From Acidobacteriota bacterium (lineage in GTDB: Bacteria; Acidobacteriota; Vicinamibacteria; Vicinamibacterales; SCN-69-37): a DNA stretch of 41,856 nt. The notes under the pieces are model-generated. The model ran no database searches and was not told the DNA's origin. It worked only from the letters and a program-made list of their open reading frames with translations. A program made the position numbers and the translations under genes. This document shows positions 1-41,856 of this stretch, piece after piece; within the stretch, counting starts at the first letter, position 1; every line of letters starts with the position of its first letter. The DNA lies in contig SHUF01000021.1 of the NCBI GenBank assembly GCA_009694745.1, forward strand, positions 1-41,856, written 5' to 3'.

Positions 1-1995
1 CATCAGTTCCAGGGAGCGGGTGAGCTGCCGTTTGCAGTATGCCACAGCGGCGGCGCGCCACAGGCGGACGTCCGCGCGTTCTTCGCGCATGATCGGCTGC
101 CGGTGGTAGAACGTGTTGAACGACTGCGCGAGTGTGAACGTGAACTTCGCCAGGTGTGAGATCTCAAGCGCGCGCACGGCAGAATCCACAATCTCATCCA
201 GGCGGGCTGCCTCAAGGACCAGGCCCCACAATTCGTCTGCTTCCTCGCCTTCGACCAAGGCGGCCGGTGACAGCGCATCGAGGTGATCGGCGATCGACTC
301 TGTGGTCACGCCGTCGCGCTCGCGCAGTTTGCCGAAGATGTTGTTCGCGCGTACGACTGCGTATTGGAGATACGGGCCCGTGTCGCCCTCAAAGCTCAGC
401 GCTTCCTTGATGTCGAACGCGATGACTTTGCCGCGCGAGAACTTCACAAGGAAGTAACGAACGGCCGCCACGGCGATCGCCTCAGCGATGACTCGTGCGT
501 CGGTCGCCGGCAGGTCGGGTTGGCGTGCCATGACCTCGCCTGTGGCGGTTGTGATGAGGCGGTCGAGCAGGTCGTCGGCTTTCACGCCACGGCCCTTACG
601 ACCCGACACCTCCACAAACGGCTTGCCAAGGCCCTCTTCATCCGCGTAGCCCAGTTCGCGAGCCGTGGCATGCGACAGTGCGACCATCTCGTAGGCGAAG
701 TGCGTGGACGCCTCCGCCTGTTGCACGAAGCCCATGGCCCCAAGAGCTTGCTTCAACAGTTCCTGAAGGTAGGCCTGCCGCGAATCGATGACGTTATACA
801 CCGCTGACGCACGTCCAAACGCGGGTGGTGCAGGACCATTCGACGCCGGCGTCGACGTCGTTGCCCACAGCGGTCGGCCGCCGCGTTCGTCAAACACGCG
901 GTAGTGGAAGTCGCGGCCCAGCAGGCCGAACTTCCAGAACTGGTTGGCAATGTCTTTGCCGACGTAGGTGACGGTACCGTTTGACCGCACGATAACCTTC
1001 TCGCGGGATTCTGCTTCCTCTTCGCTCGGCTCGTCGGAGTCGGCGGTCTGGCCGTCCTCGATCTTCATCACCCAGCATCCGGCAAGGCGGCCTTCCGTTT
1101 GCAGGAACACGGCGCCGAGGGCTTTCAGTTCGTCGAAGGCCTTGGTCCAGAACTGCAGACGGAGAATGTCGCCTTCCCATGTCAGCAGGTTGTAGTCCAC
1201 ATTCATCCGCGCCATCGTGCGCAGGTGGCAGCGCACAATGCGGTCGGCGATGAACGCGCCCATCTCCGCCATCGCGTTTCCACCGGCTTCAATGTCGTGC
1301 ATCGCGGCGGCCCGCACCTTCAGTCGCGCGGCATCACCCTCGTACCACTCAGTGACCTTCGCGTACAGGTCCCAGCAGTAGTAGTCGAAGCGGACAATGG
1401 GGTCGTCGGCCAGTGCTCTCACGCCTGTCAGATCGCGTCCTTCGAGTTGTGAGAAACCCACAACCACGTCGGCCACCTGCACGCCGGTGTCATCAATGTA
1501 GTTCTGCACTTCCACCGGCCGGCCCTGGAATCGCAGGAGCCGCGCCATGGTGTCTCCAAGGGCAGAGTTGCGCAGATGGCCGATGTGCGCGGCCTTGTTG
1601 GGATTGATTGCCGTGTGCTCGACGATGACCTTGCCGGCGGCCGGAGTCTGTGGGGTCGGCTCGCCCTGAGCCTGTCGAGTGGCATCCTGAAGCCGCGCCA
1701 TCACAAAGGCGCGCCGGTCGAGGTAGAAGTTGAGATACCCATTCGGCGCGGCTTCGACGCGGTCAATGCCCGGTATGGTGCCGAGGGCCGCCGCCAGTTC
1801 CTGCGCGATCGCTCGGGGTGCCTTGCGAAGGCGTCGTGCTAATTCAAACGCGACCGGCACCGCCAGGTCACCCAATGCCCGTCGCGGTGGTGTCTCGATG
1901 ACGATGGGTGGTTGATCGCCTTCGGGCAGACCGAACGTTTGTGAGAGCGTCTGTTGTAACCGGCTTCTGACGAGGGCGTGAACGGGCAGAATCAT
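1..1995 (-). CDS. argS: Arginine--tRNA ligase, 3' end beyond the window
   Basis: Class I aminoacyl-tRNA synthetase that charges tRNA-Arg with arginine in the cytoplasm. The frame is open from ATG at 1995 down to base 1 (665 codons), so only the last few residues are missing. Near residue 138 the HIGH signature lies in the context NPNKAAHIGHLRNSALGD. Near residue 465 the KMSK-equivalent loop reads SGRKGRGVKADDLLD, as in other ArgS. The N-terminal part fits the Add-1 domain, and the last visible residues (FNTFYHRQPIM, then CKRQLTRSLELM) match the DALR anticodon-binding domain close to its usual end. The start lies 8 nt after the mobA stop, so the two are probably co-transcribed. A TACAAT hexamer 10 nt before the ATG overlaps the mobA stop and could be a private promoter, but this is weak. 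Confidence 0.96.
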   Translation of the reverse strand, partial: MILPVHALVRSRLQQTLSQTFGLPEGDQPPIVIETPPRRALGDLAVPVAFELARRLRKAPRAIAQELAAALGTIPGIDRVEAAPNGYLNFYLDRRAFVMARLQDATRQAQGEPTPQTPAAGKVIVEHTAINPNKAAHIGHLRNSALGDTMARLLRFQGRPVEVQNYIDDTGVQVADVVVGFSQLEGRDLTGVRALADDPIVRFDYYCWDLYAKVTEWYEGDAARLKVRAAAMHDIEAGGNAMAEMGAFIADRIVRCHLRTMARMNVDYNLLTWEGDILRLQFWTKAFDELKALGAVFLQTEGRLAGCWVMKIEDGQTADSDEPSEEEAESREKVIVRSNGTVTYVGKDIANQFWKFGLLGRDFHYRVFDERGGRPLWATTSTPASNGPAPPAFGRASAVYNVIDSRQAYLQELLKQALGAMGFVQQAEASTHFAYEMVALSHATARELGYADEEGLGKPFVEVSGRKGRGVKADDLLDRLITTATGEVMARQPDLPATDARVIAEAIAVAAVRYFLVKFSRGKVIAFDIKEALSFEGDTGPYLQYAVVRANNIFGKLRERDGVTTESIADHLDALSPAALVEGEEADELWGLVLEAARLDEIVDSAVRALEISHLAKFTFTLAQSFNTFYHRQPIMREERADVRLWRAAAVAYCKRQLTRSLELM

Positions 1996-2003
1996 GCGAA
2001 CGG

Positions 2004-2588
2004 TTATTGTACCCGCGCGTAGTCCTCTGGCGTGTTGAGGTTGGCGAGCACGCGATCCGGGTCGCCAAACGCTGACACATCCTGTTCGGACAACTCGCCC
2101 ATTGTCAGGCGCAGCCCCAGGTCCGCCGCCTTGAGGTGGCCTGCTTCGATGGCCTCGTGGATGCGTGCTCGCGCAGATTGGCGATAACAGGCCACAAGCG
2201 GCTCCGGACCCCGACCGGTCCGGACCCAGGCGCCGTCTCCCGACTCGGCGAAGGCCAGCAAGGCTCGAAGAAGTGGTTCCACCAGGAAGGGCATGTCGCA
2301 GGCGATCACCAGCACGCGATTGGCAGTGGTGGATGCGAGTGCGGTGTAAATGCCCCCAAGCGCTCCGGCACCGGGCACGCGATCGCCCACCACACGCAGG
2401 CCGAGGTCGGCAAATCGCTCTGGCTCGTGCCCGACCAGAATGACCTCGTCAGTCACACGCTGCAGCAATTGGACCTGGCGGACGATAATGGAGGTACCGT
2501 CAACGACGAGCCGGCTCTTGTCGCGTCCGTCGAATCGGCGGGCCCGGCCCCCGGCCAAAATGGCCCCGGCCGTCGTCTGCACAGACAT
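2004..2588 (-). CDS. mobA: Molybdenum cofactor guanylyltransferase
   Basis: Predicted 194-residue nucleotidyltransferase that links GMP to molybdopterin, giving the guanine-dinucleotide cofactor of DMSO reductase-family enzymes. The N-terminus carries the family signature LAGGRARRFDGRDKSRL (G-rich nucleotide loop plus conserved Lys). ACDMPFL, the metal-binding Asp motif, and an NLNTPEDY ending are typical of MobA. Length is normal (190-200). ATG 2588 is chosen because the signature begins 9 residues later; the frame stays open upstream, but that part runs antisense through the next gene. The gene is divergent from the TPR gene, with only about 10 nt between the two starts, so the promoters must lie in each other's coding sequence. 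It probably leads an operon with argS. Confidence 0.9.
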   Translation of the reverse strand: MSVQTTAGAILAGGRARRFDGRDKSRLVVDGTSIIVRQVQLLQRVTDEVILVGHEPERFADLGLRVVGDRVPGAGALGGIYTALASTTANRVLVIACDMPFLVEPLLRALLAFAESGDGAWVRTGRGPEPLVACYRQSARARIHEAIEAGHLKAADLGLRLTMGELSEQDVSAFGDPDRVLANLNTPEDYARVQ

Positions 2589-2601
2589 CTTGCGGAGAAT
2601 G

Positions 2602-4245
2602 ATGACACGGCTACTCGAATATCGACTCCGCCGCCTCCTGACCGCGGGTGTCCTCATCGGCGCTCTGCTGTGGCCGGCAACGGGCGGCGCCCAGATCGGG
2701 CTGACGGCCCGTGTCCTGGTGTTGCCGTTTTCGGTGACTGTCGAAGCCGCTGTGCCAGGAGGAGAGGGGGCGGCGTTCTGGCTTGGTGAGGCGGCGGCTA
2801 TCCTGCTCGCCGACGAACTTGACGCCCGGGGCGCGGCCGCGCTGTCGCGCGCCGACCGCCTGGATGCGTTCTCGCGATTGCAGTTGCCGATGGCGCCCAC
2901 GCTGACTCGAGCCACGATGATGCGGGTCGCCGAGTTGGTGGGCGCCAGCGAACTGGTGATTGGCGAGGTCCGGCTCGGTGCGCGAATGACGGTGACCACC
3001 CGCGTCATTGCGGTGGACTCTGCGCGGCAGCGTCCCGAGATTGTTGAAGAGGGCCAGGGCGTGCAGATGTATGCGGTGTTTGAACGCATCGCCGCGCGCC
3101 TGGTGCCCGGTACCGGGGGCGCCACACACCGGCCGTACTTGCCCCTAGGCGCGTTCGAGCAGTACGTGAAGGGCCTGGTCGCGCCGACGCCTGCGGCGCA
3201 GGAGCGTTTCCTGGAGCAGGCGCGTCAGCAGGTCACCGCCGACGATCGCGTGCTGTTGGCGCTGTGGGATCTGTATGCTTCACAGGGCGCCGACGCCAAG
3301 GCACTGGCGGCCGCACAGGCCGTCGCCCGCAACGCGCCGCTCGATCGGCAGGCGCGTTTCTCCTCGGCCCTGTCGATGATCGCGCTCCGCCGTTACAACG
3401 ACGCGTTCGCCGTCCTCCAGGCGTTGCATGGCGAGACGCCTTCGCCGGTGCTATCTAATGCGATGGGTGTCATTCAGCTGAGGCGAGGCAGCACGCCGCA
3501 GACCGGCCTTCCGTCGTACTTCTTCAACCGCGCGGCTGACGAGGCTCCCGACAACGCCGACTATCTTTTTAATCTCGGGTATGCCTACGCGCGCAGCCGC
3601 GATGTGGACGCGGCTCTGTATTGGCTGCGAGAAGAGGTGCGCTTCGCGCCGGCTGACGGAGAGGCCCACCTGCTGATGAGCCAGATGCTGACCATTGCCG
3701 GCAAGAAGGTGGAGGCCCAGCGCGAGTTTGATCTCGCGAAGCAGCTCGGCACCGGCCAGGACCCGGATGCTCTGGCGCTGACGGATGCGGTGCCCGCGGG
3801 CCTTGAGCGGCTGGTGGGCCGGCTCGACTTGCGGCCCCACGATCGAGTCAACACGGCTATTGCGAATCCGGCTCAGCGCGAACAGCTGGAACTGGCGGCG
3901 TTTCATGTGGCGCGCGGACGACGCCTGTTTGAGCAGGAAGACGACCGTGCCTCCGCCAACGAGTTGCGGCGCGCGATCTACTTGCGCCCGTATGACGACG
4001 AGCCGCATTTGTTGCTGGGTCGTATTTACCAGCGGGGCGGCCGGCTCAGCGAAGCCATTGATGAGTTTCGCATCGCGGTGTGGTCGCGCGACTCGGCCGA
4101 GGCCCGGGTGCGGCTCGGTGAAGCATTGCTTGATAGCGGCGATCGGCCGGGCGCCAGGGAACAGGCGTTACTCGCGATTGCGCTCGTGGCCGACCATCCC
4201 GAAGCCAAAGCGCTGCTCGCGAGGATCGGCGGAAAAGCTCCATAG
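2602..4245 (+). CDS. FlgO/TolB-like N-domain plus TPR-repeat exported protein
   Basis: Protein of 547 residues. It opens with basic residues and a hydrophobic stretch ending ATGGAQ, a probable signal peptide cleaved near residue 30. Residues about 30-175 resemble the FlgO/CsgG/TolB-type alpha/beta domain: VLVLPFS, a LADELDARG segment after it, then a conserved GASELVIGEVRL strand. The remainder is helical with TPR-like units, for example residues about 300-420 (PDNADYLFNLGYAYARS) and 440-545 (LRRAIYLRPYDDEPHLLLGRIYQRGG). It is likely a periplasmic or outer-membrane-associated scaffold; no enzymatic motif is visible. ATG 2602 follows GGAG by 4 nt; the adjacent ATG 2599 is equally possible. It precedes the SPOR protein gene by 26 nt. 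The exact partner cannot be told from sequence. Confidence 0.8.
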   Translation: MTRLLEYRLRRLLTAGVLIGALLWPATGGAQIGLTARVLVLPFSVTVEAAVPGGEGAAFWLGEAAAILLADELDARGAAALSRADRLDAFSRLQLPMAPTLTRATMMRVAELVGASELVIGEVRLGARMTVTTRVIAVDSARQRPEIVEEGQGVQMYAVFERIAARLVPGTGGATHRPYLPLGAFEQYVKGLVAPTPAAQERFLEQARQQVTADDRVLLALWDLYASQGADAKALAAAQAVARNAPLDRQARFSSALSMIALRRYNDAFAVLQALHGETPSPVLSNAMGVIQLRRGSTPQTGLPSYFFNRAADEAPDNADYLFNLGYAYARSRDVDAALYWLREEVRFAPADGEAHLLMSQMLTIAGKKVEAQREFDLAKQLGTGQDPDALALTDAVPAGLERLVGRLDLRPHDRVNTAIANPAQREQLELAAFHVARGRRLFEQEDDRASANELRRAIYLRPYDDEPHLLLGRIYQRGGRLSEAIDEFRIAVWSRDSAEARVRLGEALLDSGDRPGAREQALLAIALVADHPEAKALLARIGGKAP

Positions 4246-4271
4246 TGCGTGCTAAGATCGAGGGCGACATC

Positions 4272-4859
4272 ATGTCCGATCAGGGTTTTCACGAAGTCCA
4301 ATTGAGCGGAAAACAGCTGGTGTTTCTGTTCATGTCTGCTGTCGTGTTGGCGGTTATGGTCTTTTTGCTGGGCGTCAACGTTGGGCAGGGTGTGCGTTCG
4401 GCCGTTGGTGAGACGGAAACCACTGCTGAGGCAGTAGTGCCCGAGACTCTGGTGCCGGCCGACCCCGCCGCTGGCGAGAAGACCGAGAAGCCTGCCGAGC
4501 CCGAGCTGAGTTACCACGAGATGCTGGTGGGGTCGGCCACGCCACCGGCTGTGGCCGAGGTCGCGCCACCCAAACCTGAGGCGCCGCAAACGCCGCCGCC
4601 ACCTGCCGCTGCCGCCCCGGTTGCCGGCGCCGGCGACTGGTTCCTGCAGATGGGCGCCTATTCCACGCGCGGTGTGGCCGACAGCCAGGTGGAGAAGCTC
4701 AAGCAGTTGAGTGTGCCGGCGTTTGTGCTCGTGCCCAGCGCGGGTTCTGCGGACAAGTTGTTCAAGGTGCGCGTCGGCCCCTACAAGGACCGCGCCGAGG
4801 CGGAGCAAGTCAAGATTCGCCTGGAACGGCAGGGCACTTCATCGCGAATTACGCGCTAG
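4272..4859 (+). CDS. SPOR-domain single-pass membrane protein
   Basis: Protein of 195 residues with a short cytoplasmic N-terminus, one transmembrane helix at about residues 16-36 (LVFLFMSAVVLAVMVFLLGV), a Pro/Ala/Glu-rich linker, and a C-terminal SPOR domain from about residue 120 (GDWFLQMGAYSTR ... KVRVGPYKDRAEAE). SPOR domains bind denuded peptidoglycan glycan strands and often localise proteins to the septum, so this is probably an inner-membrane-anchored periplasmic cell-wall or division protein of FtsN-like topology. ATG 4272 is preferred over the in-frame GTG 4245 because GAGGG lies about 8 nt upstream. Its 3' end overlaps the probable beginning of lnt, suggesting translational coupling. 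Confidence 0.88.
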   Translation: MSDQGFHEVQLSGKQLVFLFMSAVVLAVMVFLLGVNVGQGVRSAVGETETTAEAVVPETLVPADPAAGEKTEKPAEPELSYHEMLVGSATPPAVAEVAPPKPEAPQTPPPPAAAAPVAGAGDWFLQMGAYSTRGVADSQVEKLKQLSVPAFVLVPSAGSADKLFKVRVGPYKDRAEAEQVKIRLERQGTSSRITR

Positions 4860-4861
4860 CG

Positions 4862-6370
4862 CTGCTGTCCGGCGGACTCCTCGCGGCCAGCTTCCCGAAG
4901 TACGGACATCCCGCCTTCGCGTGGACGGCGCTTGCTCCGCTGTTCGTGGCGGTCGCGTTGCAGGCCACGCGAGCGCCTGACGCGCGTGGCCGCAGTGTGT
5001 TTGCGCTGGGCTGGCTCACCGGCATCGTGCATTTCAGCCTCACCGTGTCATGGGTCGTGGAAGTCATGAACCTGCACGGCGGTTTACCGCTGCCGGTGGC
5101 GTGGGCGGTCATGTTGTTCCTCGCGAGTTACCTGGCGCTGTATCCCGCCCTGTGCGCGGTGTTGGTGGGGCGCGCGGTCAAACAGTTCGGCGTGACGGGT
5201 GTGTGGCTCGCTCCCGCGTGCTGGGTGGCCACGGAATGGCTGCGCGGCTGGGTGGGCGGCGGCTTTCCGTGGGCGCTGCTCGGCACATCGCAGGCGTCCG
5301 TCACGCCCGTGATTCAACTCGCAAGTGTCACGGGCGTCTTTGGCGTCTCGGCGCTCCTGGCGCTTGTGTCGGCGGCCGCCGCAGTTGTCACCGTCACACG
5401 CAGGCCTCGCCATTTGTGGGCGGCCGGCGGTGTGATGGCGCTGGTGGCGCTGGTGACTGCGCTTGGCTCGTTCCGTGTGGCGGGTGGCACCCTCGTGTCG
5501 ACCGGACCCGTCCTGAAGGTCGGGCTCGTGCAAGGCAACGTGGCCCAGGGCCAGAAATGGGATCTGCAGTTTCGTCAGGAAATCACCGATCGCTACCTGC
5601 GGTTGAGCCGGCAGGTCATCAACGTCGGCGCGCGGTTCGTGGTGTGGCCCGAAGCCTCCACCCCGTTTTTTTTTGAAGCGGAGCCGCTACGTGCCGAGCC
5701 GATTCGTGCGCTGGCCAGAGAGACGCGCACGGCCATCCTCATCGGCAGCGACCTATTCGAGCGCGACGCAGCGGGCGACCGTATCTATAACTCTGCGGTG
5801 ATGGTGGGTGAGGACGGCACCTCGCGCGGATCGTATTCGAAGATGCAGTTGGTGCCGTTCGGCGAATACGTGCCGCTGAAGTCGCTGCTGTTCTTCATTG
5901 GTTCCCTCGTCGAGAAGGTCTCGGACGTCACGCACGGTACCGACCCTGTCGTGCTCGAGGCGGGCGGCGTCAAGACGGGCGTGGCGATTTGTTACGAGGT
6001 CGTCTATCCGTGGATTACGCGGGCGTTTGCCGAGCGCGGGGCTGAGTTGCTCACCACCATTACCAATGACGCGTGGTTCGGCGTGTCGTCGGCCCCGTAT
6101 CAGCACTTTGAGCAAGCCAGCGTCCGCGCGGTGGAACAGGGGCGCTATCTCGTCCGTGCCGCCAACACCGGGATCAGTGGGGTGGTAGACCCGTACGGGC
6201 GGACCATCGTGACGACCGGGTTGTTTGAAGAGACGGCGATTACGCAGGACGTGCGGCTGCTCCAGTTGCGCACGATCTACAGTTATCTCGGCGACGTGGT
6301 GGCGTGGGTCTGTGCCCTCGCCGCCGCCATGGTGGCGTTAACAGGCCGCTGGCGTCGCCATACGCCGTAG
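4862..6370 (+). CDS. lnt: Apolipoprotein N-acyltransferase
   Basis: Polytopic inner-membrane enzyme that N-acylates the terminal cysteine of lipoproteins, the last step of maturation before Lol sorting. Several hydrophobic helices occupy residues about 1-190, followed by a nitrilase-like domain. The catalytic triad is visible: Glu in VWPEASTPFF, Lys in YSKMQLVPFGEYVP and Cys in VAICYEVVYP. The start is a problem. The first in-frame ATG/GTG/TTG is GTG 4946, yet the conserved Lnt N-terminus (ALLSGGLLAASFPKYG...) is encoded upstream of it, in the same frame and overlapping the end of the SPOR gene. I therefore place the start provisionally at CTG 4862; ATC 4841, preceded by AGGG, is an alternative. 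The lolC/E-lolD pair for exporting lipoproteins is elsewhere in the window. Confidence 0.9.
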   Translation: MLSGGLLAASFPKYGHPAFAWTALAPLFVAVALQATRAPDARGRSVFALGWLTGIVHFSLTVSWVVEVMNLHGGLPLPVAWAVMLFLASYLALYPALCAVLVGRAVKQFGVTGVWLAPACWVATEWLRGWVGGGFPWALLGTSQASVTPVIQLASVTGVFGVSALLALVSAAAAVVTVTRRPRHLWAAGGVMALVALVTALGSFRVAGGTLVSTGPVLKVGLVQGNVAQGQKWDLQFRQEITDRYLRLSRQVINVGARFVVWPEASTPFFFEAEPLRAEPIRALARETRTAILIGSDLFERDAAGDRIYNSAVMVGEDGTSRGSYSKMQLVPFGEYVPLKSLLFFIGSLVEKVSDVTHGTDPVVLEAGGVKTGVAICYEVVYPWITRAFAERGAELLTTITNDAWFGVSSAPYQHFEQASVRAVEQGRYLVRAANTGISGVVDPYGRTIVTTGLFEETAITQDVRLLQLRTIYSYLGDVVAWVCALAAAMVALTGRWRRHTP

Positions 6371-6393
6371 TGCGTTTCAGGCCAGGAGAATGT

Positions 6394-7540
6394 ATGAGTG
6401 AACGAGACATGACCATCGAAGAGCAGGCGCGCTGGTACGCGGACCTGGCCGACCGCGCCGCCGATCTCCGGAGGGGGCTTTGACGAAGCACGGCTCGAGC
6501 GCGAACTAGGGCAGATCGAAGCCCAGGTCTCTGAACCAGATTTCTGGAAAGACCAGGAGCGCGCGCAGCAGACGCTGCAGCGGCGCCGGCGGCTCGATGA
6601 TGACCGCGTGATTGCGGCGTCGGTGCGGACGCAGACTGACGACTTGGCGGTGCTCATCGAGTGGGGCCGACAGGGGGAAGACGTGTCGGCGGACCTCGCG
6701 AAGGGGTTGACCGCGTTCGCGGCCGCCATCGAGGCCGGTGAAGTGCGCACCATGCTGTCGGGGCCCATGGACAGCAACAACGCCATTGTTACGATCCATC
6801 CTGGCGCGGGTGGGACGGAGTCGCAGGATTGGGCCCAGATGATCATGCGCATGTACGTCCGCTGGAGCGAGCGTCGCGGCTTCAAGCGCGAGGTGGTCGA
6901 TCTGCAGCCCGGTGATGAAGCCGGGATCAAGAGCGCGACCATGACCATCTATGGCGAAAACGCGTACGGCCTGCTCGCCGCGGAAGCCGGTGTGCACCGG
7001 CTGGTGCGCATCTCGCCGTTTGACCAGGCGGCGCGCCGGCACACGTCGTTTGCCTCGGTCTACGTCTGGCCCGAACTACCCGACGACATCGACATTGAGA
7101 TCGATGACAAGGATCTGCGTGTGGACACTTTCCGGTCCAGCGGCGCCGGCGGTCAGCACGTCAACGTCACGGACTCGGCGGTGCGCCTGACCCACCTGCC
7201 CACGGGCATCGTCGTCTCATGCCAGAACGAGCGGTCGCAGCACAAGAACCGCGCGTCGGCGATGAAGGTGCTCAAGTCGCGGCTGTACGACGTCAAGATG
7301 AAGGAACAGCAGGCCAAGCTGGATCAGATCGGCGGCGAAAAAAAAGACATCGCCTTCGGCAGCCAGATCCGCAGCTACGTGCTGGCCCCCTACCGCATGG
7401 TCAAGGACCACAGGACCAAGTATCAGGTGGGCGATCCAGACCGTGTGCTCGATGGCGACCTGGAGGAGTTCATCCGGGCGTACCTGTTGAAAAAGGGCAG
7501 CGGCAACCTCTCCGCAGCCGATGAGGCCGACGAGCTCTAG
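6394..7540 (+). CDS. prfB: Peptide chain release factor 2, with programmed +1 frameshift
   Basis: RF2 recognises UGA and UAA stop codons and triggers peptide release. The reading frame is split. ATG 6394 (AGGAG 5 nt upstream) starts a 29-codon segment ending CTT TGA at 6478-6483. The main frame continues one base on from GAC 6482 to TAG 7540, giving about 381 residues if the shift occurs. The junction has the classic arrangement: Shine-Dalgarno-like GGAGG three bases before the slippery CTT and an in-frame UGA followed by C. This is the known autoregulatory device in which low RF2 lets ribosomes slip. Domain evidence: the SPF stop-codon reading motif (RISPFDQAARR) and the catalytic GGQ loop (SSGAGGQHVNVT). 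A short acidic tail (LSAADEADEL) extends past the usual end. The stop overlaps that of the convergent PBP gene. Confidence 0.97.
6470..6484 (+). promoter_or_regulatory. prfB programmed +1 frameshift site
   Basis: GGAGG at 6470-6474, three G residues, slippery CTT at 6478-6480, in-frame stop TGA at 6481-6483 and a C at 6484. The spacing of three bases between the Shine-Dalgarno-like element and CTT matches known prfB recoding sites. Slippage from CTT to TTT puts the ribosome in the frame of the RF2 body. Confidence 0.93.
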
Positions 7541-9795
7541 CGGATGCCTGGCTCGGTGCCGGCGATGAACGCTTCGAGGCCTTTGCTGGTCATGATCATG
7601 ATGACGTTGCTCGGGCGTTCGAACGACGGCGGGGCGGGGAGTTGGGCGCGGCGGCGTGCCACCCACGGTTTCATGATGTCGATCCAGATCGGGAGTGCAG
7701 CCGCGGTGCCCGTCTGGCCTGGGCCGATCGGTTTCTTCTGATCGCGGCCTACCCATACGCCCAACGTGATGTCGGGATCGAACCCGATGAACCAGGCGTC
7801 GGTGTAGTCGTCGGTGGTGCCGGTCTTGCCGCCCACGGGCCAGTCCAACACCTGTGCCCTCACAGCGGTGCCGTGCTGAACCGCACCCTGCAGCAGGTGG
7901 GCCATGACAAACGCCGTGTCGGCGCGCAATGCGTCGTGCGGCACCGGTCGGCGATCTTCGAGGATGTTGCCGTCACGATCGAGGACCTGCGTATACGACA
8001 GTGGCGTGGCGCGCACGCCCTGATTGGCGAAGGCGGAATAGGCCGACGTCATCTCGATGAGTGTCGCTTCGGCCGCGCCGATCGCCACCGGAAGGAAGGC
8101 CGGCAGGGGAGACGTGATGCCCATGCGTTTGGCCGTGCCGATCACCTGCGGCGGGCCGAGTGCGTCCATCAACTTGATCGTCGGGATGTTGCGCGACCCG
8201 GCGAGTGCATCGCGCAGCATCACCTGCCCGAGATACTCGCGGTCGTAATTCTGTGGCTGCCACAACGGCTGGTTGGGGCCGGCGACAAAACTCACGGGGC
8301 TGTCGTCGATGAGCGATGTGGCCGTGTAGCCTCGGTCGATGGCTGCCGTGTAGACAAAGGGCTTGAAGGTGGAGCCCACCTGCCGCAGTGCCTGCGTCGC
8401 GCGATTAAACTGGCTGCGCCCGAAGTTGTGGCCGCCCACCATCGCAAGAATCTGTCCGGTCCGGTTTTCGATAGCCACCACGGCGCCTTCAATGGACGGC
8501 GCCTGCTCGAGCTCTGCCACGAACTGTTTGGATTCGTCGACGCGACTGACGACCCGCACTTCGATCAGGTCGCCGCGCCGCACCAGCGCGTCCGAGCGTC
8601 GCCGAGTCCAGGCGTAACCCGCAGGCGCAATGGTCCCCTCCCATGCGCCGGCGCGCACACGGATGGTGCCGCGATCCATGTTGAGCACGAGAGCCGGGAT
8701 GACCTCGTTCACCGTCGGCGGACGAGCCCAGCGGAATACCCTGAAGGTGTCGAGTTCCACCTTCTCGGCCACGAGGTTCCGTGACGGCCGCCGATATCCG
8801 CCGAGCCGATCGATGCGCCGCAGTTCCCGGTCGAGGACTGCAATGGCCGTTCGCTGCAACTCGGCATCCAGTCCGGTGCGCACCGTCAATCCACTTTCGT
8901 AGATCGCCTTCGCGCCGTAGCGGTCCTGCAACTCCTGCCGAATGGTCTCGGTGAAGTGCGGCGCCAACGTGGGGCCACCCAGTGGCGCGCCGGAGGTGAC
9001 GATGGGACGAGCCTTGGCGGCGGTGGCGTCCTCCGCTGTAATGAAGTTGTTGGCGGCCATGCGATCCAACGCGAGGTTGCGCTTGCGCCTGGCCTCGGCC
9101 ATGTTCACATAGGGACTTTGCCGCTCGGGTGTCTGAATGATGCCTGCAAGCATCGCCGCTTCTTCGAGCGTCAGGTCCGTGATCGACTTGTCGAAGTACA
9201 ACCGTGACGCGGCTTGCACGCCATACGCGCCGTGGCCCCAGTAGATCTGGTTGCAGTACATCGTGAAGATTTCGGACTTGCCGTAGCGACGTTCGATTTG
9301 CAACGCGACCAGGGCTTCTTTGATCTTCCGCTCCCAGCCGCTGACGTCCACCCAGGCGTTCGGGTCGCGCCTGAATCCAATCGTGTCGCGAAACAGGTTG
9401 CGGGCCAGTTGCTGGGTGATAGTGGACCGGCCCGGTGTGCGGCCCGTTCCCGTCAAGTCGCGGACGACCGCCCAGACCATGCGCGTGGGTTGCAGCCCCA
9501 TGTGGTCGTTGAAGCCGGCGTCTTCCACCGCCATGATGGCCTGGCGAAGCACCGGGGGGATCTGCGCGTCGGTGATGATCTCGCGCCGCTCGGTGGCGAA
9601 CTCACCGACCACGCCGCCGTCCCTCCCCACGACTCGGGTGATCGTGCTGGGCGCGTAGCTATCGAGGGCGCTGATCTGCGGCAGGTCGCCGACAAACGCG
9701 AGCACCACACCGCTCGCGATGCCGAACAACGCGGCCGCAAGGAACAGCGCGACGAGACCGAATCCACGGACGAGACGGATCGTGACGACAGCCAT
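7537..9795 (-). CDS. mrcA: Class A penicillin-binding protein 1A
   Basis: Bifunctional murein synthase of 752 residues. It has an N-terminal membrane anchor at about residues 9-35, then a GT51 glycosyltransferase with EDAGFNDHMG at residues 91-100 and STITQQLARN near 124-133. The C-terminal transpeptidase carries SxxK as STFK near residue 475 and KTGTT near 655; an SAYSAFANQG segment lies between them. It polymerises lipid II and cross-links stem peptides in the periplasm. An OB-like insert between GT and TP domains is consistent with PBP1a. ATG 9795 is followed directly by the anchor. It lies 18 nt downstream of the FecR-domain gene and is probably co-transcribed with it. Its stop overlaps the prfB stop in convergent orientation. 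Confidence 0.94.
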   Translation of the reverse strand: MAVVTIRLVRGFGLVALFLAAALFGIASGVVLAFVGDLPQISALDSYAPSTITRVVGRDGGVVGEFATERREIITDAQIPPVLRQAIMAVEDAGFNDHMGLQPTRMVWAVVRDLTGTGRTPGRSTITQQLARNLFRDTIGFRRDPNAWVDVSGWERKIKEALVALQIERRYGKSEIFTMYCNQIYWGHGAYGVQAASRLYFDKSITDLTLEEAAMLAGIIQTPERQSPYVNMAEARRKRNLALDRMAANNFITAEDATAAKARPIVTSGAPLGGPTLAPHFTETIRQELQDRYGAKAIYESGLTVRTGLDAELQRTAIAVLDRELRRIDRLGGYRRPSRNLVAEKVELDTFRVFRWARPPTVNEVIPALVLNMDRGTIRVRAGAWEGTIAPAGYAWTRRRSDALVRRGDLIEVRVVSRVDESKQFVAELEQAPSIEGAVVAIENRTGQILAMVGGHNFGRSQFNRATQALRQVGSTFKPFVYTAAIDRGYTATSLIDDSPVSFVAGPNQPLWQPQNYDREYLGQVMLRDALAGSRNIPTIKLMDALGPPQVIGTAKRMGITSPLPAFLPVAIGAAEATLIEMTSAYSAFANQGVRATPLSYTQVLDRDGNILEDRRPVPHDALRADTAFVMAHLLQGAVQHGTAVRAQVLDWPVGGKTGTTDDYTDAWFIGFDPDITLGVWVGRDQKKPIGPGQTGTAAALPIWIDIMKPWVARRRAQLPAPPSFERPSNVIMIMTSKGLEAFIAGTEPGIR

Positions 9796-9813
9796 GAGCT
9801 GTCTGTAACGATA

Positions 9814-11403
9814 TCAGCCCCCGCTGCGGCCGCGACGTACCGCGGTGCCCGATCCGCCACCCGATCGCCCGCCCGATTGGCCTGTCGATGGGGTCCGCGA
9901 GCCCGAAGGCGCCCCTGATCGCGACGGCGACCGTACGCCGGACCCCGATCGCTGCGGCTCCGACGGCCTCACTGACTGTGTTGGCCGCTCTGACGATGGT
10001 GACTGGCGCGTGGCTGGCGGAGCCGGTCGCGACTCCTGCGGCGACGGCCGCGAGATCGACGGCGCACGTCGATCCATCGGGCGCTCAGTCGGTCTTTGAC
10101 GCTCAGTCGATCCCTGCCGTTCCTGAGCCTCAATCCGCTCGTTCGATGGCGTCTGGGGCCTCGTGGCCATCGGTGTGTTGCGCGACGGGAACTGCGACTG
10201 GCCTGTCTGAGCCGACTGCGACGGCGCATTGCGCGGCACTCCGCGCGGCACCGCTCTTTGTTGCGGCTCGGTCCGCTGGTCTATTTCCGGAGGCCGCGTG
10301 CCTCCGCCAGTGGGCCTATTCTGCGACGGCCGCCCGGTGAATGGGCGCGAATTGTTCGGCCGCGAGTAGTAGGGCACTGACGCGTTGAATGACTGCCGTG
10401 GCACCGCGTATCCGACGCGCCTGGCCTGCACGGGTCGCTGCGGCACCCAGAACCACCGCGATCCCCCTCGCCCCCATCGTCCATAGTGATGCGTCGGCCA
10501 TTCCCAACGCGACCCCCCAATCCAGGAGTAGCCAAAGTTCACGACGAACGACCAGCGGCCGGTTCGATAGGGTTGCCACCCCACTGACACGCGGGGATAC
10601 CAGACCCATCCGTACGAACCGTAGCGTGACCACGAGCCATGCCGATCGAAGTCGCCACCATACGCGCGCAATTCAACGGGCAGGTACCGCGTGGATTCCA
10701 CACCGTAGCGGTCGGCTTCGAGCGATTCGGTCCAGCGCTCGAAGTCGTCTCGCGGCGTGGCGTAGGCGTACGGCACAGACGGCGCATAACTTGCGGTCGT
10801 CAGCGCGCGAGTGCCGGCACGTACCGAGGTGCGGCCCAGCGAATTTTCGAGCTCGGCTAATCCGCGCGAGACCGCGAGTTCCAGTTCTGCTTCGCCCCGA
10901 CGGTTGTCGGCCAGCGTGATGCGATAGTCGCCGCCGCTGCGCACACGCGCCGCGCCGGCGGGCCGCGCATCAATATCAAAGGATCCGGCGCGCCACGTCA
11001 CCTTCAGCCGTCCGCCCTGCAGCCGCCACGCGGCGGAATCGTCAATTGTGATGTCGGTGTATTCGTCGAGCGCAATGACGCTGCCATCCGAGAACAACAC
11101 TTCCACGCGTCCGCGCGACGTGCTCAGGCGGTCGCCCACTTCAAGAGGCACCTGTTCGAAGTCGCGAACCGCGTCGCCCCCGCGATAGAGCTGCGCACTG
11201 CCATCAACCGCCGACACGAACGCCGGCACGTCCTGGTAGGACTGCTCATCGCCTGCGTAACTCGGCTGTTCAGAGTCGCGCCCAGGCACGTACTGCTGCC
11301 CCGGGCCATCGCGATACTGCGCAATGAGAGATGGTGACCAGGCCAGGGCGCCGGTCGTGAGGACGGGAATTACGAGAAGCCTGACTGTGCGTGCAAAGGT
11401 CAT
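9814..11403 (-). CDS. FecR-domain, DUF6600-like secreted protein with disordered tail
   Basis: Protein of 529 residues. A signal peptide is likely at about residues 1-28 (LLVIPVLTTGALAWSPSLIAQ). Residues about 65-170 form a FecR-type beta domain: GDRLSTSRGRVEVLFSDGS, then DITIDDSAAWRLQGGRL. Residues about 225-320 are Trp/Tyr/Gly-rich (YGGDFDRHGSWSRYGSYGWV, then WYPR, GYSWIG), the pattern I associate with DUF6600 in FecR proteins of Acidobacteriota and related bacteria. From about residue 350 to the end the chain is low-complexity Pro/Arg/Ser/Gln and presumably disordered. It may act as a surface or periplasmic wall-associated protein; no catalytic residues were recognised and the role is unknown. 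GAGGG shortly before ATG 11403 serves as ribosome-binding site. It precedes the PBP gene by 18 nt. Confidence 0.82.
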   Translation of the reverse strand: MTFARTVRLLVIPVLTTGALAWSPSLIAQYRDGPGQQYVPGRDSEQPSYAGDEQSYQDVPAFVSAVDGSAQLYRGGDAVRDFEQVPLEVGDRLSTSRGRVEVLFSDGSVIALDEYTDITIDDSAAWRLQGGRLKVTWRAGSFDIDARPAGAARVRSGGDYRITLADNRRGEAELELAVSRGLAELENSLGRTSVRAGTRALTTASYAPSVPYAYATPRDDFERWTESLEADRYGVESTRYLPVELRAYGGDFDRHGSWSRYGSYGWVWYPRVSVGWQPYRTGRWSFVVNFGYSWIGGSRWEWPTHHYGRWGRGGSRWFWVPQRPVQARRVGYAVPRQSFNASVPYYSRPNNSRPFTGRPSQNRPTGGGTRPPEIDQRTEPQQRAVPRGVPRNAPSQSAQTGQSQFPSRNTPMATRPQTPSNERIEAQERQGSTERQRPTERPMDRRAPSISRPSPQESRPAPPATRQSPSSERPTQSVRPSEPQRSGSGVRSPSRSGAPSGSRTPSTGQSGGRSGGGSGTAVRRGRSGG

Positions 11404-11498
11404 CGGACCCTCTAAGTCAGACAGTGAGCTGGCAAGGAGAAGTATACATCGCGGTTCTGGGGTCCTGGGTCCCGGAGTCCTTGGCGCGCGTTTCGTAG

Positions 11499-11522
11499 CT
11501 CGGCCTAGGTCTCAAGGCCGAG
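11499..11522. promoter_or_regulatory. Inverted repeat upstream of the dnaK promoter, candidate operator
   Basis: Perfect 8-bp arms CTCGGCCT (11499-11506) and AGGCCGAG (11515-11522) are separated by 8 nt, ending 6 nt before the -35 box. The right half contains TCTCAAG, one half-site resembling the HspR HAIR motif (CTTGAGT-N7-ACTCAAG), but the partner half is absent. It may be an operator shared by the divergent fecR-like and dnaK genes; function is inferred only from position. Confidence 0.35.
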
Positions 11523-11528
11523 GCTTTG

Positions 11529-11558
11529 TTGACATATACGCACTCATCTTTCTATAAT
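11529..11558 (+). promoter_or_regulatory. Sigma70-type promoter of dnaK
   Basis: Full-consensus -35 TTGACA (11529-11534) and -10 TATAAT (11553-11558) with an 18-bp spacer. Transcription should start near 11565, giving a leader of about 50 nt before the dnaK ATG. No sigma32-like promoter or CIRCE element was seen, which fits repressor control of a strong housekeeping promoter. Confidence 0.85.
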
Positions 11559-11617
11559 ACATGAGACTAAGGTTTGACCATTTTCCTGCCCTTCGCGGCA
11601 GAGGAGCAACGGACATC

Positions 11618-13524
<1,907 letters not shown>

Positions 13525-13525
<1 letters not shown>

Positions 13526-14616
13526 TGGACTTGTATGGCGCGCTCGATTTGACGCCGGCGGCCACGCCAGCCGATATCGAGCGCGCGTATCTGCGGCTCG
13601 CGAGGCGGTATCACCCGGGCATCAATCCTAGTGACCGCCTTGGGGCCGAACGTTTTCGTCAGGTGCAGGAAGCCTACGAGGTGCTGGGCGACCCAGCGCG
13701 GCGTCAGCAGTACGACGAGGGGCAGCACAGGTATCACGGCGTAGTCGAAACCACAATCGCGTTTGACGGCTTCGATTTCACGGCGGCGGCTCAGGGCGCT
13801 GAGGCCGCGACGTTCTCTGAACTCTTCGCTGACGTGTTCCAGGACGCGGCGCGCCGGGCGATGGCGCACGATCAGGGTGGGTCGCTCGAACTCACCATGC
13901 AGTTGTCGTTCGAAGAGGCGATGCGTGGTGGGGCGGTGCCGGTGTCGGTGGTGCGCCGCGAGCGTTGTCCTGCATGTGGTGGCGCCGGCGTGGTCGCACT
14001 TGAGTCAGAAGCCTGTTCCGCGTGTCACGGCCAGGGGGCCATCAGATGGGCGCGCGGCCACATGGTGTTTACCAAAGCCTGTGAGCCGTGTGGCGGGTCT
14101 GGGCGAATGACGCGGGCGGGGTGCCGCATGTGCGCCGCCACCGGTCTGCAGACTCGCAGCGAAGTGGTGACGGTGCACGTGCCGGCGGGCATCGAGTCGC
14201 AGGCGCGGCTGGTGGTGCCGGGCCGCGGGCATGCCGGAGAACGAGGCGGACCAGCCGGGGATTTGTACGTGACCATCGAGGTGGCGCCCCATCCGATGTT
14301 TCATCGCGACGGATTGGATCTGCACGTGAAAGTGCCGGTCGCGATTCATGAAGCCGCGCTCGGGGCCCGCATCGACGTTCCAACGTTGGCGGGTCCAGTG
14401 AAAGCACGGGTGCCACCGGGAACGGCGGCAGGCACCCGTCTTCGCCTCCGCGGCCACGGCGTACCGAGCCAGCTCGGACCCGACGCTGCCGGCGACCTCA
14501 TCGTCGAGCTCCAGATCGTGTTGCCGCCCGTCCAGGACGAGCGGTCGAAAGCACTCCTGCGCGAGTTTGCACGGTTGAATCCCGTGGACGTACGCGCACA
14601 CCTGTTTGATGTATGA
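13525..14616 (+). CDS. dnaJ: DnaJ-family co-chaperone with HPG instead of HPD
   Basis: Type I J-protein of 363 residues that should deliver clients to DnaK. Its J-domain spans about residues 1-68. The zinc-binding region has four cysteine pairs at about 148-205 ([32 protein letters not shown], the last missing one Gly). Two C-terminal substrate-binding beta domains follow ([11 protein letters not shown] ... [22 protein letters not shown]). Two oddities: the invariant HPD tripeptide that stimulates Hsp70 ATPase is His30-Pro31-Gly32, and the Gly/Phe linker is replaced by a less Gly-rich [14 protein letters not shown] segment. The ATG shares one base with the dnaK stop (TAATG), implying translational coupling. 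Fold assignment is firm; whether it can activate DnaK is uncertain. Confidence 0.92.
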
Positions 14617-14638
14617 AGAAGAAAGGCGGGGTACGGCC

Positions 14639-15034
14639 ATGACCAGACGCACGGGCACCGGCAAGGGCTATTACATGATTAGCGCCGTGTCGACCAAGTA
14701 CGACATCCACCCTCAGACGCTGCGACTCTACGAGCGCGAGGGCCTGCTCGCTCCCTCTCGCACGGAAGGCAACACGCGGCTGTATTCGGATGAAGACCTG
14801 CAGCGCCTCGAAACCATCCTGGCGCTGACGCGCGAACTCGGCGTGAACCTCGCCGGCGTTGAGATCATCCTGAACATGCGTCAGAAAATGGAGCGCATGC
14901 AGAGTGAGGTCAATGAGTTCATGGCGTACGTGAAGACCGAACTCGCTCGCGGGTTGGGAGACTGGGAACAGAGGCTTAACACGGCGCTCGTGCCCGCTGG
15001 TGACAAAGACGCGGGCAAAGACGCCGGCTTATAA
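14639..15034 (+). CDS. hspR: MerR-family heat-shock repressor HspR
   Basis: DNA-binding regulator of 131 residues. Residues about 10-80 hold a MerR winged-helix domain with the HspR-type core YMISAVSTKYDIHPQTLRLY, EREGLLAPSRTEGNTRLYSD and LTRELGVNLAGVEIIL. The rest is a short coiled coil (MRQKMERMQSEVNEF). In actinobacteria HspR binds HAIR elements and represses dnaK and clpB with DnaK as co-repressor. Position directly after dnaK-dnaJ supports the same autoregulatory role here, although no full HAIR site was found upstream of dnaK. ATG 14639 is preceded by AAGGCGGGG; ATG 14609, overlapping the dnaJ end, is an alternative. Confidence 0.93.
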   Translation: MTRRTGTGKGYYMISAVSTKYDIHPQTLRLYEREGLLAPSRTEGNTRLYSDEDLQRLETILALTRELGVNLAGVEIILNMRQKMERMQSEVNEFMAYVKTELARGLGDWEQRLNTALVPAGDKDAGKDAGL

Positions 15035-15044
15035 ATGGCCAAAA

Positions 15045-15218
15045 GTCACAAATGACCGAAATGGCGAAGTGCGGACAAACCAATGCAGGGAAGAATGGTC
15101 GAATGTTTTTGCCGCCCAATGGTTGAATCTGCCTCGCGATGCGGATTCACACATTTGAGGGGAAAGGCATTCCCGCATTTCGCCATTTCGCCATTTCGCC
15201 ATTTCGGTCATTTGTGAC
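15045..15218. repeat. MITE-like element with 24-bp perfect inverted repeats
   Basis: The left arm 15045-15068 (GTCACAAATGACCGAAATGG plus CGAA) is the exact reverse complement of 15195-15218. Inside the right end, the octamer CATTTCGC repeats four times in tandem (15176-15207, last copy ending G). The remaining interior has no convincing coding sequence. It fills the gap between hspR and the ATPase gene. No transposase or clear target-site duplication was seen. It could be a non-autonomous mobile element or a transcribed long hairpin; with no poly-U tail it is a poor intrinsic terminator. Confidence 0.75.
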
Positions 15219-15257
15219 ATTTCACAATTTCAGGATTGCTGCTACGCTATCTCTCCC

Positions 15258-16130
15258 GTGGAGTGCGCAATCTGTAACGGAACAGGATGGAAGCCGATTG
15301 TTGTCGGCGAGATCCGGCGCGTTGAGCGTTGTGAGTGCTGGCGCGCGCAGGCATCGTCTCGTCTGATGCACGACGCGCGGATTCCTCCGCGTTACGCGCG
15401 ATGCGACCTGTCGAATTTCGTCACCTATCCGAACGAGAAGCTGCAACTCACGCTCACGCGCGCCCGGAAGTTCGCCGAAACGTTCCCAGCGGTGACGAAG
15501 GGGCTGTGTCTGATCGGTCCGCCCGGAATCGGCAAGACCCATATAGCCGTCGGCGTCTTGCGCCAGTCGATCCAGCGCACCGGCGTGCGGGGACTGTTCT
15601 ACGACGTTCGTGAACTGCTCAAGATGATTCGGTCCACCTACAACCCGGTGGTCCGCACGGCCGAGATGGACATTCTGCGTCCCGTGATGGATGCGGAACT
15701 GCTGGTGCTGGACGACCTCGGCGCTGAAAAGCCCTCGGAATGGGTGGAAGAAACGATGAACCTCATCGTCAACACCCGGTACAACGAGCGCCGCCCGACG
15801 ATTTTCACCACCAACTACGAAGACACGCCTGACGACAGCAATCTCGATTCGCTCAAGGTGCGCGTAGGGTTCCGGATGCACTCGCGGCTCCACGAGATGT
15901 GCGAGTTCCTCGAGTACGAAGGACCCGATTTCCGGATGCTCGGCCCCGGCAGTGGCGCCGAGGAACTGGCGATCCTCTGGAAGGACGGCAAAGGGCGTCG
16001 CACATTGCCGCCCAAGGCCCGTAACCAGGCGCGCGCCCAACTGCGCGAGAACGACCCGCTCCGCTCACTCAAGCAGCCCGGCCCGTCGCGCGAGCTCAAG
16101 TGGCCCGGCGGCAAAGCTGGCCGAGGCTAG
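15258..16130 (+). CDS. DnaC/IstB-like AAA+ ATPase with N-terminal zinc-finger-like motif
   Basis: ATPase of 290 residues related to the DnaC/DnaI helicase loaders and IstB. Residues 3-28 contain CAIC and CEC cysteine motifs that could bind zinc. Walker A is GPPGIGKTH at about residues 89-97, Walker B LLVLDDLGAEKPSEW, and the sensor-1 region is TIFTTNY. No IS21 transposase lies nearby, so a chromosomal role such as helicase loading is more likely than transposition. The tail is longer and more basic than in E. coli DnaC. GTG 15258 is used because the cysteine motif starts at once; a TACGCT hexamer 9 nt upstream could be a -10 box of a leaderless mRNA. A true dnaC assignment cannot be made from sequence alone. 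Confidence 0.85.
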   Translation: MECAICNGTGWKPIVVGEIRRVERCECWRAQASSRLMHDARIPPRYARCDLSNFVTYPNEKLQLTLTRARKFAETFPAVTKGLCLIGPPGIGKTHIAVGVLRQSIQRTGVRGLFYDVRELLKMIRSTYNPVVRTAEMDILRPVMDAELLVLDDLGAEKPSEWVEETMNLIVNTRYNERRPTIFTTNYEDTPDDSNLDSLKVRVGFRMHSRLHEMCEFLEYEGPDFRMLGPGSGAEELAILWKDGKGRRTLPPKARNQARAQLRENDPLRSLKQPGPSRELKWPGGKAGRG

Positions 16131-16131
16131 C

Positions 16132-16197
16132 CTGGACCCCAGGACCCGCCTCCGCCAAGGCTACGGCGGGCAAGCCCCGGGACTCCGGGACCCCGAC
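16132..16197. repeat. Dispersed-repeat-like segment encoding RLRQGYGGQAPG
   Basis: CTGGACCCCAGGACCCGCC followed by a GCTACGGCGGGCAAGCC segment and GGGACTCCGGGACCCC. The ends form imperfect inverted GGGTCC/GGACCC motifs. A related GGGGTCCTGGGTCCCGGAGT occurs in the dnaK upstream region (about 11459-11478). I recall proteins from Acidobacteriota genomes carrying 'GYGGQA' strings of this kind, which suggests a dispersed repeat; that part is memory, not a search. Here it lies exactly where hemW should start. Confidence 0.5.
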
Positions 16198-17310
16198 TTA
16201 GGTCTGTACGTCCATATCCCCTTCTGTCAGGCGATCTGCTCCTACTGCAATTTCAATCGCGGGTTGCTTGATGCCGACCTGAAGGGCCGATACGTCACCG
16301 CCCTTGAAACAGAGATCCGGCAAGCACCCGGTGGCAAGGCCGACACTATTTTCTTCGGCGGCGGGACGCCGTCGCTGCTTTCAGCTGATGAGGTGGCTGG
16401 TCTCATCCGCGCGTGCCGCGAGACGTTCAATCTGGCGGCCGATTCCGAAATTACCCTCGAGACCAATCCCGAAACAGCAACGGCCGAGCGCCTTGCGGCA
16501 TTTCGCGATGCCGGAATTAATCGCATCAGCTTCGGCGTGCAGTCATTTGATGACGACGAGTTGAAGCGCCTTGGGCGCATTCATTCATCGGCCCGGGCGA
16601 TCGAGGCCATCAGCGCCGCGCAGTCCCTCGGCTTCAACAGCGTGTCGTTCGACCTGATGTTGTGGTTGCCGCAACAGTCGCGCGAGACCTGGCGGCGCAC
16701 GGTGGATCAGGCCGTGGCGCTCCGGCCCGACCATCTGTCTCTGTACCTGCTTGAGCTCTATCCCAACGCGCCGCTCAAGGAAGACATGGCTCGGGCGGGC
16801 TGGTCCATGGCGCCGGATGACGATGCGGCTGAGATGTATTTGGAAGGGCTGGACGTGCTTGAGCAGCATGGATTGCTGCAGTACGAGATTTCAAATGTGG
16901 CCAGACCCGGCCATCGCTCGCGCCACAACGTCAAGTACTGGCAAGGGAGTGGGTGGTTCGGGTTTGGGTGCGGCGCCCATTCCACCGTGTCCGGCGAGCG
17001 CTGGAAGAACGTGGCGGCCACTGAAGAATATGTGACGCGCGTGATGTCGGGCGCGTCGGTGGCGCTTGATCGCCAGCATCTGACACCGCAAGCCCAGGTC
17101 GAAGAGGCCCTGTTTATGGGGCTTCGGCTGACCGATGGCCTGGACTCGGCCGAATTTTCGGTCCGGTTCGGACTGGACCCGTGGGAGCGGTACGGGGAGG
17201 CTCTGGCGCCTTTTGTCGATGGCGGACAGGTGTGGCGGCGGGGTGGAAGATTCGGCCTGACCCGAGAGGGTATGCTGGTGGCGAACAGCGTACTTGAAGT
17301 TTTTGTGTAA
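16132..17310 (+). CDS. hemW: HemW-like radical-SAM heme chaperone
   Basis: Coproporphyrinogen III oxidase-like radical SAM protein. Residues about 25-45 hold LGLYVHIPFCQAICSYCNF, whose C-x3-C-x2-C binds the 4Fe-4S cluster. IFFGGGTPSLL and ITLETNPET follow, then the HemW-type C-terminal domain (YEISNVARPGHRSRHNVKYW; MGLRLTDGLD). HemW delivers heme to respiratory proteins rather than oxidising coproporphyrinogen, and this protein lacks HemN's N-terminal extension. The start is unclear: between the conserved core at 16201 and the distant GTG 15952, inside the preceding gene, there is no in-frame ATG, GTG or TTG. CTG 16132, preceded by GAGG at 5 nt, is my provisional choice. A dispersed-repeat-like sequence occupies the first 22 codons and may have displaced the original start. 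Confidence 0.88.
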   Translation: MDPRTRLRQGYGGQAPGLRDPDLGLYVHIPFCQAICSYCNFNRGLLDADLKGRYVTALETEIRQAPGGKADTIFFGGGTPSLLSADEVAGLIRACRETFNLAADSEITLETNPETATAERLAAFRDAGINRISFGVQSFDDDELKRLGRIHSSARAIEAISAAQSLGFNSVSFDLMLWLPQQSRETWRRTVDQAVALRPDHLSLYLLELYPNAPLKEDMARAGWSMAPDDDAAEMYLEGLDVLEQHGLLQYEISNVARPGHRSRHNVKYWQGSGWFGFGCGAHSTVSGERWKNVAATEEYVTRVMSGASVALDRQHLTPQAQVEEALFMGLRLTDGLDSAEFSVRFGLDPWERYGEALAPFVDGGQVWRRGGRFGLTREGMLVANSVLEVFV

Positions 17311-17391
17311 GAGTGGACTTTCCATTCCAGATGGGTACGGTAAAGTAAAGTCTCTTTTTGGATGAACGCCCCTGTGGCGAGGAGAATTTTT

Positions 17392-17913
17392 ATGCAGTTG
17401 TCAGGAGTCTTGCCGGTGATGGGCCGGCGCGTGGTGGTTGCGCTGGGCGTGGCCGGGTTGTTAATGGTGGCGACGTCGGTCCAAGCCCAGACGGCCTCAC
17501 CGGCGCAGGCGGCGGCTCAGCCTGAGCCACCGGATCCTCTGAAGTTCAACGGCGCCACGTCGATCATGGTGTTGCTGTCGGTCAAGCAGGGGCAGGAAGC
17601 GACGTTTGAAGCGGCTTTTAACGAGATGAAGTCGGGCCTCGCCGCAGCTGCGAAGCCTGAATTCCAGGCTCAGGCCAAAACGATGACGTTCCTGAAAGTG
17701 GACGCTGTCCCGCCGCCCGATCAGCCGGTGCTGTATTTGCTGTTCCTGGACCCCCCGGTCACGAACCTGAGCTACAACATCACCCAGGTTCTGTACTACG
17801 GCGGCGCCTTCGATGTGGCCACGCCCGAGGCGCGGAAAAAGGTTGATGACCTGTACGCGAAGTTCACGGCGTCGCTGGCCAACCAGAACATCTGGCCGAT
17901 CGTCAAGAAGTAG
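17392..17913 (+). CDS. Secreted protein of unknown function, paralogue 1
   Basis: Protein of 173 residues. A signal peptide is likely at residues about 1-34 (VVVALGVAGLLMVATSVQAQ), then a short Ala/Pro linker and a compact domain of about 120 residues (SIMVLLSVKQGQEATFEAAF; VLYLLFLDPPVTNLSYN; RKKVDDLYAKFTASL). No known family was recognised. The domain aligns by eye with the next gene's product, especially VLYLLFLDPPVTNLSYNITQ against AIFVFMFDPAITTANYDPLL. The strand/helix pattern could suit a dimeric alpha/beta-barrel-like fold, but that is speculation. ATG 17392 is chosen for its AGGAG 7 nt upstream, over ATG 17362. A strong terminator hairpin follows. Confidence 0.72.
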   Translation: MQLSGVLPVMGRRVVVALGVAGLLMVATSVQAQTASPAQAAAQPEPPDPLKFNGATSIMVLLSVKQGQEATFEAAFNEMKSGLAAAAKPEFQAQAKTMTFLKVDAVPPPDQPVLYLLFLDPPVTNLSYNITQVLYYGGAFDVATPEARKKVDDLYAKFTASLANQNIWPIVKK

Positions 17914-17940
17914 CCCGACGCTGCGGCGTCTGAATGAAGT

Positions 17941-17983
17941 GAACGGGACGTCCTCGCGTAAGCGGTGACGTCCCGTTCTTTTT
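17941..17983 (+). terminator. Rho-independent terminator after paralogue 1
   Basis: A 12-bp perfect stem, GAACGGGACGTC (17941-17952) with GACGTCCCGTTC (17967-17978), 14-nt loop, followed by TTTTT (17979-17983). It separates the two related secreted-protein genes, so the second presumably has its own promoter or lives on read-through. Confidence 0.88.
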
Positions 17984-18007
17984 GTGGCAACCAGAGAAGG
18001 TGGCAAC

Positions 18008-18565
18008 GTGAGACACACACTCCATCGATTGGGCGGCCTCGCTCTGGTGAGCGCGCTGGTCATGATGCCGGCGCGATCGACGTCGCAAGTCCCACCACCC
18101 GTACCGCCGCCGGTGCCGCCAACCACCACACAGGCGCCGCCGCCCGGCGCCAAGCCCCTGGCGGGAGCCAAACCGCCGGCAGGGACCGAGGAGGAAAAAG
18201 AGGAGCCCGGCGTCCCGGCCGACTACACGTTTGCGTCTGGCGCAGGCATGTTGTTCTTCCATGTCCAGAAAGCCAGGGCAGCAGACTTCGAGGCCATCCT
18301 CGGGCGCATCCGCACCGCGCTGGATCAGGCCGAAGTGCCGATGCGCAAGCAGCAGGCGCTCAACTGGAAGATCTACAAATCAGCGGAAACATCCAAAGAC
18401 GCGGCCATCTTCGTCTTCATGTTCGACCCGGCCATCACCACGGCCAACTACGATCCGCTGCTGCTTCTGGCCGAGGTCCTGCCAGCCGAAGTACAACCCA
18501 TCTACGATCGGCTCAAAGCGGCGGTCATCAAAATCGAGCGGATGGGGTTGACGAAAATTCGGTAA
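18008..18565 (+). CDS. Secreted protein of unknown function, paralogue 2
   Basis: Protein of 185 residues. It has a signal peptide at about residues 1-26 (LGGLALVSALVMMPARSTSQ), a long Pro/Thr/Ala/Lys-rich linker (about 27-72), then a domain of about 110 residues resembling that of the preceding gene (GAGMLFFHVQKARAADFEAI; AAIFVFMFDPAITTANYD; LPAEVQPIYDRLKAA). The domain is soluble-looking, has no cysteines and shows no evident active site. GTG 18008 is chosen because AAGGTGG lies a few bases upstream and the signal peptide follows; GTG 17984 is possible but abuts the terminator's T-run. It is tail-to-tail with the small beta-barrel gene, 10 nt apart. The function is unknown. Confidence 0.7.
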   Translation: MRHTLHRLGGLALVSALVMMPARSTSQVPPPVPPPVPPTTTQAPPPGAKPLAGAKPPAGTEEEKEEPGVPADYTFASGAGMLFFHVQKARAADFEAILGRIRTALDQAEVPMRKQQALNWKIYKSAETSKDAAIFVFMFDPAITTANYDPLLLLAEVLPAEVQPIYDRLKAAVIKIERMGLTKIR

Positions 18566-18575
18566 AGACCAATCG

Positions 18576-19085
18576 TCAGAACGCCGCGTTGAGTCCAGCG
18601 TAGACGCGGTGGACGTTCTTGTAGAGCGGCTCTCCGCGAAGCCGGAACAGCCGGTAGTCCACGCGGAGTTTGAGCGGGCCAAGCAAGCCCATCTTCAAGC
18701 CGCCGCCGATGTTGAGGCCGACGTTGGTTTCCTGAAACGTCAGGCGGAGCGATTCGCGATAACCGCCGGCGCCTACCGTTCCATACAACTGGACGCCACC
18801 CGTGGGCGTTTGCACAATGGCGTTGATCATGCCCGTGCGCAGCCGCGGCGCCGAGTCGGCGTCTTTCTCCGAAATGTCGGAGTATTCCACCTCAAAGCCA
18901 ACGACAAGGAGCGTGACGCCAAAAGCAAGGCCTTTGGCCGTGCGGGTTGTCGAATTGCGGCTGGCGCCAAAGAAGGCCGTGATGTCGGCGGCCGCCGCAG
19001 CCGGTGTGGCCACGAAAATGACGGCCGTCAGCATGCCAACGATCAGGCGGCGGCCATGCCGCGCGAGCGAAAAGGATGTGGTCAT
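18576..19085 (-). CDS. Small predicted outer-membrane beta-barrel protein
   Basis: Protein of 169 residues with a signal peptide at about residues 1-33 (LIVGMLTAVIFVATPAAAAA). Alternating hydrophobic strands with Gly/aromatic turns follow: GLAFGVTLLVVGFEVEYSDI, GGVQLYGTVGAGGYRES, TNVGLNIGGGLKMGLLGPLK, LRVDYRLFRLRG. It ends in Phe (GLNAAF), the usual C-terminal BAM signal of outer-membrane barrels. It resembles OmpA/OmpW-like eight-stranded barrels in size and pattern, but no family was recognised. Met 19085 is preferred to an upstream in-frame start because the signal peptide begins there. It is divergent from the acyl-CoA dehydrogenase gene, with about 70 nt between starts. Confidence 0.72.
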   Translation of the reverse strand: MTTSFSLARHGRRLIVGMLTAVIFVATPAAAAADITAFFGASRNSTTRTAKGLAFGVTLLVVGFEVEYSDISEKDADSAPRLRTGMINAIVQTPTGGVQLYGTVGAGGYRESLRLTFQETNVGLNIGGGLKMGLLGPLKLRVDYRLFRLRGEPLYKNVHRVYAGLNAAF

Positions 19086-19156
19086 ACCCTCAGTATCGGC
19101 CGCGTAGGCACAATCGTGCACGGGTGAGCGGGGGGGCAACGTGATATTTTCTCCTG

Positions 19157-20302
19157 ATGGATCTGCGTCCAACCAGCGAACAAGCGATTCTCCGCCGTAC
19201 AGTCCGGGAATTCGCCGAAGCCGAAATCGGTCCCCACGTCATGGAATGGGACGAGGCCGAAGCGTTTCCGGACACGCTGGTGCATAAAATGGCCGCGCTC
19301 GGCTTGATGGGCATCCAGTTCCCCGAGAGCCTCGGCGGTGCAGGGATGTCGGCCATCGAATACTGCATCTGCATCGAGGAACTGGCGCGGGTGTGCCCGT
19401 CGGTGTCGCTCTCGGTAGTGGCGCACAACGGCCTCTGCACGTGGCACCTGCACATGTTCGGCAACGATGCCCAGCGGCAGCAGTACGTGGTGCCGCTCAT
19501 TCGCGGCGACTATCTGGGCGCCTGGGGACTCACAGAAAGCGGTGCCGGCAGCGACGCGGCTGCGATGCGGTGCTCGGCTCGCCGCGATGACGATGGCTGG
19601 GTCATCAACGGCTCCAAGCAATTCATCACCCACGGCGCAGTCGGCGGCGCCATCGTCGTCATGACCGTCACCGATCGGGCGAAGGGCAACAGGGGCATCT
19701 CGGCGTTTGTGGTCCCTCGCGGCACCAAGGGGATGAAGGCCGGCAAGAAGGAGCACAAACTCGGCATGCGCGCGAGCGATACGAGTGAAGTGTTGTTTGA
19801 AAATTGCTGGGTGCCGTCGGACGCCATGGTTGGCGACGAGGGGCAAGGGTTCCTCAATACCCTGCAGGTGCTGGACGCTGGGCGCATCGGCATCGCGGCG
19901 TTGGCCGTGGGCCTGGCGCAAGGCGCGTACGAAGCGGCGCTGCGGTACGCCAAGGAGCGCCGGCAGTTTGGACAGCCGATCGCGACGTTCCAGGCGATTC
20001 AGTGGAAGCTGGCCGACATGGCCACCCGCATCGAGGCCGCTCGGCTGCTGACCTATCGCGCGGCTTGGCTGAAAGACCAGGGCGTGACCAGGACGGGCCG
20101 TGAGTCGTCGATGGCGAAGTTGTACTCGAGCGAAATCGCGGTGCGCGCAGCCGAGGAGTCTGTCCAGATTCATGGCGGCTACGGCTTCATGAAAGACTAT
20201 CCGGCCGAGAAATTCTTCCGCGACGTGAAACTCTGCACCATCGGTGAGGGCACGAGCGAAATTCAGCGACTGGTCATCGCCCGACAGTTGCTGGGACGAT
20301 GA
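19157..20302 (+). CDS. Acyl-CoA dehydrogenase (SCAD/BCAD type)
   Basis: FAD-dependent alpha,beta-dehydrogenase of 381 residues, normal for the family. Signatures present: [17 protein letters not shown] in the middle beta domain, [20 protein letters not shown], and the C-terminal [21 protein letters not shown]. The catalytic glutamate is Glu364 in [10 protein letters not shown]. It feeds electrons to ETF. Neighbouring MeaB-epimerase and enoyl-CoA hydratase genes suggest short- or branched-chain acyl-CoA breakdown to propionyl-CoA, though substrate cannot be read directly. ATG 19157 follows TATTTT by 6 nt, which would make a leaderless message; TCTCCTG is not a Shine-Dalgarno sequence. Its stop overlaps the next start (ATGA). 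Confidence 0.93.
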
Positions 20303-21819
20303 TGGCGTCGCAGCCGTTGTCAGACCGTGTGCTCGCGCGTGACCCAAGAGCGATTGCCCGGGGTATCTCGCTCATCGAAGACGAAACACCCGAGGGCGCT
20401 CTGCTCGTTGGCCGCATCTTCGCGCACACGGGCCGCGCGTATCTCGTGGGGATCACCGGCCCTCCGGGCGCCGGCAAGAGCACCCTTGTGGACCGGCTCA
20501 TCTCGAATCTTCGCAAAGAGGGAAAGACGGTCGGTGTGCTCGCCGTGGATCCGACGAGTCCTTTTAGCGGCGGCGCGATCCTCGGCGATCGCATTCGCAT
20601 GCAGGTCCACGCCGAAGATTCCGGTGTCTTTATTCGCAGCATGGCGACGCGCGGCCATCTCGGCGGGCTGGCCCGCACCACCGCCGAGGCAGCGATTGTC
20701 CTGGACGCGGCCGGCTACGACGTCGTGATTATCGAGACCGTCGGCGTCGGCCAGGACGAAGTGGACATCGTGCGCATGGCCGACGTGTCGGTGGTGACGC
20801 TGGTGCCCGGCACCGGAGACGAAGTGCAGGCGCTCAAGGCCGGCATCATGGAAATTGCCGACATCTTCGTGGTGAACAAGTCCGACCGCGAAGGCGCGGA
20901 CCGCACGGTCGCGTCCATCGAGGTGATGCTGGCCACCGACGAGGCAATGGGCGAGGGCTGGCGGCCGCCGGTGCTGCGCACTGAAGCCACCACCGGCCGC
21001 GGCATCGACGAATTGCTGGCGATGATCGAGCGCTTCCGCGAGCAGTCGTCCGATACGCTCGGCTCGCGCCGACGTGCACGCGGCGAGTGGCGCCTGCGCG
21101 AAATTCTCAGCCGCCGGTTTATGCAGCACCTCGAGCACAACGTGCTCGCCCCCGGCGAGTTCGGCCAGTGGCTGGACCGCATCAGCGCGCGCGAGACCGA
21201 TCCCTACTCGGCGGCCGCTGAAATGACGTCGGGTGTCTTTTTGACGCCCGACGTCATTTCAGCGGCCGTTCAAGTCGGGGGATCGAGTCCGGCAGGGGGA
21301 CGGGTGTCTACCTGTGGGAAACTCGACGAGGCAACAACGAGTTTTCCACAGGTAGACACCCGTCCCCTTTCTTCCCACCCCCCGACCCATGGCGCAGACA
21401 CCCGACTCACCATCGACCATGTCGGCATCGCCGTTTCCGACGTGGACGCCTCGCTGAAGTTCTTCACCGGCGTCCTTGGCCTGACGTCGGGCGAGACGGA
21501 AGACATCAAGAGCCAGAACACCAGGGTCCGGTTCATTGATACGGGCGATGCCAAGTTGGAACTGGTGGAATCTCTCGCGCCAGACTCAGCGATCGGCAAG
21601 TACATCGACAAGCGCGGGCCCGGGTTGCATCACGTTGCGCTGCGGGTGCCCGATATCCAGGCGGCGATGGCGCGAGTGGTGGCCGCAGGTGTGCGGATGA
21701 TCGATCAGGTACCTCGGCAAGGTGCGCACGGTTCACTCATCGCGTTTGTGCATCCGGGTGATACCCACGGAGTGCTCGTGGAACTGAAACAACTGGCTGT
21801 CGCGCCGGAGGGTCACTGA
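20299..21819 (+). CDS. MeaB GTPase fused to methylmalonyl-CoA epimerase
   Basis: One open frame of 506 codons with two domains. Residues about 1-311 are MeaB/ArgK-type GTPase, the chaperone of methylmalonyl-CoA mutase: G1 GPPGAGKST near 54, then [43 protein letters not shown] and the usual end [10 protein letters not shown]. Residues about 372-506 are a vicinal-oxygen-chelate epimerase with metal-ligand candidates in [17 protein letters not shown] and GVLVELKQ. The linker of about 60 residues is encoded by two back-to-back palindromes (annotated separately), and its sequence is unlike either family. The mutase itself is not in the window. The fusion makes functional sense because both act on the same mutase step, but internal initiation of the epimerase (GTG 21304) cannot be excluded. 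ATG 20299 overlaps the upstream stop. Confidence 0.85.
21212..21268. repeat. 26-bp palindrome at the end of the MeaB domain
   Basis: Arms 21212-21237 and 21243-21268 are reverse complements with one mismatch (a G-U pair in RNA), around a TTTTT loop. The right arm looks like an inverted copy of the last MeaB codons (GAAATGACGTCGGG against CCCGACGTCATTTC). It is transcribed and translated in frame. Confidence 0.85.
21296..21367. repeat. 30-bp inverted repeat in the MeaB-epimerase linker
   Basis: Arms 21296-21325 (starting GGGGACGGGTGTCTACCTGT) and 21338-21367 match with one mismatch; the loop is 12 nt. It resembles a REP/MITE-type palindromic element that has landed in frame. Flanking GTCGGGGG (21275-21282) and CCCCCCGAC (21377-21385) could extend the inverted symmetry imperfectly. 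Confidence 0.85.
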
Positions 21820-21820
21820 C

Positions 21821-22653
21821 GTGAAGCTCGGCGACTGTGAATTGATCTCGCTCTCCGACGGCACATTCCGGCTCGATGGTGGCGCCATGTTCGGCGTGGT
21901 GCCAAAGACGATGTGGCAGAAGAGGACGACAGCGGATGAGAAGAACCGGATTCCATTGGGGTTGCGGCCGCTGCTTGTGCGGACGCCGCAACAGACGGTG
22001 CTGATTGACTCCGGCATTGGCGACAAGATGCCGCCCAAGCTGGCGGACATTTATGCGATCGATCGGACGCGCCACCTCGACCATTCGCTGGGCGACGCGG
22101 GCCTGACCGCCGATGACATCACCGTGGTCATCGCCAGCCACCTGCACTTCGATCACTTCGGCGGATCCACGAAACGCGAAGGCGACGCGATCGTTCCGAG
22201 GTTTCGGAACGCCCGATATCTGATCCGGCGCGACGAGTGGCACGATGCCACGCACACGCACGAGCGCAACCGCGCCAGCTACCTGCCCGAAAATTTCCTG
22301 CCGCTCGCTGAAGCCGGCGTGGTGGATTTCATCGAAGGGGACGGCGAGGTGCTGCCGGGCATCAGTGTGTGGCAGACCGGCGGCCATTGCCTCCACCATT
22401 CGTGGATTCGCATTCAGTCCGGTGGCCGCACGGCGGCGTTCGTGGCTGACCTGATCCCGACCACCGCGCATCTGGACGAGCCGTGGATCATGGGCTACGA
22501 CCTCTATCCAATGGACACGTTTTATTACAAACAGCGCTTCCTGCGCGAAGCCATCGACGGCGAGTACGTGGTGTTCTTCGAACACGACCCGGCCATTCCC
22601 GCCGGCATCATCCGCGAAAAAGACGGCCGCCGGTTCATCGATACGGAGATTGC

Positions 22654-22657
<4 letters not shown>
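21821..22657 (+). CDS. Metallo-beta-lactamase-fold hydrolase
   Basis: Protein of 278 residues. The zinc-binding signature is ASHLHFDHFGG near residue 105-115, with further ligands expected in TGGHCLHHS, in VADLIPT (Asp) and in FFEHDP (His). The N-terminal part MFGVVPKTMW and the overall length resemble AHL-lactonase-like or AttM-type members of the fold, but substrate cannot be assigned. It is predicted cytoplasmic, with no signal peptide. GTG 21821 follows directly after the epimerase stop (21819), and its own stop overlaps the mtnP ATG, so it sits mid-operon. The neighbours suggest a thioester or nucleoside-related hydrolase, which remains inference. Confidence 0.85.
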
Positions 22658-23555
<898 letters not shown>

Positions 23556-23559
<4 letters not shown>

Positions 23560-24497
23560 AGATCATCGTCACTGGCTCCATCGCGTTCGATTACCTGATG
23601 TCGTTTCCGGGCAAGTTCACGGAACACCTGCTGCCCGAACACTTTTCGCGCGTGAGTCTCAGTTTCCTGGTGGACACGATGGACAAGCGCCGTGGCGGGT
23701 GCGCGCCGAACATCGCGTACACGCTGGCGTTGCTCGGCGAGCGGCCCAGACTGATGGCCACGGCCGGCCAGGATTTCGGCGACTATCGGCGCTGGCTCGA
23801 CGCAGCCGGCGTGGATACGTCGCTCGTACGCGAGATTGACGGCAAGTTCACCGCGTCGTTTTTCTGCAACACGGATGAGGCCAACAACCAGATTGCGTCG
23901 TTCTACACCGGAGCCATGGCGGACGCATCGGAGTTGTCGTTTCGCACAGTTGAGCGGCCGGATCTGGTGATCATTTCGCCGAATGATCCGGCTGCCATGG
24001 TGCAGTACGCCGAAGAGTGCCGGGCGCTCGACATCCACTACATGTTCGACCCGGGCCAGCAGTGCGCGCGCATGTCGGGCGACGAGCTGCGCGATGGCAT
24101 CCGGGGCGCGTCCTACGTCATCTGCAACGACTACGAGTTTGAGCTGATTCGCCAGAAGACCGGCATGAGTGAAGCCGACGTACTCGACGAGGCTGGCGTG
24201 CTGATTGTGACAAAGGGCGAGAAGGGGTCATCCATTCTGCAGAAGGGTCTGCAGATTGATGTGCCTGCCGTGGAGCCCACGCGCCTGGCGGATCCGACCG
24301 GCGTGGGTGACGCGTATCGCGGCGGGTTCCTGAAGGGCCTGGCTGTGTCCGCGCCATTGGATGTGTGCGCCCAAATCGGCTCAGTGGCCGCCACCTACGC
24401 GCTTGAACACCTTGGCGGCTCCAGCCATGCCTACAGCTGGACCGAGTTCGAGGATCGATACGAAACCCACTTTGGCCCGCTGATTCTGGTGGATTGA
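23556..24497 (+). CDS. PfkB-family carbohydrate/nucleoside kinase, probable adenosine kinase
   Basis: Ribokinase-fold kinase of 313 residues. It opens with VTGSIAFDYLM and RRGGCAPNIAYTLALLG (substrate glycine pair). The C-terminal PfkB signature DPTGVGDAYRGGFLKG carries the catalytic Asp; VTKGEKGS precedes it. The N-terminal SIAFDYLMSFPGKF and the overall pattern resemble bacterial adenosine kinases, and the position directly after mtnP suggests nucleoside salvage, but ribokinase or another sugar kinase is possible. ATG 23556 overlaps the mtnP stop (ATGA), indicating translational coupling. Confidence 0.85.
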
Positions 24498-24964
24498 TGC
24501 TGACCCGGGTGCTGGTCGCGGCGGTCATCGCGTGGCCACTGGTCGCGGGTGCCGCGCTGTGGCAGCGAGTGAGCCACCCGCACGACGGGCCGGGATGGGC
24601 GAGCGTGGTTTATCTCGTCGCCGGGCAGGTGTGTCATCAGCGGCCCGAGCGGTCGTTTGAGACCGGCGGCGTGGCGTGGCCTGTCTGCGCGCGATGTACG
24701 GGGTTGTATTTGGCCGCGCCTTTTGGCGCCCTGTTGGCGCTTGGGCGCGCTGGGAAGAGCCGCGGCCTTGAGGTTCAGGCCGCGCTACGAGGAGCGCGTG
24801 GGCTCGTGGCGCTTGCGGCGGTGCCCACCGCGCTCACGCTCGCGTGGGAGTGGGGTGGCCTGGGAACGCCGCCCAATCTTTGGCGGCTGCTCACGGCCCT
24901 GCCTCTGGGGATGGCCGTCGCGTTCGTCGTGATTCAAGTGACGCGGCCCAATCAGGTACACTGA
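24497..24964 (+). CDS. DUF2085 family membrane protein
   Basis: Protein of 155 residues with about four hydrophobic segments. It carries the DUF2085 hallmarks: GQVCHQRPERSF near residue 40-51 and VCARCTGLYLAAPFGALLA about 15 residues later. The conserved His and Cys residues could bind a metal, but the family has no established function that I know of. ATG 24497 overlaps the last base of the kinase stop (TGATG). Two further small membrane proteins and a VanZ protein follow. Confidence 0.85.
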   Translation: MLTRVLVAAVIAWPLVAGAALWQRVSHPHDGPGWASVVYLVAGQVCHQRPERSFETGGVAWPVCARCTGLYLAAPFGALLALGRAGKSRGLEVQAALRGARGLVALAAVPTALTLAWEWGGLGTPPNLWRLLTALPLGMAVAFVVIQVTRPNQVH

Positions 24965-24970
24965 CGAGTT

Positions 24971-25396
24971 ATGGCGGCGCCCCGTAAACCCATCAGCAAG
25001 GCCTCGATGCCCGCAATCGCCCGTCCCAGCGTTGCGCTGACGTGCGTCTTGGCTTGGGTGTTTCCCGGAGCCGGCCACATGCTGCAGGGCCAGGCCGGCA
25101 AGGCGTTGGTGTTTGGCACCATGCTGCTGTCGATGTACGTCCTGGGCCTGGCGTTCGGCGGACGGCTGTTCCCGTTTCAGAGTGTTGAACCGTTGATGCT
25201 CCTCGCGGCCGCCGCCCAGTGGATGATTGGCGCGACGCGGCTGGTGGCAGGCTGGGCCGGTTACGGCGGCGGCGATGTTGTTGCCGCGTCCTACGAATAC
25301 GGCAACACGTTTCTCATCGTGGCCGGGCTCATGAATGTGCTGGTGATCTTCGATGCCGCCGATGTCGCCCGCGGTGGGAAGGTGGACACGCCGTGA
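24971..25396 (+). CDS. Small polytopic membrane protein, DUF6677-like
   Basis: Protein of 141 residues with a basic N-terminus and about three to four hydrophobic helices (VALTCVLAWVFPGAGHML; KALVFGTMLLSMYVLGLAF; EPLMLLAAAAQWMIG; NTFLIVAGLMNVLVIFD). The WVFPGAGHMLQGQAGKAL segment recalls TM2-like small membrane proteins; I associate the whole with DUF6677, moderately sure. A TACACT hexamer 8 nt before ATG 24971 could be a -10 box for a leaderless message, and no Shine-Dalgarno sequence is visible. It overlaps the start of the next small gene (GTGA). Confidence 0.72.
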   Translation: MAAPRKPISKASMPAIARPSVALTCVLAWVFPGAGHMLQGQAGKALVFGTMLLSMYVLGLAFGGRLFPFQSVEPLMLLAAAAQWMIGATRLVAGWAGYGGGDVVAASYEYGNTFLIVAGLMNVLVIFDAADVARGGKVDTP

Positions 25397-25566
25397 CGAG
25401 TCACCTGGGCCTGCTGATCCTGTTCGCCGCGCTGGTGTCTCCCGTATTCGCGGCCTTGCATCGCGACGACCTCCAGACTGGGCTGCGGTTTGCCGCTCGG
25501 TTATTCGGCGCGCTTGTGGGTGGCGCGCTGCTGCTCGGCTGGGTGCTGTATCTCGCGTTCAATTGA
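25393..25566 (+). CDS. Very small membrane protein, unknown function
   Basis: A 57-residue frame starting at GTG 25393, overlapping the previous stop by four bases. Two hydrophobic stretches (HLGLLILFAALVSPVFAALH and ALVGGALLLGWVLYLAFN) flank a short polar hinge (RDDLQTGLRFAAR). Coupling to the upstream gene and the clean two-helix pattern support a real gene. No family was recognised. Confidence 0.62.
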   Translation: MTSHLGLLILFAALVSPVFAALHRDDLQTGLRFAARLFGALVGGALLLGWVLYLAFN

Positions 25567-25585
25567 GTCCGCTGAGTCGCGGGCG

Positions 25586-25963
25586 GTGAAGCTCGCCTGG
25601 AGTTGGGGCCCCGTCGTCCTGTGGATGGCCGCGACGTTTGCCGCATCCCATCGATCGGCCATCGCCATCCCATTCGGCGTGCCTGACTATGTGGCCCATG
25701 CGCTGGGTTATGCCGGACTCGGGGCCTTGCTCGTGCGGGCGCTCGGGGGAGGGCCGCTCGGTTCCATGACCCGGTCGTTGATTGTGCCTGCCGCGCTCAT
25801 CGGCGCCCTCTACGGCTTGAGCGACGAATTTCACCAATCGTTTATTCCCGGACGCATGGCCTCCGTCGGAGACCTTGCGGCCGATGCCATCGGGTCACTG
25901 GGCGGCGCCGCCGCTGCCGCCGCGATGGGCGCGTTCGTCCGGCGGATGAGGGGGCGGGTATAA
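25586..25963 (+). CDS. VanZ-like family protein
   Basis: Protein of 125 residues with about four transmembrane segments and the VanZ signature YGLSDEFHQSFIPGRMASVGDLAAD in two parts (GLSDEFHQSF, then GRMASVGDL). VanZ-like proteins are membrane proteins of uncertain function; VanZ itself confers low-level teicoplanin resistance. GTG 25586 is chosen as the start nearest the first helix (LAWSWGPVVLWMAATFAAS); no strong ribosome-binding site is seen. It closes the run of small membrane-protein genes. Confidence 0.85.
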   Translation: MKLAWSWGPVVLWMAATFAASHRSAIAIPFGVPDYVAHALGYAGLGALLVRALGGGPLGSMTRSLIVPAALIGALYGLSDEFHQSFIPGRMASVGDLAADAIGSLGGAAAAAAMGAFVRRMRGRV

Positions 25964-25974
25964 TCAAGCGCGCA
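25959..25974 (+). promoter_or_regulatory. -10 box close to the enoyl-CoA hydratase start
   Basis: A perfect TATAAT (25959-25964) lies 9 nt before ATG 25974. Transcription would begin at or within a few bases of the start codon, giving a leaderless or nearly leaderless mRNA. A weak TTCGTC (25934-25939) could be the -35. Confidence 0.6.
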
Positions 25975-26756
25975 TGTCCTTTGAAAATATCCTCATAGAG
26001 CGCGAGGGCGCTGTGACCACCATCACCCTGAATCGCCCCAAAGTCCTGAATGCGCTCAACGCGCAGACCCTTGATGAATTGACGACGGCCTTTGAGGCGG
26101 TTGCGGCAGATGCCGAGACGCGCGTAGTGATCCTGACGGGCGCCGGCGACAAGTCATTCGTGGCCGGTGCGGACATCAACGAACTCGCGGTGCAGACGCC
26201 CGTGGGCGGTCGCGATCATGCGCGTCGCGGGCAGCGGTTGTTCGATCGCATCGAACGGCTGGGCAAGCCCGTCGTAGCGGCCGTGAATGGGTTCGCCCTC
26301 GGCGGCGGGTGTGAGCTCGCGATGGCGTGCACGATGCGTATCGCGGCCGACACGGCGCGGTTCGGTCAGCCCGAGATCAACCTGGGGATCATTCCCGGGT
26401 ATGCTGGTTCACAGCGGCTGCCGCGATTGGTCGGCCGTGGCCGCGCCCAGGAATTGTTGCTGACCGGCGACATGATTGGCGCCGACGAGGCGCATCGCAT
26501 CGGCCTGGTCAATCGCGTGGTGCCCGCCGCGCAGTTGATGGACGAAACGCGGAAACTGGCACAGACGCTGGCCACCAAAGCACCTGTGGCCGTGCGTTAC
26601 ATCCTCGACGCGGTGGCCACCGGCGCCGATATGGCGTTTGCCGAGGCCGAGGATCACGAGGCCACGTTGTTTGGCCTGGTCTCCACCACCGACGACATGC
26701 GTGAAGGCACGCGGGCGTTTCTCGAAAAGCGCAAGCCGACGTTCACCGGAAAATAG
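25974..26756 (+). CDS. Enoyl-CoA hydratase/isomerase (crotonase family)
   Basis: Crotonase-fold protein of 260 residues. The oxyanion-hole segment AGADINELA, NGFALGGGCELAMAC (first catalytic Glu) and RFGQPEINLGIIPGYAGSQRLPRL (second Glu, in PEI) fit true hydratases, which hydrate trans-2-enoyl-CoA in beta-oxidation. The C-terminal ending TEGxxAFLEKRKP-like segment (REGTRAFLEKRKPTFTGK) is standard. It likely works with the acyl-CoA dehydrogenase encoded 6 kb upstream. It has its own putative promoter and heads a run with ribH, nusB and lysS. Confidence 0.93.
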   Translation: MSFENILIEREGAVTTITLNRPKVLNALNAQTLDELTTAFEAVAADAETRVVILTGAGDKSFVAGADINELAVQTPVGGRDHARRGQRLFDRIERLGKPVVAAVNGFALGGGCELAMACTMRIAADTARFGQPEINLGIIPGYAGSQRLPRLVGRGRAQELLLTGDMIGADEAHRIGLVNRVVPAAQLMDETRKLAQTLATKAPVAVRYILDAVATGADMAFAEAEDHEATLFGLVSTTDDMREGTRAFLEKRKPTFTGK

Positions 26757-26759
26757 CGG

Positions 26760-27215
26760 ATGCCGACCCGAGTAGCCCTGGTCGTCTCCCGGTACCACAA
26801 CTTCGTCACCAGCGGACTGGAGGCGGGCGCACGCGCGGCATTGCGCGACGCCGGCGTGTTGGAACAGGACATTGTCACGTTTGCGGTCCCGGGTGCGTAT
26901 GAGTTGGCGCAGGCGGCACAACGGGTGGCCGAAGGGGATGGGTGGGACGCGGTCGTGTGCCTGGGCTGCCTCATCCGTGGTGAGACACCGCACTTTGACT
27001 ACATCGCTACCGCCGCAGCCGAAGGCATCATGCGCGCCGCACAGGCGACTGGTGTCCCGATCGCGTTTGGCGTGTTGACGACCAACACGGCGGAAGAAGC
27101 GCTGGCGCGTGCTGGCGACGGTCCCGCGAACAAGGGACGGGAGTCAGCCACGGCCGCGCTCGAAATGGCGCGGCTCTACCAGTCGTTGCCGATGCGGCCG
27201 GGGTTTGCCTCGTGA
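26760..27215 (+). CDS. ribH: 6,7-dimethyl-8-ribityllumazine synthase
   Basis: Riboflavin pathway enzyme of 151 residues that condenses the pyrimidinedione with dihydroxybutanone phosphate. Motifs: RYHNFVTSGL, VPGAYELAQAAQ and CLGCLIRGETPHFDYIA, the last holding the catalytic His. VPIAFGVLTTNT and NKGRESATAALEM complete the family pattern. Length is typical of the pentamer/icosahedral enzyme. The gene starts 3 nt after the enoyl-CoA hydratase stop and overlaps nusB (GTGA), the common ribH-nusB arrangement. Confidence 0.96.
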   Translation: MPTRVALVVSRYHNFVTSGLEAGARAALRDAGVLEQDIVTFAVPGAYELAQAAQRVAEGDGWDAVVCLGCLIRGETPHFDYIATAAAEGIMRAAQATGVPIAFGVLTTNTAEEALARAGDGPANKGRESATAALEMARLYQSLPMRPGFAS

Positions 27216-27634
27216 ACAAGACGCCACGCCACCGGGCGCGTGAGGCCGCCCTGCAGGCGCTGTATTTTTGGGAGGTCGGCGGCACGGCGCCCGACGAGGC
27301 GCTTGATGGCGTGTTTGCCGAGCACCTGCCCGAGGCGACGGATGCCGTTCGTGCGTTTGCTGAAGTGCTGATGCGCGGGGCAGTGGCGCACCATCAGGAA
27401 ATCGACGCACTGATCGAGAAACAGGCGAGTCACTGGCGCCTCGAGCGTCTTGCGCTGATGGACAAACTGATCCTGCGCCTCGCTGTGTGGGAACTGCGAC
27501 ACCAGCCCGAGACGCCGCCGGCGGTGATCGTAAATGAGGCGCTGGAACTCGCCCGCACGTTCAGCGCCGACGAATCGGTCAAGTTCGTGAACGGGGTGCT
27601 GGACGGAATTCGGCGTTCATTGTTGGTGGGGTAA
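27212..27634 (+). CDS. nusB: Transcription antitermination factor NusB
   Basis: All-helical antitermination factor of 140 residues that binds boxA RNA with NusE (S10) in rRNA operon transcription. RHRAREAALQALYFWE at the N-terminus, LERLALMDKLILRLAVWEL and VIVNEALELARTFSADESVKFVNGVLDGI at the C-terminus (read as two parts) are standard. GTG 27212 overlaps the ribH stop by four bases, implying coupled translation. lysS follows 8 nt later. Confidence 0.96.
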   Translation: MNKTPRHRAREAALQALYFWEVGGTAPDEALDGVFAEHLPEATDAVRAFAEVLMRGAVAHHQEIDALIEKQASHWRLERLALMDKLILRLAVWELRHQPETPPAVIVNEALELARTFSADESVKFVNGVLDGIRRSLLVG

Positions 27635-27642
27635 TCGTTGTT

Positions 27643-29160
27643 ATGGCGAACGAAGTAGAGCAGATCGCGCAGCGCAAGGCCAAACTGGAGGATCTGGTGG
27701 CCCTCGGGGTGCCGCCGTATCCCGTGCGATTCGATCGCACCGCGACCATTTCGGAAATTGTCGCCGCGTTTACCGACACCACCGGTGAGGTGCTGGAAGC
27801 GGAAAAGCCCCAGGCTCGCGTGGCCGGCCGAATCCTCTCGATCCGGAGTTTCGGCAAGGCGAATTTCCTTGTCCTCTCGGATGGCCTCAATCGCCTCCAG
27901 GTGTACGTGCGCGCGGATTCGATGCCCGAGCGCGACTTCGAGATTTTCAAGCGGCTCGACTTCGGTGATCACGTGGGCGTCTCGGGCCGGGTGTTCCGCA
28001 CCAAGACCAGCGAGCTGACGGTCTTTGCCGAATCGATCGTGTTTTTGGCCAAGTGCCTGCTGCCGCTCCCCGAGAAATGGCATGGCCTCACCGACGTTGA
28101 AATCCGCTATCGCCAGCGCTACCTCGACCTGATCGTGAACGCCGAGGCGCGCAAGGTCTTCGAGACGCGCGCCAGGGTGGTGGCGGCTATCAGGCGTTTC
28201 ATGAACGCCCGCGGGTTTCTCGAGGTTGAGACGCCGATGATGCAGCCCATCGCGGGCGGTGCTTTAGCGCGGCCCTTCGTGACGCATCACAACACGCTCG
28301 ACATGCAGCTCTACCTGCGCATCGCGCCGGAGTTGTATCTGAAGCGCTTGACCGTCGGCGGGTTTGAGAAGGTCTACGAGATCAACCGGAACTTCCGCAA
28401 CGAGGGGATCTCGACGCAGCACAATCCCGAGTTCACGATGCTGGAGTTCTACGAAGCGTACGTGGACTATCAGCATCTGATGTCGATGACCGAGGAGATG
28501 CTGGCCGAAGTCGCCATGGAAGCCACCGGCGGGCTCGAATGCCAGTTCAACGGCCACACCATCTCGTTTGCCGCGCCGTTCCGCCGCCTGTCGTTGCGGC
28601 ACGCCGCTGCGGAAGCCGCGACCGAGCGACTGGGCCGCACGGTGACGGAGCCCGACCTGCGCGACCGTGAGAAAGCGGCGGCTGTTGCGAAGGCCCTGAA
28701 CTTTGAGGTGAAGGCGTCCCACGGCGCCGGGAAGATCGCCACCACGATCTTCGAGGGCTTGTGGGAAGACCAACTCGTGCAGCCGACCTTTGTGTACGAC
28801 TTCCCAACCGAAGTGTCGCCGCTGTCGAAGCAGAAGCCGGACGATCTGGACACCGTTGAGCGGTTCGAAATGTACGCCGGTGGCTTCGAAGTGGCCAACG
28901 GGTTCAGCGAACTCAACGACCCGGCCGAGCAGCGCCGGCGGTTCGAGGGCCAGCTGAAGGACCGCGCCGCCGGAGACAGCGAAGCGCACCAGATGGACGA
29001 AGACTACGTCCGCGCCCTCGAATACGGCATGCCGCCGACGGGCGGCGAGGGCATTGGCATCGACCGGCTCGTGATGCTGCTCACAGGGAGCCCGTCGATA
29101 CGGGACGTGATTCTGTTCCCGCTTATGAGGCCCGTGAAAAATGAGCCAATTAGCCAGTGA
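27643..29160 (+). CDS. lysS: Lysine--tRNA ligase, class II
   Basis: Class II synthetase of 505 residues that charges tRNA-Lys. The N-terminal OB-fold anticodon domain covers about residues 55-170 (VAGRILSIRSFGKANFLVL). The catalytic domain has motif 1 FLEVETPMMQPIAGGA, motif 2 FRNEGISTQHNPEFTMLEFY and motif 3 GGEGIGIDRLVMLL. The last codons and stop lie in an octanucleotide repeat array (29142-29173) that runs to the next start, so its terminal residues (NEPISQ) may be repeat-derived. Confidence 0.97.
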   Translation: MANEVEQIAQRKAKLEDLVALGVPPYPVRFDRTATISEIVAAFTDTTGEVLEAEKPQARVAGRILSIRSFGKANFLVLSDGLNRLQVYVRADSMPERDFEIFKRLDFGDHVGVSGRVFRTKTSELTVFAESIVFLAKCLLPLPEKWHGLTDVEIRYRQRYLDLIVNAEARKVFETRARVVAAIRRFMNARGFLEVETPMMQPIAGGALARPFVTHHNTLDMQLYLRIAPELYLKRLTVGGFEKVYEINRNFRNEGISTQHNPEFTMLEFYEAYVDYQHLMSMTEEMLAEVAMEATGGLECQFNGHTISFAAPFRRLSLRHAAAEAATERLGRTVTEPDLRDREKAAAVAKALNFEVKASHGAGKIATTIFEGLWEDQLVQPTFVYDFPTEVSPLSKQKPDDLDTVERFEMYAGGFEVANGFSELNDPAEQRRRFEGQLKDRAAGDSEAHQMDEDYVRALEYGMPPTGGEGIGIDRLVMLLTGSPSIRDVILFPLMRPVKNEPISQ

Positions 29161-29173
29161 GGCAATGAGGCAA
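29142..29173. repeat. Degenerate octanucleotide array at the lysS/lolC junction
   Basis: Four 8-bp units: TGAGCCAA, TTAGCCAG, TGAGGCAA, TGAGGCAA. The array contains the lysS stop codon, two GAGG Shine-Dalgarno-like motifs and, in its last base, the A of the lolC/E ATG. It resembles in period the CATTTCGC array at 15176-15207. Confidence 0.65.
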
Positions 29174-30417
29174 TGTCTTTCCCCTGGTTCATCGCCCTCA
29201 GGTATCTGACCGCCCGCCGGAAGCAGGCGTTCATCTCGCTGATCTCGCTCGTCTCGATCCTCGGCGTGGGCGTGGGCGTGATGGCACTGATCATCGCGAC
29301 GGCGCTGATGACCGGCGTGCAGGGCGAACTGCGCGATCGCATCGTGGGCGCCACCGCCCACATCAACGTCTACAAGACGGCGGACGGCGGACTGCTGGAT
29401 GTGGAGGCCGAGGCGCAGAAAATGCAGGTGGAGGGCGTGGTCGGCGTGGCCCCGGTTGTCGTGGGACAGGGCATGGTCGTGTTCAACGGCCAGCAGGCGC
29501 CACTGCAACTCAAAGGCATCGATCCCCCGCGCGAGGTCCAGGTCACCGACCTCGGATCGTCGATGACCGCAGGCAGCCTGACGGCGCTGGTGGCCGCACC
29601 CGAGACCGGCCCGGAGGACGAGCCCATCTTCGATCCGATCCTGCTGGGGCAAGACCTGGCCGACCGCTTGCGCGTGACGGTGGGCGACAACGTGCAGATC
29701 ATGACGCCGGAAGGCGTGATGACGCCGTTGGCCATGATGCCGCGGCTGCGCCGCTTCCACGTGGTCGGCATCTTCAAGTTGGGGTTCTACCAGTTCGACG
29801 CGAACTACGGGCTGATCCCGATGTCTGTGGCGCTTGACTTCCTGAGCCAGCCCGGGCCCGACGCGATGCAGTTGAAAGTGGCCGACTTGGATGAGGCGCC
29901 CGCGATCGCCGAGCGGTTGCGGAACTCTCTGGGCGGCGCGTACCTCACCGAAGACTGGACCGAACTCAATGCGTCTTTGTACTCGGCGCTCCGCCTCGAG
30001 AAGGTGGCCATCGCCCTCACCATCGGGCTCATCGTGATGGTGGCCGCGCTCAACATCGTGGCTTCACTGGTGTTGCTCGTGATGGAAAAGAGCCGCGACA
30101 TCGGCATCCTGCGCACCATGGGTGCTCCGGCGTCGGCAATCAGGCGAATGTTCCTGCTGCAGGGCTTGACGATTGGCGCCATCGGCACCGGCGCCGGCAC
30201 CCTGTTGGGGTTGCTGGCCTGCTGGGTGTCCGAGCACTACCGCTTGTTTGAGTTGCCGGGCGACGTATACCAGATCACCCGGCTGCGGTTCCAGGTGGAG
30301 CCGCTGGATGTGCTCACGATCATGGCGTCGGCGATGGTCATTTGCCTTGTTGCCACGCTGTACCCTTCCCGCAAAGCCGCGTCGCTCGATCCGGCCGAAG
30401 CCCTGAGGTATCAATGA
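29173..30417 (+). CDS. Lipoprotein-releasing ABC transporter permease, LolC/E family
   Basis: Inner-membrane permease of 414 residues that extracts mature lipoproteins for transfer to a periplasmic carrier. The N-terminus FIALRYLTARRKQAFISLIS and first helix VSILGVGVGVMALIIATALM are family hallmarks. A large periplasmic MacB-like domain follows (about 45-270), then three C-terminal helices with KSRDIGILRTMGAPASAIRR, the coupling loop that contacts LolD. Only one LolC/E-type gene is present, so a homodimer (LolF-like) is possible. It overlaps lolD (ATGA). The start lies at the end of a repeat array, which supplies GAGG sequences. Confidence 0.93.
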   Translation: MSFPWFIALRYLTARRKQAFISLISLVSILGVGVGVMALIIATALMTGVQGELRDRIVGATAHINVYKTADGGLLDVEAEAQKMQVEGVVGVAPVVVGQGMVVFNGQQAPLQLKGIDPPREVQVTDLGSSMTAGSLTALVAAPETGPEDEPIFDPILLGQDLADRLRVTVGDNVQIMTPEGVMTPLAMMPRLRRFHVVGIFKLGFYQFDANYGLIPMSVALDFLSQPGPDAMQLKVADLDEAPAIAERLRNSLGGAYLTEDWTELNASLYSALRLEKVAIALTIGLIVMVAALNIVASLVLLVMEKSRDIGILRTMGAPASAIRRMFLLQGLTIGAIGTGAGTLLGLLACWVSEHYRLFELPGDVYQITRLRFQVEPLDVLTIMASAMVICLVATLYPSRKAASLDPAEALRYQ

Positions 30418-31094
30418 CCACGGGCGTCATCGAGGCACGCGGCGTCGTCAAGTCGTATCAGACGGCCACGCGCCGGCTGGAGGTGTTGCGCGGCGTCGAT
30501 CTCGACGTAAGCCCCGGGGAGATGGTGGCCATTGTCGGCGCGTCAGGCGTCGGGAAGAGTTCGTTGCTGCACGTCCTCGGCGGTTTGGACGGGTTCGACG
30601 CCGGCACCATCCGCCTCGGCGACGCCCAGATCCACTCGATGACCGACGCGGCTCGCGTCGCGTTTCGCAATCGGCACGTCGGCTTTGTGTTCCAGTTCCA
30701 CCACCTGTTGCCGGAATTCACGGCGCTTGAAAACGTCGAGATGCCCCTGCGCATTGCGGGCACGCCGGCCGCCGAACGCCGCGCTCGGGCGGAAGGGCTG
30801 CTGGCGCGAGTCGGCCTAGCCGACCGGGCGTCGCACCGCCCTTCGGCCCTGTCCGGCGGCGAACAGCAGCGCGTGGCCATCGCCCGGGCGCTGGTGTCGC
30901 GCCCCACGGTGCTCCTGGCCGACGAGCCGACCGGCAACCTCGATGAAGCCACGGCGGCCGACCTGCACCAGCTGATTCGCGACATGCACGCCGAACACGG
31001 CCTGACCTCACTCATCGCCACTCACAATCCGCTGCTCGCGGCGGCCTGCGATCGCATCCTCCGGCTTGAGGCCGGGCGGCTGAGCCCTGCCTGA
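30414..31094 (+). CDS. lolD: Lipoprotein-releasing system ATP-binding protein LolD
   Basis: ABC ATPase of 226 residues. Walker A is GASGVGKSS near residues 42-50, the Q-loop FVFQFHHLLPEFTALENV, the ABC signature LSGGEQQRVAIARAL and Walker B VLLADEPTGNLDEAT, with His in IATHNPLL. The FHHLLPEFTALENVEMPL segment is characteristic of LolD. It powers the LolC/E partner encoded just upstream with a four-base overlap. ATG 30414 is chosen over an upstream in-frame start because the conserved N-terminus begins there. Confidence 0.95.
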   Translation: MTTGVIEARGVVKSYQTATRRLEVLRGVDLDVSPGEMVAIVGASGVGKSSLLHVLGGLDGFDAGTIRLGDAQIHSMTDAARVAFRNRHVGFVFQFHHLLPEFTALENVEMPLRIAGTPAAERRARAEGLLARVGLADRASHRPSALSGGEQQRVAIARALVSRPTVLLADEPTGNLDEATAADLHQLIRDMHAEHGLTSLIATHNPLLAAACDRILRLEAGRLSPA

Positions 31095-31101
31095 TCCACC
31101 G

Positions 31102-31116
31102 TATAATTGAGCCTGA
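31102..31116 (+). promoter_or_regulatory. -10 box close to the clpC start
   Basis: A perfect TATAAT (31102-31107) lies 8 nt before ATG 31116. Transcription would start about at the ATG, so clpC may be translated from a leaderless mRNA; no Shine-Dalgarno sequence precedes the ATG. No good -35 was identified at 16-18 bp. Confidence 0.6.
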
Positions 31117-33521
31117 TGTTTGAGCGCTATACCGAACGTGCGCGGCGGGTGCTGTTTTTCGCCCGTTACGAGGCCACGCAACTGGGCAGCAACTCGATCG
31201 AGACCGAGCACCTGTTGCTGGGCCTCATCCGGGAAGGCAAGGGCCTGACCAGCCGGATTTTTGCGCGGTCGCACCTGTCACTCGAGAGCATCCGCAAGGA
31301 AATCGAAGCCCGCACCACGTTCCGCGAGAAGGTCTCGACGTCGGTGGATATTCCGTTCAGTACCGAGACCAGGCGCGTGCTGCAGTACTCAGCCGACGAA
31401 GCCGACCGGTTGCTGCACACGTACGTTGGCACCGAGCACATCCTGCTGGGGTTGCTGCGCGAAGAGCGCTCCGTGGCCTCGTCGATCCTTCACGAAAAGG
31501 GCATGCGGCTGGTGAGTGTGCGCGACGACATCGTGCAGTTGCTCAACGAAAAAACCACGCCGGTGCGACCGAAAGAAACGCCGCTGCTCGCGGAATTCAG
31601 CCGCGACCTGACGGACGCTGCCGCGCGGCATCAGCTCGATCCACTTGTGGGCCGCGGGCTCGAACTCGAGCGCGTGCAGCAGGTGTTGTGCCGCCGCACC
31701 AAAAACAACGTCGTCTTGATCGGCGAACCCGGCGTGGGCAAGACCGCCATCGTCGAAGGCCTGGCGCAGAAGATTGTGGACGGCGAGGCGCCGCACTTTC
31801 TTGCCGACAAGCGGGTGCTGGCCCTGGACCTGTCGTTGATCGTGGCGGGCACGAAGTATCGCGGTCAGTTCGAAGAGCGCCTCAAGGCGATCATGAAGGA
31901 ACTGATCGACAACCCGAACATCATCGTGTTCATCGACGAGCTGCATACGCTCGTGGGTGCAGGGTCGGCGGAAGGGTCGCTGGATGCAGCCAACATCCTC
32001 AAGCCGGCGCTGTCGCGCGGCCAGATTCGCTGCGTGGGTGCCACGACACCGGCTGAGTACCGCAAGTACATTGAGAAAGACCGGTCGCTTGAACGGCGGT
32101 TCCAGGCCGTGAAGGTGGACCCGCCCACCGAAGAAGAATCACTGCAGGTGATGCTCGGCGTGAAAGACCGCTACGAGGCGTTCCATCACGTGGAATACAC
32201 CCCCGAGGCGCTCGAAGCGGCGGTCTATCAGTCCAGTCGATACATTACCGATCGATTCCTGCCCGACAAGGCGATTGACCTCATCGACGAAGCCGGCGCA
32301 CGCGTCAAGCTGCGCGAAGCTAAGCTGCGCCAGGAAGCCGGCGCGTACACCCGGCAGGTCGTGACGCCGGTGCCGCTGGCTGACGCCGAGGAAGACCTGG
32401 GAATGGACGACAATGCCGTGGCAGTGGTGCGCGAGACGTTGAGCGTGCATCCGCGCGGCCGCCGCGTGGTGGTGGGACGCCAGGAGATCGACGAGGTGGT
32501 GTCCAAGTGGACGGGCGTGCCCCTCACTTCGATCAGCGAAGACGAGGGCGACAAACTTCTTCGGATGGAAGAGGAACTGCACGGCCGGGTGATCAGCCAG
32601 GAGCGCGCGATTTCGGCGCTGTCTCGCGCCATTCGGCGGTCACGCGCCGGTTTGAAAAATCCGAACCGTCCGGTGGGCAGCTTCGTGTTTCTCGGTCCCA
32701 CAGGCGTGGGCAAAACGGAACTGGCGCGCGCGTTGGCCGGCTTCCTGTTTGGGTCGGATCAGGCGCTCATTCGTTTCGACATGTCCGAGTACATGGAAAA
32801 ACACGCCGTGTCGAAGCTCATCGGGTCGCCGCCCGGGTATGTGGGCCACGAAGAGGGCGGCCAACTGACCGAGAAGGTGAAGCGGCATCCGTACTCGGTG
32901 GTGCTCCTCGACGAGATCGAGAAGGCACATCCGGACCTCTTCAACATCCTGTTGCAGGTCTTTGAGGACGGGCACCTGACCGACGGATTGGGCAATCGCA
33001 TCAACTTCAAGAACACCATCATCATCATGACCTCCAACATCGGGGCCCGCTTCATCCAGAAGAAGGCGTCGATGGGCTTCCAGGCGCAGGACAGCCGCGA
33101 AGTGCAGCGCACGGTCACCGAGATGGTGCTGGGTGAGGTCAAAAAGACCTTCAACCCCGAGTTCATCAACCGCGTCGATGAAATCATCGTGTTCGAGCCG
33201 CTGTCTGACGATGACCTGAGGCAGATTACGGTGTTGTTGGTCGAGGGCCTCAATAAACATCTGGCGCAGCGGCACTTGTCGATTTCGCTGGCGCCCGAGG
33301 CTGTGGATTGGATTATTGACGTCACGTGCCGGGACCGCACGTACGGTGCCCGGCCGCTGCGGCGGGCGATTCAGCGATACATTGAGGATCCCCTGTCCGA
33401 GGAACTGATTCGGGGTCAGTTGCGGACCGGGCACGTTGAGGTCTACCTTGACCATGGGACGCTGTCGTGGCGGTCCGCAGGTGGATCTGAGACCGGCCGC
33501 CCGCTGGCGGCGACCGTCTGA
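31116..33521 (+). CDS. clpC: ATP-dependent Clp protease ATP-binding subunit ClpC
   Basis: Hsp100 unfoldase of 801 residues. The double Clp-N domain spans about residues 1-145 ([20 protein letters not shown]). AAA-1 has GEPGVGKTA near 203 and [20 protein letters not shown]-2 has [14 protein letters not shown] near 526 and [23 protein letters not shown] in the second AAA module is a candidate ClpP-binding MGF loop. The middle domain is unusual: between [12 protein letters not shown] and [10 protein letters not shown] the expected UVR-type helical segment (FEKAA-LRD) is missing, replaced by about 50 Pro/Val/acidic residues. Adaptor control through a McsB/MecA-like protein may therefore differ. 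ATG 31116 is preferred over TTG 31107, since the -10 box overlaps the latter. Confidence 0.94.
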
Positions 33522-33538
33522 ACGGAAAGCAAATACTC

Positions 33539-33561
33539 CCGCCCCCGGTTGGGCGGCTTTT
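33539..33561 (+). terminator. Short hairpin with T-run between clpC and bamA
   Basis: CCGCCC (33539-33544) pairs with GGGCGG (33551-33556) around CCGGTT, followed by CTTTT. It is a weak rho-independent terminator shape lying 18 nt after the clpC stop and 12 nt before the bamA start. Confidence 0.55.
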
Positions 33562-33573
33562 GGGCCAGGTGCT

Positions 33574-36279
33574 GTGTTGACCCTGATCAAGCGTGTGTGT
33601 GTGGTGTTCGTCCTGGTGGCCCTCATGGGCACGACCGGCTTGGTGCCGGTATTGGTGCATGGCGCGGCGGCCCAGACGCCTCCGGTGGCCCAGCAGGCCC
33701 AGCCGCCCGCCCAGCCGCAGGCGCCGCCGCTGCCTCCCACCGACATCGGCCCCGTACTCCGGAGTATCGAACTGAAGATCGTTCCAGAGAACGTGTTCAC
33801 GACGGTGCCGTCCGAGACGTACCTCTACTACGTGCGCACGGAGGCGTCCCGGCCGCTGACGCGTGGCACCTGGGTGCCGTATAACGCCGCAACCGAGGCG
33901 TCCCTGCTTGCGGACTTCGATCGCCTGTTCGCGACGCCTTTTGTTGATGACATGCGAATCGAGGTCGTGGACAGCGTCTATCCGAACGGCGTAATCGGCA
34001 AGCAGGTGGTATTCCTGATCGAAGAGCGGCGCCGCATCAAGATTGTGGACTACCCGGGTTCGAAGGAAGTGGCCATTGCCGACATCGAAAGCAAGCTCAA
34101 GGAACTGAGCCTCGACCTGAGGCTGGATTCCCCGGTGGACGATGCCGTGGTGCGCCGCGTGGCGGGCGTGGTCAAGACGCTGTATGCCGAAAAGGGCTAT
34201 CAGTTTGCCACCGTGACCCCGACCACGAAACCCGTGGCCGGCGGGCCGAAGCTGGTGCATCTGTCGTTCAACATCGAGCAGGGGCCGAAGGTCAGGATTC
34301 GCGAAGTCGTGTTCGACGGCAACAACGAAGTGAGCGACGCCGCCCTTCGCAAGCGGATGAAGATCAACAAGGCCCGTGGGCTTCTGGGCTTCATCAGCGG
34401 CGGCGGCACCTATCAGGACGCCAAGTTTGCCGAGGATGCCGAAGCGCTCGAGGCGTATTTCCGTGAAGAGGGATACGTGTTCGCGAAGGTGGGGCAGCCG
34501 CAGATTGAGCCGATTGAAGACTCCGCCGACGGCAAGAGCCGTTGGGTGCGACTCCGGATACCCGTGGATGAACGTGCGCGGTATCGCGTGAAGTCGGTGT
34601 CGGTGGCGGGCAACGAAAACGTACCGACGCCGGCCATTCTCACGGTGTTCGACAAGCTCAGGGTGGGCGACTACTACTCGGAAAAACCCATCCGCAAAGG
34701 TTACGAAAAGCTCCAGGAATTTTACGGAAGCGCGGGGTTCTGGGAATTCACCATGAACCCGGATGTGAAGCCGAACGACCGGAACATGGACACCGGAGAC
34801 CCTATCCCCGGGTTCCAGGGCACGCCCGAAGTGGACGTGGTCATCAAGATCCAGGAAGGCGTGCGTTACTTCCTCAACCGGTTGACGTTCCTCGGCAACA
34901 CGACCACGCGCGACTCGGTCATCAGGCGCGAAATGCGTTTGGTGGAAGGCGGCGTCTTCAACATGGAGTCGCTGAAGTTCAGCGTACGCCGGTTGAACCA
35001 GTTGGGCTACTTCAAGCCGCTCGAGAGCGAGGACTCGGTCAAGATCGAAAAGACCCCGAACGCCGACGGCAAGGTGGACGTGCGGCTGAGGTTCGAAGAG
35101 CAGAACCGCAACCAGTTGAGCTTCGGCGCCGGCATCTCGCAGTTCGAGGGTTTCTTTGGACAGTTGGGCTTCCAGACATCCAACCTGATGGGGCGCGGCG
35201 AGACGTTGTCGATTTCGGCGCAGAAGGGTTCGCAGGCGCGGAACTACCAGATTGCGTTCACCGAGCCGTTCCTCTTCGACCGCCCGATTACGGCTGGGAT
35301 CGATTTGTATTCGCGCCAGGTGAACTACCTCTTCCAGTTCACGCAGGGGTCCACCGGTGCAAACATCCTCTTCGGGTTCCCGGTGAAGAGCTGGTCGCGG
35401 TTCTTTATCGGCTACAGCCTGGAAAACGTGTCGGTCTCAAACATCTCCGATATCTACAAGGATCCAGACGTGCTGGCGGGGAATCTTCTGCTGAGTGAAT
35501 CGCTGCTGATCAACTCGAACGGCAAGCGGGTGATCAGCAAGATTTCACCCAGCATCATGTACAACACGATCAACGAGCCGATCTTTCCGAGCAGCGGCAC
35601 CAAGTACACGGCGGCGTTCGACATCGCGGGCCTGGGCGGCGACACATCGTTCCTGCGCGGACGCCTTGAAGGCACCTGGTACCTGCCGGTCACGCCCCGC
35701 ACGTCGTTCGGGTTCCGTCTGCAGGGTGAATACGTCAGGCCCTACGGCGACACCACGACCCTGCCGATCTTCGAGAAGCTCGTCCTGGGTGGCGAGTACA
35801 GCATTCGCGGGTTCGACCTGCGCAGCGTCGGCACGCGTGATGAGCGCTCGGGCCTGGTGCTGGGCGGCAACAAGACACTGCTGTTCAACGGCGAGTACAT
35901 GATCCGTGTCGGCGGGCCGGTGCGCCTCGTGTTCTTCTATGATGCCGGGCAGGTGCGCGACATCGGCGAGCGGTTTGTGTGGAAGGAAACCGTGTTCGAG
36001 ACCGTGCCGCCCACGCCGCCCCTGCTGGCCGACCCAGGACAGACTGTGGAACTGACGCCAGCAGGGCAAGTAGCGGCCACGCCGTCGCTCCGCGAGATTG
36101 GCAAGAGCTACGCGTTCAAGACGTCGATGGGCAGCGAGATCCGCTTCTTCATGCCGGTGCTCAACGTGCCGTTCCGCCTGATCTTTGCGTACAACCCGCA
36201 GCGCGGCCGTGTGTTCAACAATAACCTGCGGCCGCAGCCGAAGTTCACCTTCCGGTTTGCGGTGGGAACGACGTTCTAA
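33574..36279 (+). CDS. bamA: Outer membrane protein assembly factor BamA
   Basis: Omp85-family protein of about 901 residues that folds outer-membrane barrels. It has a signal sequence at about residues 1-32 (VFVLVALMGTTGLVPVLVHG), a Pro/Gln-rich linker, then POTRA domains over about 60-530 (KIVDYPGSKEVAIADIESKL; KVRIREVVFDGNNEVSD; YFLNRLTFLGNTTTRDSVIR). The C-terminal 16-stranded barrel region includes LVLGGEYSIRGFDLRSVGTR, whose IRGF is the conserved loop-6 VRGF/Y motif; the chain ends in Phe. The N-terminal domain with LTRGTWVPYNAATEASLLAD looks divergent. The start is GTG 33574, after AGGTG; the in-frame sequence upstream overlaps clpC and the terminator. It is convergent with a small lipoprotein gene. 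Confidence 0.95.
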   Translation: MLTLIKRVCVVFVLVALMGTTGLVPVLVHGAAAQTPPVAQQAQPPAQPQAPPLPPTDIGPVLRSIELKIVPENVFTTVPSETYLYYVRTEASRPLTRGTWVPYNAATEASLLADFDRLFATPFVDDMRIEVVDSVYPNGVIGKQVVFLIEERRRIKIVDYPGSKEVAIADIESKLKELSLDLRLDSPVDDAVVRRVAGVVKTLYAEKGYQFATVTPTTKPVAGGPKLVHLSFNIEQGPKVRIREVVFDGNNEVSDAALRKRMKINKARGLLGFISGGGTYQDAKFAEDAEALEAYFREEGYVFAKVGQPQIEPIEDSADGKSRWVRLRIPVDERARYRVKSVSVAGNENVPTPAILTVFDKLRVGDYYSEKPIRKGYEKLQEFYGSAGFWEFTMNPDVKPNDRNMDTGDPIPGFQGTPEVDVVIKIQEGVRYFLNRLTFLGNTTTRDSVIRREMRLVEGGVFNMESLKFSVRRLNQLGYFKPLESEDSVKIEKTPNADGKVDVRLRFEEQNRNQLSFGAGISQFEGFFGQLGFQTSNLMGRGETLSISAQKGSQARNYQIAFTEPFLFDRPITAGIDLYSRQVNYLFQFTQGSTGANILFGFPVKSWSRFFIGYSLENVSVSNISDIYKDPDVLAGNLLLSESLLINSNGKRVISKISPSIMYNTINEPIFPSSGTKYTAAFDIAGLGGDTSFLRGRLEGTWYLPVTPRTSFGFRLQGEYVRPYGDTTTLPIFEKLVLGGEYSIRGFDLRSVGTRDERSGLVLGGNKTLLFNGEYMIRVGGPVRLVFFYDAGQVRDIGERFVWKETVFETVPPTPPLLADPGQTVELTPAGQVAATPSLREIGKSYAFKTSMGSEIRFFMPVLNVPFRLIFAYNPQRGRVFNNNLRPQPKFTFRFAVGTTF

Positions 36280-36728
36280 AAGTGGGTGACCGAGACCGTG
36301 AATTTTACGGGGGTGGTGACGCCGCCGACGTCGTAGACGCGCAGGCACAACCGGCCCGGGCCGCCCACGGTGCCGGTCAGCGTGGCAAACTCGAAGGCGC
36401 TGTCGTTTGAGATGACCGTCTGGCACCCCAGGCCGTTCCAGGTGCCCATCGCGAATCCGATGGGCTCGATCCTGGGCACCAGACCAGCCATCGTGGCGGT
36501 GGCTGTGCCGGCCGCCAGGGCCTCGAACGGGAAGGTCACGGCGCCGTTACGCGCGAGTGTGCCGGTAAATGTCTCGGTAAACGACACCGGGGTGGCCGTG
36601 GTCGGCGTCGGGGCGACCGGTCCGGGGTCGTCACAGGCAGCCGCGGTCGCCGCGAGCGTCAGAACAGCAAGGCTTCGGGTCAGCAAAGTTCGGGTCAGGA
36701 ATGGGCGTCTGAGCACAGCGGGGCGCAT
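36276..36728 (-). CDS. Predicted small lipoprotein, unknown function
   Basis: Protein of 150 residues. It has a basic N-terminus, a hydrophobic stretch, and a Cys in LAATAAACDDPGPVAP that is a candidate lipobox (weak: Ala at -3). The Pro/Thr-rich spacer precedes a beta-rich domain (FTETFTGTLARNGAVTFPF; GTVGGPGRLCLRVYDVGG) that looks like an immunoglobulin-like or PPC-type fold; I do not recognise a family. Met 36728 is chosen because the signal peptide begins there. The gene lies antisense between bamA and skp, overlapping the bamA stop by 4 nt, and interrupts the usual bamA-skp order. Confidence 0.68.
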   Translation of the reverse strand: MRPAVLRRPFLTRTLLTRSLAVLTLAATAAACDDPGPVAPTPTTATPVSFTETFTGTLARNGAVTFPFEALAAGTATATMAGLVPRIEPIGFAMGTWNGLGCQTVISNDSAFEFATLTGTVGGPGRLCLRVYDVGGVTTPVKFTVSVTHF

Positions 36729-36810
36729 GGCGTCTAGTGTACTCGGACTGGCCTCGGCGGCACGTTCTACGTTATCGTTTCTTTTGGAAAGGTGTAGGTA
36801 TAGACCACTC

Positions 36811-37449
36811 ATGAGTAGACAGACGATCACTATGGCCATCTTGGCCGTTTTTGTGGCGGGCAACTCCCTAGCCCAGACAGCTCCTCCCGTACAGACTCCG
36901 CCGGTTCAGAATCCGCCGGCGACGACGGCCAAACCACCGGCTCCTGCGGTCCAGCCGCCAGCCCCACCTGTGCAGCCGCCGTTCCCGGTGGAATCCAAGA
37001 TTGGCTTCGTTGACCTTCAGTCGGTTGTCGCGCAGTCAGTTCTGGGCAAGGCCGGCTCCCAGCAGTACGAGGCGCTTGGCAAGAAGCTGGAAGGCGAACT
37101 GACAGGGCTACAGGGCAAATTAAAGGACGCCCAGACCCGGCAGCAGACGCAGTCTGCCCTCCTGAGCGAAGTGGCCGCGGCCACGTTGGCGAAGGACATC
37201 GATCGACTCACCCGCGAGCTGACCTTCAAGCAGCAGGAAGCCCAGTCTGAACTGCAGACGCTGCAGCAGGACCTTCTGGGCGACTTCGAGAAGAAGGTCA
37301 TGCCGATTCTCGAGAGCCTCGCCAAGGAGCGCAATCTCCACATCGTGTTCAACGTGGAAAACAGCGGCGCGGTCTACGTGTTCCCGGGACTCAACCTCTC
37401 GCCCGAACTCGTCAAGCGCGTGGACGCCCAGTACTCGGCGAAGAAGTAA
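36811..37449 (+). CDS. skp: OmpH/Skp-family periplasmic chaperone
   Basis: Protein of 212 residues with a signal peptide at about residues 1-22 (TITMAILAVFVAGNSLAQ). A Pro/Gln/Val-rich linker of about 40 residues follows, unusual for Skp. The OmpH core covers about 62-205: KIGFVDLQSVVAQSVLGKAG, a long coiled coil (LEGELTGLQGKLKDAQTRQ; FKQQEAQSELQTLQQDLL), then LAKERNLHIVFN. Skp trimers carry unfolded outer-membrane proteins to BamA. Placement between bamA and lipid A genes is canonical. ATG 36811 has only a distant AAAGGTG upstream. Confidence 0.9.
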   Translation: MSRQTITMAILAVFVAGNSLAQTAPPVQTPPVQNPPATTAKPPAPAVQPPAPPVQPPFPVESKIGFVDLQSVVAQSVLGKAGSQQYEALGKKLEGELTGLQGKLKDAQTRQQTQSALLSEVAAATLAKDIDRLTRELTFKQQEAQSELQTLQQDLLGDFEKKVMPILESLAKERNLHIVFNVENSGAVYVFPGLNLSPELVKRVDAQYSAKK

Positions 37450-37467
37450 GCCTCTCAATCCTCTGGG

Positions 37468-37498
37468 GCGGGTAGTCGGGCGTCGCCCGACTACCCGC
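37468..37498. repeat. 15-bp perfect palindrome between skp and fabZ-lpxA
   Basis: GCGGGTAGTCGGGCG (37468-37482) and its exact complement (37484-37498) share a single central T. No T-run follows, so it is REP-like rather than a standard terminator, though a rho-dependent or attenuating role is possible. Confidence 0.7.
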
Positions 37499-37523
37499 TC
37501 CGTTTACAGATTCAAGATTGCCA

Positions 37524-38774
37524 ATGTTTTCCTCCGTCCTCGACCGCCTGTCCTATCGCTATCCATCAGTGCTGGTTGACGGCGTCCTGTCGCATGAACC
37601 GGGCGTGCGGATGGTGGCCGTCAAAAACGTCACAGTCAACGAAGAATTTTTTCAGGGACACTTTCCCGGCACACCCCTGATGCCAGGAGTGCTCCTGATC
37701 GAGTCGCTGGCGCAGGTCGCCACGCTGCTCCTGGCCGACACCCTGCCGGGCCGAGGCGATCGCGTCGCTCTTCGCGGGGTCGACGACGTGAAGTTTCGCA
37801 AGCAGGTGGTGCCGGGAGACCGGCTCGAACTGGATGTGCGGCTTGGTGCGCGGCGCGGTCCGTTGGTGCGTGTCGAAGCCATTGCCACGAACAATGGCCA
37901 GGTTGTGGCTGAAGCCAGGCTTCTGCTGGTGGTGGAGCCGGAAGTGCCGGTGCGTGACCCCGACATCCACCCGAGCGCAGTCATCCATCCGGGCGCCGTC
38001 ATCGGCGAAGGCACGGTGGTCGGACCCTACGCCATCATCGGCCCACGGGTGACCTTGGGAAACCACTGCCGCATTGGCGCGTCGACCGTCATCGACGGGT
38101 GGACGGAGATTGGTGACCATACCGAGATCTTCCCCCTGGCCTCGATTGGCCTCGCGCCTCAGGACCTGAAGTTCAAGGGCGAGCCCACGCGACTCACGAT
38201 TGGCACCAACAACGTCTTCCGTGAGTTCGTGACCATTCACCGGGGCACGGCTGGTGGCGGCGGCGTCACCACGATCGGCGACCACAACCTGTTCATGGCC
38301 TACGCCCATGTGGCCCATGACTGCCACGTCGGCAACCACACCATCTTCGGCAACGGCGCCACGCTGGGCGGCCACGTGACCGTTGAGGACTTCGTCACGA
38401 TCAGCGCTTTCTCGGGCGTGCATCAGTTCTGCCGGATCGGCAAGTGTGCGTTCATCGGCGGCTACACAGTGGTCACCCGCAACGCGTTGCCGTATGCCAA
38501 GACCGTGGGCAACCGTGCTCGCATCTACGGCCTCAACTCGATTGGCCTGGAACGCCGGGGCTTCTCGCGCGAACTGATCGGCAAGCTGCGCCGGGCGTAT
38601 CGCCACCTCATCCAGCACAACACCAGCCGCGCCATCGAGTTGATCGAGGGCGACCCCACGTTGGCCGCTCCCGAAGTGGCGTTCCTGGTGGAGTTCATCC
38701 GGCACGCCGGGTCGCGTGGCGTCATTCTCAGGCGGCCCTCCCGCAGGGCCGGCGACGAGACCGGCGGGGAGTAA
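37524..38774 (+). CDS. FabZ-LpxA fusion: hydroxyacyl-ACP dehydratase plus UDP-GlcNAc acyltransferase
   Basis: Protein of 416 residues with two enzymes. Residues about 1-145 are a FabZ hot-dog domain with the catalytic His and Glu in GHFPGTPLMPGVLLIESLAQ. Residues about 150-410 are LpxA: left-handed beta-helix hexapeptides (IHPSAVIHPGAVIGEGTVVG), the catalytic His in AYAHVAHDCHVGN near 262, and the C-terminal helical domain (SIGLERRGFSRELIGKLRRA). FabZ dehydrates 3-hydroxyacyl-ACP while LpxA uses the same substrate to start lipid A, so a fusion places the branch point in one polypeptide. LpxC-FabZ fusions are known in Bacteroidetes. ATG 37524 is used; TTG 37518 is also in frame. No lpxD or lpxC lies next to it. 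Confidence 0.93.
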   Translation: MFSSVLDRLSYRYPSVLVDGVLSHEPGVRMVAVKNVTVNEEFFQGHFPGTPLMPGVLLIESLAQVATLLLADTLPGRGDRVALRGVDDVKFRKQVVPGDRLELDVRLGARRGPLVRVEAIATNNGQVVAEARLLLVVEPEVPVRDPDIHPSAVIHPGAVIGEGTVVGPYAIIGPRVTLGNHCRIGASTVIDGWTEIGDHTEIFPLASIGLAPQDLKFKGEPTRLTIGTNNVFREFVTIHRGTAGGGGVTTIGDHNLFMAYAHVAHDCHVGNHTIFGNGATLGGHVTVEDFVTISAFSGVHQFCRIGKCAFIGGYTVVTRNALPYAKTVGNRARIYGLNSIGLERRGFSRELIGKLRRAYRHLIQHNTSRAIELIEGDPTLAAPEVAFLVEFIRHAGSRGVILRRPSRRAGDETGGE

Positions 38775-38786
38775 GATCTCCCTCAC

Positions 38787-39614
38787 ATGCCGCTGGGCCT
38801 GATCGCCGGGAACGGAACGTTTCCTTTTTTGATTCTCAGAGCCGCCCGCCAGTTGGGCCACGAGGTCGTGGTCGTGGCGGTGGAGGGCGAGGCCTTTCCG
38901 GCCCTCGAAGAGCTGGGCCGCGAGCTGGGCGGCGTGCAGTATTCGTGGGTGGCGCTCGGCCATCTCGGCACCTGCATCAAGACGCTGCAGCATGCCGGAG
39001 TGACCCAAGCCATCATGGCCGGCCAGGTCAAACACACGAAGCTGTTTGGCGGCGTCTTGCCGGACCTGACCATGCTGTCGGTGCTCGCTCGGCTCAAGTC
39101 GAAGAACACCGACGCCCTGATTGCCGCTATCGCTGATGTGCTGCTCAAGCACGGCATCACGCTGATGGACTCCACGGAGTTGCTGGCAGATTTGCTCGCG
39201 TCACCGGGAGTACTCACCGTCGCTCAGCCAACCGAGTCCATGCAGGCCGACTTCGCATTCGCGTACTCGGTGGCCGACGCCGTGGCCGGTCTCGACGTCG
39301 GCCAGACCATCGTCGTCAAAGACCGAGCGGTGGTGGCGGTTGAAGCGATGGAAGGCACCGATGCCGCGATCGCACGCGCCGGGGCGCTGGCCGGCGCCGG
39401 CACGCGCGTGGTGAAGGTGGCCAAGCCGAAGCAGGACATGCGCTTCGACGTGCCGGTGGTGGGCGTGGCCACCATTCGCGCCATGCAGGCCGCCGGCGCC
39501 GACGCATTGTCCATTGATGCTGGCCGGACACTGGTGCTTGATGGCGCGGCGTTTCTCTGGGCCGCAAACGAGGCCGGCGTGGTGGTCGTAGGCCGGCCGC
39601 AGGGGGCCAGATGA
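38787..39614 (+). CDS. lpxI: UDP-2,3-diacylglucosamine diphosphatase LpxI
   Basis: Protein of 275 residues catalysing UDP-diacylglucosamine hydrolysis to lipid X, the step done by LpxH in enterobacteria. The N-terminus [20 protein letters not shown] is the LpxI signature. [31 protein letters not shown] and [18 protein letters not shown] follow. The C-terminal [18 protein letters not shown] segment completes the family pattern. TAAGAT lies 9 nt before ATG 38787 with no clear Shine-Dalgarno site. It overlaps the next gene by four bases. Confidence 0.95.
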
Positions 39615-40579
39615 GCGCGGATGTGCGGATCGGGGTTGTGGGGGTGGGGCACCTTGGGCGTCACCATGCGCGTCTGCTTGCGGCGGCCTCGGGTGCGCGC
39701 CTGATGGGCGTGGCCGACGTGTCGGCCGACCGGCGGGCCACTGCGTCGTCCGCACAAGGCGCGGAGGCGTTTGCCGACTACCGCGACCTCATCGGCCGCG
39801 TTGACGCCGTCAGCATTGCAGTGCCGACCGTTGATCATTGTCGCGTCGCGCGCGACTTTCTCGAGGCGGGCATTCACGTCCTCGTCGAAAAACCCATGAC
39901 TGCCACGCTCGCTGAAGCCGAGGAACTGATCGCGCTGGCGGACCGCGTGGGGCGGCGGCTTGCAGTTGGCCACACCGAGCGGTTCAACCCGGCGGTTGCT
40001 GCCGCGATTCCACTGATCTCAGCGCCGCGGTTTATTGAGGTGCATCGGCTGAGCGGTTTCCCCGACCGCAGTCTCGACATCGACGTGGTCTTCGACGTCA
40101 TGATTCACGACCTCGATATCGTGCTGGCCATCGACCACTCTGAGGTCATCGCCGTTGAGGCTGTGGGCGTGCCGGTACTTTCGCACAAGGTGGACATTGC
40201 CAACGCGCGTCTGAAATTTGCCTCGGGGTGCACCGTGAATCTGACGGCCAGCCGGATCAGTCGCGACCGCGTTCGCAAGGTTCGCTTCTTTCAGCCGGAT
40301 CTGTATGTCTCGGTGGACTACGGCGAGCAGGAGCTTGAGGCGTATCGCGTGATCCCGCGGCCGGGTGAACGGCCGGCCATCGAAGGCGGCGCAGTGCCGG
40401 TGGAAAAGGGCGAGCCGCTCGGGAGAGAATTGCAGGATTTTGTGGATGCCATCCGAGAAAACCGCGCGCCTCGTGTGACCGGGCAGGACGGGTATCGTGC
40501 GCTGGTACTGGCCACACGCGTGGCCGCGGCCATTGACGCCAACGAAAAGGAGACCGGCGCTCGCGTGCCGGGGTTGTAA
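39611..40579 (+). CDS. Gfo/Idh/MocA-family NAD(P)-dependent oxidoreductase
   Basis: Protein of 322 residues with an N-terminal Rossmann domain ([19 protein letters not shown]), the [19 protein letters not shown] segment carrying the catalytic-region EKP motif, and a C-terminal alpha/beta domain ([19 protein letters not shown]). It overlaps lpxI by four bases, so a role in lipid A or a related nucleotide-sugar is likely. It could be a GnnA-like UDP-GlcNAc 3-dehydrogenase that enables 3-amino (amide-linked) lipid A, but the GnnB transaminase is not in the window, and the substrate is not proven. Confidence 0.88.
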
Positions 40580-40581
40580 AC

Positions 40582-41463
40582 ATGTTGCAGGATCTGGAAT
40601 CCAAGGCCTCGTCAGGCGAGTCGTTTTCCCACGAAGAGGCCGAGCGCGTACTGGCCTGTGCCGACCTGGTGAGTGTGGGCACACTTGGCGAGCTCGCGCG
40701 CCGGACCCGCCACGGCGAGGTCGTCACCTACGGTCACGTGCTAGTGGTGGACGATGACGCGGCGCCATCGGAGTTGGGCGACGCGCGCGAAGTGCGCATC
40801 ACGACGCGGCCCGAGTCGGTGGCGGCGGGTTGTGCGCTGGTGCGCGAGGTTGTGGCCGCGTCGGGCGATGTGCCTGTGACGGCGTTCTCGGCCGCAGGCC
40901 TCCTGGAACTCGTCGGTGGTGACCACCTGGCCCTGGCCGAGGCCGCCCGTGAGTTGCGTGAAGCCGGCCTGACGGGCATCGCGTTTTTCCCGGTCGATCG
41001 ATTCGAAGAACCGGCCGAACTGGTGCGGGCGCTTCGTCACGGTGGGCTGGACGTCACGCGGGCGACCCTGGACCACGCGGGCACCCTGTTGGCACGCCTC
41101 GTCTGCATCGAACGGGTGGCCGCGCTTCAGCGTGAAGTGGGAGGGATGCTCGCGTTTGCGCCGTTGCCGCGGTTCGACGAGGTCGAAACGCCGTCCACCG
41201 GGTACGACGATGTGCGGACGATTACGGTGGCGCGTCTGGTGTGCGGCGAGGTGCCGTCCATTCAAGTGGACTGGGTGATGTACGGACCCAAACTCGCGCA
41301 GGTGGCGATCGCCTACGGCGCCAACGACATCGACAACGTGCCCGCGACCGATACCCTGGGCCTGGGCCATCGCAGGAGCCCGCGCACCGACGTCGCTCGC
41401 CAGATCACCGCGGCGTTCGCCACCCCGTCGGCCCGGAACAGCCGATTCGAACGGGTGTCGTGA
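40582..41463 (+). CDS. MqnE/MqnC-like protein lacking the radical-SAM cluster motif
   Basis: Protein of 293 residues. The N-terminus (LESKASSGESFSHEEAERVL) and C-terminus (PSIQVDWVMYGPKLAQVAIA; YGANDIDNVPATD) match the aminofutalosine synthase/dehypoxanthine cyclase group. Where the Cx3Cx2C motif should follow the HGEVVTYGHV strand, the sequence reads LVVDDDAAPSELGDAREVRI and has no cysteines. The protein is also shorter than typical MqnE (about 360-390). The 4Fe-4S cluster and SAM radical chemistry are therefore absent by sequence. It directly precedes mqnA, so it may act in or regulate menaquinone synthesis; the activity is unknown. ATG 40582 is 2 nt after the upstream stop. Confidence 0.8.
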   Translation: MLQDLESKASSGESFSHEEAERVLACADLVSVGTLGELARRTRHGEVVTYGHVLVVDDDAAPSELGDAREVRITTRPESVAAGCALVREVVAASGDVPVTAFSAAGLLELVGGDHLALAEAARELREAGLTGIAFFPVDRFEEPAELVRALRHGGLDVTRATLDHAGTLLARLVCIERVAALQREVGGMLAFAPLPRFDEVETPSTGYDDVRTITVARLVCGEVPSIQVDWVMYGPKLAQVAIAYGANDIDNVPATDTLGLGHRRSPRTDVARQITAAFATPSARNSRFERVS

Positions 41464-41856
41464 GTGTCGAAGATTCGTCTTGGGTCGGTCAACTATCTCA
41501 ACTGCCGGCCGCTGGTGCATGAACTCGGCGGTGTTGCCGATCCACTGTTTTCGCTACGCTTCGACCCGCCTGCTGAGTGCGCTTCGCTGCTGTCATCCGG
41601 AGAGATTGACCTCGGGTTGATTCCGACGATCGCGTACGCCGATCGGTCCGCCGATCTCGTGGTGCCTGGTGTGTCGATTGCGTCCGAGGGCCCGGTGGCG
41701 TCCGTGGCCCTCTTCACAAAGAAGCCGCTCTCCGAGATCCACACCATCGCGCTCGACACCAGTTCCCGCACGTCTGTGGCGCTGACGCGCATCCTGTGTG
41801 CGCGACGGTTCGGCATCGCGCCCACGTTCGTGCGCCATCCGCCGGATCTTGAATCG
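41464..41856 (+). CDS. mqnA: Chorismate dehydratase MqnA, 3' end beyond the window
   Basis: The first 131 codons of the enzyme that converts chorismate to 3-[(1-carboxyvinyl)oxy]benzoate, opening the futalosine route to menaquinone. KIRLGSVNYLNCRPLVHEL is the family N-terminus. Further matches are ASLLSSGEIDLGLIPTIAYA, VVPGVSIASEGPVASVALF and LDTSSRTSVALTRIL, the periplasmic-binding-protein-like substrate cleft. GTG 41464 starts one base after the previous gene ends. The remainder lies outside the window. Confidence 0.93.
   Translation, partial: MSKIRLGSVNYLNCRPLVHELGGVADPLFSLRFDPPAECASLLSSGEIDLGLIPTIAYADRSADLVVPGVSIASEGPVASVALFTKKPLSEIHTIALDTSSRTSVALTRILCARRFGIAPTFVRHPPDLES

What the first reader, a model, noticed from the sequence alone, without database searches (positions are those of the whole stretch)
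40582..41463. MqnE-like protein without radical-SAM cysteines beside mqnA
The protein keeps the ends of the MqnE/MqnC family, including the substrate-barrel C-terminus, but the cysteine cluster that defines the enzyme is replaced by an acidic, cysteine-free segment, and the sequence is about 70-100 residues short. Translation looks intact and the gene sits in the menaquinone operon, so it is unlikely to be a simple pseudogene. It may be a scaffold, a non-radical enzyme, or a substrate-binding partner for a true MqnE or MqnC.
Basis: partly seen in the sequence, partly recalled or inferred. Interest (0 to 1): 0.78.

Follow-up and report, generated by a model that had tools for sequence, protein, structure and literature searches.

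The report
Retired MqnE kept without cysteines
In the menaquinone (vitamin K2) operon of an order of Acidobacteriota sits an intact, conserved gene for a shortened relative of the radical enzyme MqnE that lacks the cysteines holding the iron-sulfur cluster; it likely works as a non-catalytic partner of the real pathway enzymes, and a second such case, related to MqnC, occurs elsewhere in the phylum.

The parts
40582..41463 (+). Cysteine-less MqnE-like protein (retired MqnE), 293 aa
40582..40749 (+). Retained N-terminal helices and strand 1 (residues 1-56), with invariant D28, G33, R40
   Evidence: Invariant columns of A1; secondary structure of the model
40750..40788 (+). Short acidic loop (residues 57-69) where MqnE carries the CxxxCxxC cluster loop
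   Evidence: Alignment with L160 MqnE: cysteine at none of the three columns in 30 target homologues
40993..41010 (+). Region after strand 4 (about residues 138-143) where the PGGG of MqnE is missing
   Evidence: Columns P181-G184 of L160 MqnE are gaps in 30 of 30 target homologues
41152..41343 (+). Best-conserved part: strands 6-8 (residues 191-254; APL, TGYDD, QVDW, GPKLAQ, GA-D-D)
   Evidence: from here on 12 of 27 MqnE-invariant columns are kept, against 4 of 39 before
41365..41376 (+). G-x-R-R (residues 262-265) near the place of MqnE's EEK...AG loop
   Evidence: G262, R264 invariant and R265 at least 90% in 97 sequences; alignment
41464..41856 (+). mqnA, 5' part, cut by the contig end
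   Evidence: PF02621, E 8.9e-28
39611..40579 (+). Gfo/Idh/MocA family oxidoreductase, upstream neighbour
38787..39614 (+). lpxI
37518..38774 (+). FabA-like dehydratase/LpxA-type acyltransferase fusion

Best explanation
This gene encodes an MqnE-like protein that lacks the cysteine cluster motif and the PGGG SAM motif, is conserved across its order beside mqnA, is predicted to fold as a full barrel, and is predicted to act as a non-catalytic, prozyme-like partner of the active menaquinone enzymes, most likely of the separate, complete MqnE. Shown by sequence: intact gene, missing CxxxCxxC and PGGG, purifying selection, fixed place before mqnA, a cysteine-bearing MqnE in that place in two genomes of the same class, and an MqnE-type match outside the operon in 34 of the 35 genomes that carry the gene. 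Predicted: a full TIM barrel of MqnE type. Inferred: it is the operon's former MqnE; after a second MqnE took over the radical step it lost its cofactor sites but was kept because the barrel still docks on the pathway enzymes and holds an anionic ligand (the MqnA product or aminofutalosine) with conserved arginines (R72, R160, R264, R265). Untested: partner, ligand, stoichiometry and effect on activity.
Against: No complex was modelled and I noticed no fusion. Rate covariation of the target with MqnE (r 0.37, p 0.013) is no better than with UbiE (0.44) and UbiX (0.63); two other pathway genes (deaminase 0.08, UbiA 0.02) are about as low as the controls BamA and MiaA (-0.01, -0.02). The conserved arginines would also fit an enzyme of another kind. 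dN/dS is 2.2-4.7 times that of MqnE in the 6 pairs where both were measured. At K296 the target has Q, like MqnC. The tree does not fix the ancestor: beside the operonic MqnE (lnL +5.5, AU 0.64), the order's own MqnE (lnL -0.7, AU 0.47) and MqnC (lnL -13.3, AU 0.21) are all unrejected. In one target-bearing genome, G031, no MqnE-type match was found. The four changes in the order's MqnE may only reflect its ancestry. The MqnC-like case is not in an mqn operon in the 4 loci viewed.
Confidence: 0.45

Rival explanations
1. It is a new non-radical enzyme: the emptied barrel has been refitted with conserved arginines and acids and carries out another step in or next to the pathway, for example on the MqnA product.
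For: Invariant or at least 90% conserved polar residues on barrel strands and loops (E70, R72, R160, D230, D251, R264); direct coupling to mqnA; MqnB reaches its model cut-off in only 9 of 40 genomes, so the order may use unusual steps.
Against: Candidates for the known steps are present: in the operon of G007 UbiD, MqnC and UbiE-type matches pass cut-offs, and UbiA-, UbiX- and deaminase-like genes are there (the deaminase model below its cut-off); a second PF02621 match outside the operon, taken as MqnD, is in 31 of the 35 target-bearing genomes. All 9 genomes with MqnB over the cut-off also have the target, so it is not a stand-in for MqnB. The parallel MqnC-like case argues for something tied to the retired barrel itself.
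Confidence: 0.2
2. It is a scaffold or substrate carrier for MqnA (and MqnC), keeping the old place of MqnE in an MqnE-MqnA-MqnC assembly, with no contact to the separate MqnE.
For: Same gene order as mqnE-mqnA-mqnC; mqnA follows immediately in 77 of 80 loci; covariation with MqnA 0.24 and MqnC 0.21.
Against: No assembly of these enzymes is shown in any call; the MqnC-like counterpart lies away from the mqn genes in the loci viewed.
Confidence: 0.17
3. It is a relic on its way out: a replaced MqnE that decays slowly and does nothing.
For: Fast divergence on a long branch; dN/dS the highest of the genes compared in 4 of 7 pairs.
Against: Unbroken in 80 of 80 loci over the order, 21 invariant columns, dN/dS well below 1, overlap with mqnA kept.
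Confidence: 0.08
4. Sequencing, assembly or frame error in a normal mqnE.
For: None found; the window is a contig of a draft genome, 83% complete.
Against: Loci in many separate assemblies show the same motif-less protein and the genome has its own complete mqnE.
Confidence: 0.01

Closest known systems
MqnE, aminofutalosine synthase (TIGR03700; PDB 6xi9, 6xig)
   Same: Predicted barrel fold over 286 aligned residues, N-terminal helices, C-terminal CofH_C region, MqnE letters at E114, P257-L258 and D319, place before mqnA-mqnC
   Different: No CxxxCxxC, no PGGG, no EEK...AG loop, about 75 residues shorter, family-specific conserved arginines, Q where MqnE has K296
MqnC, cyclic dehypoxanthinyl futalosine synthase (TIGR03699)
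   Same: Same fold family and C-terminal region; neighbour in the operon of relatives
   Different: MqnC letters at most signature positions are absent; all 32 MqnC called from the order's loci keep the cluster motif
MqnC-like proteins without cluster loop in acidobacterial family f23 (hits include records named Edaphobacter and Tunturibacter; most named ones are annotated as MqnC)
   Same: Same kind of loss (cluster loop, SAM glycines, part of the loop near the C-terminus), intact, dN/dS 0.08-0.13 in 2 pairs, with an alternative catalytic sibling in the genome
   Different: Related to MqnC, not MqnE; not in an mqn operon where viewed; found only with a divergent second MqnC
Prozymes such as the trypanosome AdoMet decarboxylase prozyme (recalled, from no call)
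   Same: Dead paralogue kept beside a working sibling
   Different: There the heterodimer and activation are known from experiment (recalled); here they are inferred

Membership tests
MqnE (TIGR03700) | Score over the curated cut-off (434.55 bits) | tested here: not met
   74.4 bits
MqnE (TIGR03700) | CxxxCxxC [4Fe-4S] motif | tested here: not met
   0 of 31 called homologues, 0 of 80 named loci
MqnE (TIGR03700) | MqnE barrel fold | tested here: met
MqnE (TIGR03700) | MqnE rather than MqnC signature residues | tested here: met
   E114, P257-L258, D319 (L160 numbering) in 30 of 30; but Q instead of K at 296, as in MqnC
MqnE (TIGR03700) | Aminofutalosine synthase activity | not testable with these tools
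   No biochemistry; missing cofactor sites make it unlikely
Radical SAM superfamily (PF04055) | Pfam radical SAM domain match | tested here: not met
   Not listed at E up to 1
CofH_C (PF19288) | Score over gathering cut-off | tested here: met
   27.8 bits against 27
MqnC (TIGR03699) | Score over the curated cut-off (428.1 bits) | tested here: not met
   62.5 bits
Pseudoenzyme of the MqnE family | Catalytic motif residues lost, gene intact and under purifying selection | tested here: met
Prozyme (activating dead subunit) | Binds and activates a catalytic sibling | not testable with these tools

The most novel reading that the evidence does not exclude
In Acidobacteriota the two radical-SAM steps of futalosine menaquinone synthesis have each, independently, become two-protein steps: a second enzyme does the radical chemistry and the former enzyme, stripped of its cluster and SAM sites, is kept as an obligate substrate-holding or activating subunit (retired MqnE in Vicinamibacterales, retired MqnC in the Edaphobacter-like lineage). 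Radical-SAM enzymes would then make prozymes by a repeatable route: excise the cluster loop, keep the barrel.
Probability: 0.33. Interest if true: 0.8.

Novelty: new variant of a known kind. Interest (0 to 1): 0.62.

Why it matters
MqnE and MqnC are usually treated as self-sufficient radical enzymes (my recollection), and many motif-less relatives bear the enzymes' names ('aminodeoxyfutalosine synthase', 'cyclic dehypoxanthinyl futalosine synthase'), so pathway reconstructions can count dead copies as live ones. A conserved dead sibling, seen in two lineages, suggests that these enzymes work with partners or that the barrel has a second use, and it offers a natural test of what a radical-SAM barrel is good for without its cluster.

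Tried and rejected

Rows dropped or not examined: my gene caller missed the target in 4 of 35 sources (L046, L057, L066, L071), although one search shows unbroken frames there; a fragment at a contig end (L069, 154 aa) was left out of alignments. A1 used 68 of the 120 proteins listed plus 29 sequences of window and loci; A2 50 of the 120 listed plus 4 from loci. One search kept 80 of 226 confirmed loci; the other 146 were not seen. Of the 80, L195 also has mqnA (its match begins 118 bases inside the target frame), L213 and L251 show none; 9 have no MqnC in the stretch held. MqnC-like case: cluster loop read as absent in 6 of the 10 genomes and present in 6 of the 15 canonical ones; the rest were sorted by length; the second MqnC's motif was seen in 6 of 10. 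Its dN/dS: 2 of 4 pairs saturated, G144 not extracted. Unfinished tests were completed.

Full report
What is there. The window is the whole of contig C55 (41,856 bases) of a draft genome of 2.79 Mb, 83% complete. ORF 40582-41463 is intact (293 aa, ATG). It lies after a FabA-like/LpxA-type fusion, lpxI and a Gfo/Idh oxidoreductase; mqnA begins at 41464 and is cut by the contig end. In Pfam only CofH_C passes its cut-off; MqnE and MqnC models match weakly, best at the C-terminal part. Among solved structures only MqnE is found by sequence at E up to 1.

The real enzymes. The same genome has a complete MqnE on contig C58 (487.1 bits, over the cut-off), 368 aa with CVATCLFC, and on the same contig a second PF02621 gene, taken as MqnD. 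MqnC was not found, which fits the contig ending inside mqnA. In relatives the operon goes on: mqnA, in L039-L042 an MFS transporter, mqnC, a deaminase-like amidohydrolase, UbiA, UbiX, UbiE, a TonB-like protein and a MiaA-like gene, with a UbiD of menaquinone type before the target in 11 loci (models for L044).

Conservation. Of 40 genomes (own and 39 of the order), by my reading, 35 have a full-length or contig-cut target homologue and 5 (G008, G023, G033, G034, G039) do not; the same 35 have the operonic mqnA and the same 5 do not. G023, G033 and G039 show no MqnE or MqnC match either; G008 (93% complete) and G034 (74%) show one, so there the operon may just be unassembled. An MqnE-type match outside the operon is in 34 of the 35 (not in G031). 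For 19 of these and for G008 the gene was fetched; with the window's own, 21 of 21 carry CxxxCxxC. Of 31 target homologues called from 34 loci and the window none has the motif; all 32 MqnC have it. The named genome collection gave 226 confirmed loci, of which 80 were kept: 80 of 80 lack the motif, none is broken, 77 have mqnA within 136 bases downstream; of 71 with MqnC in the flank 70 show the motif and the other has an unknown base there. Titles are nearly all Acidobacteria, Vicinamibacteria or Vicinamibacterales, with a few that look mislabelled; the contig of G003, of the window's genus, has the length of a record titled Vicinamibacterales. In a phylum-wide sample of 247 genomes, close homologues are in 23 of the 24 genomes of the order (in the other, G253, the contig ends inside mqnA) and in none outside it: the next matches drop to E 9e-32 and mostly lie in open frames of MqnE or MqnC length.

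Selection. Nei-Gojobori dN/dS in 7 genome pairs of the genus is 0.089-0.211 for the target; MqnE is 0.033-0.077 in the 6 pairs where both were measured, LpxA 0.037-0.133. The target is highest of the genes compared in 4 of 7 pairs; in the other 3 the deaminase (up to 0.227) is higher. MqnA and UbiE reach 0.189 and 0.202. So the gene is held, but less tightly than MqnE.

What was lost and kept. In an alignment of 30 target homologues, 36 MqnE, 48 MqnC and 16 MqnC-like proteins without cluster loop, 66 columns are at least 95% one residue in MqnE. The target family keeps that residue (90% or more) in 16: 4 of 39 before position 251 of the L160 MqnE and 12 of 27 from there on. The three cysteines, PGGG (181-184) and A331 of the EEK...AG loop are gone from all 30. 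At E114, P257-L258 and D319 all 30 have the MqnE letters where MqnC mostly or always differs; at K296 the target has Q, like MqnC. Family-specific conserved residues include R72, R160, D230, R264 and R265.

Origin. In L160 and L163 (same class, other order) and in L172 and L173 (other families) the operon reads mqnE-mqnA-mqnC with a cysteine-bearing MqnE in the target's slot. All 30 target rows form one clade on a long stem that joins between MqnE and MqnC. Likelihood is slightly better with the target beside the operonic MqnE (+5.5 and +5.6), but no placement tried is rejected, MqnC included (AU 0.21). Synteny and most signature letters, not the tree, carry the claim that it is a former MqnE.

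How it most likely works. Shown: a protein without the cluster motif, predicted to be a full barrel, is kept beside a full catalytic sibling, in two lineages. Inferred: it is kept for a job that the barrel did besides catalysis, namely binding a pathway ligand or partner. I take a prozyme-like partner of MqnE as most likely: in both lineages a retired enzyme is paired with an active enzyme of the same step, and the order's MqnE has 4 fixed order-specific changes in conserved columns while its MqnC has none, though that may only reflect ancestry. Against: covariation does not single out MqnE, coupling to mqnA would also fit a scaffold for MqnA, and the arginines would also fit a new enzyme.

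Literature. The listings of the searches (no paper) show nothing on cysteine-less MqnE or MqnC relatives by title or abstract start. I read found passages only of PMC3914697; its table lists MqnA, MqnC and MqnD in 5 of 5 Acidobacteria proteomes, and its main text does not contain the word cysteine. The library lacks most subscription papers.

Noticed in passing
L154:6219-7127, L155:1649-2596, L156:6360-7310, L157:5957-6898, L283, L284: MqnC-like proteins without the cluster loop in acidobacterial family f23; a divergent second MqnC is in 10 of 10 genomes with them and 0 of 15 with canonical MqnC.
   Followed up: yes
L168:4992-6119 and L174:5054-6127: MqnE with a CX5CX2C cluster motif (CVYTYNCKFC, CIYTYNCKFC) instead of CX3CX2C.
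   Followed up: no
L062:5357-7438: A 694-codon reading frame in G028 that seems to join MqnA and MqnC, with the target as a separate gene upstream.
   Followed up: no
L039, L040, L041, L042 between mqnA and mqnC: In part of the window's genus an MFS transporter gene (closest NCBIfam models: Tet-type efflux, below cut-off; for L040) sits inside the menaquinone operon.
   Followed up: no
40 genomes: Futalosine hydrolase MqnB reaches its model cut-off in only 9 of 40 genomes (any match in 18), although a deaminase-like gene that would make futalosine is in the operon; another nucleosidase may serve.
   Followed up: partly
proteins listed: Many motif-less proteins are named aminodeoxyfutalosine synthase or cyclic dehypoxanthinyl futalosine synthase by their sources.
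   Followed up: no
window 37518-38774: FabA-like dehydratase fused to an LpxA-type acyltransferase in one frame.
   Followed up: no
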